A stretch of 64,000 bases of DNA. Origin: Oscillatoria sp. HE19RPO. GTDB lineage: Bacteria > Cyanobacteriota > Cyanobacteriia > Cyanobacteriales > Laspinemataceae. The notes below the pieces were generated by a model that was not told where the DNA came from, did no database searches, and worked only from the letters and a program-made list of their open reading frames with translations. This document shows, piece by piece, positions 1 to 64,000 of the stretch. Numbering within the stretch: position 1 is the stretch's first letter; every line of letters begins with the position of its first letter. Both the position numbers and the translations under genes were made by a program. The stretch covers positions 1-64,000 of the forward strand of contig NZ_JAMXOT010000158.1 of the NCBI RefSeq assembly GCF_024220515.1. Reading direction: 5' to 3'.

Positions 1-330
1 GTCACAAGAAACCTATTTTAAGTTTCAACCTCCATTCTGGTTTTTACAATGCACTCTACTGGTAGAACGATATGAGGTCCCTCCCCCAGAATAGAGGTCC
101 CGGTTTTAATGCGATCGCGTTACTCCTTCCCAGGGGATTCATACTAAAGGGAGAGGATGTAGCGAGAGATTGACGATATATTTTCTGTAGGTTCAAATTG
201 ATAGCAAAATTTTGAACCCGATTCCATTGGATCCATGATGCCGCCCTTTGGGGGTTAAAAACGGCTCATTCATCGATAGTTCAAGTTAGAGTGTTTTTAA
301 AGGATTAGATAGAGTTACGGAGCTAGAATC
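1..330. other. Intergenic, nothing recognised
   Basis: No open frame with a convincing start, RNA gene or clear hairpin terminator was seen. One HIP1-like GCGATCGC lies near 112. The only useful signal is at the right edge, where GGAG at 319-322 precedes the small ORF at 331. Confidence 0.5.
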
Positions 331-552
331 ATGGTAGATGAACTCGATAAAGAGCTGAGAAAGTGCCGAGCCTTCTTAAGTCTAGCCCTATGCCTGGTGT
401 TAGCAAATTTCGCTGTATCCTTCAAGTTTCCCGAGCTGCCGCAAACTAGCGATGAGCCATTGGAATCGGTTTTTTGTGAGAAAAGAGCGGTAGGATTTTT
501 TTCCACCGGCAACAGGCTCCTCGACCAATTTTGCTTGTCTGATGTCTCCTGA
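331..552 (+). CDS. Small hypothetical protein, possibly membrane-anchored
   Basis: A 73-residue frame begins with ATG eight bases after a GGAG ribosome-binding site. The first ten residues are charged and are followed by a hydrophobic stretch at about residues 15-30 (LALCLVLANFAVSF), so one membrane segment or a signal peptide is possible. The rest has no motif I recognise. It stands alone, about 800 bases from the next gene. An overlapping minus-strand frame of similar length exists, so coding status is uncertain. The ribosome-binding site and N-terminal hydrophobicity are the only support. Confidence 0.35.
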   Translation: MVDELDKELRKCRAFLSLALCLVLANFAVSFKFPELPQTSDEPLESVFCEKRAVGFFSTGNRLLDQFCLSDVS

Positions 553-1357
553 TAACTGAGTGAAAGTGGAGCCTGAGAGGCTCACCCACCATGCCATCCA
601 ACCCGCGTCAGCATCCATTGGGGGTTTGGGTGGCATGGCGATCGCGATGGTGGGTCCCAGCATTTTTTTGGGGTCTTAGCTACAAATTGGGGTGGGTGTC
701 CCCTCAGAACAGACCCGCTCTGGATTGACCGGAAGGACAAGGTGTTGTCTCTTCTCAAACGGGATTGAAGGTTTGATTTTATTATCCGCAGTTTCCTGAC
801 TCCGGTGGTGGGTTGGGAGGCATCAGTGCGGCTGATTCTGCCTGGGGTCTCATCCCAAATTGCATTGAATCCCTCAGAGATCCGGTGGCTCGTTTATCTA
901 TCTCCGGAGTGAGATCTGTTATCTATCTCATGTAGCGCCCCAGTTTTCTCCTTTAAAATGGCCGGTTACCTCCCAGAAAAAATAAGCAAATAAAATGTAA
1001 CCTTAGAAAGATGAATATTCTCTGGTTATTAGATAGGATTAGAGCATAAGTTACTCCAAGCCTGTTCCAGAATTCATGAGGTATCCCATGTTAATCATCT
1101 AAATAATTGACCCAACTACATAAAGTGTTGAATCCCGACCCTTTCAAGTGATTTTTTTTCTATCCCACACCCACCCTTTTTAGCTAGGCAATATTCTAAC
1201 CTTCAGGTAAAATTCATGGCGAAGGGATAAAAAATCCAGATAAAAAAGAAAAGGGCATTTTCATCACTGTGTTTCCAGATTTTTCCAAAATCCGTGGAAG
1301 TCTTCCACTCTTTTTTACCTTAATAAAAAAGTTGAAACAACCAAACAAAGAGGTTTT
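553..1357. other. Intergenic, nothing recognised
   Basis: About 800 bases without a credible gene. The sequence becomes AT-rich after about 950, as expected upstream of the gene at 1358. No tRNA-like fold, strong inverted repeat or transposase remnant was recognised. Confidence 0.5.
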
Positions 1358-1627
1358 ATGAGCGACTACAAAAATATTGACAAAAGACGAACAGCTAATC
1401 CCGGCGATCGCATTACAAATGAGAAAACCATTGAAGAGAAATCTAAACAACTGGCGGTAGATTCTCCCGATATTACTGGAGACCATATTCAGGTCCCGAC
1501 CTATTTTATCGTGGAAGATGAAGAAGGCCATCAGGAAGCACTTCATCATGTCAAAGATGCAGAAGAAATTTCTGATGTCATTCGACAAGCCCGAACTGAT
1601 GACGACGGAAATCGTCAGTGGTGGTAA
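1358..1627 (+). CDS. Small acidic hypothetical protein
   Basis: This 89-residue protein has a good AAGAGG ribosome-binding site just before its ATG. It is highly charged, with no membrane segment and no signal peptide. The N-terminal half is rich in Lys/Asp/Glu. The C-terminal half (about residues 47-89) looks folded, starts around VPTYFIVEDEEGH, and ends in a Trp pair. I do not recognise the family. A GC-rich hairpin lies about 105 bases after the stop. The minus-strand frame over the same region (1214-1636) lacks comparable start signals and was discarded. Confidence 0.55.
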   Translation: MSDYKNIDKRRTANPGDRITNEKTIEEKSKQLAVDSPDITGDHIQVPTYFIVEDEEGHQEALHHVKDAEEISDVIRQARTDDDGNRQWW

Positions 1628-1732
1628 AGCGATCATCTCTTAAGCCTTCGATCTTCCCAGTATCACTGATGAACGCCAGATGTACCTCAACGGTACCTCT
1701 GGTGAAATATCTAATCTAACTCAGGGAACTCT

Positions 1733-1756
1733 AATAGCCCGCGCAGGCGGGCTATT
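1733..1756 (+). terminator. GC-rich hairpin, possible terminator
   Basis: A perfect 10-bp stem (AATAGCCCGC with its complement) encloses a 4-base loop. It is followed by a purine-rich tract rather than a T run, so intrinsic termination is uncertain. The same hairpin core recurs at about 5528-5544, so it belongs to a dispersed repeat family and may act as a terminator only secondarily. Confidence 0.4.
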
Positions 1757-1951
1757 GAGAGAGGGTTTGGAGAGCAAACCCCTATATGAAAGAAACCCCG
1801 ATTTTTATTTATTAAATTTACCACCTTGTCAGGGTTGATATACTGCCCCAACTTCCGACATGAGGCGATAGGTAACTCCTAAATTAAAATGATGTAGGTT
1901 CCCTATCCAGGGTTCCTAAAGGGTTCCTAAATTCTGCCGCTGCATCTCTTG

Positions 1952-2347
1952 CTAATTCAGCACTTCTTCATTACTAGAATAGTCGGGACATTCCGTGGCT
2001 TCAGTACGCAGGACCTTATCCGGTTGCACCGCACATTTTAGGTAAGGATTATTTTTAAAATATTTACAATTTGTGCAGGGTAATTGACTTACTGTAGGTA
2101 AATTGGAGAGGCGACTCCGGACTGATTTCCAAAAATTAAAGTGCATGACAAACAGCACGACCCAGACCAGTGCAGCAAAGGAAAGCGGCACTAATAACAG
2201 GTCGCCGGTAGAAAAGCTTTGCTCGGGTCTCATCGGAGACTGGGAGGCTGGAATGTCAATCTGTTCTGAAGCATTTAACTCCAGAGGCTCTATTCGAGAT
2301 AGGGTGACGCGAGTTGTTGTGTCTTGATAGGTTGGAATTTGATTCAT
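1952..2347 (-). CDS. Hypothetical membrane protein with a Cys-rich tail
   Basis: The product is 131 residues starting from ATG at 2347. The first 50 residues are polar and probably disordered. One strong transmembrane helix covers about residues 50-71 (LLLVPLSFAALVWVVLFVMH). The C-terminal third carries four cysteines, including CTNCKYF and a later ECPDY, which could bind metal or form disulfides. No enzymatic motif is visible. I do not recognise a named family, although this layout (single helix plus a short Cys-rich tail) is common among conserved cyanobacterial hypotheticals. It is a single gene with no close neighbour. Confidence 0.6.
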   Translation of the reverse strand: MNQIPTYQDTTTRVTLSRIEPLELNASEQIDIPASQSPMRPEQSFSTGDLLLVPLSFAALVWVVLFVMHFNFWKSVRSRLSNLPTVSQLPCTNCKYFKNNPYLKCAVQPDKVLRTEATECPDYSSNEEVLN

Positions 2348-3192
2348 TTTTTTTTACTCTGGATGTTTAGGATGGTTTAGCCAAATATATTCGTCTTGAA
2401 ACCTTTAAGAAAAATTTTTCTAACCGCCAGTCGATGTCGAGGGATAGACTCTCCCGATTTAATCAGAAAAAGTCTAGCTACTTTCACTAATATGAGGTAC
2501 AGCAGCCGAATTTACTCTAACCCCTAAATTCTTCCCCTGACTCCCCTTGCTCTAAATAGTTTATGGCTTTAGTTTCCCGACCATTCGCTTTTTTGTCACC
2601 AACTCTTTCTCTGGGGTAATCCTTCCAGAAAACTGTGATGCTTAGGGAACGGGGAATTTAGGAGAATCCTTGATGGACTTCATCCAAACGAAAACGCGAT
2701 CGAGACTTAATAAATAAAGAAAGCGCCTTCAAAGGGTTAATCAAAATATAACTCAGGAACAAATCCAGCGATCTCTTTCTCTGGTTGGGTTTATCTCTTT
2801 CTCTCAATATACCCCTAGGCTGAAGTTGAGTTGTTAGCCGATCGCCGGATTTTTTTCTCAATTAAATGGATGAGATAATTTCCAGCTAGATTTCCTGAAC
2901 TCCCCTTAACTTGAGTTTGTTTCAAAGTGAAGCCAACGAGCAATTGGATACATGGACTGAGATCACCTTAACGTAGATTTCTCTAAGGGTTTGTAGGGAA
3001 TACCGGGAAAGTTCAGCACGATCGCAGGGGCAGTAATTTAGGGGTGACTTGGCCGGGGTACAGGGGGTCAACGGTCTCACCCCGTTGTATTTGCATAGTT
3101 TATCCCTAGGGTAAACGGCCCGAATCCCTCTAGGGATAGATTTAAAACCCGCCTTCGCAAGGGTAATGGGGTGGGGAGATTTTCCCCGGAAA
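2348..3192. other. Intergenic, nothing recognised
   Basis: About 845 bases separate two minus-strand genes. A 67-codon minus-strand frame at 2658-2861 has no ribosome-binding site or recognisable domain and is treated as chance. No RNA gene or repeat was identified. Confidence 0.45.
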
Positions 3193-4239
3193 TTAGGGGG
3201 CTAAAATGGCATCGAGTAATTTCTCTGGCCCGAAACGGACGGGATCCGTGCAGGGGAGTCCGGTTTCCGCTTCAATTTGCTGAATTGCTTCTCGGGAAGC
3301 CGCCTCATCTAAATCCCGAGAATTGAGGGCGATTGCTACCACCCGGGAGGGAGTCAAAGCCCCAGCAGCACTAGCGACCCCTTCATACAAGGCGATCGCC
3401 TCCGGCAATCCGGGAATCGGTACATGAGGATGGTTTTTAATGTGAGTTTGTCCCGCCCGATGCACCAGAACTAAGTGAGTCGGCTGACTGCCGCGCAACA
3501 AGGGTAAAGTCGCCGTAGAACCGGGATGAAACAAAGACCCCTGTCCCTCCACCAAAATCAAGTCAGAATCCGGTGGACATTCCATTACCGCTTGTTCCAC
3601 CGCCCCCGCAGCAAAGTCTACCCGCACCGCATCCAGGGCCACTCCTGCCCCAGCAATCATTAACCCCGCTTGACCCGTTGCCACAAATTGCGACTGCAAG
3701 CCGCGCTGTTTGGCGAGACGATGGATTTCCAAACAAGTAGACATTTTCCCGATCGCCATATCTGTCCCCACCGCCAACACCCGGGGACAAGTCAGTTGCC
3801 GCGCCTGTGCACTGCCGATTTTGAGTACCGTGGGCTCTTGGCGGACATCCCAAATCCACTGTCCCTCCCGTAACGGAAACGGCAGTTCTGGATGATGATT
3901 TAACGGGGTATGCAATCCATTCACAATAGATAATCCCGCAGAAACGGCGCGACGGAGTTCCGCAAACCACTCCGGAGGTAACGCACCCCCAGGCGGTGCA
4001 ATTCCGATCGCCAGCACATCCGGGTTCATAGCGAGGGCCGCCTCTACCGAGGCTACAATTGGCACATCTCGGGCAATGCCTGTGAGTTCAAGTAGCGATT
4101 GTCCCGCCGATTCCCCATCGATGACGGCGACAATATGGGCTTCGCTGTATCTCAACAAAGTTAACCCGGTTTTGCCAATCGAACCCAGAATCCCTTGATG
4201 TAGCAGAATGGCGACGCGATGATTAGCTGTTATACGCAC
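3193..4239 (-). CDS. DUF1611 / DgcN-like protein (probable D-glutamate N-acetyltransferase)
   Basis: The 348-residue protein matches the DUF1611 family. It has an N-terminal Rossmann-like half (about 1-150), then a P-loop-like motif GTDMAIGKMST at about 158-168 and a C-terminal nucleotide-binding-type half with ILVEGQGSLFHPG. Family members named DgcN N-acetylate D-glutamate in a D-amino-acid catabolic route described in marine Proteobacteria and haloarchaea, where DgcA then racemises N-acetyl-D-glutamate. The start is GTG at 4239, 17 bases inside the 3' end of the epimerase gene, so the two are translationally coupled. The family assignment is firm. The enzymatic role is inferred from the family and the pairing. 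Confidence 0.8.
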   Translation of the reverse strand: MRITANHRVAILLHQGILGSIGKTGLTLLRYSEAHIVAVIDGESAGQSLLELTGIARDVPIVASVEAALAMNPDVLAIGIAPPGGALPPEWFAELRRAVSAGLSIVNGLHTPLNHHPELPFPLREGQWIWDVRQEPTVLKIGSAQARQLTCPRVLAVGTDMAIGKMSTCLEIHRLAKQRGLQSQFVATGQAGLMIAGAGVALDAVRVDFAAGAVEQAVMECPPDSDLILVEGQGSLFHPGSTATLPLLRGSQPTHLVLVHRAGQTHIKNHPHVPIPGLPEAIALYEGVASAAGALTPSRVVAIALNSRDLDEAASREAIQQIEAETGLPCTDPVRFGPEKLLDAILAP

Positions 4240-5326
4240 GACGTTGTACTCCTAAACCCGGTAAATTATTGGGCAGCAAACGTCCTTCCTGGACGATCGC
4301 CCCGGTAAACGGATCGTCAATTAAATTCAGATGACTATCTAAATCCAGATAATCCGCTAAGGGTGAGAGGTGAGACAGGGCAGTATTCGCCACCACACTA
4401 TCGGAATAACACCCAAACATCACCTGCAATCCGCAGGCGTTGGCGGTGTGAATCATCCGCATTGCTTCTGTTAATCCCCCACATTTCATCAGTTTAATAT
4501 TAATTCCATGAATGCGATCGGCTAAGGGGATAATATCAGCCCGGGTAAAGCAGCTTTCATCCACAAAAATCGGTAACGGAGATTCCCGATAGAGATGCCG
4601 TAATTCCGCTTGTGCTGCCACCGGGAGGGGTTGTTCTAAATAGTTCACCCCCCGGGAGTTCAACCAGTGACTCATCGTGACTGCATCCTCCAGGGTCCAT
4701 CCGCCATTGGCATCAATGCTAAACTCGGAACCCGGTGGGGCTTCCTCTTGGACTGCCAAGAACATGGCGCGATCGGCAGCAATTCCCGCAGGACTGCCCA
4801 ATTTTACCTTTATCGCACAACCTTGGGTGGAGGGGACTGCCTCAGTTTCGGGACTGCCTGAGTCTAAATTAAACCAATGTCGAACCCGGGTTTTTGCAGC
4901 CTCTGGACTACTAATGCCAATGGTGAGGGAGGTGGGGACAATCCGACGGCGATCGAGTCCCCACAATTGCCATAACGGGAGTCCGACTTTTTTCCCTAAC
5001 CAATCCTGTAACGCGGTATCTAACCCCGCTTGGGCGGCAGAGGGAAAGTTACCCGCCTTTGTGAGAGTCATCAAGAATGCTTCTATTTCCTGGCGATCGA
5101 AAGGACTAAACCCCTCCAATTTCGGGGCAACATTCTGTAACGCCGCCACAATTTCCGAGGTCCTTTGAGGCGTCCCCCCAGCAGAAAAAGGCGATGCTTC
5201 CCCCCATCCGGTGATCCCTTCAGCTTCTACTTTAACTAAAACATTCGTACTTTCAGCCGTAGTTCCCCGACTAATCGTCAGGGCAAATCGTTTATGAACA
5301 GTAAAAGTTTCAATCTGAATTTTCAT
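4223..5326 (-). CDS. Enolase-superfamily epimerase (dipeptide epimerase / N-acetyl-D-Glu racemase type)
   Basis: The 367-residue protein shows the muconate-lactonising subgroup layout. An N-terminal capping domain (about 1-125) is followed by a barrel with KVKLG (catalytic K-x-K), three metal ligands in SIDANGGW, LEQP and VDES, and the second catalytic lysine in IKLMKCGG. Members interconvert stereocentres alpha to a carboxylate, typically L-Ala-D/L-Glu dipeptides (YcjG/YkfB). In operons with DUF1611 they can act on N-acetyl-D-glutamate (DgcA). All catalytic residues are present. It is the first gene of a two-gene operon overlapping the DgcN-like gene. Substrate choice between dipeptide and N-acetyl-glutamate cannot be settled from sequence alone. 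Confidence 0.87.
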   Translation of the reverse strand: MKIQIETFTVHKRFALTISRGTTAESTNVLVKVEAEGITGWGEASPFSAGGTPQRTSEIVAALQNVAPKLEGFSPFDRQEIEAFLMTLTKAGNFPSAAQAGLDTALQDWLGKKVGLPLWQLWGLDRRRIVPTSLTIGISSPEAAKTRVRHWFNLDSGSPETEAVPSTQGCAIKVKLGSPAGIAADRAMFLAVQEEAPPGSEFSIDANGGWTLEDAVTMSHWLNSRGVNYLEQPLPVAAQAELRHLYRESPLPIFVDESCFTRADIIPLADRIHGINIKLMKCGGLTEAMRMIHTANACGLQVMFGCYSDSVVANTALSHLSPLADYLDLDSHLNLIDDPFTGAIVQEGRLLPNNLPGLGVQRRAYNS

Positions 5327-5337
5327 AAGTTCAACGT

Positions 5338-6126
5338 CACAACGTCAGTCGTTCTCTTTCTATGTTTGTAGTAACGACTTCAGTCGTTCTCTTTCTATGT
5401 TTGTAGTAACGACTTCAGTCGTTTTCTTTCTATGTTTGTAGTAACGACTTCAGTCGTTCTCTTATGGGTATTCCAACAAATAAATCATCCTTGCTTTGAT
5501 GCGATCGCACCTAACAAGACTGTATTTAGCCCGCGCAGGCGGGCTTCGTCCTGTGAGCCTCCACCCTTTCCTAACGGAACGCTTCGCGAACAGGGTGCGG
5601 GGTTTTTGGATATTTTATTTTGTGGAGTTCCCTATCCAAGTTCGTAGGAACGACTTCAGTCGTTTCCGGATTAATCCAAACAACCCTCATCAAGTTTTAA
5701 CCCATCAAGTCCGGAAGTACAGTAGAGGTTAGAAACCGGGTTTCTTTACAGAATTTATAGCGATTAGCAACAAATCTGGGTCAGAAACCCGGTTTCTTGT
5801 CCCGGATAACGACTGAAGTCGGGACGTTGAACAAGAGAAGAGAACGACTGAAGTCGTTACTACTAACTCATACGGAATCCGGTTGTCAAAGGTCTGTAAA
5901 AACCTGCACCCTCAAGGGTGGGGCTATACGGACGAAGCGGTGCCTGCGCGGGCTAAAACCAAAAACCGACTTTTATCAACCGGATTTGGTATCAGATAAG
6001 AGAACGACTGAAGTCGTTACTACGAACTCAGATAAGAGAACGACTGAAGTCGTTACTACGAACTCAGATAAGAGAACGACTGAAGTCGTTACTACGAACA
6101 AAAGAAGAGAACGACTGAAGTCGTTA
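5338..6126. repeat. Repeat island: opposed arrays of a 16-base hairpin repeat
   Basis: The unit is AACGACTTCAGTCGTT, a 7-bp stem with a 2-base loop. The left array has copies at 5373, 5408 and 5443 (exact 35-base period, shared CTTTCTATGTTTGTAGT linker), a degenerate copy at 5341 and a single copy at 5649. The right array carries the complement at 5808 (partial), 5843, 6003, 6039, 6075 and 6110 (35-36 base period). The arrays are therefore inverted relative to each other. Between them lie other dispersed pieces: a GCCCGC hairpin near 5528 and paired GAAACCGGGTTTCTT-type palindromes near 5732-5797. Frames running through here are repeat translations, not genes. Confidence 0.9.
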
Positions 6127-6146
6127 CTACAAACATTTGGATGAAA

Positions 6147-6338
6147 TTACCGCAATCCTAACCAGGTAAAGAGGTCTTGATGGGTGAAGGCTTCGAGTAA
6201 GAGCAAGGCGAGAAAGGCTATCATGGCAACTCTGCCATTGATGCGTTCTGCATATTCAGTCCATCCAAAGGCCGGTTCAGGTTCGGCGGGTAAATCTTGA
6301 ACCGGGGGTTGAGTCGGGGTGATTTTTTGCTCAGTCAT
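6147..6338 (-). CDS. High-light-inducible protein (Hlip/CAB-like)
   Basis: This 63-residue protein has a proline-rich N-terminus and a single chlorophyll-binding helix with the CAB/ELIP/HLIP signature (ERINGRVAMIAF, residues about 31-42) continuing into LALLLLEAF. Such proteins sit in the thylakoid membrane, bind chlorophyll and carotenoid, and protect photosystems or chlorophyll-synthesis enzymes under excess light. The length is normal. The gene starts 5 bases after the sdhB-like stop on the same strand, without a clear ribosome-binding site of its own. Co-transcription and coupled translation are likely, which is an unusual pairing for an hli gene. Confidence 0.9.
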   Translation of the reverse strand: MTEQKITPTQPPVQDLPAEPEPAFGWTEYAERINGRVAMIAFLALLLLEAFTHQDLFTWLGLR

Positions 6339-6343
6339 CGGGG

Positions 6344-7450
6344 TTATTCTTTAGGAGCTTTTGAGGATTTAGATTCGAGTTCTTGAACGGATTCAATCAG
6401 CGATCGCACTTCTTTTGTGCCTTCGGACGGTTCAAAGGTTAAGGGCATTTTGCCCCGTTTAATCGATTGGAATCCCACCGGACCCAGGCTTAATAATCCT
6501 TTGATATCTCGGAAGAAATTACCGACGACCATCACGGCAAATTTACGTTCATCGATCCATCCGCCTTTTTTGACTAAATCAATTAAGACTTTGCGATGAC
6601 GGATGGAACGACTGGCTTGGTCATCGTTACGTTCGAGAATTTCGTCCTTAATTTTACCAATTTTATCCAGGGGTTCGACGCCCATTGGACAAACGGAATT
6701 ACAGTAAAAGCAGCGGGTGCAACTCCAGACTCCGGAGTTCGCTTGGTTATAGTTTTGTAAGCGGGATTCGGTTTGGTCGTCGCGATCGTCTTCCACCATG
6801 CGATAGGCTTTAGCGAGGGCATGGGGACCGACAAAGTTCGGATTGACTTCCACGGCGTTGCATTCAGAATAGCAGGCACCGCAGAGGATACAATTGCCGC
6901 TTTCCTCTAGGCGCGATCGCTCCTCTGGAGTTTGCAGAAATTCTCGTTCGGGAATTTTTCTGGCACTATTACTCACATAGGGATCAACGGCTTCGAGATT
7001 GTTCCAAAACCGCTGCATATCCACCACCAAATCTTTGACAACGGGCATATTTCCCATTGGCGCAATGGTAATTTCTGGAATGGCTCCCGGTGCAGTCGCC
7101 CTTGGGGGTGCGCCCGGTAAGGCATTGAGTGCCGCATTTTCGGTTTGTTCGCGATCGCGGGTGGCAGATTCGGTTTCGGTACTCTGTTCGGAGATTTGGT
7201 TCAATCGGGCCAGTTCAGCGCCGATATTCTCTTTACAGGCGAGGGCGGAACGGCCATTAATCCGCATTGAGCAACTGCCGCAGATGGTATTGCGGCAATT
7301 TTTACGAAAGGCGAGGGTTCCGTCTTGCTCCCATTTAATCCGATTCAGGCAATCGAGGATGGTATTCCCCGGTTCTACATCGAGTTGATAGGTCTGGATC
7401 CGAGGACCCGTATTTTGGCTTTGGCGAACGATTTTAAATAAAACTTGCAT
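6344..7450 (-). CDS. sdhB: Succinate dehydrogenase/fumarate reductase iron-sulfur subunit
   Basis: The protein joins membrane respiration to succinate oxidation. The N-terminal plant-type [2Fe-2S] domain shows CRNTICGSC and a later single Cys in ALACKEN. The C-terminal part has two clusters of cysteines, CILCGACYSEC and CTRCFYCNSVCP, for [4Fe-4S] and [3Fe-4S] centres. I start it at ATG 7450 (MQVLFKIVRQ, the usual family start). An in-frame extension reaches 7570 but has non-family sequence and no good ribosome-binding site. Compared with family norms it has a polar insertion between the two domains (about residues 88-145, Thr/Glu then Pro/Ala-rich). The hli gene follows directly. Confidence 0.9.
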   Translation of the reverse strand: MQVLFKIVRQSQNTGPRIQTYQLDVEPGNTILDCLNRIKWEQDGTLAFRKNCRNTICGSCSMRINGRSALACKENIGAELARLNQISEQSTETESATRDREQTENAALNALPGAPPRATAPGAIPEITIAPMGNMPVVKDLVVDMQRFWNNLEAVDPYVSNSARKIPEREFLQTPEERSRLEESGNCILCGACYSECNAVEVNPNFVGPHALAKAYRMVEDDRDDQTESRLQNYNQANSGVWSCTRCFYCNSVCPMGVEPLDKIGKIKDEILERNDDQASRSIRHRKVLIDLVKKGGWIDERKFAVMVVGNFFRDIKGLLSLGPVGFQSIKRGKMPLTFEPSEGTKEVRSLIESVQELESKSSKAPKE

Positions 7451-7606
7451 GATGGCTACCCAATCCCGTGGGGGAACTGCTTCGATTATATATTGTACGT
7501 TGATTTGCACAGGATCAGGAACGGTGATTTTTTCTCCCGGGGTCCTGGTGACGGGGATCAAGGGCGTCACGAGGGCAGCTATTGTGGTCCGGGGGAGGTA
7601 TCGGTG

Positions 7607-8947
7607 CTATTTCGGGGGTTTTTGGCGACATTGAATGGGTAGTCCGAGGGTAAAAGTGGTTCCCCTTCCGGGCAAACTCTGACAATCGAGGGTTCCCCCA
7701 TGTCCTTCTACGATAATTTGGTAAGAAATGGACAATCCTAATCCGGTGCCAGATCCAACTTCTTTCGTGGTAAAAAATGGGTCAAAGGCTTGTTGTTGTA
7801 ATTCTGGGGTCATTCCCGGACCATTGTCGGCGATGGAGATGGTGACGGTGTTTTCTGTGGGTTGTGCGCTGTTAATCCAGATGGTGGGGGAACGAGGTTG
7901 AGGACCGATCGCACCCTGATCATGGTGATTGGGGAGGGACTGGGGATGGCGAGAGGCTGACTCTAAAGCATCGATCGCATTGGTGAGCAGATTCATAAAG
8001 ACTTGATTGAGTTGAGCGGCATAGCACTGGACGAGGGGGAGTTTCGCATAGTTTTTGATGACGGTAATTCCAGGGCGATCGCCACTCGGTTCCAGGCGAT
8101 GTCCTAACATCATTAATGTGCTCTCCAATCCTTCATGGAGATCCACGGATTTGAGTTCTGCTTCATCCAGTCGAGAAAAATTCCGCAGAGATTCCACAAT
8201 GGTGCGGATCCGTTCGGCTCCCCCTTGCATGGAAAGGACCAATTTTGGGAAATCTTCAACTAGAAAGTCTAACTCTATTTCTTCTTCAAGTTCTTGAAGT
8301 TCCGGGGGAATAGAGCCTAACGCCTGACGATACTCGTAGAGCAACCCTAATAATTGCTTCACATAAGTTTTGACATAAATCAGATTGCCATAAATAAAAT
8401 TAACGGGATTGTTGATTTCGTGGCAAACTCCGGCCACCAGTTGGCCAAGGCTGACCATTTTTTCATTTTGAATAATCTGATGTTGGACCTGTTTCAGTTC
8501 GATTAACGTTTGTTCTAATACTCGGTTTTTATCCATCAGTTCCATTTGGAGCGATCGCAATTTTAATTGATGTTCCACCCGCACTAGAACTTCAGCTTCT
8601 TGAAAAGGTTTAGTAATATAATCATTTCCCCCGGCTTCAAAGGCTTTAATTTTATCAAAAACATCATCTAGCGCACTAATAAAAATAATCGGAACTTCCC
8701 GAGTATTGGGATTGGCCTTGAGCTTGGAACAGACCTGATACCCATTCATTTCGGGCATATTAATATCCAGCAAAATCAGGTGAGGTAAACTGAGTTCTAC
8801 AGCATTGAGTGCCAGATGAGGGGTGAGGGCTTTCCGAACCCGATACCCTTTTTTGGTGAGAATGATGGACAAAAGCCGGAGATTAGCTGGGGTATCGTCC
8901 ACAATCAGAATATCTGAAGATTCAGGGCCTGTGTTATTTTTCTTCAT
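7607..8947 (-). CDS. Receiver-domain histidine kinase
   Basis: The 446-residue soluble protein begins with a receiver domain (about 12-127: acidic pocket VDD, phospho-acceptor D61 in LLDINMP, Lys113 in TKPF). A coiled coil follows (about 130-165), then a histidine-kinase core with H176 in GVCHEINNP, an N-box NLLTNAIDAL and ATP-binding G-boxes DNGPGM and GTGLGLSIS. The layout fits a phosphorelay kinase that is itself switched by another kinase. No membrane segment is seen. It is the last of five signalling genes on this strand, about 240 bases after the diguanylate cyclase gene. Input and output partners are unknown. Confidence 0.9.
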   Translation of the reverse strand: MKKNNTGPESSDILIVDDTPANLRLLSIILTKKGYRVRKALTPHLALNAVELSLPHLILLDINMPEMNGYQVCSKLKANPNTREVPIIFISALDDVFDKIKAFEAGGNDYITKPFQEAEVLVRVEHQLKLRSLQMELMDKNRVLEQTLIELKQVQHQIIQNEKMVSLGQLVAGVCHEINNPVNFIYGNLIYVKTYVKQLLGLLYEYRQALGSIPPELQELEEEIELDFLVEDFPKLVLSMQGGAERIRTIVESLRNFSRLDEAELKSVDLHEGLESTLMMLGHRLEPSGDRPGITVIKNYAKLPLVQCYAAQLNQVFMNLLTNAIDALESASRHPQSLPNHHDQGAIGPQPRSPTIWINSAQPTENTVTISIADNGPGMTPELQQQAFDPFFTTKEVGSGTGLGLSISYQIIVEGHGGTLDCQSLPGRGTTFTLGLPIQCRQKPPK

Positions 8948-9185
8948 CAGATTATAAAGGACTGGGCAATCAATAAAATTTGAAAAGCTTGATGAATTTT
9001 AGTCTATCAAACTTTAAAGAGTTTGTCGAGGAGATTATGGCAAATCCTTAACCATTACAGGGGAGGATGGACAACAAGATTGATTGACCCCTCTTGGTAA
9101 GGAGCGCACAAACGGGATAGCACTGGGGATTAGGGTTTTTCTGAATTTCATAAAAATATGATAAAGTTACGGCATCTTTTGATGT

Positions 9186-10274
9186 TTATTCATATAATTC
9201 ACATTGATAGTTTCCACATTTAAAGGCTTCCCCTTGAGGTTGAGGGAGATAAGTACAATAGCAATTTCTGCCAGTTTGTTTGGCTTGATAGAGGGCTTTA
9301 TCAGCGCTTAAAATCAGGGTATCCAGGGACTCTTCTATGGTGGGGATCATCGTACAAATTCCGAGACTGATGGTCACGATATCGCAGACATTAGACGCAC
9401 AATGTTTAATATCTAGCTGCTGGATTTCCCGCTGAATGTTGCGGGCGACGGACAAGGCTCCCTGGCAATGGGTATGGGGAAGGATGGCGGCAAATTCTTC
9501 TCCGCCATAGCGCGCCACTAAATCCGCCGGACGTTTAACCGCGTGACAAATAGCTTGGGCCACCTGTTTTAGACACTCATCTCCAGCGGGATGACCATAA
9601 GTATCGTTATAGGCTTTAAAATAGTCAATATCGCATAAAATCAAGGACAAAGGATGATGATGTCGCCCTAAACGGGTCCATTCTTGTTTGAGATATTCAT
9701 CAAATTTGCGGCGGTTTGAAACCTGAGTCAACCCATCAATGCAGGCCAGTTTTTGTAATTTTTGATTGACTTTTTTTAAGGCACTTTCAGCTTTTTTTCG
9801 GTTATCAATTTCCTGCAAAAGTCTGTAGTTTTGTTCTTCTAAAAGGCGATTCTTCTCCTGGAGTTGGTCTTGTAAGCGTTGGATTTTGAGTTGATTTTCA
9901 ATGCGGACAATGACTTCTTCTAGCTGAAAGGGTTTGGTAATATAATCGATTCCGCCAACTTTAAATGCTTTAACTTTATCCAAAACATCATCTAAAACAC
10001 TGATAAAAATAATTGGGATGCTTCTAGTTGTTTCTGAGCTTTTTAAAGCGAGACAAACTTCATATCCATTCATGGAGGGCATATTAATATCTAGGAGAAT
10101 TAAATCCGGGATTAAGGCATGGGCAGCCGTAATCGCCATTTCTCCATTCAAGGCTTTGCGAAGATAATAGCCATGCTTCGTCAAAAGAGAGGATAAGACC
10201 CGCAAATTATCTGGGGTGTCATCCACGAGGAGAATATTTCCTTTGCATGATGGGGGAGTCAATCCTTCAATCAT
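9186..10274 (-). CDS. Response regulator with GGDEF domain (diguanylate cyclase)
   Basis: A receiver domain (about 12-127, phospho-acceptor D62) and a coiled coil (about 130-175) lead into a GGDEF domain (about 177-345) with active-site GGEEF at 257-261. It should make cyclic di-GMP when phosphorylated, as in the PleD/WspR type. R248-x-x-D251 lies five residues before GGEEF, which is the position of the inhibitory I-site, so product feedback is likely. The final about 20 residues include two cysteines of unknown role. It lies between kinase genes in the cluster and is a plausible output for the neighbouring receiver-kinases. Confidence 0.92.
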   Translation of the reverse strand: MIEGLTPPSCKGNILLVDDTPDNLRVLSSLLTKHGYYLRKALNGEMAITAAHALIPDLILLDINMPSMNGYEVCLALKSSETTRSIPIIFISVLDDVLDKVKAFKVGGIDYITKPFQLEEVIVRIENQLKIQRLQDQLQEKNRLLEEQNYRLLQEIDNRKKAESALKKVNQKLQKLACIDGLTQVSNRRKFDEYLKQEWTRLGRHHHPLSLILCDIDYFKAYNDTYGHPAGDECLKQVAQAICHAVKRPADLVARYGGEEFAAILPHTHCQGALSVARNIQREIQQLDIKHCASNVCDIVTISLGICTMIPTIEESLDTLILSADKALYQAKQTGRNCYCTYLPQPQGEAFKCGNYQCELYE

Positions 10275-10578
10275 AGTCTGTGCATCCCTGTGATGATTAA
10301 AACTGCCCAGGATTGAGCCGGTTTAGCGCGGATGCAGATAGGTTGAGGCCCTTTAGATTGACGGAAACTGGGATAGATGGAGCCGATGATAGCATACCCC
10401 TGAATGTTTTTGTTTTTTTCATGCTGGCTATCTCCCCATTGTAAAAATATGGATTGGTTGAGGTGAGCGACTTAAGAAGTCATCTTTCGTAAAGGATTAA
10501 AGGGTAGAACTTGAATATTAAATCAACAGATGGATGAGAACCCTGACCGATGGATCCCGATCAATCATCCTTGCCGGT
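10275..10578. other. Intergenic between signalling genes
   Basis: About 300 bases separate the 380-residue kinase gene from the cyclase gene. No promoter consensus, terminator hairpin or ORF was convincing. The gap suggests the cyclase gene may have its own promoter, unlike the tightly packed three genes upstream. Confidence 0.4.
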
Positions 10579-11721
10579 TCAGGATTTTAGGGCAGGGAGG
10601 GTAAAATAAAATGTGGTCCCCTCCCCCTTGATGGAATCAAACCAAAGTCTTCCCCCGTGACGTTCGACGATTTTTTTGCAGAGGGTTAACCCAATGCCGG
10701 TCCCCGGATATTCATCGTAGGAATGTAGACGATAAAATGCATCAAAGATGCGATCGCCTTGATCTGGGTCGATGCCAATGCCATTATCCCGGATTTCAAA
10801 CTGCCATTCTTCTGGATGATTCAGATGACAAGAAATTTCAATTTGGGGGGAAACATTCGGGAGTCTAAACTTAATAGCGTTAGCCATCATATTTTGAAAA
10901 AGCTGCATCAATTGCATCTCATTTCCGCTGACTGTAGGCAGATGGGAATGGGTAATCACTGCCCCACTTTTGGAAATCTCCCCACTTAAATTGGCGAGGG
11001 CTTCTTCCAGCACAAAGTTAGAATCAATGGATTCAAAAGTTGAGGTAGGAATGTCCAGTTTAGAATAGGTGAGTAAATCCTGAATCAGTTGGGTCATTCG
11101 CCCGGAAGCCTCAACAATATTTGTGAGATAGCGATCGCCATCGGGACCGAGTTGCTGTTCATATTTCCAAGTGAGTAAATCTGCATTGCCAAGAATCACT
11201 TGGAGAGGAGATTGTAAATCATGGGACGCCATATAAGCAAATTGCTCCAGTTCCCGATGAGACTGCACCAGTTGAGCATTTAAGGCTTGCAACTCTGCAT
11301 TTTGGACTTTGAGTTGATATTGGAGTTTTTGAAGGGTCAGGTGATGTTTAACTCGGGCGAGCACCTCTTCAATTTGAAAGGGTTTAGTAATATAGTCAGA
11401 CCCCCCACTTTTAAACGCTTTGACCTTATCCCATTCATCTTCCAGGGCGCTAATAAAAATCACGGGAACATCCTGAGTCTTCGGGTCAGATTTCAGCCGT
11501 TGACAGACCTCATAACCATCCATATCCGGCATCATAATATCCAACAAAATGACATCCGGTAACAGGTTTTGACAAGCGGTCAGAGCAATTTGACCATTGA
11601 GGGCTTTGCGGACTTTATAGCCGCGATCGCTGAGAATCTTCGCCAAGACTCGGAGATTGATGGGGGTATCATCCACAATCAGAATATCTTTGTGGGTACG
11701 TTCGAGGGGGTCTAAATTCAT
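10579..11721 (-). CDS. Receiver-domain histidine kinase, phytochrome-like kinase core
   Basis: The 380-residue protein has a receiver (about 12-127, D61 in LLDIMMP, Lys113 in TKPF), a coiled coil (about 128-160) and a kinase core with H167 in MASHDLQSPL. That H-box form is typical of cyanobacterial phytochrome-class kinases. It also has N-box NMMANAIKF and G-boxes DNGIGI and GTGIGLTLC. Its ATG overlaps the stop of the 2026-residue kinase gene by four bases (ATGA), so translation is coupled. The receiver probably accepts phosphate from that large kinase, but this is inferred only from gene order. Confidence 0.9.
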   Translation of the reverse strand: MNLDPLERTHKDILIVDDTPINLRVLAKILSDRGYKVRKALNGQIALTACQNLLPDVILLDIMMPDMDGYEVCQRLKSDPKTQDVPVIFISALEDEWDKVKAFKSGGSDYITKPFQIEEVLARVKHHLTLQKLQYQLKVQNAELQALNAQLVQSHRELEQFAYMASHDLQSPLQVILGNADLLTWKYEQQLGPDGDRYLTNIVEASGRMTQLIQDLLTYSKLDIPTSTFESIDSNFVLEEALANLSGEISKSGAVITHSHLPTVSGNEMQLMQLFQNMMANAIKFRLPNVSPQIEISCHLNHPEEWQFEIRDNGIGIDPDQGDRIFDAFYRLHSYDEYPGTGIGLTLCKKIVERHGGRLWFDSIKGEGTTFYFTLPALKS

Positions 11722-14700
11722 GATTTCTCCTGTTGCGTCAGTGCCATTACTATTTCAAATTGAAAGTTATTTGCCAGGTTCGTCAGTGCCTTTGCTAAGG
11801 GAGCATTCTCAGGGGTAATTTCCTCAATTAACTCCAAAATCATATCATCACTACATTGGCAGGCTGCATCATAAACGCGGACCACCCAATCCCGGGGCAT
11901 GACTTGGAAAGATTGAGCATCCAGAGTAAAGTCTGAATCCTCGGTTGAATCTTGAATCTTCTTGTCAGAGTCCGACTCTATTGGCTCATCATAAATATAT
12001 CGTACCCCTATATGCTCCACCACCTTGGAGAGCAAAACTTCTTCGCGAAAAGGCTTGTGAATAAAATCATTACATCCAGCCGCAAGCACCAGTTGACGGT
12101 CTTCTTCAAAGGCACTGGCGGTTAACGCAATCACCACGGTGTTTTGACCCTTTGGGGTGGCTTTAATCAGTCGAGTGGCTTCAAACCCATCAATGTCCGG
12201 CATCCTCATATCCATCCAAATTAAATGAGGGTCCCAGCTTTCCCAAATTTCCAGGGCTTCGCGACCCGTGGCTGCACCCCGGACAGAAAATCCTAATCCG
12301 GAGAACAGCGTCATCAGCAGCAGACGGCTTTCAAAGGCATCATCAACGGCTAAAATCCGGTATTCCGGTTGATTGGGTGCTAAGGCGATGGGTCGGGGTT
12401 GAGTCTGTCGTGGGGGACTCTTCACAGGTTCCCCTTGGCCGGGGGTGAGGTCAAAGGAAAACACGGTTCCTTGATTGGGGATACTGCGGACCTGAATCTG
12501 TCCCCCCATCAGTTCCACAAATTTCTGGCTAATCGGTAACCCCAGACCCGTGCCTTGTCCGGATTTCATCCCGGTTTCGGTTTGGCCAAAGGGTTCAAAT
12601 AGCCGGTGCATTTCCTGGGGAGCAATTCCCGGACCTGTGTCTTCAATTTCAAAGTAAAGTTTGGGAAGGCGATCGCCTAGAATTGTTTTCCCGGGTTCCA
12701 TCTCCTCGTGGGTGGCGACCCGAACCCGTAGAAAAATCCCGCCAGTTTGGGTAAATTTAATGGCATTCCCCAGAATATTCAGTAACACTTGCCGCAGTTT
12801 TCCTTGATCGGTGCTGATAAACTGCGGCACTTGGGGATCAATCTCCAACTGAAGCTGTAACCCTTTAGATTTAGCCTTGAGTCGCAACATCGTTTCCAGA
12901 TTTTCCAGCAGATCTAATAAGTCAAAATTGGTTTCATGAAACGCCGTGCGCCCTGCTTCAATTTTGGACATTTCCAAAATGTCATTAATTAAATCCAGTA
13001 GATGTTCTCCGGCGCGATTAATAATCCGTAATTGCTCTGCCTGTTGGCTACTCAAGGATCGATCGCGCGTCATCACCTGGGAAAAGCCGAGGATGGCATT
13101 TAGGGGAGTTCGCAGTTCATGACTCATATTGGCGAGAAATTCGCTTTTGGCACGGTTGGCGGTATCAGCGGCGATCGCCGCTTTTTGCAGGGCCTGAGCT
13201 TGCTTTTGGGTCCGTTCGAGCAGTTGTGCTTGCTGCAAGGCTACCCCTAATTGGGTGGCAATTTGGATGGCAATATTGACATCCGCTTGTTTCCAATAGC
13301 GCGGAGCGCTATTTTGATAGATCGCCAACATTCCCCAGAGTTGATTATGGGCAAAAATTGGGACGATTAGATAGGCTTGCACTTGCAGTCGATAGAGATG
13401 GGGGAGTTCGTCGGGGTTTAAAGGGGCCTGGGTGAGGTCGGGAATGATTAAGCAAGGCAAATCTGACGGACGGGGATAGAGGGGGTCGGGGTGGCGACTG
13501 CGCTGGTCTAGGGCTTCCAGGGTCAAGTTCCAGGCACTCAAAGCTGCTTCAGTATCCCTCAACCCTTGCTTCTGGAGGAGTTTCTCTGGGGGTTTTCCGT
13601 CCGGTGCAGCCATCAGGGGAACCCAGTCTTGACCCACGGACTCCCAAATCGAGTTTATATCGGGTTTCGGAGGACAGCGATAGACGACGACCCGATCGCT
13701 TTCTAGGAGTTGTCGTAAATCCTGGGTCGTTGCAGCGAAAATCTGGTCCAGTTCCAAGGTTTGGCGCATTCGTTGGAACAGGGTAAAAAGGGCCCGATCG
13801 CGTTCTGAGCGTTCTAACAGGTCATTTTCGGCCAGTTTGCGATCGGTGATATCAGAAATCGTACCAATGTACCCTTTCAAAGTCCCGTCGGGATTGATTT
13901 CGGCGATCGTCTGACCCATGACCCAGGTTATTTTTCCATCGGGACGTAAGAACCGATACTCGGACTTAAACAGGACTTGATTTTCCGAGGCGGTATGACA
14001 CTCGTGATTCACCCGACTGTGGTCTTCCGGGTGCAAGGTACTCATCCATCCCGGCCCCAGAGATTCAGCCTGGGATAGTCCAGTAATTTCACACCAGCGT
14101 TGATTGACATACAGACAGTTACCCGCAGCATCGGTGTGGAAAATCCCCACGGGGGAGGCTTCTGCTAAGGTTTGATAGCGGCGCACAGAAGCCTGGAATG
14201 CCTCTTGGGCGATTTTGCGCTCTGTGATATCGATCCAATACCCGACGCATTCCCTGACATTGCCGATTTCATCATGGATTAATCTCATGCGATCGTCAAA
14301 CCAGTGATAAGTGCCGTCGGCATGGAGAAAGCGATATTCTGCGCTCAGAGTGCCTTTGGAGAGCAGGGTAGGGATTTTTCCGAAAAGGCGATCGCGGTCT
14401 TCGGGATGAATCCGCGATCGCCAAAAGTTGGGGTTTTCTAAAAATTCCCGCGCTTCATACCCCAGGATCATTTGAACATTTTCACTCATACAGGTGGCGC
14501 GATAGTTACCGAAAATTTCCGCACTATAGATAATCGCTGGACTGGAACTGAGCAAGTATTGCAGGCGTTCCGTGGTTCGTTGTAACTGGACTTGAGCCGA
14601 AACGCGATCGCTGATGTCTCGTCCTTCGGGGATCAGCAAGATGACCCTCCCCTGTTCGTCCAGGACGGGTTTCAGGGAAAAGTCAAAAGTGAGGGTGACT

Positions 14701-17700
14701 CCTTGAACCCCGGTGGCTTCGACTTGATAGCGGATAAACTCCCCTGCCGATGCCTGGGAAATGGCTGCCTTCAGTTGCTGCTGGAGTGCTGCCGACTGAT
14801 TCCACCAAGGCAGTTCCCAGAAGGGTTTACCGACGACTTGGGCCGGTTCTAACCCGATAAAATCCAAGGCGGTTTGATTCAGTTCCAACACCGTGCCATC
14901 GGGGTTGAGCAAGCCGATCAATTGGAACATAGAGTTAAAAATAGCCCGAAATCGTTGCTCACTTTGTTGCAGGGCTTGCTCCGATTTCAAGCGTTGAATT
15001 TCGGCAGCAGCGCGATCGGCAAACAGTTTTAAAATCGATTCGGTGTGAGCCGTGGCAAACATGGGTTTGTCATCCAGGATCGCTAGATAGCCTAAAGTTT
15101 CGCCCTGGGCAGTTCGGATGGGTAAACCCAGATAACTCTCGGCATTGAGAGTCACTAAGCCGAGGTCCGTGGGAAATAGAGTTTGGAGCGATTGGGAATA
15201 ATAACAGGTTTGGCCCGTTTTTAGCACCAGATCGCAGGGGGTTCCGGGGAGTTCATACTCAATGGGTTCACTCCAGCGATTGCCAAGCCAAAAGGCCAGG
15301 GAACGGGCCCGATTTGGAGTCGAGTTGCTACATTCGGCTAGGAGGGCATATTTGACTTGCAGCACGTTGGCGATGGATCGAACACAGGCGTGGAAGTATT
15401 CCGTGCCAGCGGTGGCAGCGCTGCCTTCTACCATTGCTCGTAAAGCTTCTTCCTGCTGGCGGCGTTCGGTGATATCGATGGTGGTTCCGGTGGCCCCGCG
15501 AATCCGCCCTTCCGAGTCCCGTAAGGCGATCGCATTCACCAGGACGTATATCTGTTTGCCGTCTTGACGCTGATAGCGGGTTTCATGTTGCAGCAGGGGT
15601 TCTCCCTCTTGCAGCAGCCGTCGCAGGAGCTTTCTTTCCCCCTGCCGGTATTCCGGGGCGACAAATTGAGTGAGTTTGCAGCCGAGGGTTTCGCTAGAAG
15701 TATAACCGTAAATTTTTTCGACTGCCGGATTGACAAACGTATAACATCCTCGGATATCTATCGACCAAATGACATCTTGTGAGGCATCTACCAGGGCTCG
15801 ATATTTCTGTTCGCTGTGCCGGAGGGCTTCTTGGGCAATGCGGCGTTCGCTGATTTCTCGTTGTAACTGGAGATTTTGTTGCTCAAAGGCGAGGCGGGCT
15901 TCTTTTTCCTCTTCTAGGAGTTGGGCTTGGGCGATCGCAATTCCCAGTTGCGCGGCGATCGTCTCGATCAGTTCTACCTCTTGTGCGGTCCACTGGCGAA
16001 ACCGATCGCACTGATGCAAGCTGATAATCCCATTGGCTTGACCTTGATAAAAAATTCCCACGGATAGCATCGACTTGATGGTGACTTGGCGATGCAGGGA
16101 ATTGGGACTGTCTAGCCTGGGGTCGGTATTGACATCATCGTAGGCGATCGCCCGTTCTTCCGATAGCAAGGATTGTAATCCGGGATTGTCTGCCAGGTAA
16201 ATGCTGCGGGGTTTGAGGGAGGAATGGCCGGGACTTAAATATTCTCCGATCACCGGAATCATCGGCACAGGTTCATCTACATAGGTATGAATCAGGCATC
16301 GACAAACTTTAAAGGCCCGTCCAATAACGAAGGCAGCGGTTTCAAAGACTTGCTGGGTTTCGATTTCGCTGCGAATGCGATCGGTGATTTCCCGCAGCAG
16401 ATGACTGCGGTGTAATTGTTGTTCGATCGCCAATCGGTTCCGTTCGCGATCGGTGATATCTTTACTAAAGGTCAAAATGCCCGGATTCCCATTGAGGTCA
16501 ACGAATTCGGCACAGATCAGGATGGTTTTGATTTCCCCGGTTTTGGTGCGAACTTGGGTTTCTACGTTGCTCAGGCTGCGTTGCTGGCTAAATTGCTCCA
16601 CAATGTCGCTAGCAGCTTCTGGATTGGTAATAAAATTGAGTTCTTGAGAGGTTTTGCCGAGGATTTCTGCCCGAGAATAGCCCCGTTGCTGACAAAACGC
16701 TTCGTTGACTTCTAAATACCGGCATTCGGGCCAAGAGAGGATGGCGACTGCATCGGGAGAAGCGCGAAAGGCTAAGGCAAACTTTTCTTCCGTGATCTGA
16801 CGCTGGCGATCGGCCTGTTGTCGTTTCGCCCCTTGCAGGATAACCGCAGCCAGGTCCGCGAGGGACCGAATGAAGTTTTCCTCCTCCGGGGTCCAGAGGC
16901 GATCGAGGGTGAACCGGACACTTTCTAAAAATCCAATGGTTTGACCGTCCTGGCGGATGGGGGCCAGTCCTAGGGAACCCTTTGACCCGGGTTGCGGGGA
17001 AGAGTCTATGGGGTTTTCGGGGTCACCGTGGCAGACAAAGGTCAGGGAATCCGTGGAGGAGGCGGCTTGGGAGGCTAAATAATCCCCGAGGATATCTGGA
17101 TTGACGGCCTCAACCCCTTCTAAATGTTTTTCAAAGCTGGCAAATCGTTTGAGTTTTGTTCCCGGTTCGTCATATAACCACACCCCGGCGCGATCCAAGT
17201 CTAAATAGTTAACCGCAGCGGCGATCAGTTCGTGAAAGGCGGTTTCTAAATCTCCCTGATAGAGGTCTGGACTTTTGGCGAGGTCGGTTAAGAGGGTGTT
17301 TTGGATGCGAAGTTCTTCGGCCCGGTCTAGGAGGGCGGTTTCTGCCAACCGGCGATTTTGGATTTCTTGTTGGAGGTGAAGATTTTTGGCTTCCAGTTCT
17401 TTTTGCAGCGATCGCAAGCGCAGTTGATTTTCAATTCGGGCAATGACTTCTTCAACCTCAAAGGGTTTGGTAATATAATCTACGGCCCCGAGGGAAAAGG
17501 CTTTGACTTTATCCAGGGCATCGCTTAAAGCCGTTAGAAAAATAATCGGGATATCCCTTGTCCTGGGGTCAGCTTTCAGGAGTTGGCAGACTTCATAGCC
17601 GTCGGGTTGGGGCATCAAAATATCCAGCAAAATGAGGTCCGGGGGATGCACGAGGGCAGCGGCAATGGCAGATTTCCCCTCTAGGACTGGACGAACCACA

Positions 17701-17798
17701 TACCCCTGCTGGGACAAGACTTGGGTTAACAGGCGCAGATTCTCTGGGGTATCATCTACGACTAATATATTATTATCGGCAGTTTCAGCGCTGTTCAT
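11718..17798 (-). CDS. Giant multi-sensor hybrid histidine kinase
   Basis: The product is 2026 residues and soluble. Approximate order: receiver (8-125, DILMP phospho-acceptor), GAF (about 165-325), PAS (about 345-460), GAF (about 475-640), PAS (about 670-785), GAF (about 800-950), three PAS domains (about 960-1330), GAF (about 1340-1510), kinase H-box with H1560 in [12 protein letters not shown], ATPase domain with N-box NILGNAIKF and G-boxes DTGPGI and GTGLGLPIS, and a second receiver (about 1805-1920, MDMRMP). It ends in a roughly 90-residue tail resembling that of the upstream kinase. No GAF shows an obvious bilin-attachment Cys motif. It begins two bases after the upstream gene's stop. 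Confidence 0.9.
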   Translation of the reverse strand: MNSAETADNNILVVDDTPENLRLLTQVLSQQGYVVRPVLEGKSAIAAALVHPPDLILLDILMPQPDGYEVCQLLKADPRTRDIPIIFLTALSDALDKVKAFSLGAVDYITKPFEVEEVIARIENQLRLRSLQKELEAKNLHLQQEIQNRRLAETALLDRAEELRIQNTLLTDLAKSPDLYQGDLETAFHELIAAAVNYLDLDRAGVWLYDEPGTKLKRFASFEKHLEGVEAVNPDILGDYLASQAASSTDSLTFVCHGDPENPIDSSPQPGSKGSLGLAPIRQDGQTIGFLESVRFTLDRLWTPEEENFIRSLADLAAVILQGAKRQQADRQRQITEEKFALAFRASPDAVAILSWPECRYLEVNEAFCQQRGYSRAEILGKTSQELNFITNPEAASDIVEQFSQQRSLSNVETQVRTKTGEIKTILICAEFVDLNGNPGILTFSKDITDRERNRLAIEQQLHRSHLLREITDRIRSEIETQQVFETAAFVIGRAFKVCRCLIHTYVDEPVPMIPVIGEYLSPGHSSLKPRSIYLADNPGLQSLLSEERAIAYDDVNTDPRLDSPNSLHRQVTIKSMLSVGIFYQGQANGIISLHQCDRFRQWTAQEVELIETIAAQLGIAIAQAQLLEEEKEARLAFEQQNLQLQREISERRIAQEALRHSEQKYRALVDASQDVIWSIDIRGCYTFVNPAVEKIYGYTSSETLGCKLTQFVAPEYRQGERKLLRRLLQEGEPLLQHETRYQRQDGKQIYVLVNAIALRDSEGRIRGATGTTIDITERRQQEEALRAMVEGSAATAGTEYFHACVRSIANVLQVKYALLAECSNSTPNRARSLAFWLGNRWSEPIEYELPGTPCDLVLKTGQTCYYSQSLQTLFPTDLGLVTLNAESYLGLPIRTAQGETLGYLAILDDKPMFATAHTESILKLFADRAAAEIQRLKSEQALQQSEQRFRAIFNSMFQLIGLLNPDGTVLELNQTALDFIGLEPAQVVGKPFWELPWWNQSAALQQQLKAAISQASAGEFIRYQVEATGVQGVTLTFDFSLKPVLDEQGRVILLIPEGRDISDRVSAQVQLQRTTERLQYLLSSSPAIIYSAEIFGNYRATCMSENVQMILGYEAREFLENPNFWRSRIHPEDRDRLFGKIPTLLSKGTLSAEYRFLHADGTYHWFDDRMRLIHDEIGNVRECVGYWIDITERKIAQEAFQASVRRYQTLAEASPVGIFHTDAAGNCLYVNQRWCEITGLSQAESLGPGWMSTLHPEDHSRVNHECHTASENQVLFKSEYRFLRPDGKITWVMGQTIAEINPDGTLKGYIGTISDITDRKLAENDLLERSERDRALFTLFQRMRQTLELDQIFAATTQDLRQLLESDRVVVYRCPPKPDINSIWESVGQDWVPLMAAPDGKPPEKLLQKQGLRDTEAALSAWNLTLEALDQRSRHPDPLYPRPSDLPCLIIPDLTQAPLNPDELPHLYRLQVQAYLIVPIFAHNQLWGMLAIYQNSAPRYWKQADVNIAIQIATQLGVALQQAQLLERTQKQAQALQKAAIAADTANRAKSEFLANMSHELRTPLNAILGFSQVMTRDRSLSSQQAEQLRIINRAGEHLLDLINDILEMSKIEAGRTAFHETNFDLLDLLENLETMLRLKAKSKGLQLQLEIDPQVPQFISTDQGKLRQVLLNILGNAIKFTQTGGIFLRVRVATHEEMEPGKTILGDRLPKLYFEIEDTGPGIAPQEMHRLFEPFGQTETGMKSGQGTGLGLPISQKFVELMGGQIQVRSIPNQGTVFSFDLTPGQGEPVKSPPRQTQPRPIALAPNQPEYRILAVDDAFESRLLLMTLFSGLGFSVRGAATGREALEIWESWDPHLIWMDMRMPDIDGFEATRLIKATPKGQNTVVIALTASAFEEDRQLVLAAGCNDFIHKPFREEVLLSKVVEHIGVRYIYDEPIESDSDKKIQDSTEDSDFTLDAQSFQVMPRDWVVRVYDAACQCSDDMILELIEEITPENAPLAKALTNLANNFQFEIVMALTQQEKS

Positions 17799-17800
17799 TT

Positions 17801-20800
17801 TTATAATTGACTCTGACGAATAAACGACAAAATACTCGGATAATCAAATTCATCGACCCAGTGCTGTAGGGCCTCGGCGACTGCTGCATTTTGCTCCGGG
17901 GGATAAAGGGCAATTTGGGCGATCGTCTGGTTCATTGCCGCTACATCAATGCAGACAACTGCCCGTTCCAGTTCTTCGAGAATCCCCGCCGGTAGGTCCC
18001 AGAGCAATGCTGAACTGAGTATAATCGGCGGCATGAAGCGAGACGGTTGTAAAGGGGATTTTGATTTTTCTTCATAAATAAATTGCACACCGATATAGTT
18101 ATGTATTGTCTCAAAAATAGTGGATTCATCCAAGGGTTTACGAATCCAATCATCGCATCCTGCCGAGAGGATACGGGCTGTTTCTGAGGAGAGGATACTC
18201 CCAGTGATGGCAATAATCACCGTGGCCCGATCGCCGCAGAGTTTTTTAATCCGTTGGGTGGCTTGATAACCATCCAGGACCGGCATTTGCATATCCATAA
18301 ACATCAGATGGGGGTGCCACTCTGACCACAGGGCGATCGCCTCGAACCCGTTCGTCGCTTCCCGCAGTTCAAAGCCGAGGGGAGACAACAGGGCGATTAA
18401 CAGTTGCCGATTATCTAATTGATCATCCACAATCCCAATCCGATACCGGGGTTGGTTCGGGGCGAGGGCCACTGGACGGGGTGCTTTTTGTGGCGTCGCC
18501 TCGGGGATTTCCGAAACTTCCTTCACCGGCAGATAAACCGTGAAGCAACTCCCGCGCCCCACTTCCGATTCTACGAGGATCTCCCCTCCCATCAGTTGGA
18601 CGAACTTGCGCGAAATCGGGAGTCCCAGCCCTGTTCCTTCAAGGGCGTTGGATCCGATCTTGGTTTGCACAAAGGCATCAAACAGACTCGGGATATCTTC
18701 CGGGGGAATTCCGGGTCCGGTATCTCTCACTTCAAAGGCTAACATAGGGAGCCTCTCAATGTTGCCTAAAACCCAGTCGGACCTCTCCCCCCTGCCCCCC
18801 TCCCCTACGAGGGGAGGGGGGAATAAATCTCTTTCTCCCCCTTCCCTCGTAGGGAAGGGGGCTGGGGGGTTAGGTCTCTTTTCCCCATTGAGATGCTCCC
18901 CCAACCTATTCCCCGAAATCCGGGAAATTTCCCCCCCTTGATTCTCCAAAACTGTCCCCGCATCTGGATTTTCTCCCTCTCGTCTCACCCATAAACTAAC
19001 CCCTCCGGTTTGGGTAAACTTTATGGCATTTCCTAATAAATTAATCAACACCTGTCGCAGCTTCATTTCATCAGTCTGTAAGTACCGGGGCACCTCGGGA
19101 GCATACTCTACCGAAAGCTGCAATCCTTTTTCCTGAGCTTTAAAGTAAAACATCGATTTCACATCATCGAGTACCCCATACAAATCAAAACAGGTTTCGG
19201 TCATACTCAGGTGTCCCGATTCAATCTTCGCCATATCCAAAACATTATTAATCAGGTTGAGCAGATGGTGACCACTGCGCTGGATAATCTCAGTCTGTTC
19301 TCGACATTCCTGGGGTAATTTGGGATGGCGTCCAATCAACTGATTAAAACCGAGAATCGCATTCAAAGGGGTCCGCAATTCATGGCTCATATTAGCTAAA
19401 AAGCGGCTTTTAGCTCGATTCGCAATTTCCGCCGCTTCTTTCGCCGCGACTAATTCAGTGGTTCGGGCTTCGACTTGTTGTTTCAATACTCGATTGTAAT
19501 CGGTTAAAACGGCCTTAGCTTCCTGGATTTCAGAAATATTTTCATAAGCATTAATAGAATAAATAACTTGTCCTTCTGAATTATGAATGGGAATTGAATT
19601 AATTTTTAAAGGAACAATTTCCCCCGACTCGAAGCGAATTTCTAAATCATCAATGCTCACGGTTTCCCCCCGTAATGCCCGGAGGCCCGGGAGTTCGTCG
19701 GTGGGGTAAAGTTGATCCGTTCCAGTCCGATACACTTGATAGGTTTGCGATAAATCTTTGGCGGTGACGTTGGGAACAATCCCTTTTCTAAACAAACATT
19801 CTCCTGTGGGATTAACATAAGCCAAACTGCCATCAGGATTCATCACCGCCACCCCTACGGGTAAGGCTTCTAGGAAATCCTGCAAGCGCCGTTCACTCTG
19901 GGAGAGGGCTAGATTTAAGGATTGCAGTTCTCCTAAAGAGTTTTGGAGTTGATCGGCCATTTGATTAAAGGAATGGGCTAATTCTCCCACTTCATGAATC
20001 ACAGAGATATTCACAGGTTTGTGCCGTTCTCCTTTGGCGATCTCCTTAGCGGCTAAGTTGAGGGATAAAATCGGTTCGGCGATCCATCTAGCGGTGATCA
20101 GTCCGCAGCCGATCGCCCCAAAAAGAGCAAGGATACAAAACACAACCATCAGCCGAGTGCTTGCCTCGATATCCTGCATAAAATCCGCAGCCGGAATCAC
20201 CACGGCAATCAGCCAATCTAATCCCAACTCATCCTCGAAGGGAACCAGTTGTAAATAATGAAGATTTCCGTCGATGCGAAACCTTAACGCTTGAGGTGTC
20301 TTCAGAGTCTGCCAATGAGTGACGTGTGATCGCAAATATTCACTGGTTTTTTGCACCAGAGGGTCCTCACTCTCTGTCCCCTGGATCCGTTGCAACCGTT
20401 GAGTCTGATTTCCCTCCCGAATCCGATAGGGGGGTTCCGAGTTGGAACAGCCGACAAGCAACCCATTCGGTTCCAGGATAAATACTTGTCCCGTATTCCC
20501 AACCCTCAATTGGGCGAGGAATTCAGGAATCATCGAAAGATCAAAGGCAGCAGAAAATACCCCCAACAGTTCCCCACTCTTCGGGTTGTAGATGGGATAA
20601 CTGGCATTCAGCGAGAGGTCCGAACCATCCCCTAGTTCAAAAATCGGCACCCAAGTCGGTTCACCCGCCTCTACTGCTTCACGATACCAGGGACATTGCT
20701 GTACGGGCGGTTGCCGAAATTGGCGGATTAGATAAGTTTTTTTACCATCCTGCCCCAGGCGATAATAATAGATTAAGTTCGGTTCCACCGGATCCGACAT

Positions 20801-21214
20801 CAACATTCCCCAGACGGGATGGCGAACCGCGATTCGCAATACCCCCTGTTCTGTGCCAACTAAAAGGTGACTCACCTCTGCAAATACCTGGACCTGTTGA
20901 AAAAGATGGCGTTCAAGGGCCTGCGGATCTGCGAGATCCAGTTGACCTTTGCGAACCGCTTCGGCATTGATGCGATTGATCTGGTGGGGAACCGCAAGAT
21001 GGTGGGTGAGTTGTTCTTTGAGGCGATCGCTCACCTCAGCCATTAACTTGTCAGCCAGTCTGCCGATCGCCTGTTGACTGTTCCGATATGAAAGGTATCC
21101 CGTCAACCCCACCGCCACCACAATTTGCAGCACAAACGGAATGATTAAAACCCGACGAAGAGGGACCTGTTTAACCAAGTGAGTAACCCGAGTGGCGATC
21201 GCGCTCTTGAACAT
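17801..21214 (-). CDS. Membrane hybrid histidine kinase (Cache-HAMP-PAS-kinase-receiver)
   Basis: The 1137-residue protein has a membrane helix at about 22-42, an extracytoplasmic dCache-type sensor (about 45-350), a second helix (about 353-376), HAMP (about 378-430), PAS (about 445-565), kinase H-box with H611 in [12 protein letters not shown], an ATPase domain (N-box [10 protein letters not shown]-boxes DTGPGI and GTGLGLPIS), and a C-terminal receiver (about 915-1030, MDMQMP). A repeat-derived segment at about residues 780-815 ([12 protein letters not shown] ... [12 protein letters not shown]) lies between the N-box and G1 box without breaking the frame. It is the first gene of a three-gene operon and the likely signal entry point. 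Confidence 0.9.
18772..18874. repeat. In-frame double-hairpin repeat inside the kinase gene
   Basis: Two GC-rich palindromes stand in tandem, with cores CCCCTCCCCTACGAGGGGAG and CCTTCCCTCGTAGGGAAGG separated by about 20 bases. The composition differs sharply from the flanking coding DNA. Relatives of the hairpin occur between genes in this window (about 23693-23735, 50843-50887, 54412-54440). Translated on the minus strand it gives a Pro/Gly/Arg-rich peptide with no resemblance to kinase sequence. Confidence 0.85.
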
Positions 21215-21731
21215 AAATTATCAAGATAACGGGATAAATAGTCTTGACTCATTGTATCCCGGAATACTCTCTCCAAACCGAATTGAATCGAATTTTCTAT
21301 TCACTTTAAGAATGATTCATGACTCTCCCGGACTGCCAGTCCTCCCCAAGGGTAAAACCCCTCAATCCCTATTTCCTAGCCACTGGATTCATCCGGGCTA
21401 TACTTCCTCCCGGGTTCACCGCCAGTTAGATTTAAAATCAGCGATCGCACCACCGCTTCTACCCCAATTAATACTCACCGAATTTCCCAATTGAGAATAA
21501 GCGCGATCGGCCTTCGGATGCAGCCTAAACTCATTAGGAAATCTGGGCAATCTCGCCACTAACCGTTATGACTCACAACAGTTAAGAGAAGGCTATAGCG
21601 AGGGAAGCTTCGTTCCCACAGAGGCGACTCCCACCCCACTCAGAAATAGACTATCCGGATTTGCGAGTGAGGGGTTGAAACAATGGCTAGGCATGGGCCT
21701 TCCGTTGCGGTTACAACACAACAGAATCACG
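21215..21731. other. Divergent intergenic region
   Basis: About 515 bases lie between the minus-strand kinase operon and the plus-strand NlpC/P60 gene, so promoters for both should be here. A 100-codon frame at 21192-21494 overlaps the kinase start and shows no domain, so it was not called. HIP1-type GCGATCGC is present near 21442. No clear -35/-10 pair was picked out. Confidence 0.4.
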
Positions 21732-23012
21732 ATGAAATCTAACCTATTTAAGTTCACAATCCCCTCTTTTTGGATCGGATTATTAACCTTTTTCCTCGCC
21801 ATCAGTTTATCGAGCCCGGGACAAGCCGTTTCCGCCGATATCCAAAATTTTGTGAATCAATTGACCCCGCAGATGGAACAGCTTTTACAACAGCAATTCC
21901 ATCGCCGCCAAGTCTTTTTTGATATTTCTCCTCAACAGTCTGGAACGATTACCCGATTGGAACCTTATGCTCGAATTAACCGAGATACAGTGTTTGAAGT
22001 TAGCATTACTTCCAGTGGCAAAATTCCGGTTATAACGGGAAAGGTTTTAACCGCCCAAGAACGCAACTTAATTGAAGGATTAGCTGCGGAAAGTTTCCCG
22101 CATGGGGCTGAATCCCATTTGGCCATTTTCCCCTATTCTGATGTTGATTTAGATTATGGGATTACGGTCAAAGCTTTTAGCAATCTCTATACCAAACCGA
22201 CCCTAGAAATTGGAGACTTAGCCACCCAAGTGCGGATGGGAACGGCGGTTAAGCTATTAGACTATAGTCCTGACGGCAAATTTGCCCGAGTCAGAATCGA
22301 AGATGATGGATATCTGGCTTGGATTCAACGGCAAGATTTACTAGAATGCGATCGCCCGACTTTTGAGGCTTGGATTAATGCTCCAAAAGTCCAACTCACC
22401 GAGACGATTTCCCAACCCCAAACCCTCTATTTAGGAACCCGTCTCCCCTTAGTTCCTCAAGAAACTTCCGGGTATAAAATCACCGTTAGCTTACCCGATA
22501 ATCGCCTCCTAGAATTGTCTAATCGCCAAGTAATTTCTCCTCAACTAATCTCCGATAAAACTCCTTTAATTCAACTGGCCCAACAATTTATGCCCGAGAA
22601 AAAATATGGAGGGGGTCGCTATTTATGGGGGGGAACAGTCGGGAATCGTCTCGACTGTAGCGGATTCGTCCAGACAGTTTTTCGTGAGGGAAATTTTTAC
22701 TTACCCCGGGATGCCTATCAGCAACAACTCTATTCTCAACTTGTGGCTGAAACGTTGCAAAACCTCAATGAATTACAACCGGGGGATTTAGTTTTTTTCA
22801 GTGAAAATCGCCGGTTAGCGACTCATGTGGGGATTTATATTGGCAATTCCCAATTCATTCATTCTACCCCGCGAGGCGGTTACAGTGGGGTGAAAATTAA
22901 TCGTCTCAGAAATGGCACTCAGTACGATCGCTATTTTCAACGGATTTATTTTGGGGGAGGACGAGTCCCGTCCATTCCCATCGGCGATCGCACTCTGCGC
23001 CTTGCCACCTAA
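21732..23012 (+). CDS. Secreted SH3 / NlpC-P60 (C40) peptidoglycan hydrolase
   Basis: I place the start at ATG 21732, which gives a clean signal peptide (MKSNLFKFTIP..., hydrophobic to about residue 30, cleavage near QAVSA). A longer in-frame start at 21675 would put 19 polar residues ahead of it. The middle part (about 130-220) is an SH3-like domain. The C-terminal domain is C40 cysteine-peptidase-like, with catalytic Cys309 in LDCSGFVQTVF, His365 in THVGIYIG and a following FIHSTP. Such enzymes cleave gamma-D-Glu-diamino-acid bonds in cell-wall peptides. It is a single gene, about 265 bases before a small conserved ORF. Confidence 0.88.
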   Translation: MKSNLFKFTIPSFWIGLLTFFLAISLSSPGQAVSADIQNFVNQLTPQMEQLLQQQFHRRQVFFDISPQQSGTITRLEPYARINRDTVFEVSITSSGKIPVITGKVLTAQERNLIEGLAAESFPHGAESHLAIFPYSDVDLDYGITVKAFSNLYTKPTLEIGDLATQVRMGTAVKLLDYSPDGKFARVRIEDDGYLAWIQRQDLLECDRPTFEAWINAPKVQLTETISQPQTLYLGTRLPLVPQETSGYKITVSLPDNRLLELSNRQVISPQLISDKTPLIQLAQQFMPEKKYGGGRYLWGGTVGNRLDCSGFVQTVFREGNFYLPRDAYQQQLYSQLVAETLQNLNELQPGDLVFFSENRRLATHVGIYIGNSQFIHSTPRGGYSGVKINRLRNGTQYDRYFQRIYFGGGRVPSIPIGDRTLRLAT

Positions 23013-23277
23013 TCCTGTAACTTCTGGGTCAGGAGTGATCCGGAATCTGGTATTCAAAGGTCTATGAAAACCGCCTGAAGTTAACAGGTTTTGTACTCAC
23101 CCCATAAAGTGGGGGGTCAAACCCCTCACTTGGTGATTACCTCCTTCATTTGTAAATGTCAATGATCGAGATCTCTGCGATGACCTGATCAACCTCATAG
23201 GTTTTGTATGCTGGCGATCGCCACCGCTTTCTTCAACAAACTTCATACTTGAAACCGTAGAGTTTTTCTAAACAACT

Positions 23278-23499
23278 ATGACTTACGGGGAAACCCTGCA
23301 TACAACCACCCAGAGAACGCCCATATCAACGGATGAAATCCTCGAAAGAATTTTTAAATGTCGTCAGATTACTCGTTTGGATCAACAACTCTTGATGTCG
23401 GGTTTGCTATCGAGAGAGGCGATCGGCGAGGCCGATTGGTATAAAATCAACCAGGTATTCGACCTCATCCACCAGGGGTTAATTCGCGTAGTCGATTAA
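23278..23499 (+). CDS. Small hypothetical protein
   Basis: The 73-residue soluble protein is mostly helical in appearance. It contains STDEILERIFKCRQITRLDQQ followed by LLSREAIGEADW and a C-terminal INQVFDLIHQGLIRVVD. I believe proteins with this pattern are widespread in cyanobacteria as conserved hypotheticals, but I know of no function. It starts at ATG 23278 with no strong ribosome-binding site. A strong bidirectional terminator hairpin follows 112 bases after the stop, supporting a real transcription unit. Confidence 0.65.
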   Translation: MTYGETLHTTTQRTPISTDEILERIFKCRQITRLDQQLLMSGLLSREAIGEADWYKINQVFDLIHQGLIRVVD

Positions 23500-23610
23500 G
23501 CCCTCGAAATTTCAAGACTCTATTTAAAAATAATCCAAGCGACTCTAACCCGAGTCAAATTATCACATTTTTCACTATTCTTTGATGGGATTTCACTCAA
23601 TAATTCAGCC

Positions 23611-23646
23611 AAAAAGCCGGTTTATGGAAAAATAAACCGGCTTTTT
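23611..23646. terminator. Bidirectional intrinsic terminator
   Basis: The stem AAAAAGCCGGTTTAT pairs perfectly with ATAAACCGGCTTTTT across a short loop. A-tracts and T-tracts on either side make it work on both strands. It ends the small gene at 23278-23499 and could block antisense reading. Confidence 0.85.
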
Positions 23647-23658
23647 GCAATCTCCTGA

Positions 23659-23761
23659 TATAGCAATCCTAAATGATTTGTAACATTTCTTGCTCCCCTC
23701 TCCCGTTCTGGGAGAGGGGTTGGGGGTGAGGGTCTTCCACAACTGAGATAGGACTGCTATA
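23659..23761. mobile_element. MITE-like element, about 103 bp
   Basis: Ends are imperfect terminal inverted repeats starting TATAGCAATCCTA on the left and TATAGCAGTCCTAT read from the right. The interior holds a GGGAGAGGGGTTGGGGGT-type palindromic core. There is no coding capacity. A second copy in the opposite orientation lies at 54364-54472, which supports mobility in trans. Confidence 0.75.
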
Positions 23762-24213
23762 GCTGAGTAACACTTATCCGCCCGACCAAAGAAGTAGAAT
23801 AGGCGGTGGGTACTCTGTCCCAAAAACTGTAGAGAGGAGTAGGAACTGCTTCCCGACGCCATCCCCGCAATTGTGGGGAAATTCTGACGGATTGAAGTCC
23901 AACCCCAATCCTGTTAAACAGTCAGGGGGTTGACGGATTCCCAGGGCCTCATTGTGGCAGTGCCTTGCTAGGCTGGGATTACCCCATCTATTATGTGAGA
24001 ATCTACAACTTGTCAGTGATTTGGATCACCGAAATTCTGCCAAATGATCGCTGTTTCTAGGTTTCTGCATCACACAAGATCACCGCAAAATCACGGATAT
24101 TGACAAGAAGTCAGGGGAAACCATTCGTATTTTTACGCAGAGTTAGAAAGGGGCGTGAACCCGTAAACTCGCGCCGATTCTAAAGAACATACCGATCGAC
24201 AGAGGAAATTTGT

Positions 24214-24534
24214 ATGAACGTAGTCCTTCAGCCCCAAGGGAATTTAGACTTAAAAGCATCGGCAATGCTTCAACAAAATATTGCTCGTTTAGCCTGGGAA
24301 AAATACAATCGCTGGTTTATTGATTTAGGGGAAGTCACGACGGTGAGTCATTCCGGACTCATGGCATTAATCACCGCCAATCAACTGGCTAAAAAAACAG
24401 GCCGCCGTTTAAGCTTGTGTAACCTGAAAGGATCGGTGATGTATCTGTTAGAAATTACCGAACTGGATGGGTTGCTGGATATTTTATCCGAGGATGATGA
24501 ACCGATGGAGATTGTGGATAAAATTGTTTTTTGA
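24214..24534 (+). CDS. STAS-domain protein (anti-sigma factor antagonist type)
   Basis: The 106-residue single-domain protein fits the STAS/SpoIIAA fold, with strand-helix pattern and conserved FIDLGEVTTVSHSGLMALI around residues 36-54. The serine before GL (HSGL) is at the position that partner kinases phosphorylate. Family members bind anti-sigma or switch-kinase partners, so a regulatory role is likely. The usual acidic residue before it (DSSG) is replaced by SHSG, which may alter phosphorylation. An AGAGGAA ribosome-binding site lies just before the ATG. The C-terminus is acidic (LSEDDEPMEI). No kinase or phosphatase partner is adjacent. Confidence 0.88.
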   Translation: MNVVLQPQGNLDLKASAMLQQNIARLAWEKYNRWFIDLGEVTTVSHSGLMALITANQLAKKTGRRLSLCNLKGSVMYLLEITELDGLLDILSEDDEPMEIVDKIVF

Positions 24535-24658
24535 AAAGAGGGCGATCGCCCTGCTTATAGGGTGGCTCAGGGTAATCTTGCGATCGCCTGCTTTTCGGTT
24601 CATTTCCCCCGTTTCTGCTCCCTCACCATCTGCTTACCATCTGAATCGAGGTTCCAGC

Positions 24659-26020
24659 TTATACTTCCAGGGTTTCTTTTTCCGGTTCCGGGAGATGATA
24701 GTCCCCTCGACCATCAATTTCAATTAACATTTTGGCCTCTTCTCCCGTAATTAATCGGGCTCCCCGTTTGCGGGTAAAATAGTTCCAACCCCATTGAATC
24801 ATCACTACTAATTTATTGTCAAATTCAATCAAGAAATAAATATGCACAAACACCCAAAATAGCCATGCAATAAACCCAGAAAATTGAATAAATCCTAAAT
24901 CCACCACCGCTGCATGACGTCCAATCACCGCTAAACTGCCAAAATCTACATAATGAAAGGGCGGATATTCCTTCTGCTTAAAACGGTGTTGAATCACCTT
25001 CGCCACATATTCCCCTTGCTGCATCGCCACCGGCGCAACCCCGGGTAAAGGTTTGCCATCTTGATGAGCAAAATGCGCCAAATCCCCGATCGCAAAAATA
25101 TTAGAATATCCCGGTAAACTTAAATCGGGTTCCACAATCACCCGTCCAGCGCGATCGCGTTCCACTCCCGTCCGTTCAGCTAAAATTTCACCCAGTCCCG
25201 ACGCTTTCACCCCTGCCGCCCATAATAAAGTGCGCGTGGGAATGATTTCCTCTGTGTCACCGCGTCGCACTGTGACTGCATCCTCCGTGACATTGATAAC
25301 CAAACTATTGGTTTGGACAGTTACCCCTAATTCATGTAAAGATTTTTCAGCTTTTACGGACAGTTCTGGAGGATAGGGAGGGAGAATTCTATCCATCCCT
25401 TCTAACAGTAAAATTTTCGCTTCTGTGGTGTTAATATTGCGAAAATCTTCTTTTAAGGTATTATGAGCCAGTTCAGCGATCGCCCCGGCTAATTCCACCC
25501 CGGTCGGTCCTCCGCCTGCGATCGCAAAGGTTAACCAAGCTTGACGTTTTTCCGGGTCCGTTTCCTTTTCTGCGGCTTCAAATGCCATGAAAATTCGTCT
25601 CCGCATTTCTAAGGCATCTTCCACCGTTTTTAACCCCGGCGCTTTGTCTTCCCAGTGGTCATTTCCAAAATAATGATGACTCACTCCCGTGGCAACAATT
25701 AACGTATCATACCGAATTTCTTCCCCTAACAACTTCAATGTTTGCTGTTTTGGGTCAATATCCACCGCTTCTTCCAGCAGCACTTTGGTATTCTTATTTT
25801 TACTGAGCACCCCACGCAAGGGAGAGGCAATATCTGCCGGGGAAAGAGTTCCCGTTGCCACTTGATAAAGCAGGGGTTGAAATAAATGAAAATTCCGTTT
25901 ATCAATCAGGGTGACTTGGACGGGAGCACGCCCGAGGGACTGGGCGGCATACAGCCCTCCAAATCCACCCCCCACAATCACAACCTGATGAATCGGTGTC
26001 GTCGAGTTTACATCTATCAT
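24659..26020 (-). CDS. ndh: Type II NADH dehydrogenase (NDH-2), FAD-dependent
   Basis: The 453-residue flavoprotein oxidises NAD(P)H and reduces quinone without pumping protons, at the cytoplasmic face of the membrane. The N-terminal FAD-binding motif is VVIVGGGFGGLYAAQSL (about 14-30). An NAD-binding GGGPTGVELAGAIAEL lies near 170. A second FAD contact ATGD-like IFAIGDLAHF is near 310. The C-terminal quarter is amphipathic and hydrophobic (FSGFIAWLFWVFVHIYFLIEF), as expected for membrane attachment. Length is normal. It stands downstream of ureB on the same strand with a 145-base gap and is probably a separate unit. Confidence 0.9.
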   Translation of the reverse strand: MIDVNSTTPIHQVVIVGGGFGGLYAAQSLGRAPVQVTLIDKRNFHLFQPLLYQVATGTLSPADIASPLRGVLSKNKNTKVLLEEAVDIDPKQQTLKLLGEEIRYDTLIVATGVSHHYFGNDHWEDKAPGLKTVEDALEMRRRIFMAFEAAEKETDPEKRQAWLTFAIAGGGPTGVELAGAIAELAHNTLKEDFRNINTTEAKILLLEGMDRILPPYPPELSVKAEKSLHELGVTVQTNSLVINVTEDAVTVRRGDTEEIIPTRTLLWAAGVKASGLGEILAERTGVERDRAGRVIVEPDLSLPGYSNIFAIGDLAHFAHQDGKPLPGVAPVAMQQGEYVAKVIQHRFKQKEYPPFHYVDFGSLAVIGRHAAVVDLGFIQFSGFIAWLFWVFVHIYFLIEFDNKLVVMIQWGWNYFTRKRGARLITGEEAKMLIEIDGRGDYHLPEPEKETLEV

Positions 26021-26165
26021 GAGTTATATTTTTCTAGTTTTAGAGGAAATTCATCCCCACTTTCTCCCCCTAACTCCCGCAAGAACCAGGGGGACATTGA
26101 GGATTCTTTCCACTTTAAAAGAAATTCTTAACAATGGTAGTAGTGACGGTTACAGACTTTGAGCT

Positions 26166-26483
26166 TTAGGAATCCAGGGGTCCATTAATTTGACCATTAA
26201 AGCCATACACCTGACGACTGCCGACAAAGGGAACTAATTCCACCTCTCGCTCATCTCCCGGTTCAAATCGCACCGCAGTTCCTGCGGGAATATCCAGGTG
26301 CATTCCTCGGGCGGCATCCCGGTCAAAATTCAAGGCTTCATTGACTTCAAAAAAATGAAAATGGGAGCCAACTTGAATCGGGCGATCGCCCGCATTAGCG
26401 ACTTGCAACCGGACGGTTTTTCGCCCCGCATTTAACTCAATTTCTCCAGTTTTAACAATAATTTCTCCGGGAATCATCATCAC
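26166..26483 (-). CDS. ureB: Urease subunit beta
   Basis: The 105-residue protein matches the small beta subunit: it begins [21 protein letters not shown], contains [13 protein letters not shown] and ends near [12 protein letters not shown]. It forms the (alpha-beta-gamma)3 urease that hydrolyses urea to ammonia and carbamate. It lies 37 bases after ureA on the same strand. The expected next gene, ureC, does not follow; the NDH-2 gene does. Length and motifs are normal, so the subunit itself looks intact. Confidence 0.95.
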
Positions 26484-26520
26484 CTCTACCCTGTAGTATT
26501 TCAGATTAAATCAGTTCAAC

Positions 26521-26823
26521 TTACCGAATTGGATTGTGAACCGTCACCAATTTTGTGCCATCGGGGAACGTCGCTTCCACCTGCACTTCCGCCACCATTT
26601 CCGGGACGCCTTCCATGACTTCCTCTCGGGTGAGTAAGGTGGCACCATAGCTCATCAAATCAGCGACGGTTCGGCCATCTCTCGCCCCTTCTAAAATAGC
26701 AGCAGAAATATAGGCGACAGCTTCAGGGTAATTTAAAAGTAAGCCCCGATTTTTACGACGTTCGGCAACTAACGCTGCGGTAAAAATCAATAATTTGTCT
26801 TTTTCTTGGGGAGAAAGTTGCAT
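26521..26823 (-). CDS. ureA: Urease subunit gamma
   Basis: The 100-residue protein is a canonical gamma subunit: [23 protein letters not shown] at the start, [21 protein letters not shown] in the middle, and a C-terminal [18 protein letters not shown]. It packs against the beta and alpha subunits at the urease trimer core. It begins 10 bases after the ureD stop, so ureD-ureA-ureB form one operon. No anomaly in length or sequence was seen. Confidence 0.96.
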
Positions 26824-26833
26824 AATAAATCCT

Positions 26834-27697
26834 TCAAATCGGCCAAACTCGCGGAGGACAACTCGGACGGCCTATAAAACTCAGGCGCAGGAGTTGCCAA
26901 ACTTCGCTAAACCAGTTTCGCACTTCTGGGGTCGAAGATCCACGATATCGACATAATAATCCGTGAGGGAGCCTGGTGACGCCAGTTTCACCCAGGGAGG
27001 AACTGGAACGCGCCTCCCACAGCGATCGCGCTTCCTGGACCAGTTCCGGGGTCACTGGGTCCCCAATCCAGGCGAGGGTTGCCACAATGGGGAAACCGGC
27101 TAAAGCCGAGTTGGAGGCAACGGAGGATTCACTGCCGTTGAGATGTTGGCGATCGATCCACAGGGGACGACCCTGTTGCCAGATTTCCGTGTGCGATCGC
27201 CACTCTCCCTGGACAAACGTTTCCCCCCGGGCACTCCGTCCAAATCGGTTAATTTCCCACAACAAAAAGCGGGCATCCTGCGCTAATTCAATGCGTAAAT
27301 TTTGGCGATAAATTGCCCCATTAAAAATAATACTTTCCTGGGGAAGCCATTCACAACAAGCGCCAGAGTCCACCTGAATCTGAATAGTTTGCCGTGCAAC
27401 TTCACCCATACTGCGATAAATTTTAGCTGCCGCTGCTGTGGTAATTAAAGCATGAGCATTCTCCTGGAGATGGATCGATTGTCCCAGGGAATCACCGCCC
27501 ACAATTCCCCCAGCGGTATGCAGAATGACGCTATGACAAACCCCTTCCCCTTCGGGATAAAAGGGTCGCTGAATCTTGAGGGGTGCTGTAACTTTTGCTG
27601 ATGCTACCTGAGTAGCATTTCCAGATTGAGCGTAGGCTAATTCTAAGCTGCCATGCCATCCTTTAACGGGTTGATTTTCAGTCTGACTATTACTCAC
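26834..27697 (-). CDS. ureD: Urease accessory protein UreD
   Basis: The 287-residue protein is UreD (also called UreH). With UreF and UreG it forms the complex that carbamylates and inserts nickel into apo-urease. Visible family landmarks are [12 protein letters not shown] near residue 60, [14 protein letters not shown] near 90 and [19 protein letters not shown] near 120. It is the first gene of ureDAB. Its promoter region carries a 176-bp MITE-like element between it and urtE. No NtcA-type site was found directly upstream. Confidence 0.93.
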
Positions 27698-27720
27698 AAA
27701 TTCTCGGATTCAGGTTACAT

Positions 27721-27896
27721 TATAGCGGTTCCCATAGTTATGAGGTACGTTTTGGGAGTGCGAGCATCTTGCTCGCTATCCTCCCTAGCGAGCAAGATGT
27801 GATGCTACGGCACGCTACGCGGTAAGCGGAGCTATGCCGCAGGCTTTACGCACTCCTATAAATATCTGTACCTCATGAGTCCAGGAACCGCTATAA
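27721..27896. mobile_element. MITE-like element, about 176 bp
   Basis: The left end reads TATAGCGGTTCC...ATGAGGTAC. The right end, read inward on the other strand, gives TATAGCGGTTCC...ATGAGGTAC as well, with further similarity into GGAGTGCG. The termini therefore match over roughly 28 bases with a few mismatches. The interior contains an inverted repeat around GCATCTTGCTCGCT and has no ORF. It sits in the ureD-urtE gap. Confidence 0.8.
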
Positions 27897-27964
27897 ATTC
27901 TACTATAGCGTGTAGTTTGACAAGAAATTCGGTTGTCATAGCCTGTAAAAAACCGAGTTTCTGA

Positions 27965-28720
27965 TTAAACCGCTAGGAATCGTTGAATGACTTCATTGCT
28001 GAGTTCTTCAGTGGAACCCGAGGCAACAATTCCTCCTTTTTGCATGGCATAATACCAATCGGCTTCTCGAACAAAATGCAAATGCTGTTCTACTAGCAGG
28101 ACTGAAATGCCTTTGGTTTGGATAATCCGACGCACTGCCGCTTCAATTTCTAAAATAATCGAAGGTTGGATGCCTTCCGTGGGTTCATCGAGGATGAGTA
28201 AGCGAGGATTTCCCATCAAGGCGCGGGCGATCGCTAGTTGTTGTTGTTGTCCCCCACTCAAATCTCCCCCCATCCGATTCAACATTTGGTTTAAAACCGG
28301 AAATAACTCGAAGATTTCATCAGAAATTTCCGGAGTTTTAGGCCGAGTGGGTCGCGCTTCTAAGCCCAAAATTAAATTTTCTTTTACCGTCAACCGGGGA
28401 ATAATTTCCCGCCCTTGGGGGACATAACCGATGCCCATTTTAGCACGGCGATCGCTCGATTTATCGATGATGGGTTGCCCCTCTAAATAGATTTGTCCCT
28501 TCCGAGGTTGCAGTAATCCCATAATCGTTTTTAACAGAGTCGTTTTACCGACCCCATTCCGGCCAATCAGGCAGACCATTTGTCCCGGGGATACGCTCAA
28601 ATCTACATCTCGTAAAATGTGACTTTCCCCATAATAAACATTCAACCCGGATACTTGTAGCATCCGATGGGATGCAGTGAGGGGGTTTTCTAATGCGATC
28701 GCTGGATTAGTTGGACTCAT
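27965..28720 (-). CDS. urtE: Urea ABC transporter ATP-binding protein UrtE
   Basis: This 251-residue LivF-type ATPase has Walker A GRNGVGKTT, the signature LSGGQQQQLAIARAL, Walker B LLILDEPTEG with IQPSI after it, and switch His in VEQHLHF. It energises high-affinity urea uptake together with UrtD. The start at ATG 28720 has an AGAGAG-type site upstream. A shorter start at 28663 (MLQVSGLNVYYGE) would match the usual family length. It is separated from urtD by about 1.7 kb holding an unrelated three-gene cassette, so it may be transcribed separately from urtABCD. Confidence 0.94.
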   Translation of the reverse strand: MSPTNPAIALENPLTASHRMLQVSGLNVYYGESHILRDVDLSVSPGQMVCLIGRNGVGKTTLLKTIMGLLQPRKGQIYLEGQPIIDKSSDRRAKMGIGYVPQGREIIPRLTVKENLILGLEARPTRPKTPEISDEIFELFPVLNQMLNRMGGDLSGGQQQQLAIARALMGNPRLLILDEPTEGIQPSIILEIEAAVRRIIQTKGISVLLVEQHLHFVREADWYYAMQKGGIVASGSTEELSNEVIQRFLAV

Positions 28721-28854
28721 TATGCTGCTCTCTAATTAATTTTTACATAAATAGAGACGCCTATCTTTGCGTCTCATGATTGATTAGCATCAAACAGAAA
28801 AATTGTCCCCCGATTTAAGTAAATAGAGTTTCATCCCTGGACTTTCGTATGACA

Positions 28855-29190
28855 TTAAATCAATTTAGTATCCATTTCAGGGGAGCGCAGTTTCGGTTTG
28901 ATCTGCCTCTGTTTTCTCTGGTTCATCTCCCCGGCTTGATCGCCTGATTTCTGGGTTAGTAGATGTTCTTCAGCACCTAATCCAGCACTGATATCGCACC
29001 CGGCTTCCTCTTCAACTTGAATCGCCCATTTTAACCGAGCTTCTCCATATTGATCGTTCATGGGTTGATCGCCGGGTTTCTGGGTTAGCGGATGTTCTTG
29101 AGGACCTAATCCAGCATTGATATCGCACCCCGCTTCCTCTTCAACTTGAATCGCCCATTTTAACCAGGCTTCTCCATATTGTTTATTCAC
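28855..29190 (-). CDS. Hypothetical protein made of a duplicated 43-residue unit
   Basis: I start it at GTG 29190, eight bases after AGGAG; an ATG at 29223 lies further upstream in frame without such a site. The 111-residue product has two near-identical units, each beginning N-K/D-QYGEA-W/R-LKWAIQVEEEAGCDI and running through GLG..EH.LTQK.GDQ, at an exact 129-base period. A basic tail (QRKQRQIKPKL) follows. Each unit has one cysteine in an acidic setting. I do not recognise a function. It lies 14 bases after the GNAT gene and forms the end of the cassette placed between urtD and urtE. Confidence 0.65.
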   Translation of the reverse strand: MNKQYGEAWLKWAIQVEEEAGCDINAGLGPQEHPLTQKPGDQPMNDQYGEARLKWAIQVEEEAGCDISAGLGAEEHLLTQKSGDQAGEMNQRKQRQIKPKLRSPEMDTKLI

Positions 29191-29236
29191 TAATTTTTCT
29201 CCTATTCTTGAGTTGAGAATCATTGGACTGAAATAA

Positions 29237-29806
29237 CTAGCTGAGTTTCACTATCTTTAAAGCCTCCTCTTTAGAAAATTCAAAATAGGTAAGATTTTCA
29301 TACCTTTCATCGGGGCCAAAATTAACCATGTTAAGCTGATTCTTGTAAAATCTTTCTGCTTCCGGTAAAGCGTGTAAACCGACCCTCCCTTTATATTCTA
29401 ACTCTATACTGCGTTGCACGGCAAACGTAATCATAGCTGTACCCACGCCCCGGTATTTAGGTGGGCTTTGGATAGAAGGACGATTCCAAGGAGCTGTTGC
29501 TAAATAATCCACATAAACTAAATTTTTGTTCCGTTCTAATCGAGAGCGGTGATAGTCAATTTCTAACAACATCAAACCTTCCGTCATAAGTTCGCACTCA
29601 ATGGCGTACCCTTCGTAATTAGCCAGCCTGCTTATTGCTTGATACTTTTTTACCCAATCCCAATGGCTATCTTCTTCACTAGAAGGTTGAAGCCTCGGAT
29701 TCCATTTTTGCTGAAAGTGGTTCAAATGAACAATAGATAAGGGGAGTAACTCTGCCTCTACAGCTTTTTGGTCTTGAACCCTAAATAATAATAGTTTTAC
29801 ACTCAC
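29237..29806 (-). CDS. GNAT-type N-acetyltransferase
   Basis: The 189-residue protein shows a GNAT core in its C-terminal half. Strand LVYVDYLATAPWN is followed by the acetyl-CoA loop YRGVGTAMITFAVQRS (the Q/RxxGxG/A element, about residues 123-130) and GLHALPEAERFYKNQLNM with the typical FYxxxG/M-like ending. The start is GTG 29806. The gene follows a ribbon-helix-helix-like gene by 39 bases, reminiscent of GNAT toxin-antitoxin pairs (TacT/AtaT with DUF1778 antitoxins). The substrate could be a tRNA, a protein or the small repeat protein encoded next. The assignment to an acetyltransferase is good; the biological role is inferred. Confidence 0.75.
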   Translation of the reverse strand: MSVKLLLFRVQDQKAVEAELLPLSIVHLNHFQQKWNPRLQPSSEEDSHWDWVKKYQAISRLANYEGYAIECELMTEGLMLLEIDYHRSRLERNKNLVYVDYLATAPWNRPSIQSPPKYRGVGTAMITFAVQRSIELEYKGRVGLHALPEAERFYKNQLNMVNFGPDERYENLTYFEFSKEEALKIVKLS

Positions 29807-29845
29807 TCTATGTCCCTCATGCTAGGTACATCCTCCCAGAAAGTT

Positions 29846-30055
29846 TTACAAAATCAAGACTTCAGATTTATCTTGTTCTAAAGATTCAAAATAAAGTTTA
29901 TCGCCTCGTTCCAGCCGTTCCTCAATTACTCCTATCATCCTTAATGCCTGACGCAGGACGGCAGATTTGCTCATTTCCTTTTTTTCACTCAAATAATTGA
30001 GCAATTCTAATTCAGTTACGGATAAATTTAAAGAAATTAAAGTTTTTTTATTCAA
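29846..30055 (-). CDS. Small ribbon-helix-helix-like regulator / antitoxin
   Basis: The 69-residue protein has a short N-terminal strand (TLISLNLSVTELELLNYL) followed by helices with KSAVLRQALRMIG, the usual ribbon-helix-helix pattern for DNA-binding dimers. The start is TTG 30055, with AAAGGAG eight bases upstream. The acidic C-terminal tail could neutralise a partner. The gene leads a three-gene unit with the GNAT and the repeat protein, and its promoter overlaps two 12-base direct repeats that could be its operator. Autoregulation is inferred from this layout. Confidence 0.65.
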   Translation of the reverse strand: MNKKTLISLNLSVTELELLNYLSEKKEMSKSAVLRQALRMIGVIEERLERGDKLYFESLEQDKSEVLIL

Positions 30056-30080
30056 CTTTTTTACTCCTTTCCATCACCTG

Positions 30081-30120
30081 ATATTTTTTATATCATATCT
30101 ATATATTTTTTATATGTCAA
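30081..30120 (-). promoter_or_regulatory. Sigma70-type promoter with two direct repeats (possible operator)
   Basis: On the minus strand TTGACA (30115-30120) is followed after exactly 17 bases by TATGAT (30092-30097). Two identical 12-base copies of ATATTTTTTATA lie at 30081-30092 and 30103-30114, 22 bases apart start to start. They flank and touch the -10 element, so a bound dimeric regulator could block initiation. The ribosome-binding site AAAGGAG follows. Confidence 0.7.
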
Positions 30121-30439
30121 GGGAACGGCGAACCTTGGAAGAAAGCCTGTAGCGCAGGGGGAACGCCGCTACGGGCCAAGACTCAGAGTAAATTTGCGGT
30201 TCCCTCCTGCGCTGAAATTACTGCTCCCTTTAAGACCGGGCGGTTTTCACGATATCGGTTTAGAGCGGACAAAAACGACTGTAGCCCTTGCACAGTGGAG
30301 TTTTCGGCTTGATAGACGCGCCAACGACTGCTGGACAGGTAGGCTCCCTATGCTGTCGCAATTCATACTGGGCTTTTAAAAACTGGATGGGTATCAGGCC
30401 GAGGTTTCCGAACTTCAACTCTTTCAGTAGGTTAGTTTT
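30121..30439. other. Gap between urtD and the cassette, unidentified remnant
   Basis: About 320 bases with no convincing ORF. Frames of about 60 codons on both strands are of unnatural composition. The base composition is more GC-rich than the AT-rich promoter beside it. It may be the decayed edge of an inserted element, but no transposase motif or terminal repeat could be identified. Confidence 0.35.
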
Positions 30440-31210
30440 TTATTCATGTTCCTCGGTACTGCCCAAATAGACTTGAATCACTTTGGGGTCATTTTGGACC
30501 TCTTCAATACTCCCTTCACAGAGGACCGAACCCTCATGCAATACCGTGACTTTGCGGGCAATTTGCCGCACGAATTCCATATCATGTTCAATCACAATAA
30601 TTGAATGACTTTGGGCCAAGGAAATTAGTAATTCTCCGGTGAGGGCGGTTTCTTCATCGGTCAATCCCGCCACGGGTTCATCAACTAATAATAAATCGGG
30701 AGATTGCGCCAGCAACATTCCAATTTCTAGCCATTGTTTTTCCCCGTGGGAGAGTAATCCCGAGGCAATATCCGCTTTAGCGACTAAACCGATGGTTTCC
30801 AGGAGGGTTTTGACCGTATTATGCTCCGATGCTGGAGTGGGTTTCAATAAGGTCTGAAATACATTTTTATTCCGATTGCAGGAAATTTCTAAATTTTCCC
30901 GAGGGGTAAGATTCAGGTAAACCCGTGGGGTTTGAAATTTGCGACCAATGCCAAATCGAGCGATTGTATCTTCAGAATATTTCCGCAGGTTTCGCCCTTT
31001 AAAGAAGACTTTTCCTAGGGTGGGTTTGACTTTTCCGGTAATCACATCTAAAAAGGTGGTTTTTCCGGCACCATTAGGACCAATAATCACCCGCAACTCT
31101 CCCGTATTCATGGTGAAAGTTAAGTTGTTCAGGGCATTAAATCCGTCAAAACTAACGGTTAAATTTTCAATTTCTAAGATGTTCTCGTTCACGGACTCTC
31201 TCTCTAACAC
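30440..31210 (-). CDS. urtD: Urea ABC transporter ATP-binding protein UrtD
   Basis: The 256-residue LivG-type ATPase carries Walker A GPNGAGKTTFLDVITG, an LSHGEKQWLEIGMLLA signature, Walker B LLLVDEPVAGLTDEE and switch His in IVIEHDMEFVR. With UrtE it drives urea import through UrtB/UrtC. The start is GTG 31210, with an alternative GTG six codons later. It follows urtC by 48 bases. LSHGEKQW in place of LSGG is the normal form for this branch. The C-terminus ends near IQVYLGSTEEHE. Confidence 0.95.
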   Translation of the reverse strand: MLERESVNENILEIENLTVSFDGFNALNNLTFTMNTGELRVIIGPNGAGKTTFLDVITGKVKPTLGKVFFKGRNLRKYSEDTIARFGIGRKFQTPRVYLNLTPRENLEISCNRNKNVFQTLLKPTPASEHNTVKTLLETIGLVAKADIASGLLSHGEKQWLEIGMLLAQSPDLLLVDEPVAGLTDEETALTGELLISLAQSHSIIVIEHDMEFVRQIARKVTVLHEGSVLCEGSIEEVQNDPKVIQVYLGSTEEHE

Positions 31211-31258
31211 TGGATGACTAGACGATTTCCCGAGTCAACTCATCGGGAGTGGATGGGT

Positions 31259-32551
31259 TTAAGGTTCTAGGGTTTCACGTTCCCGTTGAATTTCGGGGTC
31301 TTCGGCTAACTTGGGATAGGTAATCACATATCGCGGACGTCCGGTAATCATGCGAATGAAATTACCCGCTTCGGTCCGCAACCAGCCGACGATGCCATTG
31401 GGAAGAACTAAGACAACAATGAGGAAGAGTGCGCCTTGGAAAAACAACCAAATTTCGGGAAATTGTTCGCTTAAAAAACTTTTTCCATAGTTGACTAATA
31501 AGGCTCCGAGGATGGCTCCGATTAAGGTAGCTCGACCGCCTACGGCAACCCAAATTACCATTTCAATGGAAAAGGCAATATCCATTGCTCTAGGGGAAAT
31601 GATACCCGCTCTAAGGGTAAAAAGTGCGCCTCCGAGTCCGGCTAAAGCGGCAGAAATGGCAAAGACTAAAACTTTATATCCGGTGGGATTGTAACCGGAA
31701 AACCGGACGCGACTTTCATCATCGCGAATGGCAATCAGTAAGCGTCCGAAGCGTCCCGAGGTTAACCAGCGACAGAGGAGATAGGAACCGGCTAATAGGA
31801 TGACGGTGATCACATAAAACCCATACTGAGTGTTGGGGTTAGAGATGGGAAATCCTAAGAGGGTTTGAAAATCGGTGAGTCCGTTGGTGCCGTTGAAGAG
31901 TTTTTGTTGTCCGTTGAAGAAGTTAAAAAAGACGATGGTAGCGGCTTGGGTGAGGATGGAGAAGTAGACGCCTCGGATGCGGTTGCGGAAGACGAGATAC
32001 CCGAGAAAGGCGGCGAGGATGCCCGGAATTAACAGGATGGCGATCGCCGTGAAGGGAAAGGATGAAAAGGGTCCCCAAAACCAAGGCAGTTCGGTTACTC
32101 CATAGAGTCCCATGAAGTCGGGGAGTTGACTGCTGGCGGTTTCAGGAATTTGTAATTTGATATGCATGGCGATCGCATATCCCCCCAGAGCAAAAAATAT
32201 CCCATGTCCCAAACTCAGCAGTCCCGTATAACCCCAAATCAAATCAATCCCCAAGGCAACGATCGCCAAGGCTAAATACCGATGCAATAAATCCAATCGA
32301 AAATCCGACAAGACAAGCGGCATAACGGCAATCAAGATTAAAGCCACTACCCCAATCGTCGAGAGTTCAAATAATCGCGGTTTTTGCGTTGCTATCTGAT
32401 TAACCTTATCCTTTGTCCGGATAAATCTGTCAATCCAACTGTTAGTATCTGAGCTTTCTTTATCAGGGTTTTCTTCCCATTTTTCCGGAAATTTATCATT
32501 GCTCATGCCGTTTTTTTTTACCTCGTTTAACTGACCTCTTAACCTAGGCAT
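31259..32551 (-). CDS. urtC: Urea ABC transporter permease UrtC
   Basis: The 430-residue LivM-type permease has about eight to ten membrane helices from residue 67 onward, including GLLSLGHGIFFALGGYAIAMH and the ABC-contact region ALAGLGGALFTLRAGIISP. The N-terminal 60 residues are hydrophilic and longer than in most relatives. The longest start (ATG 32551) overlaps the urtB stop by eight bases; ATG 32506 (MSNDKFPE) is an alternative. It pairs with UrtB to form the membrane channel. Confidence 0.93.
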   Translation of the reverse strand: MPRLRGQLNEVKKNGMSNDKFPEKWEENPDKESSDTNSWIDRFIRTKDKVNQIATQKPRLFELSTIGVVALILIAVMPLVLSDFRLDLLHRYLALAIVALGIDLIWGYTGLLSLGHGIFFALGGYAIAMHIKLQIPETASSQLPDFMGLYGVTELPWFWGPFSSFPFTAIAILLIPGILAAFLGYLVFRNRIRGVYFSILTQAATIVFFNFFNGQQKLFNGTNGLTDFQTLLGFPISNPNTQYGFYVITVILLAGSYLLCRWLTSGRFGRLLIAIRDDESRVRFSGYNPTGYKVLVFAISAALAGLGGALFTLRAGIISPRAMDIAFSIEMVIWVAVGGRATLIGAILGALLVNYGKSFLSEQFPEIWLFFQGALFLIVVLVLPNGIVGWLRTEAGNFIRMITGRPRYVITYPKLAEDPEIQRERETLEP

Positions 32552-33701
32552 CGACCGTGCGTCCCTTTTGAGGAAACAGTCCGGCTGGACGCAGTTGTAA
32601 GAATAGAATAATCAGCACAAATACCATCACTCTTGCCATACTGGTGGTGGCAAAAAAGGTCAAGAAATCAAATAAAACCCCGTCGGGAGAAACCATTGAA
32701 ATGAAAATTCCGGAACCAATGAGGTAGTTCACCAATCCAATGACCAGTGCCGCTACAACAGTTCCAATAATTTTGCCAACTCCCCCGACAACCACCACCA
32801 TAAACGCATCCACAATATAGTTTTGGCCCGTATTCGGTCCCACGGAACCGAGTAAACTAATGGCACAACCGGCAATTCCAGCTAATCCGGACCCGATCGC
32901 AAAGGTTAAGGCATCCACTTTTTGGGTGGGAATTCCCAGACAAGCACTCATGCTGCGATTTTGGGTCACCGCCCGAATTCTTAATCCCCAAGGCGATCGC
33001 AACAAAAACAGGTAAATTCCGACCACACAAACAATGGTCAAGGCAATAATAAATAACCGGACATAAGGCAATTGGAACGTGCCAATGGGAATCCCCCCAC
33101 GCAACCAACCCGGTGCCGTCACATCCACCCCTTGGGCCCCAAACCAGGGTTGAGTGAGGGCTAATCCCACGGCATTCCCTAAAATCGAACCGACGGCGAC
33201 AGCAATTCCAGCAGAAAGAGGCAGCAAAATGGCGATCGCCCAATTGCGAATCCGCTCAAAATCTGGACGCCGCTTGACCCCCCATAATCCGCCAAAAAAT
33301 AGCAGACAAAACACCCCAATTTGAATACAAATCAGCCAACTGATACTGCGGACCAATTGTTGCAAAATTAAACTCACCCCCCAGGTTGCCAGCAGGGTTT
33401 CCAAAGGTCGTCCATACAGGTAGCGAATCACCCCCCTTTCTAGGAGGACCCCGGCTGCCCCAGCCACCAAAAATGCCAGAGGAAGGGCTGCAATAATATA
33501 AAACCCAAACCAGGGTTCTCCAAATCCTCTAAACACATTTTGGACAACAAATGTTGTGTAGGCTCCCAGCATCATCAATTCACCATGAGCAAGATTAATC
33601 ACACCCATAATGCCAAAGACAATGGCTAATCCTAATGCCGCAATTAATAAAACCGCGCCAATGCTAAGGCCATTAAACAGGCTCTGTAAAAGTAGTGCCA
33701 T
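32544..33701 (-). CDS. urtB: Urea ABC transporter permease UrtB
   Basis: The 385-residue LivH-type permease begins MALLLQSLFNGLSIGAVLLIAALGLAIVFG and contains VINLAHGELMMLGAY, typical of the family. Later come AVTQNRSMSACLGIPTQKVDALTFAIGSGLAGIAG, the coupling loop to the ATPases, and helices to the C-terminus. It follows urtA across a 149-base gap that holds a long stem-loop, and it overlaps urtC by eight bases. Length is normal. Confidence 0.95.
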   Translation of the reverse strand: MALLLQSLFNGLSIGAVLLIAALGLAIVFGIMGVINLAHGELMMLGAYTTFVVQNVFRGFGEPWFGFYIIAALPLAFLVAGAAGVLLERGVIRYLYGRPLETLLATWGVSLILQQLVRSISWLICIQIGVFCLLFFGGLWGVKRRPDFERIRNWAIAILLPLSAGIAVAVGSILGNAVGLALTQPWFGAQGVDVTAPGWLRGGIPIGTFQLPYVRLFIIALTIVCVVGIYLFLLRSPWGLRIRAVTQNRSMSACLGIPTQKVDALTFAIGSGLAGIAGCAISLLGSVGPNTGQNYIVDAFMVVVVGGVGKIIGTVVAALVIGLVNYLIGSGIFISMVSPDGVLFDFLTFFATTSMARVMVFVLIILFLQLRPAGLFPQKGRTVDA

Positions 33702-33755
33702 TATAGTTAAATTGAATAATCTCCATAAAGCGTTTAATTTCCTTTGAATTGTAAC

Positions 33756-33824
33756 CGTTTAGAGTTTAAATAGGTCCAGAAAAAATTTACAGTGACTTAT
33801 CTTTACCCCTCTAAACTCTAAACG
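33756..33824 (-). terminator. Stem-loop between urtA and urtB
   Basis: A 13-base arm CGTTTAGAGTTTA at 33756-33768 pairs perfectly with TAAACTCTAAACG at 33812-33824, leaving a 43-base loop. There is no long T run, so it probably acts as a processing or stabilising hairpin or partial terminator. That would let the binding-protein message exceed that of the permeases. Confidence 0.55.
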
Positions 33825-33850
33825 TTACTGTTACCAAATCTTGGCAATCT

Positions 33851-35149
33851 TTACATCATATACTTGCCCCCTTTAGAGGGGTCTGACCAGTCGCAGGAAT
33901 AGCCTTTTGTATCGGCTACATATTGATTCCAAGGAATCGGGTCAACCGGGGCTGGGGTTTCGGAGACAATCTTAAACATTCCATCATCCCCAATTTCTCC
34001 GATGCGGACTGTTTTTGACAGGTGATGATTGTTTTGGAGGGTAACCAGACCGCCTGGAGCTTGCAAGGTTTGTCCCACAGCGGCTTTACGGACTGCCTCA
34101 ATATCATCGGCACTTCCGGCTTGTTCAACCGCTTGCTTCCACAAATAAACCATAATGTAAGCGGCTTCCATTGGGTCATTCGTCACCCGATTTTGACCAT
34201 ATTTGGCCTTAAATGCTTCCACAAATTTTTGGTTTTCTGGGCTATTGACGGATTGGAAATAATTCCAGGCGGCATAATGGCCTTTGAGATATTCGGTCCC
34301 GATCGCCCGCACTTCTTCTTCCGCAATACTCACGGACATGGTGGGATATCGGTCCGGAGTCAACCCCGCCCCTTGCATCTGTTTGAAAAAGGCCACATTG
34401 CTATCGCCATTGAGGGTATTAAAAATCACGCCTCCATCAGGCAAAGCGGCTTGAATTTTGGTAATAATCGCGGTAACTTCTGTGCCGCCCAGGGGGATAT
34501 AATCTTCTCCCACGGTTTGACCCCCTTTGGCTTCCAGTTGAGCCTTAATAATCGTATTGGCAGTCCGGGGAAAGACATAATCCGACCCCACGAGAAAGAA
34601 TTGCTGACCTTTATTTTCTAATAGCCAATCCACGGCGGGCTCAATCTGTTGATTGGGGGCCGCCCCAGTATAGAAAATGTTCTTAGAACATTCTTGCCCT
34701 TCATACTGCACGGGATACCATAACATATGACCACTCGTCTCAAACACCGGCAAAACTGCCTTGCGAGAGGCGGATGTCCAGCAGCCAAAAACCGTCGCCA
34801 CTTGATCCCGATCGATCAGTTTTCTAGCTTTTTCCGCAAAGGTGGGCCAATCTGATGCCCCATCTTCCACAACCGCCTCAATTTTCTTGCCGAGAACCCC
34901 GCCAGCGTTGTTAATTTCCTCGATCGCCAACTGTTCTGCATCCACGACGCTTTGTTCGCTAATCGCCATCGTGCCACTGAGGGAATGGAGGATTCCCACC
35001 TTAATCGTATCTACGCCACCACCTGCCTCCGGAGTTGCTGCATCGGTTTCCGGTACATTAGCTTCGGTACAAGCTTTCAGCAAAATGCTGCTTCCGAGGG
35101 CAGCGGTACCATAAAGCAGAAATTTACGCCGTCCAAGTCGATGAGTCAT
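33851..35149 (-). CDS. urtA: Urea ABC transporter substrate-binding protein UrtA
   Basis: The 432-residue periplasmic binding protein (LivK/AmiC-like) captures urea for the Urt transporter. The N-terminus [27 protein letters not shown] has a twin-arginine-like stretch (RRKFLL) and a lipobox-like LLKAC near residue 27, so it is probably a lipoprotein. A Thr/Pro/Ala/Gly-rich linker follows, then [17 protein letters not shown] and typical family segments such as [21 protein letters not shown]. It is the first gene of urtABCD, under an NtcA-type promoter. Confidence 0.96.
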
Positions 35150-35198
35150 CCTGTTTTTCTACTCCTACTGGTATTGACTTGCTCCTATCAGAGCCTTG

Positions 35199-35242
35199 AT
35201 ATTAAAGCGATGTTCTCGGCAAACAATTGTATTTCTCGATAC
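35199..35242 (-). promoter_or_regulatory. NtcA-activated promoter of urtA
   Basis: GTA-N8-TAC at 35229-35242 matches the NtcA consensus exactly (minus strand GTATCGAGAAATAC). A -10 box TAATAT lies at 35199-35204, 24 bases downstream of the site, close to the usual 22-23 for class II NtcA promoters. The urtA start is 50 bases further on. This predicts activation under nitrogen limitation. Confidence 0.8.
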
Positions 35243-35486
35243 AGAAAATTTTTAAATATTCAATGGTGAGACCTCTGATATCTAGTCTGAGCCAATTTTT
35301 GACAATGTTGCGATTTCTAACAATTGTGAGGTCGAGGGGTAACGGTAGCTTTATGGACCTTAACATACCCTGTAAGCATTGGGTTAAGATACTCATCAGT
35401 CCAGGGGGTTGATTGCACCTGATGCGATCGCCCCCCGGAATCCAGCCTCAAATAGCGCTACATTACCGGCACAAAAGTGCCAATTT

Positions 35487-36083
35487 TTAGACCAGATTAG
35501 CCTCAATAAAATCAATCACGGCTTGCAATCCTTCTTGCGTCTTCAAATTGGTAAAGGTAAAGGGCCGACTGCCGCGCATTTTTTGGCTATCCCGTTCCAT
35601 CACCCCCAAATCTGCCCCGACTAAAGGGGCTAGGTCAATTTTATTAATCACTAACAAATCCGATTTGGTAATTCCTGGCCCTCCCTTGCGAGGAATTTTG
35701 TCCCCAGCAGCGACATCAATCACATAAATCGTCAGATCGACTAATTCCGGGCTAAAAGTCGCGGCTAAATTATCACCGCCACTTTCGACAAAGACCAAAT
35801 CCAAGGTCAAAAATCGCCGTTCCAGTTGGGCGATCGCAGCTAAATTCAACGAGGCATCTTCCCGAATCGCCGTATGAGGACAACCCCCGGTTTCTACCCC
35901 CATAATTCGCTCTTTTTCAAGGGCCTGCGATCGCACCAAAAATTGAGCATCTTCCTGGGTGTAAATATCATTCGTCACCACCGCCAAGTTATAGCGATCG
36001 CGCATCGCCTTACACAACGCATCCACTAACGCTGTTTTTCCTGAACCAACGGGACCCGCAATTCCAACACGAAATGAACTCAT
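35487..36083 (-). CDS. ureG: Urease accessory GTPase UreG
   Basis: The 198-residue SIMIBI GTPase carries the P-loop [17 protein letters not shown], the nickel-binding Cys-Pro-His motif in [16 protein letters not shown], the switch region [20 protein letters not shown] and the base-recognition NKIDLAP. It delivers nickel to urease with UreD, UreE and UreF. It lies between ureF and urtA on the same strand. The ureF-ureG gap is filled with heptamer repeats. Confidence 0.96.
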
Positions 36084-36100
36084 AATCAGGTTTTTTGTCT

Positions 36101-36235
36101 TATGTCATTGGTCATTGGTCATTGGTCATTGGTTGTTGGTCACTGGTCATTGGTCATTGGTTGTTGGTCATTCATCCAAATGACAAATGACAAAAGACAA
36201 ATGACAAATGACAAATGACAAACAACCAATGACCA
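36101..36235. repeat. Heptamer short-sequence repeat forming a long hairpin
   Basis: Seven-base units of type TCATTGG/TTGTTGG are repeated about ten times, then their near-complement (CAAATGA units, ending CCAATGACC). The two halves can pair over several dozen bases. Related tracts occur at 50634-50680 and 53812-53897. Such short tandem repeats are common in filamentous cyanobacteria. Confidence 0.8.
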
Positions 36236-36243
36236 CGATAGTT

Positions 36244-36927
36244 TCAACTCCTAAACAATCGAGAATATTGAGTTTCATGCTGCATACTGGCTAAACTAAG
36301 CCCCCAAGTGCAACTGCTGAGGTCATCATCTTCTATCCTTAAAATCGTTTGAACCGCCGTCACCAGATTGGGTTGTAAGTTAAATAATAGCTGTTGCCCC
36401 GCCGTTTGACCTAGGGGAATCAGTTTCACTCCAGCCCCAATAAAATTACAAGCCCAACTGTGTAAATATCCCAATAAAGCCACATCCGGGGGAATCTGCC
36501 AATAGGAGGCAGCCATCCCAAAAGCTACTGCAAAATTACAATCTTCCTCACCCAATGCGGTGAGTTTAACTCGGTCTTCTACCGCCCACAGGCTCATCAA
36601 TAACCGCAGTAATGCATTTCCCATCTGCCAACTCTGTTGCCGTAATTCTTCCGTTTCTCGGGTTGCCGATGACCAGTGATTCCACTCCTGCACCTTGTCC
36701 CAATTTCCGGTATAGGCTGCATTTAAGGCTCTCACCATCACCGCTCCATCTAAAGAAATCGCCCCTTCTCGCAATTCCCAGTCCATCCAATTTTGAAGGG
36801 TTTCTGCACTGTTGACAATGCCACGTTCAACTAACATTTCTAACCCTTCAGAATAGCTATAAGCTCCAACAGGTAAGGCAGGACTTGCCAGTTGTAATAA
36901 GGATAATAATGAAAAATCAGTAACCAT
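36244..36927 (-). CDS. ureF: Urease accessory protein UreF
   Basis: The 227-residue all-helical protein has family features LLQLASPALPVGAYSYSEGLE at the N-terminus, and AFGMAASYWQIPPDVALLGYLHSWACNFIGAGVKLIPLGQTAGQ in the C-terminal half. UreF bridges UreD and UreG in the nickel-insertion complex. It ends with the short SRLFRS tail expected for the family. It is the second gene of the ureEFG block, about 90 bases after ureE. Confidence 0.95.
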   Translation of the reverse strand: MVTDFSLLSLLQLASPALPVGAYSYSEGLEMLVERGIVNSAETLQNWMDWELREGAISLDGAVMVRALNAAYTGNWDKVQEWNHWSSATRETEELRQQSWQMGNALLRLLMSLWAVEDRVKLTALGEEDCNFAVAFGMAASYWQIPPDVALLGYLHSWACNFIGAGVKLIPLGQTAGQQLLFNLQPNLVTAVQTILRIEDDDLSSCTWGLSLASMQHETQYSRLFRS

Positions 36928-37015
36928 AAATTAAAGCATAATATTAGGTAAAATTTGAATTTTAGTTGATTTTGTAGCGGCCAAGTTAACAGTAATTGAC
37001 AAATTGCGACCGTCA

Positions 37016-37465
37016 TCAATGACCATGAGGGGAGTGATAAGCTCCTATTTCTGGATGAAAGGGAGCGGTTTCTTCTTGAACTGTTAGACCTAATTGTTCT
37101 AACATCGCTTTTAAAACCGGGTCAATGGTCAACCGTAAATAATTCGGGTGAATTTCTAAAGGAACGTGACGATTTCCTAAATGATAGGCAGCGCGTAATA
37201 AATCTAGGGGAGTATCAGCAGTAACCATCAGGGTGGGTTCCGGTTTGGCGGTGACGAGAACGATAATGTTTCCCGAGTCATCGGTGAGGCAGTCGCCATG
37301 ACTCAAGACAGTGCCTCGGGGTAACTTCAGGTGAACCTCTTCTCCTGACTCGGATTCAAAGCGATGGCGACTGCGGGTGCGATCGCCTGCGGTGAGGGAA
37401 AGGGTCAAGGCGACTGCCGCCTGGGGATCCGGTGGCAAACGGTGGGTTAAGGTCAACATTAGCAA
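37016..37465 (-). CDS. ureE: Urease accessory metallochaperone UreE
   Basis: The 149-residue protein has an N-terminal peptide-binding domain (TLTHRLPPDP..., HLKLPRGTVLSHGDCL) and a C-terminal metal domain with AAYHLGNRHVPLEI (the conserved dimer-interface His) and a short His-containing tail (GAYHSPHGH). UreE hands nickel to UreG. The tail has three histidines, fewer than the long His-rich tails of some bacteria. It starts the ureE-ureF-ureG set; the tRNA-Thr gene lies upstream on the other strand. Confidence 0.93.
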   Translation of the reverse strand: MLMLTLTHRLPPDPQAAVALTLSLTAGDRTRSRHRFESESGEEVHLKLPRGTVLSHGDCLTDDSGNIIVLVTAKPEPTLMVTADTPLDLLRAAYHLGNRHVPLEIHPNYLRLTIDPVLKAMLEQLGLTVQEETAPFHPEIGAYHSPHGH

Positions 37466-37712
37466 TGGATCAACAGCAAGCTGTGAACTTGTGGGACTGG
37501 GTTAGACCAAATCCTACCATTGAGGCGATCGCCCGAGGAATCCCACCCTGATTTTTCTCAGGGATTTCCCTAAAAAAGTGCTGGATTCAACTGGGGCCTT
37601 GCCTTGACGGGACCGGCATCCTAGTCACGGTTCAAAAAATTCCTGAAAAATATCTGCTAGACCCTCTAGCCAACTCAAAAAAAGCCTGCTACAATCATCT
37701 AATGTCAGTCAT

Positions 37713-37784
37713 GCCGATGTAGCTCAGTGGTAGAGCACTTGATTCGTAATCAGGCGGTCGCGGGTTCAAATCCCGCCATCGGCT
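37713..37784 (+). tRNA. tRNA-Thr (anticodon CGU)
   Basis: A 72-base cloverleaf: acceptor GCCGATG pairs with CATCGGC plus discriminator T; D-arm around GCTCAGTGGTAGAGC; anticodon stem CTTGA/TCAGG-type with loop TTCGTAA (anticodon CGT in DNA); T-arm CGGGTTCAAATCCCG. No CCA is encoded. The anticodon reads ACG, so this is threonine. Confidence 0.95.
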
Positions 37785-38009
37785 TTCCTTAAAAATCGCT
37801 AAAATAGCATCCGATCGCGATCGCCCGTCACCAGGGCAGGGTCTGTCAGAAAACCCGCCCAGAACTGAGGCACTTCACCTGCAAAAGCGAGGTGGTTACG
37901 CCCACTGGGACAGCGAAATGCGATCGGGCGTTTCCCCTGTCTGGGTTTGCGTAAGTCCTATCAATGGGGACAGAAACCGGGTAAAAGTTGCTCAAAACTA
38001 GGGCTAAGA

Positions 38010-39089
38010 ATGGCTAAGATAGGATTGCGATCGCGTTTATTTTTGTCCCATCTCCTCGTCTTAATGGTTGGGGTGACCGTCCTCGTAATTACCGGCAAAC
38101 TCTCCTCCCCCCGCCTGTTTATCGTTCACCTTCAACAACTTGAAGGCAAAGGATTTAACCTCCGCTATGTCCGCACTTCTTTAGTCGATGTCTTTGAAAC
38201 GACCTGGAATCGTGGCACATTTTGGTCCGTAATTGTAGGAACAACCGGGGCCGGTTTGCTCAGTTATTTTGTTGCCAAACGGATTACCAAACCCATGACT
38301 CTCATGGAACGGGTCACCCAAAAATTTGCGGCAGGAGAACTCCATCAGCGAATGCCTGCCAGTGAAATTCCTGAACTCAATCGCCTCAGCGCCAGTTTTA
38401 ATCGCATGGCAGCCAGTATCGAAAATGTGGAACACCGACGCCGGGAACTGATTAGTGATTTGACTCACGAATTGCGAACCCCTTTAACAATTATTCGGGG
38501 CAATTTGGAACAACTCGAAGATGGAACTCTTCCACCGGACCCCGAGATTTATCACCGTCTGGCCAAAGAAACTCGGCGTCTGGAACGGTTAGTCAATGAC
38601 TTGCAGGAACTCTCCAAAGCAGAAGCCGGTTATTTGCCGATTGATTTGCAGGGGATGAATGTGCGTCCTTTGTTAGAAACCTTAATTGAAAGGTTTTCCG
38701 ATTGGATTCTGGAAGAAAACCTAGTGTTGCAATTAGACTGTCCTCCTCAACTCCCGGCAGTGCTCGCGGACCCCGATCGCTTAGAACAAGTGCTGGTCAA
38801 TCTTCTGGGAAATGCCTTGCGTCATACGGCGCGGGGTTCGATTTGTTTGCGAACCTGGACCAGTGCAGGTTATCTGTGGATTGCCGTGATTGATACGGGG
38901 TCCGGTATCCCCCGAGAGGATCTGCCTCATGTGTTCGATCGCTTCTGGCGCGGGTCCAGTGGCAGCAATGGCACCGGCATCGGACTAGCCATTTCTCGGC
39001 GGTTAGTGGAACTCCAAGGGGGTCAGATGCAAGTTGAAAGTGAAGTGGGAAAAGGCAGCCGGTTTCAGTTCTCTCTTCCTTTGGCTTGA
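38010..39089 (+). CDS. Membrane sensor histidine kinase with HAMP domain
   Basis: The 359-residue protein starts at ATG 38010 ([11 protein letters not shown]) after an AGGG; a longer frame from 37947 adds unlikely residues. Two membrane helices (about 9-30 and 69-89) flank a short external segment of about 40 residues. HAMP follows (about 90-142, [13 protein letters not shown]), then H-box [14 protein letters not shown] with H153, N-box NLLGNALRH, and G-boxes DTGSGI and GTGIGLAIS. No response regulator gene is adjacent. The sequence strongly resembles a widely conserved cyanobacterial kinase, but I cannot name it safely. Confidence 0.9.
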
Positions 39090-39404
39090 GGCTGAATTAC
39101 TTGCGATCAACTCCACCCACTCTGGAGTGAAGATTGCCGGCTTCTGGGGGTGGCGTCATCACAGCAGTCCCTGATGATCAAGGAAGTTGTTAAACGGAAG
39201 TTGAGGAGTTTAAACCCGGGAAATCATCAGCCGCTTTGTCAACTTTTGCGGAAAATTAATGACAACCCTAATAAAGCTGTTTAAAATATACGAACGGCTG
39301 ATGGCTACCCCAACTATGATGTTCTTAAAAGACAGAATTGGGCATCAGGCGCACAGGAATAGAATCCCTAGCGTATTTTTTTTTAATTGGCATCTGTCAA
39401 AGGG

Positions 39405-39434
39405 ATGACAGTGGATTTATATTCGAGATATAAT
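39405..39434 (+). promoter_or_regulatory. Sigma70-type promoter of the GGDEF gene
   Basis: ATGACA at 39405-39410 (five of six to consensus -35) and TATAAT at 39429-39434 with an 18-base spacer. The GGDEF start codon is 27 bases further, with AGGAG between. The rest of the 370-base gap back to the kinase gene shows nothing else. Confidence 0.65.
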
Positions 39435-39460
39435 CAAAAAGTTTACAGGAGTGCCGCGTC

Positions 39461-40333
39461 ATGACAATTGAGCCATCTAGAAACCTGACTTGTGTCAAGA
39501 CCAAATTTTATCAAGGCGATGAAGAGGAGTCCGAGCCCAACACCTCTCTACTCTGGGAGGTGGAAAGACTGCGACTGAAACTTGATAAATTTAAGCAGGA
39601 AAAGGCTAAACTGCTCTGTACCCAAAAGACCTTGATGTTCCATACACAGACCCTGAGTGCTTTGGTCTCGGAATTGACGCAAAAATTGGAAGCAGAACGG
39701 CGCGATCGCCAGCAGACTGAATCCACGTACCAGTTTCTGGTGACGAACCTGCTTCGCGAAAAGGCAGACCTAGAAATCATGCTCGACACGATCGTCGAAC
39801 ATTCCGACCTCATGGAAGAGTTATTGCATGAACAGTGTATTCGCGATCCGTTAACGGGTTTGTTTAACCGGCGGTATTTAGCCAAATCTTTAGAACGGGA
39901 ACTGTGTCGTGCTCAACTGACCGAGCGATCGCTCGGCCTGATCATGCTGGATGTTGACCATTTTAAAGGATTCAACGATACCTACGGACATGAGGCGGGG
40001 GATGTCGTCTTACGGGAACTCGGATGGCTACTCAAAACGGAAAGTGGTGCCCTTGATATTGCTTGTCGATATGGGGGAGAGGAGTTTATGGTCATTTTAC
40101 CCGAAGCCTCTTTAGAAAAAACTCAGCAACAAGCGGAGCATTTACGCCAACAGGTTAAACGTCTAAAATTGACGTATTTAGATCAAGACCTTCCCAATGT
40201 AAGTATTTCCGTTGGCTTGGCTGTTTTTCCCCAACATGGGTTAACGGGAAACAAGCTCATGCAAGCAGCAGATGCGGCGTTATATCAGGGGAAGACCCAA
40301 GGACGCGATCGCGTCGTGACGGCAACAGGTTAA
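39461..40333 (+). CDS. GGDEF protein (diguanylate cyclase) with coiled-coil N-terminus
   Basis: A long coiled coil (about residues 30-125) precedes a GGDEF domain (about 126-288) with DPLTGLFNRRYL at its start, metal residues in LDVDHFKGFNDTYGH and active-site GGEEF at 205-209. It should synthesise cyclic di-GMP. The I-site position five residues upstream reads GALD, not RxxD, so product inhibition is probably absent, in contrast to the cyclase at 9186-10274. No sensor or receiver domain is present; the coiled coil probably sets dimerisation. AGGAG lies ten bases before the ATG. Confidence 0.92.
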   Translation: MTIEPSRNLTCVKTKFYQGDEEESEPNTSLLWEVERLRLKLDKFKQEKAKLLCTQKTLMFHTQTLSALVSELTQKLEAERRDRQQTESTYQFLVTNLLREKADLEIMLDTIVEHSDLMEELLHEQCIRDPLTGLFNRRYLAKSLERELCRAQLTERSLGLIMLDVDHFKGFNDTYGHEAGDVVLRELGWLLKTESGALDIACRYGGEEFMVILPEASLEKTQQQAEHLRQQVKRLKLTYLDQDLPNVSISVGLAVFPQHGLTGNKLMQAADAALYQGKTQGRDRVVTATG

Positions 40334-40533
40334 TCAGAGTGTTCTCAACCGTTTCTCTAGCGCTCGTAACCAGCGATCGGCCCTATTTAAACTTAATATT
40401 TAATTCCCGGTTAAAAAAACTGCAATATCAACATCAAACACCTAAAAAAATTGGCTCGGTTGGGAAGCCTTGTAAACAGTTCCACAACAGAGCCAGAAAA
40501 ATGATGGGAATAAGTAAGTAACTCGAATGCCAA

Positions 40534-41805
40534 TTAATTACTCGCTTGGTTCGGGAAAGCACCCGGTTGGACCGCCAAGGTCATCGGTTGACCATTGCGA
40601 ATCACTTCCATTTGCAATTCGCCCCCAATGCGAGTCCGTTCCACTTGCTGTTGCACCGTATTGGCATCCGCCATCTGGACTCCATTAATCGAGACAATCA
40701 CATCACCGGCGCGGATTCCACTGCGAACCGCTGGAGAATCCGGCATGACTCGGACAATTAAAATCCCTTTGTCTTCGGTAACCGTTAACCCGGAATTGGG
40801 ATTGTTGTTAATTTCATTTTTCAGTTCTGGAGTCAACTCCACCATTTGAATGCCGAGATAAGGATGTTGAACTTCCCCATTCGCAATCAATTGTTGAGCA
40901 ATATCTTGAGCGCGATTAATGGGAATTGCAAATCCGAGACCTTGAGCCCCTTGAATAATCGCGGTATTCATGCCAATCACTTCACCGCGCTGATTTAGCA
41001 AGGGACCGCCTGAGTTACCGGGATTAATCGCCGCATCAGTTTGAATAAAATTCACCCGTTTATCCGGGACCCCGACTTGAGACCCCGATCGCCCGGTGCC
41101 GCTAATAATGCCAACCGTCACCGTATTATCCAACCCAAGCGGATTGCCGATGGCGATCGCCCATTCACCGGGTTGCAATTGCTCCGAATCTCCCACAACC
41201 GCTGTCGGCAAATCGTTCGCCTCAATTTTCACCACCGCCACATCCGTCACCGAGTCCGTCCCCAAGACTTGACCTGTAAACGAGCGACCATCTTTGAGAG
41301 TGACCTCCACCGTATCCGCACCGGCAACCACATGGGCATTGGTGAGAATTTGGCCATCATTACTAATAATAAATCCAGAACCCGTCCCCCGCTCTACCCG
41401 CTCTTGAGGTTCACTCGGGAATCGGGACCCAAAAAATTGCCGGAAAAATGGGTCGTTAAAGGCATCGGGAATTTGGGTAGTCACCGTCCGGGAAGCATTA
41501 ATCCGGACCACCGCAGGGCCAACATTGTTAACCACATTGGTAATAAAATTGGTGTCCGTGATGGGTAATCTGGCCTGAGCCACTGGACTCGCCGCCTGGA
41601 CTTGAGCGGGAGAGGCGGCGTTCACCGCAGGTGAAACCAGGTTAGGTCCATTCAGAAATTGCGTAGCGGACCAGGTAGCACTCGCGCCGAGGAGAAAAAT
41701 AGAAAAATAGGTTAGGGGTTTTTGCCAACCGGGGGCCGACCCCTGACGATCAGAATTCTTCAATGGTTCTGAGGGGGTATTGAACTGATCCTGTGTTGTT
41801 TTCAT
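40534..41805 (-). CDS. HtrA/Deg-type serine protease
   Basis: The start at ATG 41805 is chosen because CAGGAG lies about nine bases upstream; the frame extends to 41826. The 423-residue product has one N-terminal membrane helix (about 31-50), a trypsin-like domain with catalytic His158 (LTNAHVV), Asp188 (SVTDVAVVK) and Ser265 (NPGNSGGPLL), then one PDZ domain (about 310-410, MPDSPAVRSGIRAGDVI). It is a periplasmic or lumenal quality-control protease of the HhoA/HhoB/HtrA group. Which of the three cyanobacterial paralogues it is cannot be decided here. Confidence 0.92.
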   Translation of the reverse strand: MKTTQDQFNTPSEPLKNSDRQGSAPGWQKPLTYFSIFLLGASATWSATQFLNGPNLVSPAVNAASPAQVQAASPVAQARLPITDTNFITNVVNNVGPAVVRINASRTVTTQIPDAFNDPFFRQFFGSRFPSEPQERVERGTGSGFIISNDGQILTNAHVVAGADTVEVTLKDGRSFTGQVLGTDSVTDVAVVKIEANDLPTAVVGDSEQLQPGEWAIAIGNPLGLDNTVTVGIISGTGRSGSQVGVPDKRVNFIQTDAAINPGNSGGPLLNQRGEVIGMNTAIIQGAQGLGFAIPINRAQDIAQQLIANGEVQHPYLGIQMVELTPELKNEINNNPNSGLTVTEDKGILIVRVMPDSPAVRSGIRAGDVIVSINGVQMADANTVQQQVERTRIGGELQMEVIRNGQPMTLAVQPGAFPNQASN

Positions 41806-42200
41806 GGGTGATAACTCCTGCTGCAAAACTCCTGCATTACCTTAAAAATCGAGCGTTCTTGCTTGCAGTCGGGATAATATAGCTCGTCGAAACCAATCGG
41901 GAAGAATCCAGGAAAAAAAGCGGCCTGCTTTTATGTCCGGGTTAGACCCAACATGGAGACTAGCTATTTTATAGACCGTTCTAGCATAAAGTCAAGACTC
42001 GCATCAGCACGGCTTGAGACCGTTTCAACCGGGTTGAAGGGCTGACTATGTTTAATGTAAAAGGTAGATATGACGAGGATGTGACGAGGATATCGCAGGA
42101 TTGTGGATCGGGATGAGGGGCGGGGAATCGGGGGGCGACAGAGTTGCTGGATTTGTCAAGAGCGTCCAGACCAGACTATTCTGGAAAGCGCTATTCTGCT
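41806..42200. other. Divergent intergenic region
   Basis: It separates the minus-strand protease and the plus-strand acyltransferase. Promoters for both must lie here, but none is obvious. The right end contains an in-frame TTG (42144) that could extend the acyltransferase by 19 residues. Confidence 0.4.
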
Positions 42201-43115
42201 ATGGAAGGGCTGGGAGAGGCTTTGTTTGACAACCTGGAATCGTTCTTTGCACCTGGGTTCCTCGCACGAAAGGGCGATCGCCATCCCGATGATGGTTGGT
42301 CGTTAGACCGGCGTGACCCCAAGGTGATTCAATCATTTATGCCCCTGTGGGAATGGGCGTACCACCACTATTTTCGCGTGCAAACCGACGGATGGCATCA
42401 TATTTTACCCGAGGGCAAAATGCTGGTGGTGGGTTCTCACAATGGCGGACTCGCGACACCGGATATGTTTATGTTTATGTATGATTGGTTCTGTCGTCAA
42501 GGGTTCGATCGCCTGACCTACGGACTGATGCATCCGACGGTTTGGGAGATCTTTCCTGAGATGGTGGTTCGGCAAGCGGCCCAATGTGGGGCGGTCCGGG
42601 CGCATCCGAAAATGGCGATCGCCGCCTTGCAAAAGGGGGCAACGGTGTTAGTTTATCCGGGAGGTCCGGAGGATGTGTTTCGCCCTCATCACCTGCGGGA
42701 TAAAATTTATTTTGCCGGTCGCCAAGGGTTTATTAAGTTGGCCCTGCGGGAAAATGTGCCAATTGTACCGATTATTTCCTATGGGGCTCATGACACCCTG
42801 TTTGTGATGGCGGATATTTACAAACAAATGCGCCAGTTGCATGAGGAGTGGGGAATGCCTTGGTTATTTGGGATTGATCCGGTAGTGTTTCCGATTTATT
42901 TAGGGTTGCCTTGGGGGATTGCTTTTGGACCTTGGCCGAATTTTCCCCTCCCGGCGCAGATTCATACCCGGGTTTGTGCACCAGTTGTGTTTGAGCGGTA
43001 TGGACGAGAGGCAGCCAGCGATCGCCAGTATGTGAATCAATGCTATCAGTTGGTTTGTACTCAGATGCAGCAGTCTTTGGACCAGTTGATTGCGGAAGTG
43101 GGCGATCGGTCTTAG
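42201..43115 (+). CDS. Lysophospholipid acyltransferase-family protein (MGAT-like)
   Basis: The 304-residue protein carries the acyltransferase pattern: histidine-containing VGSHNGGLATPD near residue 80, and VLVYPGGPEDVFRP near 155, followed by NVPIVPIISYGAHDT. These fit the MGAT/DGAT2-like branch that transfers acyl groups to glycerol-type acceptors. Membrane association is likely through the hydrophobic C-terminal third (LFGIDPVVFPIYLGLPWGIAFG). The start could be ATG 42201 or TTG 42144. The acceptor lipid is unknown. Confidence 0.82.
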   Translation: MEGLGEALFDNLESFFAPGFLARKGDRHPDDGWSLDRRDPKVIQSFMPLWEWAYHHYFRVQTDGWHHILPEGKMLVVGSHNGGLATPDMFMFMYDWFCRQGFDRLTYGLMHPTVWEIFPEMVVRQAAQCGAVRAHPKMAIAALQKGATVLVYPGGPEDVFRPHHLRDKIYFAGRQGFIKLALRENVPIVPIISYGAHDTLFVMADIYKQMRQLHEEWGMPWLFGIDPVVFPIYLGLPWGIAFGPWPNFPLPAQIHTRVCAPVVFERYGREAASDRQYVNQCYQLVCTQMQQSLDQLIAEVGDRS

Positions 43116-43128
43116 GGGGTCGGTGCGG

Positions 43129-43491
43129 TTAGCGCAGGGCTAAAAACAGACTAATCAGGGCGATCGCCACCAGGGCGATCGACCCGGGATGTCTCTTTAC
43201 CCATCGATTCAGGCCACCCAAGGACCCCGATTGAGCATAGGGGGTTTGAATCACCGGGACCAGGGGTTGAGATTTATCGTGATAAAGCGTACAGGTTTTG
43301 GCGTAGGGTCGCTGGGGATAGTTGCAGGTATCGTCCTCATGGTAAGTGCAACTCTGGCATAAAAATGCTTCTGAGTTGGCCTGATGCAGGGGAATACCCG
43401 GGTGACCAAATCCTTTGAGTGGGGTTTGGCAGTAAGGACATTTGACAGCTTGGTCATCAACAGATTGATGGCACCGGGGACAGTCAGACAT
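43129..43491 (-). CDS. Zinc-ribbon membrane protein
   Basis: Starting at ATG 43491, the 120-residue protein opens with a double-CxxC zinc ribbon (CPRCHQSV ... CPYCQTPL). A second Cys/His set follows (CQSCTYHEDDTCNYPQRPYAKTCTLYH), then a basic linker and one C-terminal helix (SIALVAIALISLFLAL). It is therefore probably tail-anchored with the metal-binding part in the cytoplasm. The frame extends to 43533, but the upstream residues lack family character. It is convergent with the acyltransferase gene, 13 bases apart. No function is assigned. Confidence 0.7.
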   Translation of the reverse strand: MSDCPRCHQSVDDQAVKCPYCQTPLKGFGHPGIPLHQANSEAFLCQSCTYHEDDTCNYPQRPYAKTCTLYHDKSQPLVPVIQTPYAQSGSLGGLNRWVKRHPGSIALVAIALISLFLALR

Positions 43492-43783
43492 GATGGCAAA
43501 CGGGGGTGGGATCCGGCAGGGGGCGATCGCCAACGAGTGCGGGTTTCCTCACTCATAGAGCAGCCCTTTGTTTCATCCTACCCTAAGTATCTGGGCTAAG
43601 GGCAGTCGGCCTCAGAATGGAAACCCTACAACATAAGAGGTAGAACAGCCGCAGAATCAGGATAGGATATCCCAAAATAGAAGAGTGGGCCAAAATAGAG
43701 ACAGCGATCGCACCCTTTGGAAGGCCCGCGCTATCGTAGATGATATTTTCATAACCCCAGTCAGAGGAAAACAATAAAACAAT

Positions 43784-44107
43784 ATGGATGCGAATAATCT
43801 GCTCAAGCAACTGCTATTAATCGGCATTGGGACAACCTCTCTAGTCGCCGAGAAAATTAAAGAGGTCAGCGACCAGTGGGTCCAGGACGGCAAACTCAAT
43901 CCTGACCAAGCGAAACATTTTGTAGACGATCTCATGCAGCAGATGAAATCGGAACAGGGGAACTTTGAAACCCAGGTGCAGCGCCAGATCCGCAACGTCA
44001 TGCAAGACTTGGGAGTGCCGCGCCAAGCGGAGATGGACGAACTCAGAGGACGCCTCGATCGCCTAGAACGTCAAATTCGCGACTTGGAAAATAAGCAGTG
44101 GCGGTAA
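43784..44107 (+). CDS. Phasin-like coiled-coil protein
   Basis: The 107-residue protein has an N-terminal hydrophobic helix (LLKQLLLIGIGTTSLVAEKI) and a C-terminal coiled coil (MDELRGRLDRLERQIRDLENKQ), with LNPDQAKHFVDDLMQQMK between. That combination fits the polyhydroxyalkanoate granule-associated/phasin family found across cyanobacteria. Whether this strain makes polyhydroxybutyrate cannot be seen here, and the protein may instead serve as a generic scaffold. The start at ATG 43784 has no strong ribosome-binding site. Confidence 0.7.
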   Translation: MDANNLLKQLLLIGIGTTSLVAEKIKEVSDQWVQDGKLNPDQAKHFVDDLMQQMKSEQGNFETQVQRQIRNVMQDLGVPRQAEMDELRGRLDRLERQIRDLENKQWR

Positions 44108-44261
44108 GGGGGTTGACTCCAATCGTCCGATACTCAATTCAGAAATCCGGGACGACCCGGGGGACATTTGGCGTTAGAGTAGGGATCGGGCTACAATCGC
44201 TGGGTGGTCAATTTCTAGCCCAACGATTGGAGTCATTACAGGCTACTCAGGAGGACTGATT

Positions 44262-44828
44262 TTGCGAGAAATTTTAATCAGCTTTGGGGTGATGCTGGCC
44301 TGCGTTTTGGTGCTGGTGGTCGCTCAGTTTACCGATCGCTCAAGTCAGGCGATCGCGTCCAACATTCAGCCGACTCAAACAAAAACTGAAGTACCAACGC
44401 CCAGCAAATCCCTGCTGGCGCAAAGGTTGACCGCTCAGACGCAAATCGCCAGTGCTGACACCACACAAGAGGAGACAACGACAACTATGGTAACAACACC
44501 TTCGGGTCTGAAATACACGGAAATCGCCGAGGGAACCGGCGCAACCCCTCAACCGGGTCAAACCGTTGTAGTTCACTACACCGGAACTTTAGAAGATGGC
44601 ACGAAATTTGACAGTTCCCGCGATCGTAATCAGCCATTTTCCTTCAAACTCGGAGTCGGTCAAGTTATCAAAGGTTGGGACGAAGGTCTCTCCACCATGC
44701 AAGTGGGCGGACGTCGCGAATTAGTGATTCCCCCAGAATTAGGCTACGGTGCACGCGGTGCCGGTGGCGTTATTCCCCCCAATGCTACCTTAATTTTTGA
44801 TGTAGAACTGCTCAGAATTGCGGGATAA
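44262..44828 (+). CDS. FKBP-type peptidyl-prolyl cis-trans isomerase, exported
   Basis: The start is TTG 44262, supported by AGGAGG seven bases upstream. A signal peptide ([21 protein letters not shown]) leads into a Ser/Thr/Gln-rich linker to about residue 75. An FKBP domain follows (about 78-188) with [36 protein letters not shown] and [28 protein letters not shown] in the signal could be a lipobox, so it may be a lipoprotein in the periplasm or lumen. It assists protein folding. A strong terminator follows 30 bases after the stop. Confidence 0.92.
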
Positions 44829-44857
44829 ATTTCCCCGATTTCTGAGTTTGCATCATC

Positions 44858-44881
44858 AGGACACGGCTGCTGCCGTGTCCT
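44858..44881 (+). terminator. Intrinsic terminator after the FKBP gene
   Basis: AGGACACGGC pairs perfectly with GCCGTGTCCT around a TGCT loop and is followed by TTAATTTAT. It also lies at the 3' edge of the methyltransferase remnant on the other strand. Confidence 0.85.
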
Positions 44882-44976
44882 TAATTTATATCAGTTTTAA
44901 TAGCCATTTGTACCGATTCCGCCACTCGATAGGCAACAGGGGGTGGAACCGCATTGCCAATTGTCCTAATGCCATG
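44881..44976 (-). pseudogene. C-terminal remnant of a second DNA cytosine methyltransferase
   Basis: Read on the minus strand, this gives IGNAVPPPVAYRVAESVQMA and a few more codons before a stop at 44881. IGNAVPP is motif X of C5-cytosine methyltransferases, found near their C-termini. An in-frame stop occurs about six codons upstream of the motif, and nothing homologous continues beyond. The remaining gene has therefore been lost, perhaps when the intact convergently placed methyltransferase arrived. No start or ribosome-binding site remains. Confidence 0.75.
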
Positions 44977-45076
44977 TTAACTGCGCCCTCAATCCTCCAA
45001 AATTTTGGGAATCCTTGAATCATTCCACAATAAATCCTTATAAATATCAATGATTAATGATAAATAAATAATAATC

Positions 45077-46228
45077 ATGAAACTTCGAGAATCTGAAAGG
45101 GATTGCCATGTAAATATTCCCCCCTTTAAATTGATAGACTTATTTGCTGGTGCCGGGGGATTGACCCTGGGGTTTACAACAATTGGCAATAACTCTTTTC
45201 AACCGATTTGGGCAAATGACTGTAATAAAGATGCAGTGGCAACTTATCGGAGGAATTTTGGGAGTCATTGTGTTTTAGGCGATATTTTAGAGGTCTTCAA
45301 AGATTCCGACCTCAGAATGCCGGAAGCCGATGTAGTGATTGGAGGTCCCCCCTGTCAAGGATTTAGCCTGCTCAATAAAAATAGAAATAGCGATTCTAGG
45401 AAACAATTATGGAAACCATTTTTTGAAGGAATTGAGCGGGCAAATGCTAAAATATTTGTTTTAGAAAACGTGCCTCAATTATTCGGGTCAGAAGAATATG
45501 AGCAGATCATTAGGATAGCAAAAAAATTAGGCTATAAATTAGCCTGTTCTAAGTTGTGCGCTGCCGATTATGGCGTCCCCCAGGTTCGCTGGAGAGGATT
45601 TATCATCGGATCGCGTTTTGCCGATCCAAAGACCGTATTTCCTCCAAAAAAAACTCACTATAATCCAGACCAGGGTGCATTATTAGGCGGATTAAATGGA
45701 GATAATGGATATATTGCAAACCCAAAACCTTGGCGAACCGTTAGAGATGCGATCGCCGATTTACCCGCGCCAGAAAGTACAGAAATTGGGGAAATTCCAC
45801 CCTTAAATTTGCAGTTTGGTCGAAATCCTACCCCGTTAAGTTTAGCGCGATATCAAGCAATTCCCCAAGAAGGGATGAATCGCTTTGATTTACAACGGAT
45901 CGCACCCGAATTAACTCCGCCCTGTTGGATTAGAAAAAAATCTGGAGGGACAGATCTATTTGGCCGGTTATGGTGGGATAAACCCTCAGTGACCATTAGA
46001 ACAGAATTTTTTAAACCCGAAAAAGGGCGATATTTACATCCTGAACAACATCGCCCCCTGACCCATCGCGAAGCGGCGCGATTACAATCTTTTCCAGATA
46101 ACTTTCAGTTTTGTGGGAGTAAAAGTGAAATTGCCAAACAAATTGGCAATGCAGTGCCACCCTTATTAGCTGCCAAAATTGCCGAATGTGTCTATGCCTT
46201 ACTTTTGGCGGGGGAAACCCCATGCTAG
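45077..46228 (+). CDS. Type II DNA (cytosine-5) methyltransferase
   Basis: The 383-residue enzyme has the C5-methyltransferase motifs in order: I DLFAGAGGLTLGF (about 21-33), IV with catalytic Cys93 in GGPPCQGFS, VI VLENV (E130), VIII QVRWRGFIIG, IX RLQSFPDNFQF, and X KQIGNAVPPLLAAKIAE. The target-recognition region lies at about 190-300. It should methylate the same site as the endonuclease encoded 23 bases downstream, predicted GCCGGC. The AT-rich upstream sequence and the remnant next to it suggest acquisition by transfer. Confidence 0.93.
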   Translation: MKLRESERDCHVNIPPFKLIDLFAGAGGLTLGFTTIGNNSFQPIWANDCNKDAVATYRRNFGSHCVLGDILEVFKDSDLRMPEADVVIGGPPCQGFSLLNKNRNSDSRKQLWKPFFEGIERANAKIFVLENVPQLFGSEEYEQIIRIAKKLGYKLACSKLCAADYGVPQVRWRGFIIGSRFADPKTVFPPKKTHYNPDQGALLGGLNGDNGYIANPKPWRTVRDAIADLPAPESTEIGEIPPLNLQFGRNPTPLSLARYQAIPQEGMNRFDLQRIAPELTPPCWIRKKSGGTDLFGRLWWDKPSVTIRTEFFKPEKGRYLHPEQHRPLTHREAARLQSFPDNFQFCGSKSEIAKQIGNAVPPLLAAKIAECVYALLLAGETPC

Positions 46229-46251
46229 TAGATCTCTGAGGTGTATGTAAC

Positions 46252-47109
46252 ATGAGTGCTTATTTTTCCCAAGCTAGAAAAACGTTTCATCTGGGAATCT
46301 TGACCAGTTTATTGCGATTGAGGGACAATAGCGTTCCCAGTTTTGCGGATAAACATAGTAGACTAAGCTGTGACATCTCTCAACGAATTGTCACTAAACT
46401 TGAAGGAGAAATGGGCATCGGTCATATTTCCGGGCAAACTTCGGGCAAGGTTTTTGAGGACTTAGTGTTAGAGTTTCTCGCTGAAAGTTTTACTCAAATT
46501 GCTGACTTGAGACCCGGAAACTGGAAAATTCAGACAGTGAAAAAACGAGAAAAGCTATTTCTCTCCCAATTTGAACAATACGCTCATTTACTGATACTCG
46601 ATCAGGCAGCGCGAGCCAATCCCCAATTAGCAGCATCTTTGGGGAATGACTATATGATCACCCCAGATATTGTCATGTTTCGCTGGCCAGAACCGGATTC
46701 AAACCTTAATGCCCAGACTTTATTAGTAGATGATGAATCGGTTACTTATGCCAGTCTACGAGCCAAAAATCAAAACCGGCCTATTCTCCATGGGAGTATT
46801 TCTTGTAAGTGGACAATTCGCAGTGATAGAAGTCAAAATTCGCGAACGGAAGCACTCAATTTAATTCGGAATCGGAAGGGGCGATCGCCTCATATTGTTG
46901 TAGTGACCGCAGAACCCCTCCCTAGCCGTCTGGCTTCCATCGCCTTGGGGACGGGAGATATTGACTGCGTTTATCATTTTGCCCTTTATGAACTCATAGC
47001 AGCCGTTCAAGAAGGAGGATGGGAAGATGCCACTGAAATGTTAAGAATTTTGGTCGAGGGTAAGCGTTTGCGCGATATTAGTGATTTACCTTTAGACTTG
47101 GCAATTTAG
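46252..47109 (+). CDS. Type II restriction endonuclease, NgoMIV family
   Basis: The 285-residue protein aligns by eye with NgoMIV (286 residues, cutting G^CCGGC). Candidate active-site residues are E69, PD with D139, S184-C185-K186 in GSISCKWTIRSDRSQN, and E200. The family pattern PD-x46-SCK-x13-E is met, and each position is offset by one from those I recall for NgoMIV. I predict tetrameric cleavage at GCCGGC with two sites bound. It follows the methyltransferase by 23 bases in a normal R-M order. Confidence 0.85.
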   Translation: MSAYFSQARKTFHLGILTSLLRLRDNSVPSFADKHSRLSCDISQRIVTKLEGEMGIGHISGQTSGKVFEDLVLEFLAESFTQIADLRPGNWKIQTVKKREKLFLSQFEQYAHLLILDQAARANPQLAASLGNDYMITPDIVMFRWPEPDSNLNAQTLLVDDESVTYASLRAKNQNRPILHGSISCKWTIRSDRSQNSRTEALNLIRNRKGRSPHIVVVTAEPLPSRLASIALGTGDIDCVYHFALYELIAAVQEGGWEDATEMLRILVEGKRLRDISDLPLDLAI

Positions 47110-47250
47110 AGTCGGATCGTGAGTTTCAGGGGAAGCCCAGAGCTTTGATGATGATTCTCAAGAACCCATAACCCCTAACCGACGACAAAGGGAGCTAGTG
47201 CTGATAGGATCTAAACTAAAGATTCATTTAAGTTCTCACGGATTACCACC

Positions 47251-47727
47251 ATGTCTCTGAGCAATCTGCGCGACCTCTACCAGCAAGTCATTCTGGAGCG
47301 TTACAAGACTCCCAAATATCGGGGGGTCACCGATCCGGTGCATCGCCGACAGCGAGGGCATAACCCCTCCTGTGGCGATACCATCGAACTGACATTGCGG
47401 CTGAATGAGGCGGGCGATCGCATTGAAGAGGTAAAATTTGACGGGGAAGGTTGCGCCATCTCAATGGCATCCGTTGACCTGATGGCAGAAGCGTTGCGCG
47501 GCAAATCCACCGATGAAGCCTTGGAAATGGTACAGCGCTTTCAAACCATGATGAAAGGCGAGGCGGAATTTCCGAAAGAACAGCGCAAGCTCAATGTCAT
47601 GCAAGGGGTCGCCCAATTTCCCGTTCGCATCAAATGCGCCAACCTTTGCTGGCATACTCTAAAAGCGGCGATCGAATCAGCGAACCCTGACTCCGATAGC
47701 TTTGTCAGTAATGAAGCGGAATCTTAA
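47251..47727 (+). CDS. sufU: Fe-S cluster assembly protein SufU
   Basis: The 158-residue NifU N-terminal-like protein accepts sulfur from SufS. Cysteines are in NPSCGD, GEGCAIS and RIKCANLCW, the three expected ligands, with an extra Cys near the last. It includes the SufU-type insertion region (EALEMVQRFQTMMKGEAEFPKE), which separates it from IscU. It starts at ATG 47251 and is 50 bases before the Ycf51 gene. No sufBCD or sufS is present in this window. Confidence 0.92.
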   Translation: MSLSNLRDLYQQVILERYKTPKYRGVTDPVHRRQRGHNPSCGDTIELTLRLNEAGDRIEEVKFDGEGCAISMASVDLMAEALRGKSTDEALEMVQRFQTMMKGEAEFPKEQRKLNVMQGVAQFPVRIKCANLCWHTLKAAIESANPDSDSFVSNEAES

Positions 47728-47777
47728 ATCTGAATGGCACTCACCCGAACTACTCCTCAATTACACCAGAAACCAAT

Positions 47778-48314
47778 ATGCTAACAACCGCAGAATTTTT
47801 CGTAGCTTTTAAGTGGGCAGGCATCCTCACCCTGGTTAGTGGAGTCCTGAGTCTATTAGGATTTCTCTTCAAATGGGGAATCCGCTTTCGCTTGGTAGGA
47901 ATTACCGGCTTTATGGGAGTCCTCACCGGCGGTTTATTTGCCCTGAGCTTGGTCCCTCTGACTCGGGTCCAAGTCCCGGGTGCCGTCCATTACTCTAGGG
48001 TCTACGACAATGGCGCGACTCAAACCGTGATTGCTTTACCGCCAACTATCACCGAGTCTGAACTAGAATTAACCCTGCGTCAAGCCGCCAATGATTTGTT
48101 TTCTCAGGGTCGGTTTGGTGCCGGTGGAGAAAACCAATTAACCATCCGCGCCCGCACGATTGTCCATCCCGAACCGGGACTGTCTAAACCCTTGTTTTTG
48201 GGTCAAGTGAAGCGATCGCTCGCGGTTCGCGATGATGAAAACCTTGAAATCGAAATCTACGCCGATCAATTCTCGGAACTGTCTAAACTCAAACCAGCAG
48301 CCAAAGACGCCTAA
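47778..48314 (+). CDS. ycf51: Ycf51 family protein
   Basis: The 178-residue protein has two N-terminal membrane helices (about 10-33 and 38-60: WAGILTLVSGVLSLLGFLFKWG and GITGFMGVLTGGLFALSLVPL). A soluble domain follows with YSRVYDNGATQTVIALPP, LRQAANDLFSQGR and RARTIVHPEPGLSKPLFLGQVKRSL. This matches the Ycf51 (DUF2518) group, conserved in cyanobacteria and some plastids. The molecular role is not established to my knowledge. The start follows SufU by 50 bases on the same strand, so co-transcription is possible. Confidence 0.82.
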   Translation: MLTTAEFFVAFKWAGILTLVSGVLSLLGFLFKWGIRFRLVGITGFMGVLTGGLFALSLVPLTRVQVPGAVHYSRVYDNGATQTVIALPPTITESELELTLRQAANDLFSQGRFGAGGENQLTIRARTIVHPEPGLSKPLFLGQVKRSLAVRDDENLEIEIYADQFSELSKLKPAAKDA

Positions 48315-48453
48315 ACAATTGAGAATTGAAAATTGAAAATTGAAAATTGAGAAGATAGAATCCTAGGGTTCTGTCTTCTCAATTTTTCTATATTTCTAAT
48401 GGAATTAAAACTTCCGCTTCAATACCTTCGCCAATTTCAGGGTCCCTGACCTC

Positions 48454-48627
48454 TTATACGGAATGCGGTTGGAATAGGTCTTTAAAAACAAGTTGAGCAA
48501 TTGTAGGGTGGGCATTGCCCACAGAATGGAGGTGGGCAATGCCCACCCTACAAGTTTCAACTAGAGAATCTAGTACAGCCTTGAGCTCGACTAAAACCTG
48601 TTTTTCTTTTGGGTCAAGCATTTTCAT
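48454..48627 (-). pseudogene. Truncated gene downstream of the AbiEi-like gene
   Basis: The frame from ATG 48627 (MKMLDPKEKQVLVELKAVLDSL) overlaps the AbiEi-like gene's 3' end, as a coupled toxin gene would. After about 27 codons it runs into a perfect palindrome (48501-48553), so the rest (GIAHLHSVGNAHPT...) is repeat translation. It may be the front of a lost partner gene. No nucleotidyltransferase (AbiEii) motif is left. Confidence 0.5.
48501..48553. repeat. Perfect 22-bp inverted repeat element
   Basis: Two perfect 22-base arms at 48501-48522 and 48532-48553 contain GGTGGGCATTGCCCAC and its complement, with a 9-base spacer. This is a compact hairpin of the dispersed-palindrome type. It interrupts the gene downstream of the AbiEi-like antitoxin. 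Confidence 0.85.
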
Positions 48628-49675
48628 CTTTCCTAGAAAGATAGTGCTTGTAAAGGCGATCGGCAGTTTCTTGCACTCGCTCATCCGGAATTAACAGCAA
48701 CTCTGCATGAAGCAGCAATGGATCCGCGAGGGTTTCCATTCCATCCTCACTCCAGGTATTCTGCGTACCAAATTGCTGAACAAAGACAATGTTTCCTTTT
48801 GGACTAGGCTTAAGCCTCATTTTCGCAGCAATTGCCATCGCTTGTAATTTCACAGAGGTCTGAGGAGCAGTCTCAACTAAATGCAATGTAGCGCTTTGGG
48901 GACGAAGATAATCCGTTGCGATCGCTGCCCCCAGTTCTCCGCCTAACAAAAATTTACCCTCTTCCGCTCCTTCCATAAGACGCTCGGCCACATCTGAAAA
49001 ACTCCCCTCTCCTACAGGGGTAAAAGCTTCCACTATCAGTTTGGGGCGAAGACTTTCAGCGTAGCCCATTTCCCACCGCTCTAAAAGTTTGGGATAGTTA
49101 ATAATTCGATAGTTTCCATCTCGTTGCCGTTGTAAATAGCCTAACTCATATAAATCCGGAAGACCCCGACTCACCGTTGAGGATGTAATACCAGCAGCAG
49201 CAGCGATATCGCCCACCGTTGCCTGCAAAATGTGGGGATTTTTTAATAAAATATAGATGAGTTGAAAAGTCGTAACGGTGATTTTGGAACGAGACAAAGG
49301 GGAACCCTTTGGCCGACGCTGACCGCGAATCAGAATATAAGCGGCTGAATTATCGAGATAAATATTACCTGCTGTATCAATAAACTCTATCTTTTTTTCC
49401 AGCAAAATATCGATAGCGGGGTTGGATAAGTAGCGAGTAAGGAGGAGAATTTTTTCTCCGTTATTTCGTTCAAACCGTTGAAAATAAGGGATAATGAGTT
49501 CAGCCGTAGTGCCGGTAACATCTGGCTGAATTTTGTAAGCATAATCTACCGATTTATCGCGGTTGCGGAGGGTAATACAGTTGCGATCGCCGTTTGTTGC
49601 CTCAATATCCGGTAAAGCATTCAGATGGTCTAGGCACTCGCGCAACAACGGACTTTCTTGTTTCATGGATGCCAA
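48614..49675 (-). CDS. Type IV toxin-antitoxin AbiEi-like antitoxin / transcription factor
   Basis: The 353-residue protein has an N-terminal region with a restriction-like fold look (about 1-120). A winged-helix module follows (about 130-205, ITVTTFQLIYILLKNP ... VGDIAAAAGITSSTVSRGLPDLYELGYLQRQ). The C-terminal domain (about 205-350) includes LLGGELGAAIATDYLRPQSATLHLVE, which is typical of AbiEi family proteins. Normally it represses its operon and neutralises an AbiEii nucleotidyltransferase. Here the downstream partner is truncated, so it may now act as an orphan regulator. Confidence 0.75.
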   Translation of the reverse strand: MASMKQESPLLRECLDHLNALPDIEATNGDRNCITLRNRDKSVDYAYKIQPDVTGTTAELIIPYFQRFERNNGEKILLLTRYLSNPAIDILLEKKIEFIDTAGNIYLDNSAAYILIRGQRRPKGSPLSRSKITVTTFQLIYILLKNPHILQATVGDIAAAAGITSSTVSRGLPDLYELGYLQRQRDGNYRIINYPKLLERWEMGYAESLRPKLIVEAFTPVGEGSFSDVAERLMEGAEEGKFLLGGELGAAIATDYLRPQSATLHLVETAPQTSVKLQAMAIAAKMRLKPSPKGNIVFVQQFGTQNTWSEDGMETLADPLLLHAELLLIPDERVQETADRLYKHYLSRKDENA

Positions 49676-49852
49676 TCCTGTGGATGCTCAATTTTTAAGG
49701 AAAGGGTGTCAAAAGCCGGATTTGCTGGTGGAATTGTAGCACAGATGGCAAAGAGCATCAGTCGAGGTTAAATCCGTCGGGGATGCGATCGCCAGCTTCT
49801 ATCCGATAGAATAACAGCAAATTCCCTATTAACGGTCATGCGAGGTTGCATA

Positions 49853-50566
49853 ATGTCTGTCATACCTCAAACCCCAGTTTCTGAGATAAAAATTACCTGG
49901 CCTAAACTGCCCGATGACTTTGTACTGCCTGACGATCCAGTGGAAAATACAGAACATCCTTTATTAGCAAATGCTCTAAGTCAAGCCCTTCCTTCTGCAT
50001 TAGCAGAAGAGGCTTTAATTGTCGCAAATTTTGCCCTGTGTGCCGAAATTAATAATCGCACCATTGTCAAAGCACCCGATTGGATGTATGTCCGTCCGAT
50101 AGAACCTTGGCCGCATCCCTATCCTCGTCGCAGCTACACTCCCCACACCGAAGGGCCAGTTCCGTTAGTCGTGATGGAATTTCTATCCGATACCTACGGC
50201 GAAGAATACTCGGTGGAGTTTCAACAGCGCATCGGGAAGTGGTATTTTTACGAGCGGGTGGTGAAGGTACCCATTTATGCGATTTTCAAAGCTCAAACCG
50301 CAACTTTAGAAGTCTATCAATTAGAGAGCGATCGCTACCAAATCCAGACGACCAATGTAGAGGGTCGATATTGGATTCCCGGATTAGAACTCTTTTTAGG
50401 AGTCTGGCAGGGAAAGCGCGCTAACCGTACCGGCTATTGGTTGCGCTGGTGGAATGCCGAAGGAGAACTGCTCCTATGGCCCGAGGAACGCGCCGAACAA
50501 GAGCGTCAACGTGCCGAACGACTGGCGCAACGGTTGCGGGATTTGGGAGTGGATCCGGATAGTTAA
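49853..50566 (+). CDS. Uma2-family (DUF820) PD-(D/E)XK nuclease-like protein
   Basis: The product is 237 residues. It shows the Uma2 pattern: KAPDWMYV (the Asp of PD), VPLVVMEFLS (the E of ExK), then IGKWYFYERVVKVPIYAIFKA and LEVYQLESDRYQ. The C-terminal WWNAEGELLLWPEERAEQERQRAERLAQRLRDLGVDPD tail is a coiled-coil extension common in cyanobacterial members. Many copies exist per cyanobacterial genome, yet their role is unknown. The start may be ATG 49853 or 49838. Confidence 0.85.
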   Translation: MSVIPQTPVSEIKITWPKLPDDFVLPDDPVENTEHPLLANALSQALPSALAEEALIVANFALCAEINNRTIVKAPDWMYVRPIEPWPHPYPRRSYTPHTEGPVPLVVMEFLSDTYGEEYSVEFQQRIGKWYFYERVVKVPIYAIFKAQTATLEVYQLESDRYQIQTTNVEGRYWIPGLELFLGVWQGKRANRTGYWLRWWNAEGELLLWPEERAEQERQRAERLAQRLRDLGVDPDS

Positions 50567-50680
50567 AGGATTGGAGGTGCGATCGCCTTTCTGGTCGTAG
50601 CAAGAGGCGATCGTGTTGAATGAAAAATTTTGTCATCGGTCATTGGTCATTTGTCATTTGTCATTTGTCATTTGACCAAT

Positions 50681-50714
50681 GCCAACCTATTGAGATTCAT
50701 CTCAATAGGTTGGC
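50681..50714 (+). terminator. Perfect 14-bp hairpin after the Uma2-family gene
   Basis: GCCAACCTATTGAG pairs with CTCAATAGGTTGGC across a six-base loop. It is 115 bases beyond the Uma2-family stop and is not followed by a strong T run, so terminator activity is only possible. Confidence 0.5.
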
Positions 50715-50842
50715 ACTCTCCAACCCATCGATTCACTTCGCCTCCACTTGCGATCGCGCCGCTTGTTTTTGGTCTTCGCGAATCAAGAAAAAAAATAGAC
50801 TTCTTGGAAAATTCTAAAAAGCCCCCGGTGGAACTAAACATT

Positions 50843-50887
50843 TATCCCCCTCCCGTCCCCCTTCTTAAGGGGGACGGGAGGGGGATA
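50843..50887. repeat. 21-bp GC-rich palindrome
   Basis: Perfect arms at 50843-50863 and 50867-50887 share the TATCCCCCTCCCGTCCCC core. It resembles the palindromes within the kinase gene (18772-18874) and the MITE cores. A G-rich tract follows it (about 50892-50909). Confidence 0.8.
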
Positions 50888-51224
50888 ATCAGGGGGGTTG
50901 GGGGGATCTCTCCCGTATTGTGCAAGAGGTCTAATGTAAATGTCTTATGTAATTGTGGTAAACAACAACTGGACTACGTTGGCCCTCCCTTTTTTTGGCG
51001 AAGGTATTGTTTTAAGCACAAGTTTCCCTGACAATGACTCAACCTGGCGTGCAGGTTTAAGGTTAAACCCCTTAAAATTAAGATATCCCAGAGGTTATCC
51101 ACCCTGGGACCTTCAAGGCGCAATCCCGAAATTTACATAAAATCCCCGCCACAATCGGGAATCCCCGAATACAGTAGAGTTATAAATACTCATCCCAGGA
51201 AAAGCAACACCTCTGTAGAACTGT

Positions 51225-52436
51225 ATGCCCCATCAGAATTTGGCTTCCTCGACACCGAACTCGAATCCAACTGCTGTACTGCCGATGCTTAATGTCGCAC
51301 CCGCCCAAGTGATTCGATCGCGCGGCTGTTTGGAACAATCCGGCGCGGTGATCGCCAGATTAGGGCATCGTCCCTTGATTGTGGGGGGCGGCTGCTCTAA
51401 TCAACTGCTGACTGAACGGTTACAACCTGCCATTGCCCAATATCAACTGGCGATCGCCACTGCCTCCTATAGTCCCGACTGTAGCGAAGCTAGTCTCACC
51501 CGACTGCAAGAAGCCGTTGCCACCCATCAAGCGGATCTGATTATCGGAACTGGGGGCGGTAAATCCCTCGATGCAGCCAAACTTTTAGCCTATCGCTGTG
51601 GATTGCCGATTATCACCATTCCCACCTCTGCCGCTACCTGTGCTGCCTGGACTGCCTTATCCAATATTTATTCTGATCGGGGTGCATTTCTCTACGATGT
51701 CCCCCTCCCCAAATGTCCCGATGTCCTGATTCTCGATTACGACTTGGTTCAAACTGCGCCACAGCGCACCTTAGTCGCCGGAATTGGGGATGCGATCGCC
51801 AAATGGTATGAAGCCTCAGTCAGTAGCGGACATTCCGACCAAACTCTGATGATCGCCGCCGTCCAACAAGCCCGGGTATTGCGGGATTTGTTGTTCCAAA
51901 AATCCGCCCAAGCGATCGCCTCCCCTGGCGGAGAAGTCTGGCAGGAAGTCGTCGATGCCACTGTGTTACTCGCCGGAGTCATCGGGGGACTCGGGGGCGC
52001 TCAATGCCGCACCGTTGCCGCTCATGCGGTTCATAATGGCTTAACCCACCTGTTAGCCGCTCATGATACCCTACATGGGGAAAAAGTCGCCTATGGCATT
52101 TTGGTGCAACTGCGCCTGGAAGAAATGCTCCAAGGGAACCAATTAGCCGCCAGTGCAAGGCAGCAACTCTTAAAGTTCTATTCCGAGATGGGGCTCCCCC
52201 AAACCTTAAAGGATTTAGGCTTAGAAACGGTCACTTTAGGCGAACTGTACCATGCGGCTGAAATTGCTTGTGCACCGAATTCAGACATTCATCGGCTGCC
52301 TTTCACCGTGGTACCGGAACAACTGATGGCAGCAATGGTTTCCACAACGGCACCCGTAGAATCTCGGCGAACCGGGGTAGATCTCGGGGGAGTCGTCAAA
52401 GAAACCTCAGAAGTCCTTGACGCAGGCACTGTCTAA
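51225..52436 (+). CDS. Iron-containing alcohol dehydrogenase-family protein (GldA-like)
   Basis: The 403-residue protein has an N-terminal Rossmann domain with LIVGGGCSN and ADLIIGTGGGKSLDAAKLLAY (nucleotide-binding GGGKSLD). The C-terminal helical metal domain has candidate ligands in GIGDAIAKWYEA (Asp), AAHAVHNGL (His) and HDTLHGEKVAYG (His). This is the glycerol-dehydrogenase-like group of iron/zinc-type enzymes using NAD(P)H. The substrate could be glycerol or a small aldehyde. About 25 residues at the N-terminus may be extra. It is followed by the aminotransferase gene on the same strand. Confidence 0.82.
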   Translation: MPHQNLASSTPNSNPTAVLPMLNVAPAQVIRSRGCLEQSGAVIARLGHRPLIVGGGCSNQLLTERLQPAIAQYQLAIATASYSPDCSEASLTRLQEAVATHQADLIIGTGGGKSLDAAKLLAYRCGLPIITIPTSAATCAAWTALSNIYSDRGAFLYDVPLPKCPDVLILDYDLVQTAPQRTLVAGIGDAIAKWYEASVSSGHSDQTLMIAAVQQARVLRDLLFQKSAQAIASPGGEVWQEVVDATVLLAGVIGGLGGAQCRTVAAHAVHNGLTHLLAAHDTLHGEKVAYGILVQLRLEEMLQGNQLAASARQQLLKFYSEMGLPQTLKDLGLETVTLGELYHAAEIACAPNSDIHRLPFTVVPEQLMAAMVSTTAPVESRRTGVDLGGVVKETSEVLDAGTV

Positions 52437-52596
52437 CGGAATTGGATGGAGAGAACTGCCAATCCTCAACCTAGGTCCATCGGGATAGACGGTTTATTTT
52501 TTAAATTCTGTATCCCTGGTGACCTTTTGGCGATTAAATGTCTATTTGTAGTTTTTTTTGCAAAAGGAGATCGCGGTTTTTCCGCGCACAACGCCC

Positions 52597-53805
52597 ATGA
52601 CTTTAGATTGGATCCAACCGGCTCAACGTTTGCAGCAACTTCCGGCTTATGTGTTTGCGCGTCTTGATGAACTAAAAGCCGGGGCGCGATCGCAAGGAAT
52701 TGACTTAATCGATTTAGGCATGGGCAACCCCGATGGACCCACCCCCGTTGCTGTGGTGGAAACCGCGATCGCTGCCTTGCAAGATAGTAAGACTCACGGC
52801 TATCCTCCCGTTGGTGGCACTGAGAGTTTCCGTCAAGCCATCTGTGAATGGTACAACCGTCGCTACGATGTATCCTTAGATCCGGGAACTGAAGCGTTGC
52901 CGGTTCTGGGTTCCAAAGAGGGACTGACTCACTTTGCCCTCGCTTATGTCAATCCCGGGGACTTGATTTTAGTCCCCAGTCCCGGTTACCCTGCCCATTT
53001 CCGGGGTCCCTTAATTGCCGGGGGTCAGATTCACGAAATTGTTCTTTCCGAGAAAAACGATTGGTTGATTGATCTGGCTGCCATTCCTGACGAGGTGGCA
53101 AAACGGGCTAAAATTCTCTATTTCAACTATCCCAACAACCCCACCACTGCCACGGCACCTCGGGAATTTTTCGAGGAAGTTGTTGCGTTTGCACGTCGCC
53201 ATGAAATCTTGCTGGTGCATGATATGTGCTACGCGGAATTAGCCTACGATGGCTATCATCCGACGAGCTTGTTAGAAATTCCCGGTGCCAAAGAGATTGG
53301 GGTGGAGTTTCATACCCTCTCCAAAACCTACAATATGGCAGGATGGCGGGTGGGTTTTGCGGTGGGCAATTCTGAAGTCATTAAGAATTTACGCCGGTTA
53401 AAAACCAATATGGATTATGGGATGTTTGCGGTGGTGCAAGCGGCAGCAGCAGCAGCGCTACAATTGCCCGATGTTTATATCCACGAGGTGCAGGCACGAT
53501 ATTATACTCGTCGGGATTTGGTGGTGCGTGGGTTGCGTGAACTGGGATGGAGTGTTAAAAATCCTGAAGCGACGTTCTATGTTTGGGCGAAATGTCCTTT
53601 TGGCAATAGTTCCGAAGAGTTTATCGAGTCGGTGTTGGATAAAACCGGGGTGGTGTTAACGCCGGGGAATGCGTTTGGATCCGGCGGTGAAGGGTATGTC
53701 CGGATTAGTTTAATTCAGGATTGCGATCGCCTCGCTGTTGCCCTCGATCGCCTCAAACAAGCAGGGATTTGTGGGGAAATGCCGGCTTTAGTTACGGGGA
53801 GTTAA
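52597..53805 (+). CDS. Class I/II PLP aminotransferase
   Basis: Starting at ATG 52597 (MTLDWIQPAQRLQQLP), the 402-residue enzyme has GMGNPDGPTP near the N-terminus, NPNNPTT-like YFNYPNNPTTA, YAELAYDGYHP and the PLP lysine in LSKTYNMAGWRVGF, with NYTRIS-type GYVRISLI near the end. These are fold-type I residues typical of aspartate/alanine/LL-DAP aminotransferases. The frame extends upstream to TTG 52558. Members of this family in cyanobacteria often act on aspartate or aromatic or branched keto acids; which one cannot be chosen here. Confidence 0.88.
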   Translation: MTLDWIQPAQRLQQLPAYVFARLDELKAGARSQGIDLIDLGMGNPDGPTPVAVVETAIAALQDSKTHGYPPVGGTESFRQAICEWYNRRYDVSLDPGTEALPVLGSKEGLTHFALAYVNPGDLILVPSPGYPAHFRGPLIAGGQIHEIVLSEKNDWLIDLAAIPDEVAKRAKILYFNYPNNPTTATAPREFFEEVVAFARRHEILLVHDMCYAELAYDGYHPTSLLEIPGAKEIGVEFHTLSKTYNMAGWRVGFAVGNSEVIKNLRRLKTNMDYGMFAVVQAAAAAALQLPDVYIHEVQARYYTRRDLVVRGLRELGWSVKNPEATFYVWAKCPFGNSSEEFIESVLDKTGVVLTPGNAFGSGGEGYVRISLIQDCDRLAVALDRLKQAGICGEMPALVTGS

Positions 53806-53811
53806 TCTTCG

Positions 53812-53897
53812 GATCATTGGTTATTGGTCATTTGTTGGTTGTCATTGGTCATTTGTCATCAACAATGACCAACGACCAATGACCCATGACCCATGAC
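53812..53897. repeat. Heptamer repeat with inverted halves
   Basis: Units of TCATTGGT and TCATTTGT type are followed by their complements (ACCAATGACC, ACCCATGACC), allowing a long hairpin. It is the same family as 36101-36235 and 50634-50680. Confidence 0.75.
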
Positions 53898-53900
53898 AAA

Positions 53901-53940
53901 ATTAAAAGGGTCTCGTCGGAGGCGACAAGACCCTTTTAAT
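53901..53940. terminator. Intrinsic terminator after the aminotransferase gene
   Basis: An 18-base stem runs from ATTAAAAGGGTCT to its complement AGACCCTTTTAAT with one G-T-type mismatch and a short loop. A-rich and T-rich flanks allow use on both strands. It ends the alcohol dehydrogenase/aminotransferase run. Confidence 0.85.
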
Positions 53941-54363
53941 CGGTAAGTTGATGAGATTAATTTTCAGGTTAATTTACGGTGGAGTTAACGATTACTAAGG
54001 TTTACAAACAACACGCAGTTAGTTTTGGGTGTTGGCATCCACTCAGTCTATACCAGACTCAAAGTTTTGGCTTCTAGTTCTAACTTTTCTTAGACAGAAG
54101 CACCACCTTTTTGTTGGGATGCTCGCCGCTGCTTTACTACGGGCAGATTAGAGCGGGATGACGCAAAACTCTAATCTAAACAATTCGTTTGGCGTTGAAG
54201 TTTTAGTTCTTGCTCGCGTCATATTTATAAACTACCACAAATTTTTGAGAGTGCAACCCTTTGTTTAACAAACTTTACAGAGATTTACTTCCTGAAATAT
54301 TTGCTGTTACATTTGTTAGCAATTTGCCAAAAATAAGCGTTTTGATAAGCATAATTACTTGAA

Positions 54364-54472
54364 TATAGTAGTCCTAACTCAATTGTGGAAGACGATGGCG
54401 GCCCCCAACCGTTGGCGGCCCAGAACGGGAGAGGGGAGAAGAAAATGTCACAACTGATTTAGGATTGCTATA
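54364..54472. mobile_element. MITE-like element, about 109 bp
   Basis: This is an inverted-orientation copy of the 23659-23761 element, with ends TATAGTAGTCCTAACT on the left and TATAGCAATCCTAAATC read from the right. It has the same CCCAGAACGGGAGAGGGG core. It is noncoding. Confidence 0.75.
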
Positions 54473-54525
54473 GACACCCTTCCGAAAGCCCTCGCCAGGT
54501 CAAGGCGAGGGAACCACAGAGGAAG

Positions 54526-55125
54526 TTAAGGAAACAGAATGGACCAAGTGGAAGGGCCGACGATGCCATCGGGTTCTAAATTGTAGCGGCGTTGCAATTC
54601 TCGGACAGAGGCATCGGTTCGAGGGCCGAAGACGCCGGTGGGGGACCCTTCAAAAAAGCCCAGTTGATTGAGACGCTGTTGGAGTTGCGCTACCCAATCA
54701 CTTTCCATGCCTTGTCGCAGGATGGGACGGGAGGATTGCATAAACGGAACGGACGAGGGATTAACCACACCGGAGACAACTGCACCGGGGGAGGGCGGAA
54801 AGAGGCGATTCCAGGTTCCCTCTCCGACAATTCCATCGGGGGTTAACCCGGCTGCCTGCTGAAACGAGGAAACGGCTCTTACTGTGCCTTCGCTATAAAT
54901 GCCATCCACAGGTCCGGTGTAAAATCCCATCAGTTTGAGGACCGCTTGCAGTTCCGTGACTTCTTGACCTCGGGTGCCCTGTTGTAAGGTCGATCGCTGT
55001 ACGAAAGGGGTCGGCTGGGCGATCGCGGCGATCGGCACCGAACTCAAAACCAGAGATAAACTGCATACCATGAGCTGGGCGGTGGAACGGATCCAGCTCA
55101 TTGGATTAAATACAACCTCTGTCAA
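54526..55125 (-). CDS. Exported peptidoglycan-binding protein
   Basis: The 199-residue protein starts at TTG 55125, with AGGAGG about nine bases upstream; ATG 55101 is an alternative. A signal peptide covers residues about 9-36 (MSWIRSTAQLMVCSLSLVLSSVPIAAIAQ). Two PG_binding_1 repeats follow (about 50-110 and 135-199), each with the pattern LQ..L..LGFYTGPVDGIYSEGT and VQLQQRLNQLGFFEGSPTGVFGP, each closing with DGIVG..TW. It binds cell-wall glycans, and no catalytic domain is present. Confidence 0.88.
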   Translation of the reverse strand: MTEVVFNPMSWIRSTAQLMVCSLSLVLSSVPIAAIAQPTPFVQRSTLQQGTRGQEVTELQAVLKLMGFYTGPVDGIYSEGTVRAVSSFQQAAGLTPDGIVGEGTWNRLFPPSPGAVVSGVVNPSSVPFMQSSRPILRQGMESDWVAQLQQRLNQLGFFEGSPTGVFGPRTDASVRELQRRYNLEPDGIVGPSTWSILFP

Positions 55126-55182
55126 TGTCTCTAGCCTCCTACTCGACTAACTTATTGCTGATTTTAGCCGCTGTCAAGGTGG

Positions 55183-55398
55183 TAAATTGAATCCCGCCTC
55201 ATCCTTGTTTCTTGTAGGGGCGTATTGCATACGCCCTCTTTATCCGTAAATTGAATCCCGCCTCATCCTTGTTTCTTGTAGGGGCGTATTGCATACGCCC
55301 TCTTTATCCGTAAATTCAATTCCGCCTCATCCGGAGTTTCTTGTAGGGGCGTATTGCATAGATGAGAGGGCGTATGCAATACGCCCCTACAAATACAC
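55183..55398. repeat. 64-bp tandem repeat array
   Basis: Units starting TAAATTGAATCCCGCCTC recur at 55183, 55247 and 55311, an exact 64-base period. The first two are nearly identical. The last unit is modified and closes with the inverted half of TGTAGGGGCGTATTGCAT, so the array ends in a strong hairpin. No coding frame is supported. Confidence 0.85.
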
Positions 55399-55496
55399 CT
55401 TGACAGGGCTACCCCTTAAGGGGTTAATACAAACTTTCGTAGTGACTCCTTCGCCGAGTCATTTTGCTGCAAGTACCTTATAGACAGAGCTACAGA

Positions 55497-56813
55497 TTAA
55501 TAGGCAACCGATTCACATAACGGCGCGATCGCCTCTGAGGGTCCGACCAGAGAGATGTAAGCTTGAGTCAGATAGCGACTGGCAGCTTCCTGGGCCTCCT
55601 CTGGAGAAATTCCGGCCACCTCTTCGGTGAAGCGGGTATCAAACTCAATGCCAAGACCCAAGATTTCATACCAGCCAAAGACTTGAGCGATTTGAGCGTT
55701 GGTTTGCTTGCCGAGAGCATATTGACCGAGGAGCTTATTTTTGGCCGATTGTAACTCGTCCTCCTCCAGGATGGTATTGCTCAGACGCTCTACTTCAGTT
55801 TGGAGACATTTTAAGGCGATCGCCGTATTTTCATGAGCCGTCCCCATATAAACCACAAACGCCGCTTCCCGCAGACGAGTCGGGTAGAATGCCGAAACAT
55901 CATAAGCTAAACCCCGTTTTTCCCGAAGTTCCACAAATAACCGACTGGATAACCCATTTCCCAAATAGGTATTCAGTAACTTGAGGATGGCATAATCCCT
56001 CGGGTTAGGATTCAAGGAGTCATTTCCTACCACGGAAGGACCCAGATACCCTGCCATCACGATGGACTGTTGAGTATCCTGGATGGAACTCAGAAAGCGG
56101 GGATTAGGTTTTAACCGGGGTAATTCCAAGGGGGACACAGCAACAGCAGGGGCCTGCCAATCCCCAAAGACCGATTCAACCAACGCCGTTGCTTCTAACG
56201 GTGTAATTCGACCCGTGAGACTAATCACGATGCGATCGGGGCGAAAATAGGTCTGATGATAGGTTTCTAAATCTTCCCGAGTCAACTGAGAGACCGTGCT
56301 TTCCGTTCCCAGAACTGAATGAGCGTAGGGGTGATCCGGGTACATGGCTCGCCGCATTTGGTCATAGCCAATGGTAAACGGTTGTTCCTGCTGAGAGCGA
56401 ATTCCTTGCAGAGTTAGACGGCGTTCCAGTTCCACCTCAGACTCGGGAAAAGTGGGCGATCGCAACAGTTCAGAAGACAGCCGCAACAATTCCGGGAAAT
56501 CACCCGAAACCGTTTTCAAACTCAGCAAAAAATAATCTGGCGTCGTATCCGTGCTCAGGGTCGCCCCCACCGACTCCACCAATTCAGCAATTTCTAGGGA
56601 CGATCGCCCTTCGGTCCCCTTCGTCAACACCGCAGACAGCAGATGCGACAATCCCGCCTGAGTTGGGGACTCCCATGAACTCCCGGCATTGATAAAAATC
56701 CGGGCAGCAATGATATCAGCAGCGGGATTTTCCACGGCAATCACCACCATGCCATTGTCCAAAACCGTGCGATGGATTGTCTTCTGTAGCGATTGCGTCA
56801 CGTTCTGTGTCAC
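55497..56813 (-). CDS. M16 peptidase-like protein, catalytically inactive subunit
   Basis: The 438-residue protein has the M16B two-domain fold. At the position of the HxxEH zinc motif it has SHLLSAVL (about 56-63), so two ligands are missing and it should be inactive alone. It retains the RGLAYDVSAFY segment, the R/Y pair that in heterodimeric M16 enzymes is supplied by the inactive subunit. It follows the active M16 gene by 36 bases and they probably form one heterodimer. Confidence 0.87.
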   Translation of the reverse strand: MTQNVTQSLQKTIHRTVLDNGMVVIAVENPAADIIAARIFINAGSSWESPTQAGLSHLLSAVLTKGTEGRSSLEIAELVESVGATLSTDTTPDYFLLSLKTVSGDFPELLRLSSELLRSPTFPESEVELERRLTLQGIRSQQEQPFTIGYDQMRRAMYPDHPYAHSVLGTESTVSQLTREDLETYHQTYFRPDRIVISLTGRITPLEATALVESVFGDWQAPAVAVSPLELPRLKPNPRFLSSIQDTQQSIVMAGYLGPSVVGNDSLNPNPRDYAILKLLNTYLGNGLSSRLFVELREKRGLAYDVSAFYPTRLREAAFVVYMGTAHENTAIALKCLQTEVERLSNTILEEDELQSAKNKLLGQYALGKQTNAQIAQVFGWYEILGLGIEFDTRFTEEVAGISPEEAQEAASRYLTQAYISLVGPSEAIAPLCESVAY

Positions 56814-56849
56814 GAAAATTAGGTTCCTTGTATTCGTCTGGAGTTTAAC

Positions 56850-58133
56850 TCAGTCTAGCGGTTTGAGTTCTGTGACTGCGTAATATTTCGGGCATAAATA
56901 ATTATTGGCTACCCGTTGCAAGTCTGCCGCATTATAGGATTGAATGCAATCCGGATAGGCCACCGCAGCCGGAGCCTCGGCAATGGTTTGATAGTAACCA
57001 TACAACCCAGCCAGTTGAGACGGGGTTTCGGTGGAAAAGGCATAATCATTACAGAGCAGGCGTTGAGCGCGGGCCAGTTCCGCCGGATTAATGGGTTGAG
57101 CCTGTAACTCCTCGATGCGATCGAGAATCACATTTTCCACCAGATCCAGGTGTTTGGGATCGAGCCATGCCCCAATTGTAAACAAGCTGGAATCCCGTTG
57201 GAGGGAAAAATCGCTGCCGATGCCGTGAACCAGTCCCCGGATCTCCCGCAATTCTCGAACTAGACGGGAATTTCGCCCCTCTGCCAGGACGACGGCAAGC
57301 AAGTCTAAACCGTAGGCATCCTGTAGCTGTTCGACTCCCGGTCCCGTCCAAGCTAGGGTTAACCTCGCCACTTCCAGACGGGGTAAGAACAGTTCCCGAC
57401 GCCGAATTTCAGTCATGGGGGGTTCGGCCTCTTGTTTGCAGTCTTCCCAGTCTAGGGGGGTGGGAAAGCTGTTGAAGGCGTCCTGTACTAAATCGAGGGT
57501 TTCGGCTAAGGTGACGTTGCCAACGATCGCCACGGTCATATTTTCTGGTTGGTAGTGGCAGCGATGGAACATTCGCATTTCTTCAGGCGATCGATCCATC
57601 AAAATCTCCGCCTCGCCAAAGACTGGGCGTCGATAAGGATGCTGCTGATAAATCGTCTCCATCATCGCTTGGAACCCCAGCCAATCGGGATTATCCACCG
57701 ATTGGCGAATTTCTTCCAGTACCACGTCCCGTTCCCGCAGAAACTCATCATCGGGAATTGCCGGATGCAGCAATAGATCCGCCAAGGCAGGCAGACTTTC
57801 TTTTAAATAGGGTGCCGCAACGGTAATGAAAAAGTGGGCATAGTCATGACTCGTGGCGGCATTGGTCATCCCACCCCGATTTTCAATCAGACAGTCAAAG
57901 GCACCCGGAGGCTGGATTAGGGTCCCTTTGAAAATCATGTGTTCCAGGAAATGAGCCATTCCTGACCAGGTGTCAGGTTCCCGGATTGCACCTGCTTTAA
58001 CCCACACATCAACCACAACCACGGGTGTAGCGCTGATATGTTGGTGAATCACGGTTAATCCATTCGCCAGCCTTACGATATTCCCTGGAAACTCCGATTT
58101 CTTGAGCAGTGCAGACAAACTTTCTAATCTCAA
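56850..58133 (-). CDS. M16 zinc metallopeptidase, active subunit
   Basis: The 427-residue protein carries the intact zinc motif HFLEH (H61-x-x-E64-H65 in GMAHFLEHMIF) and the downstream Glu in LEEIRQSVDNPD. The C-terminal region has RGLVHGIG, where many family members have RGLAY, so the substrate-binding R/Y pair is incomplete. That complements the partner gene. The start is TTG 58133, the only in-frame option nearby. It probably degrades peptides in the cytoplasm or near the membrane. Confidence 0.87.
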   Translation of the reverse strand: MRLESLSALLKKSEFPGNIVRLANGLTVIHQHISATPVVVVDVWVKAGAIREPDTWSGMAHFLEHMIFKGTLIQPPGAFDCLIENRGGMTNAATSHDYAHFFITVAAPYLKESLPALADLLLHPAIPDDEFLRERDVVLEEIRQSVDNPDWLGFQAMMETIYQQHPYRRPVFGEAEILMDRSPEEMRMFHRCHYQPENMTVAIVGNVTLAETLDLVQDAFNSFPTPLDWEDCKQEAEPPMTEIRRRELFLPRLEVARLTLAWTGPGVEQLQDAYGLDLLAVVLAEGRNSRLVRELREIRGLVHGIGSDFSLQRDSSLFTIGAWLDPKHLDLVENVILDRIEELQAQPINPAELARAQRLLCNDYAFSTETPSQLAGLYGYYQTIAEAPAAVAYPDCIQSYNAADLQRVANNYLCPKYYAVTELKPLD

Positions 58134-58821
58134 ACCTGAATTTGGTGATAAATTATCTCATGCTAACGCTTCATTTGACAGTATGCTGCATGAATTGATA
58201 CAGACTTTCTCCGGAAGGAGGGATAGGGGATAGGGGACTGGAAAAATTCTCTGCCATTTCTTCCTGAGAGGGACCCTATTGAACCGGATAGAGGTCCCTG
58301 TTTCGTTGCCCCCAGTCTGCTGATTGTGGGTGGGTCTTTGTTCAACTTTCTGCGGTCTACGGGTCTCAAAGATTGGTCTTTAATCCCATTGAAAATCCCG
58401 GGGGTTCTGAACCCTTCCCTGATTTTTATCCGGATATAAAAATTTTTAGTCTGTGTTGTTTAGCAGCAGCGTTTCATCGGTTGGGATGCGGAATTTCCCG
58501 AATTTCTACAAACTGGAACTCGAAGAGTTAGAGGACCCAACCGCGATCTTTAATCCTCGACTCTCCCAAGGGCGATCGCCTTGGCTGAGGTTCGTTCATT
58601 AAATTTATTTTTCCAGCCATCTCACATTGTATGGTTGAGGGGATGGTTTAGAAGCTTGATTTAGATCTTCAACGGGCTTAAACCAACCGAAGCGCAAACT
58701 GTGGATTTGATAATATTTTAAACTTAAATTTTTCTGTTTATTAAAAAAAGTTTTTCGCTAAAAATAAGCTAGAGGGATTGACTTGAGGCAGATCGACATT
58801 CTGAGAGGCGACTTCCTTTGA
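58134..58821. other. Intergenic, nothing recognised
   Basis: About 690 bases with no credible gene. A minus-strand frame at 58163-58369 lacks a family or ribosome-binding site. The right half is AT-rich, and no RNA gene was identified. Confidence 0.45.
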
Positions 58822-59031
58822 ATGAGTGGGGAGTTACTTTGTTTTTTAATCCCCAAAGGAATATTTCTGTACCCCAATGGGGAAACGAGGCACTTTCGTA
58901 TCCATCTTTACAAAGTTTTCGGCACGAGATTATCAGCCAAGCGGATTGGGGCTAAATCGGAGCTGGAAGGATTGAAGAATAAAGGAAAAGACGACTTGAG
59001 GTTTGAAATGTTCCGGATCTTGGAGCTTTAG
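58822..59031 (+). CDS. Small hypothetical protein, doubtful
   Basis: This is a 69-residue frame from ATG 58822. It starts with MSGELLCFLIPKGIFLYP and turns basic in the second half. There is no good ribosome-binding site, no known domain and no conserved neighbour. It is listed only because it is the best frame in a 1-kb stretch. Confidence 0.2.
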   Translation: MSGELLCFLIPKGIFLYPNGETRHFRIHLYKVFGTRLSAKRIGAKSELEGLKNKGKDDLRFEMFRILEL

Positions 59032-59127
59032 ATATGAGAGGGTTCTACCCCAAATAATTTTAAAACTAGCCGGATGTTTTGTAGAGATTCCGTAGAGAGA
59101 AATAACAGTCGAAAAAGGAATTTATCT

Positions 59128-59521
59128 ATGAGCATCTACAAATGCTTGGTGTTATTTGGCCTGCTTTTATTAGGGATTAATGTCAATTTTTCAGGCGTCG
59201 AATATCTTACTTCAAAAGAAAATAACTCTGGTGCAAATGCCCAAATTGCCAGCGCGGATGTCTCCCGTGGAAACGAACCGGATCATCGGGGAAGTGGACG
59301 ATAAGAACCGAACCGATCGCCCAATTGACGATCGCGCCGATCGTTCTCAGGTCAAGATCAGCACAGACCCGAACCGACGCAAATTTGAAGCCAAAATTCC
59401 TGAGAGTCTATGGGGTTCGCGCTCATCAGTCAGCGCAACGCCGGAATTCATTACAGGGTGCATCTTTCCATTTTTTCGGTCATTCCCATTCCTCATGACA
59501 GAACTCATAACAGCCCTTTAA
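59128..59521 (+). pseudogene. Probable frameshifted secreted protein
   Basis: ATG 59128 follows AAAGGAA. A signal peptide (MSIYKCLVLFGLLLLGINVNF) leads into ANAQIASADVS, then the frame stops at 59304. A second frame overlaps it (from about 59245) and carries on with VETNRIIGEVDDKNRTDRP... to 59521. A single frameshift would join a signal sequence to a longer polar region. The NRIIGEDD-like beginning recalls secreted trypsin-like proteins, but this is weak. It could instead be a real 58-residue exported peptide. Confidence 0.35.
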
Positions 59522-59897
59522 CGCTGCTCTTGTTCATGGAGCGATCGCCATCAAACCGGATGGAAGGCGATCGGGTCCAGAGAGAAAACCGTACCCGATC
59601 AAGGTACTATCCGGTCGGAGTGTGGTGCTCGTTGGAACTAAAAAATTAATTAGTAGAATGAGCATGAACTGCTCAAATAGACAGTGGAGGGCTAACCGAA
59701 CGGTTTGCCCAATTTTCCATATTTAGGTCAAGGGTCTGAGGGACTGCAAAGCAGCGCGATACATCAACTTGAGTCATCAGAACCCTACGTCAGAGCACTT
59801 TAAACCCAGTCCGAGAGTAGAAACATCCAGACAACCTGGGAGGATACTGGCTGATTTAGGTAAAATTTAAGAAACGTAACGTAAACAGGCAAGCTAG

Positions 59898-60503
59898 ATG
59901 ATCCCAACCGTAATCGAACAATCTGGGCGTGGTGAACGCGCCTTTGATATCTACTCTCGCCTCCTGCGCGATCGCATCGTCTTTTTGGGACAACAGGTGG
60001 ACGCAGACCTAGCGAACCTGATTGTTGCCCAGTTGCTCTTCCTAGAAGCCGAAGACGCCGAAAAAGATATCTACCTCTATATCAATTCCCCCGGTGGATC
60101 GGTGACGGCAGGCATGGGAATTTTCGACACCATGAACCACATCCGCCCCGATGTTTCTACCATCTGTCTGGGATTAGCCGCCAGCATGGGTGCTTTCTTA
60201 TTAAGTGCCGGTGCCAAAGGCAAGCGAATGAGCTTACCCCATTCTCGGATCATGATTCATCAACCCCTCGGGGGCGCTCAAGGGCAGGCGACGGATATTG
60301 AAATCCAAGCCAAAGAAATTCTGTACCACAAAAAACGCCTGAATACTTTGCTCTCGGAGCATACAGGTCAACCCCTTGAGCGGATTGAACAAGATACAGA
60401 ACGGGACTTTTTCATGTCCGCCCAAGAGTCTGTGGACTACGGACTGATTGATTTGGTCATCGATCGCCGTCCCTCTGCCAGCCGTCCGGTAGCGGTGAGT
60501 TAA
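59898..60503 (+). CDS. clpP: ATP-dependent Clp protease proteolytic subunit
   Basis: The 201-residue protein has the full catalytic triad: Ser96 in [10 protein letters not shown], His121 in [10 protein letters not shown] and Asp170 in DTERDFFM. The oxyanion-side [11 protein letters not shown] is present. It forms a tetradecameric chamber with Clp ATPase caps for regulated proteolysis. Cyanobacteria encode several clpP genes plus clpR. This one is an active-type ClpP, not ClpR, and its chaperone partner (clpX or clpC) is not in this window. A long-stem terminator follows. Confidence 0.96.
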
Positions 60504-60509
60504 ATTCCG

Positions 60510-60576
60510 GTTGGGTTCCCAGGTGAACAGACTTTGATACCTCTGGCTACCCCTGGGACCCAACCTTAATTTTTTG
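60510..60576 (+). terminator. Terminator after clpP
   Basis: GGTTGGGTTCCCAGG (60510-60524) pairs with CCTGGGACCCAACC (60553-60566) with one bulge, followed by TTAATTTTTT. The loop is long (28 bases) but the T run is good. A second smaller hairpin (TCCCACC/GGTGGGA) follows near 60580-60600. Confidence 0.75.
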
Positions 60577-60663
60577 GGTTCCCACCGTTCAAAGGTGGGA
60601 GCTAAAGGGGGGCATTGTAGGGTTGGGGTAGCGGTCTATCGAAGGGTTGAACCGAGGTAATTC

Positions 60664-60727
60664 AAAAAAAACTTTAGAGTTCTAGTGGGAAAAAGTCCCA
60701 GTTTAACCACTTGAACTCTAAAATTTT
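60664..60727 (-). terminator. Terminator of the 60744-61571 gene
   Basis: On the minus strand TTTAGAGTTCAAGTGG pairs with the complementary CCACTAGAACTCTAAA around a loop containing GGGACTTTTTCCC, followed by a run of eight T. This is a strong intrinsic terminator 17 bases past the stop. Confidence 0.85.
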
Positions 60728-60743
60728 GCGGCTACAATCCCTT

Positions 60744-61571
60744 CTAAGGGCTGGGCTGGTTTTTGAGATAGGTTAAGAAGTCCAATAATTGGTCTTCCGA
60801 GAGGAGAGAACGGGAGGGGACCCCATAGTTCTGTTTCAGATGGTTGCGCCCTTGGTCGTTGGTCCAGCCTAAGCGTTTGATCTCAATGGTGGTTTGGGCG
60901 ATCGCATCAGATAAATCCACTGAACCCGATTGAGTGGCGTTAGAGTGGGTCTCTGCGGAGGCTTGGGCAGTGGAACTGGAGACCCCATAATCAGTTGGGA
61001 GACCGGACTTGGGTTCATCCGGGGATTTGTACTCAGAGAACGGATCAGCATCGGCACGAGTCGGACTCTCTGGAAACCCAGAGGTTTCGGGTAAACTCTG
61101 GGGTGCAAATTCGCTCTGGGTAGAATGACCCGATAGCCATTGATCCGGACTCGGGCCCGGCTTTTCCATCTCTGGGAATGGGGGGGCTGTTTCCGGGGGA
61201 GTTGAGAGTTGAGATTCGGGGAACCCGGGGGAACTCATGGGGGCTGAAGTCGGCCTAGCACGGGTTTTGCCTTGTCCCAAATGTAGCGTATTAAAAGCTG
61301 GAGCCGATGCGGGTGTCGTTACTGGAGACTCGGATAGGTTGCGCGAGGGGGTAGCCTCAGACACAGAGACCGATGTCCCTAAAACTGCGATCGCCCGAAC
61401 GCGGGCGCGATCTTCCGCTTGTTCGATGGTCGGTTCAGCCGCCATCCCCGTCGCAAGCGTCACCCCATCCATTTGTACCAAGGTCCGCACCACATAGAGT
61501 CCTTGATGAAGGGTGAGTAATTCAGAAATTAAGCTGGCGGTTGGATAGCGAGAGCGAAATTCAATCAACAT
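60744..61571 (-). CDS. Conserved hypothetical protein with disordered middle
   Basis: Starting at ATG 61571 (MLIEFRSRYPTASLISELL), the 275-residue protein has a folded N-terminus (about 1-70) with YVVRTLVQMDGVTLATGMAA and QAEDRARVRAIAVLG. A long Pro/Ser/Thr-rich, low-complexity linker follows (about 75-215). The C-terminal domain (about 218-272) has IKRLGWTNDQGRNHLKQNYG and LLDFLTYLKN. I do not recognise a named family. The two ends look conserved while the linker is probably variable, and no catalytic motif was seen. Confidence 0.7.
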   Translation of the reverse strand: MLIEFRSRYPTASLISELLTLHQGLYVVRTLVQMDGVTLATGMAAEPTIEQAEDRARVRAIAVLGTSVSVSEATPSRNLSESPVTTPASAPAFNTLHLGQGKTRARPTSAPMSSPGFPESQLSTPPETAPPFPEMEKPGPSPDQWLSGHSTQSEFAPQSLPETSGFPESPTRADADPFSEYKSPDEPKSGLPTDYGVSSSTAQASAETHSNATQSGSVDLSDAIAQTTIEIKRLGWTNDQGRNHLKQNYGVPSRSLLSEDQLLDFLTYLKNQPSP

Positions 61572-62527
61572 GATGGGTGAGGGTAGTATCAATACTCAAA
61601 ATTTTAAGGGAGCAGATTCAGCCCGGGAAATTTTACGGGGATACTTGACATTTTAATCAGGGAAATTGGCTTCTGGGAAATTTAATGTCATTACAATGCT
61701 ACAATGCCAGAAAACAGGTCACTTGTGAAAGACCCTAGGGCAAAAACTGCCGCCTTTCAGTAAAGCCCTCGCGATTGATCGCCAGAGAGCTAGGCTAACG
61801 GCAAATATCAATTCCCTAGGGAGAAAAGCCAGAAACCATGCCGCTAGAACAAGCAACGGCTCGTTTTTATGAGTGGGATATCTAACAGATACGGCAGCAA
61901 CTCGGTAGAGTTTTTCAGTGTCTTTAGATCCTAACTCTGTTCAATCCCCAGGCATGGCGAGCCAGTTTGAGGGGGTTCTACACCTAACAACCGCCCCTTC
62001 GCTTTGGCTGGTGTCCCTGGGATAGATTGGGTTCATGAATCACCGGCGAGTCTACCCCGGCATTGGGTATCTGTTCTTCATTGTCTTTAGGGATGTAAGC
62101 GCGATCGCCTTCAAATGCATTTCGCGTGGGTCAACCCTCCTGTTTTCCTGTGCAAGGAGTCCGTCAGTAACCCAAGCATTGGCCAACTGTTGGCTTGCAT
62201 TGCTGGGAAACTGGACGCTGATGCTGAAAAAGTCGCACGATGCGCGTCGCTTTCCGAGTCTGTAAGTTGTGATTCGGATGGGTCGATCGGGGAGTATGAT
62301 ACGATAACGACCTCCGTTGAAAACTGACAGGGGATTGACGCGATGCAACTGTTTTGGCTTGAACGTTGGCATCACTATAGCTTGAAGGAAGTCAAACGAG
62401 TTCAATAAGGGGATATTCGTCATTTGCGTCACCTTTGAGGCTCGGCTGGATGGAAAACAAGCAGCAACACCAGACATTTGATGCCTGGAAAGAGAACCGA
62501 ATGGATAAAAGAAGGATCGATCTCTGA
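61572..62527. other. Long intergenic region with possible decayed sequence
   Basis: About 950 bases. CCCTAGGG occurs at about 61733 and 61815. A short frame at 61839 reads MPLEQATARFYEWDI before a stop and continues in frame with QIRQQLGRVFQCL, so it could be a decayed gene front, but I cannot name it. Frames of 65-160 codons at 62035-62589 have no family, start signal or consistent composition and were not called. Confidence 0.4.
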
Positions 62528-64000
62528 ATGGACTTTTCAATCGCTACACTACTGGCAAATTTTACCGATGATAAATCGGTCGCTCCCAAAATCTTAGAGA
62601 AGAAATTGGGGTGTCAGGATGAAAAAAGCACGCGCTACTTACAAATCGCGCTCGATGCGTTGGAAAAAATCGGCGTGCTTGTCAAGGAAAAAGGTCGATA
62701 TCGGCGGGTTTGGGAAGAAAGTCTCGTAGAAGCAAAACTGCGCTGCTCTAGCAAGGGGTTTTGCTTTGCGATTCAGGATACGGAGGGGACTGAGGATATT
62801 TACATCCGCGAATGCCATTTGAGTAATGCCTGGAATGGCGATCGCGTGTTGGTGAATATCATTAAAGAAGGCTCTCGTCGCCGTTCTCCCGAAGGCGAGG
62901 TGAAGTTAATCCTAGAACGTGCCAACCCGTCGGTACTGGCAAGAGTCAAGCAAACGGGCAATCGCTATTTAGCGGTTCCGTTAGACGATCGCTTGTTATT
63001 TGAACTCGACCTCAAACAAAATGGGGTGTCCCTCGTCGATGCGGTCGAACATCTGGTTCATGTCGAAGTGTTGCGGTATGCTCTCGGCAGCAATCCCCCC
63101 CTCGGACGAGTCGCACAAATCCTCGGATCCGATGCAGAAGATGCCAATGATCTGGATATTGTTTGCTGTAAGCATGACTTGCCTCGCGCCTTCCCCCAAG
63201 TCGTTCTTGATGCGATCGCAGATTTACCTAAACCCCTGCGAAAAGCTGAAATTAAAGGGCGCTTAGATCTACGCAGTCTCCAAACCATTGCCTTGATGCC
63301 TGCATCCAGACTCCGCAGTTCCATTCCGACGGTGGAACAAGCGTTTAGTTTGGAGACTCTCAAAAGTGGCGAGTGGCGTCTCTCGATTCACGTATCAGAT
63401 GTCGCCCACTATGTCAAGCCAGATACGGCGTTGGATCGCGAAGCTCGCAGGCGATCGGTTTCGGCACATCTGGGGGATATGGTATTGCCGATTATTCCCG
63501 AACAGTTGGCGTTGGATTCCTGCGCTTTAGTGACCGGAGAAGACCGCCTCGCGGTTTCGGTGTTAGTCATTTTAGATGATGATGGGGTGGTTGATTTTGA
63601 AATTAAACCCAGTGTCATCAAAGTTGATTATCAAGTGAGCGATCGCCAAGCGCAACCGATTCTGGATAAGTTGCAGGAAAAACATCTTGATCCGGAAACC
63701 ATCCCGGCCTGGTGGTTGGAGTTTCGAGAGCGTCAAAAATCCCTGGAAGAGCCTGACCCGTTACCCTCGGCGATCGCTCAAACTCTGGAAAAAATGTTCC
63801 AATTGAGCTATGCCATGCAAAACTGGCGGCGCGCTCGTGGGGGATTTGACCTGAATCTTCCCCCCAATCAATATGGCATTTGTCCCTCGGTTTATAACGA
63901 TGAAGGTGCAGAAGGGGCAATTTCCCTCTCTTCTCACATTACCGCCCAAGGGATGCTGTGTGAATTTACCATTCTGGCGAACCAACTGGTGGCCACTCAC
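62528..64000 (+). CDS. RNase II/R-family protein, 3' end beyond the window
   Basis: The frame runs from ATG 62528 through the window edge (491 codons). The N-terminus is a winged-helix-like RNA-binding region (about 1-65), followed by a cold-shock-type domain and the RNB domain, recognisable by GEWRLSIHVSDVAHYVKPDTALDREARRR and LSYAMQNWRRARGG. The canonical acidic cluster (TIDxxxxxDxDDA) that holds the catalytic metal is replaced by TIALMPASRLRSSIPTVEQAF (about 253-273). It may be a non-catalytic or divergent member. Its C-terminal S1 domain would lie outside the window. Confidence 0.85.
   Translation, partial: MDFSIATLLANFTDDKSVAPKILEKKLGCQDEKSTRYLQIALDALEKIGVLVKEKGRYRRVWEESLVEAKLRCSSKGFCFAIQDTEGTEDIYIRECHLSNAWNGDRVLVNIIKEGSRRRSPEGEVKLILERANPSVLARVKQTGNRYLAVPLDDRLLFELDLKQNGVSLVDAVEHLVHVEVLRYALGSNPPLGRVAQILGSDAEDANDLDIVCCKHDLPRAFPQVVLDAIADLPKPLRKAEIKGRLDLRSLQTIALMPASRLRSSIPTVEQAFSLETLKSGEWRLSIHVSDVAHYVKPDTALDREARRRSVSAHLGDMVLPIIPEQLALDSCALVTGEDRLAVSVLVILDDDGVVDFEIKPSVIKVDYQVSDRQAQPILDKLQEKHLDPETIPAWWLEFRERQKSLEEPDPLPSAIAQTLEKMFQLSYAMQNWRRARGGFDLNLPPNQYGICPSVYNDEGAEGAISLSSHITAQGMLCEFTILANQLVATH

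Follow-up and report, generated by a model that had tools for sequence, protein, structure and literature searches.

We lean towards reading the three-gene cassette between urtD and urtE of Oscillatoria sp. HE19RPO as one copy of a mobile module that spans two phyla, in which a gene for a GNAT-fold acetyltransferase adjoins a partner gene, and in which a short motif peptide of the partner restrains the acetyltransferase in the manner of a toxin-antitoxin (TA) system. Sequence comparisons show the module itself, the pairing of its two genes, the motif and its link to the presence of the GNAT, and insertion of the cassette; binding, inhibition, toxicity and autoregulation are inferred. The two-gene family (GNAT plus motif-bearing partner) has no name in Pfam, NCBIfam, PHROGs or PADLOC, and no description of the pairing was found in the literature searched.

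The cassette and its site between urtD and urtE

In the window (the whole stretch of DNA analysed, 64,000 nucleotides), the genes encoding a ribbon-helix-helix (RHH) regulator, the GNAT and a repeat-containing protein form three co-directed minus-strand open reading frames (ORFs) between urtD and urtE, with urt and ure genes as neighbors (Table 1). The promoter predicted 5' of the RHH gene was the best-scoring one of the region in a consensus scan, and the TTG start of the RHH gene at 30055 is preceded by AAAGGAGT. The ORFs, the flanks and the consensus promoter all agree with the original prediction, made from the sequence of this stretch, that three co-directed genes with a private promoter sit inside the urt operon. 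Terminator-like sites were, in total, not above chance (1 found versus 1.7 expected in shuffles), no structured RNA was matched in Rfam, and no repeat of the region 5' of the RHH gene was found elsewhere in the genome.

Because urtD and urtE are separated by ~100 bp, with no insert, in all seven other genomes of the genus, the cassette is, on this comparative evidence, an insertion between the two genes. The flanking urt DNA on both sides is 88-97% identical to that of the congeners, and divergence from them is limited to the intergenic stretch and the first ~15-18 codons of urtE. The UrtE N-terminus (window positions 28640-28720), which is unlike those of all congeners over ~15-18 residues, was apparently rewritten by the insertion, leaving a local scar.

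Table 1. Features of the cassette and its flanks (window coordinates)
Feature	Coordinates	Strand	Evidence
urtD, urea ABC transporter ATPase, upstream flank	30440..31210	-	TIGR03411 E=8e-112
Predicted sigma70-like promoter of cassette, TTGACA-N17-TATGAT	30092..30120	-	consensus scan, 11/12 matches
RHH (CopG-type) regulator, 69 aa, TTG start	29846..30055	-	Pfam RHH_1 E=0.002
GNAT-fold acetyltransferase, 189 aa, GTG start	29237..29806	-	AlphaFold2 model, alignment
Partner protein, 122 aa as listed, ATG start; two motif copies, body lost	28855..29223	-	
Partner repeat copy 1, motif EAWLKWAIQVEEEAGCDINAGLG + linker	29062..29189	-	repeat search, codon comparison
Partner repeat copy 2, motif EARLKWAIQVEEEAGCDISAGLG + linker	28933..29060	-	repeat search, codon comparison
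Terminator-like hairpin 3' of partner gene (weak)	28754..28775	-	7-pair stem, then T-rich tail
urtE, urea ABC transporter ATPase, downstream flank	27965..28720	-	TIGR03410 E=5e-99

The acetyltransferase

The window GNAT has no Pfam or NCBIfam match, and no solved relatives were found by sequence. Its AlphaFold2 model has a GNAT fold (pLDDT 86, pTM 0.84), which gave VIA Z scores of up to 13.7 in comparison with the PDB, and alignment places an acetyl-CoA loop (R-G-V-G-T-A) and an FY at the usual general-acid position, both conserved; the invariant positions of the alignment include W, Y, PWNR, G, H, FY and YFE. The fold and acetyl-CoA loop expected of a TacAT or AtaRT enzyme are therefore both present in the model, the PDB comparison and the alignment. 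The toxins TacT3, AtaT and KacT are among the best fold matches (Z 12-13), but since they tie with ordinary GNATs, the fold does not decide function.

The gene is patchily distributed. Within the class, 91 of 390 genomes carry it, many of them more than once, and decayed copies also occur; it is further present on 54 plasmid records, some of them proteobacterial. A phage origin was rejected, since no match was found among 50,697 phage records. The possibility, raised with the original prediction as one that would count against it, that the GNAT is a housekeeping enzyme (RimI, spermidine acetyltransferase, PaiA and the like) was dismissed on the basis of its presence in only 4 of 99 relatives and none of seven congeners, together with its fixed partner gene. 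A 378-aa frame in G108 (L207), considered as a GNAT-partner fusion that would prove contact, proved to be an N-terminal extension with no partner fused.

A motif-bearing partner accompanies the GNAT

A partner gene lies beside the GNAT gene, nearly always directly downstream, at 92 of 94 cyanobacterial GNAT places, a count that includes one locus with the partner past a transposase-like insertion (L013), one with a divergent partner (L004) and one frameshifted pair (L062). A second scan, whose 80 loci overlap the 94 places of the first, found the partner at 79/80 loci, and at 80/80 with L198 added on re-inspection. Gaps between the two genes are mostly -4 to +40 nt, and 89 of the 92 assigned downstream ORFs form one homology cluster. 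The full RHH-GNAT-partner composition also recurs, in L006, L011, L013, L025, L127 and 15 proteobacterial plasmids, which bears out the co-occurrence by which the original prediction was to be judged. GNATs of a divergent subclade (L098, L099) have no adjoining partner, and the few further exceptions are decayed loci. This subclade belongs to the Nostocales; the GNAT gene of L098 (2010-2603) lies upstream of a gene for a dynamin-like GTPase, and that of L099 does not. In L013 (19-1941), the transposase-like insertion cuts the GNAT gene, and the RHH and partner genes remain on either side.

The partners are acidic (median pI 4.7) and have an acidic motif in common, a short N-terminal stretch with the pattern W..A..[IV]E.E.G[CG]D[IV].AG. 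The Cys that had been taken to be fixed is present in 23 of 44 partners and replaced by Gly in 19, and a catalytic or fixed Cys is excluded by the latter. The motif is modular and occurs on differing bodies, namely helical domains 70-200 residues long, DUF1508 and XRE-type helix-turn-helix (HTH) domains, and in some long-type partners it is worn to an E...[IV].AG core or less. In a structure model of one partner, the helical body is confident and the motif region poorly ordered, as expected for a peptide that folds upon binding; no significant PDB match was found for the partner fold. Distances among the GNATs correlate with those among the motifs (Mantel r=0.70; the highest of 2000 permutations gave 0.25), and the pairs therefore travel together. 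Searched with a DNA pattern of the Cys form, the motif was found beyond these loci in a few solo copies, along with chance ankyrin or out-of-frame hits; the solo motif proteins (L115, L116, L117 and L122) count against reading the motif as a clamp on the GNAT.

Among individual partners, that of L024 (2043-2408) has a DUF1508 (YegP-like) body (Pfam E=1e-4) and that of L021 (1145-1435) an unrelated body with a weak DUF2811 match. A RiPP precursor was set aside as an identity for the partners, which reach 170-240 aa, have folded, conserved bodies and carry the motif at the N-terminus. Many short-type partners are followed by a fourth gene (L006, 2372-2887; L011, L014, L023, L025, L027). The C-terminal half of the L006 product matches the PADLOC candidate PDC-S19 (E=9e-10), and the L014 product has weak winged-HTH matches. 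As for cyanobacterial defense islands, L100 lies beside a methyltransferase/DrmD region, and five other loci examined showed no clear link.

In Pseudomonadota the motif sits on a CapH-like repressor

The gene order RHH-GNAT-HTH, with RHH directly upstream of GNAT, is found in 15 of 15 Pseudomonadota plasmid loci, and an ImmA/IrrE protease gene comes next in 14 of them (none is listed within the stretch shown for L103). At 12 of these 15 loci an operon of immune type lies divergently to it, namely multiubiquitin-ThiF-DUF6527 at eight, CBASS at three and ThiF/JAB at one; L214 has a ubiquitin-like operon downstream, and L215 a Cas9 gene. The XRE HTH of L102 matches HTH_19 (E=2e-18), and the HTH proteins and proteases are CapH-like (PADLOC capH E=2e-4) and CapP-like (capP E=5e-14), respectively. 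CapH and CapP are known regulators of CBASS and Bub operons, and CapW or CapH plus CapP were found in 219 of 544 Bub operons, in a paper that does not mention GNAT, acetylation or ribbon-helix-helix (PMC13373217). The Pseudomonadota loci share with those systems a CapH-like HTH and a CapP-like protease divergent from CBASS or multiubiquitin operons, but differ in that both genes come after an RHH-GNAT pair, and in that the HTH bears an extra, GNAT-linked N-terminal motif. Through these loci, the RHH-GNAT pair is connected with the CapH/CapP type of control over CBASS and ubiquitin-like systems of bacteria. In the window cassette we found neither an XRE HTH, nor an ImmA/IrrE protease, nor an adjacent immune operon, all of which occur among the Pseudomonadota relatives.

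A profile for which only cyanobacterial motifs were used was run on the Pseudomonadota HTH proteins and on 626 control ORFs. The N-termini of 11 of 14 GNAT-linked HTH proteins outscored all of the controls, and the profile placed the motif at residues 7-12 of most of them, with a consistent two-residue deletion; the HTH proteins of L104, L215 and L216 scored more weakly, and in these the motif is visible by eye. The motif was not found in the HTH proteins of four GNAT-less ImmA/IrrE pairs (L223, L224, L225 and the second pair of L214), including that of L225, which adjoins a multiubiquitin operon yet lacks the motif. Because GNAT-linked HTH proteins carry the motif and those of GNAT-less pairs do not, the motif tracks the GNAT and not the HTH, although the GNAT-less controls number only four.

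These loci also recall the three-component Xre-COG2856-toxin systems predicted on plasmids, including pCAR3, in a 2009 survey by Makarova that also predicted GNAT-RHH and GNAT-Xre pairs (PMC2701414). In those systems, a protease, an Xre repressor/antitoxin and a toxin were predicted to share one operon; the toxins named there with the COG2856-Xre proteins are RelE and PIN, whereas the operon here encodes a GNAT and has a motif that occurs in both phyla.

How the partner may act on the GNAT

We propose that the acidic N-terminal peptide of the partner is a GNAT-recognition element that most likely binds and restrains the enzyme, such that the pair would act as a GNAT toxin and an antitoxin of an unusual kind. 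A TA-like pair is the best fit because of the operon structure, plasmid carriage, spread in copy number and decay. Among the features that speak against it are the lack of an adjoining partner in the divergent GNAT subclade (L098, L099) and the gene order: the partner gene follows the GNAT gene, whereas known GNAT antitoxins precede their enzyme. In Pseudomonadota, the antitoxin-like peptide would be fused to a CapH-like repressor, and the CapP-like ImmA/IrrE protease, by cutting this repressor, could derepress the neighboring defense operon and free the GNAT at the same time. If a portable acidic N-terminal peptide does neutralize a GNAT, a single repressor cut upon DNA damage would both turn on an immune operon and set an effector free.

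A broader proposal, which we put forward tentatively, is that a switch consisting of a GNAT plus a docking peptide is common to Cyanobacteriota and Pseudomonadota. A portable acidic peptide of ~20 residues would clamp the acetyltransferase; where it is fused to CapH, one cut would both induce an immune operon and unleash the GNAT, and the window would hold the most reduced form, with two tandem clamps.

Less probable, in our view, is that the GNAT is a regulator and no toxin, docking on the motif of the partner and acetylating either a third protein or the body of the partner (in Pseudomonadota, the CapH-like repressor), and so switching neighboring defense genes. In favor of this explanation, the GNAT is tightly linked to CapH/CapP-like pairs that adjoin CBASS and multiubiquitin operons, and the repressor bears the motif only when a GNAT is present. 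However, no acceptor Lys, Ser or Thr is conserved in the motif, the bodies of cyanobacterial partners are mostly helical and of no known DNA-binding kind, and at the window locus there is neither a defense operon to control nor a partner body. Regulatory acetylation thus fits the Pseudomonadota loci but not body-less or helical partners, whereas a motif that serves the GNAT would be a feature general to all forms, the two-motif protein of the window included.

The window partner is a reduced form

That the third gene encodes two near-identical 43-residue units, as originally described, is confirmed by two 128-nt copies that are 89% identical, with a period of 129 nt (43 codons), far beyond chance. 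Both a Shine-Dalgarno sequence and comparison with the L127 partner favor the GTG at 29190 as the start of the protein, which would then have 111 aa, each 43-codon unit opening at a start-like codon. Both copies have the Cys, Arg replaces the conserved Trp of the motif in copy 2, and the body is replaced by a short tail.

The closest relative of the cassette, L127, is from an uncultured cyanobacterium, and its GNAT and RHH proteins are 67% and 75% identical to those of the window. It too lies between urtD and urtE, which are 79-82% identical between window and L127. The L127 partner (5546-5860) combines a single motif with a complete body of 91 residues, and the window partner is thus a derived, reduced form in which the 5' motif unit was duplicated and the body lost; the two-motif form is peculiar to the window locus, and relatives have one motif and a body. 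Because the urtD-urtE gap of L127 also holds, at 5891-6800, two small high-light-inducible-like (Hlip-like) genes together with a fragment that looks like the beginning of urtE, this site seems to take up DNA repeatedly, and the site shared by window and L127 may reflect either common descent or repeated insertion.

With Arg for Trp in copy 2 and the body gone, the window copy could be decaying. We consider it unlikely, albeit compatible with our explanation of the family, that the copy is a remnant with no present function, its GNAT and RHH genes open and its partner broken. Loss of the body, duplication of the motif unit, the Trp-to-Arg change, a majority of nonsynonymous differences between the copies and absence of the cassette from congeners would all suit a remnant; weighed against them are a GNAT and an RHH that are intact with all conserved residues kept, an intact promoter and Shine-Dalgarno sequence, and a motif core preserved in both copies.

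The RHH regulator and known GNAT systems

The window RHH falls just short of the curated Pfam RHH_1 cut-off, which its homologs in L006, L102 and L127 pass, and it is homologous to the proteobacterial RHHs (phmmer E=1e-19 to 6e-14). Neither it nor its homologs match DUF1778 in Pfam, only RHH_1/CopG. Because an RHH gene lies upstream of the GNAT in just 5 of 94 cyanobacterial loci and the partner is nearly always present, the RHH is an optional member of the module and the motif partner is the core partner of the GNAT. This reverses the original prediction, in which the third gene was an extra beside an RHH-GNAT pair; a role as inhibitor or second antitoxin, which had also been suggested for its product, is the likeliest one. 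The RHH would repress the promoter of its own cassette.

The cassette resembles the GNAT-RHH type II TA systems (TacAT, AtaRT, KacAT, GmvAT) in its GNAT fold, small upstream RHH gene, plasmid carriage, several copies per genome and small acidic partner. It differs from them in having no DUF1778 antitoxin, an optional RHH, a constant partner that is encoded downstream and has an N-terminal motif, and a GNAT fold no closer to theirs than to those of other GNATs. Because it lacks DUF1778 and most of its relatives lack an RHH, the cassette is not a member of TacAT/AtaRT; the likeness to TacT/AtaT first noted is limited to the order RHH then GNAT, the RHH being of CopG type with no DUF1778 match. 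That the RHH nevertheless acts as antitoxin in a TacAT/AtaRT-like pair, with the third gene encoding an accessory inhibitor or substrate, as originally read, is improbable: its gene lies 39 bp upstream of that of the GNAT, as in TacAT, and the RHH-GNAT order is kept in the 15 Pseudomonadota loci, but it has only ~24 residues beyond the RHH fold, no DUF1778 match, and a place in few of the cyanobacterial loci where the motif partner is almost always found. A cyanobacterial GNAT gene followed by a hypothetical gene, alike by description, is slr1906/slr1907, a putative TA pair of Synechocystis 6803 (PMC4963859).
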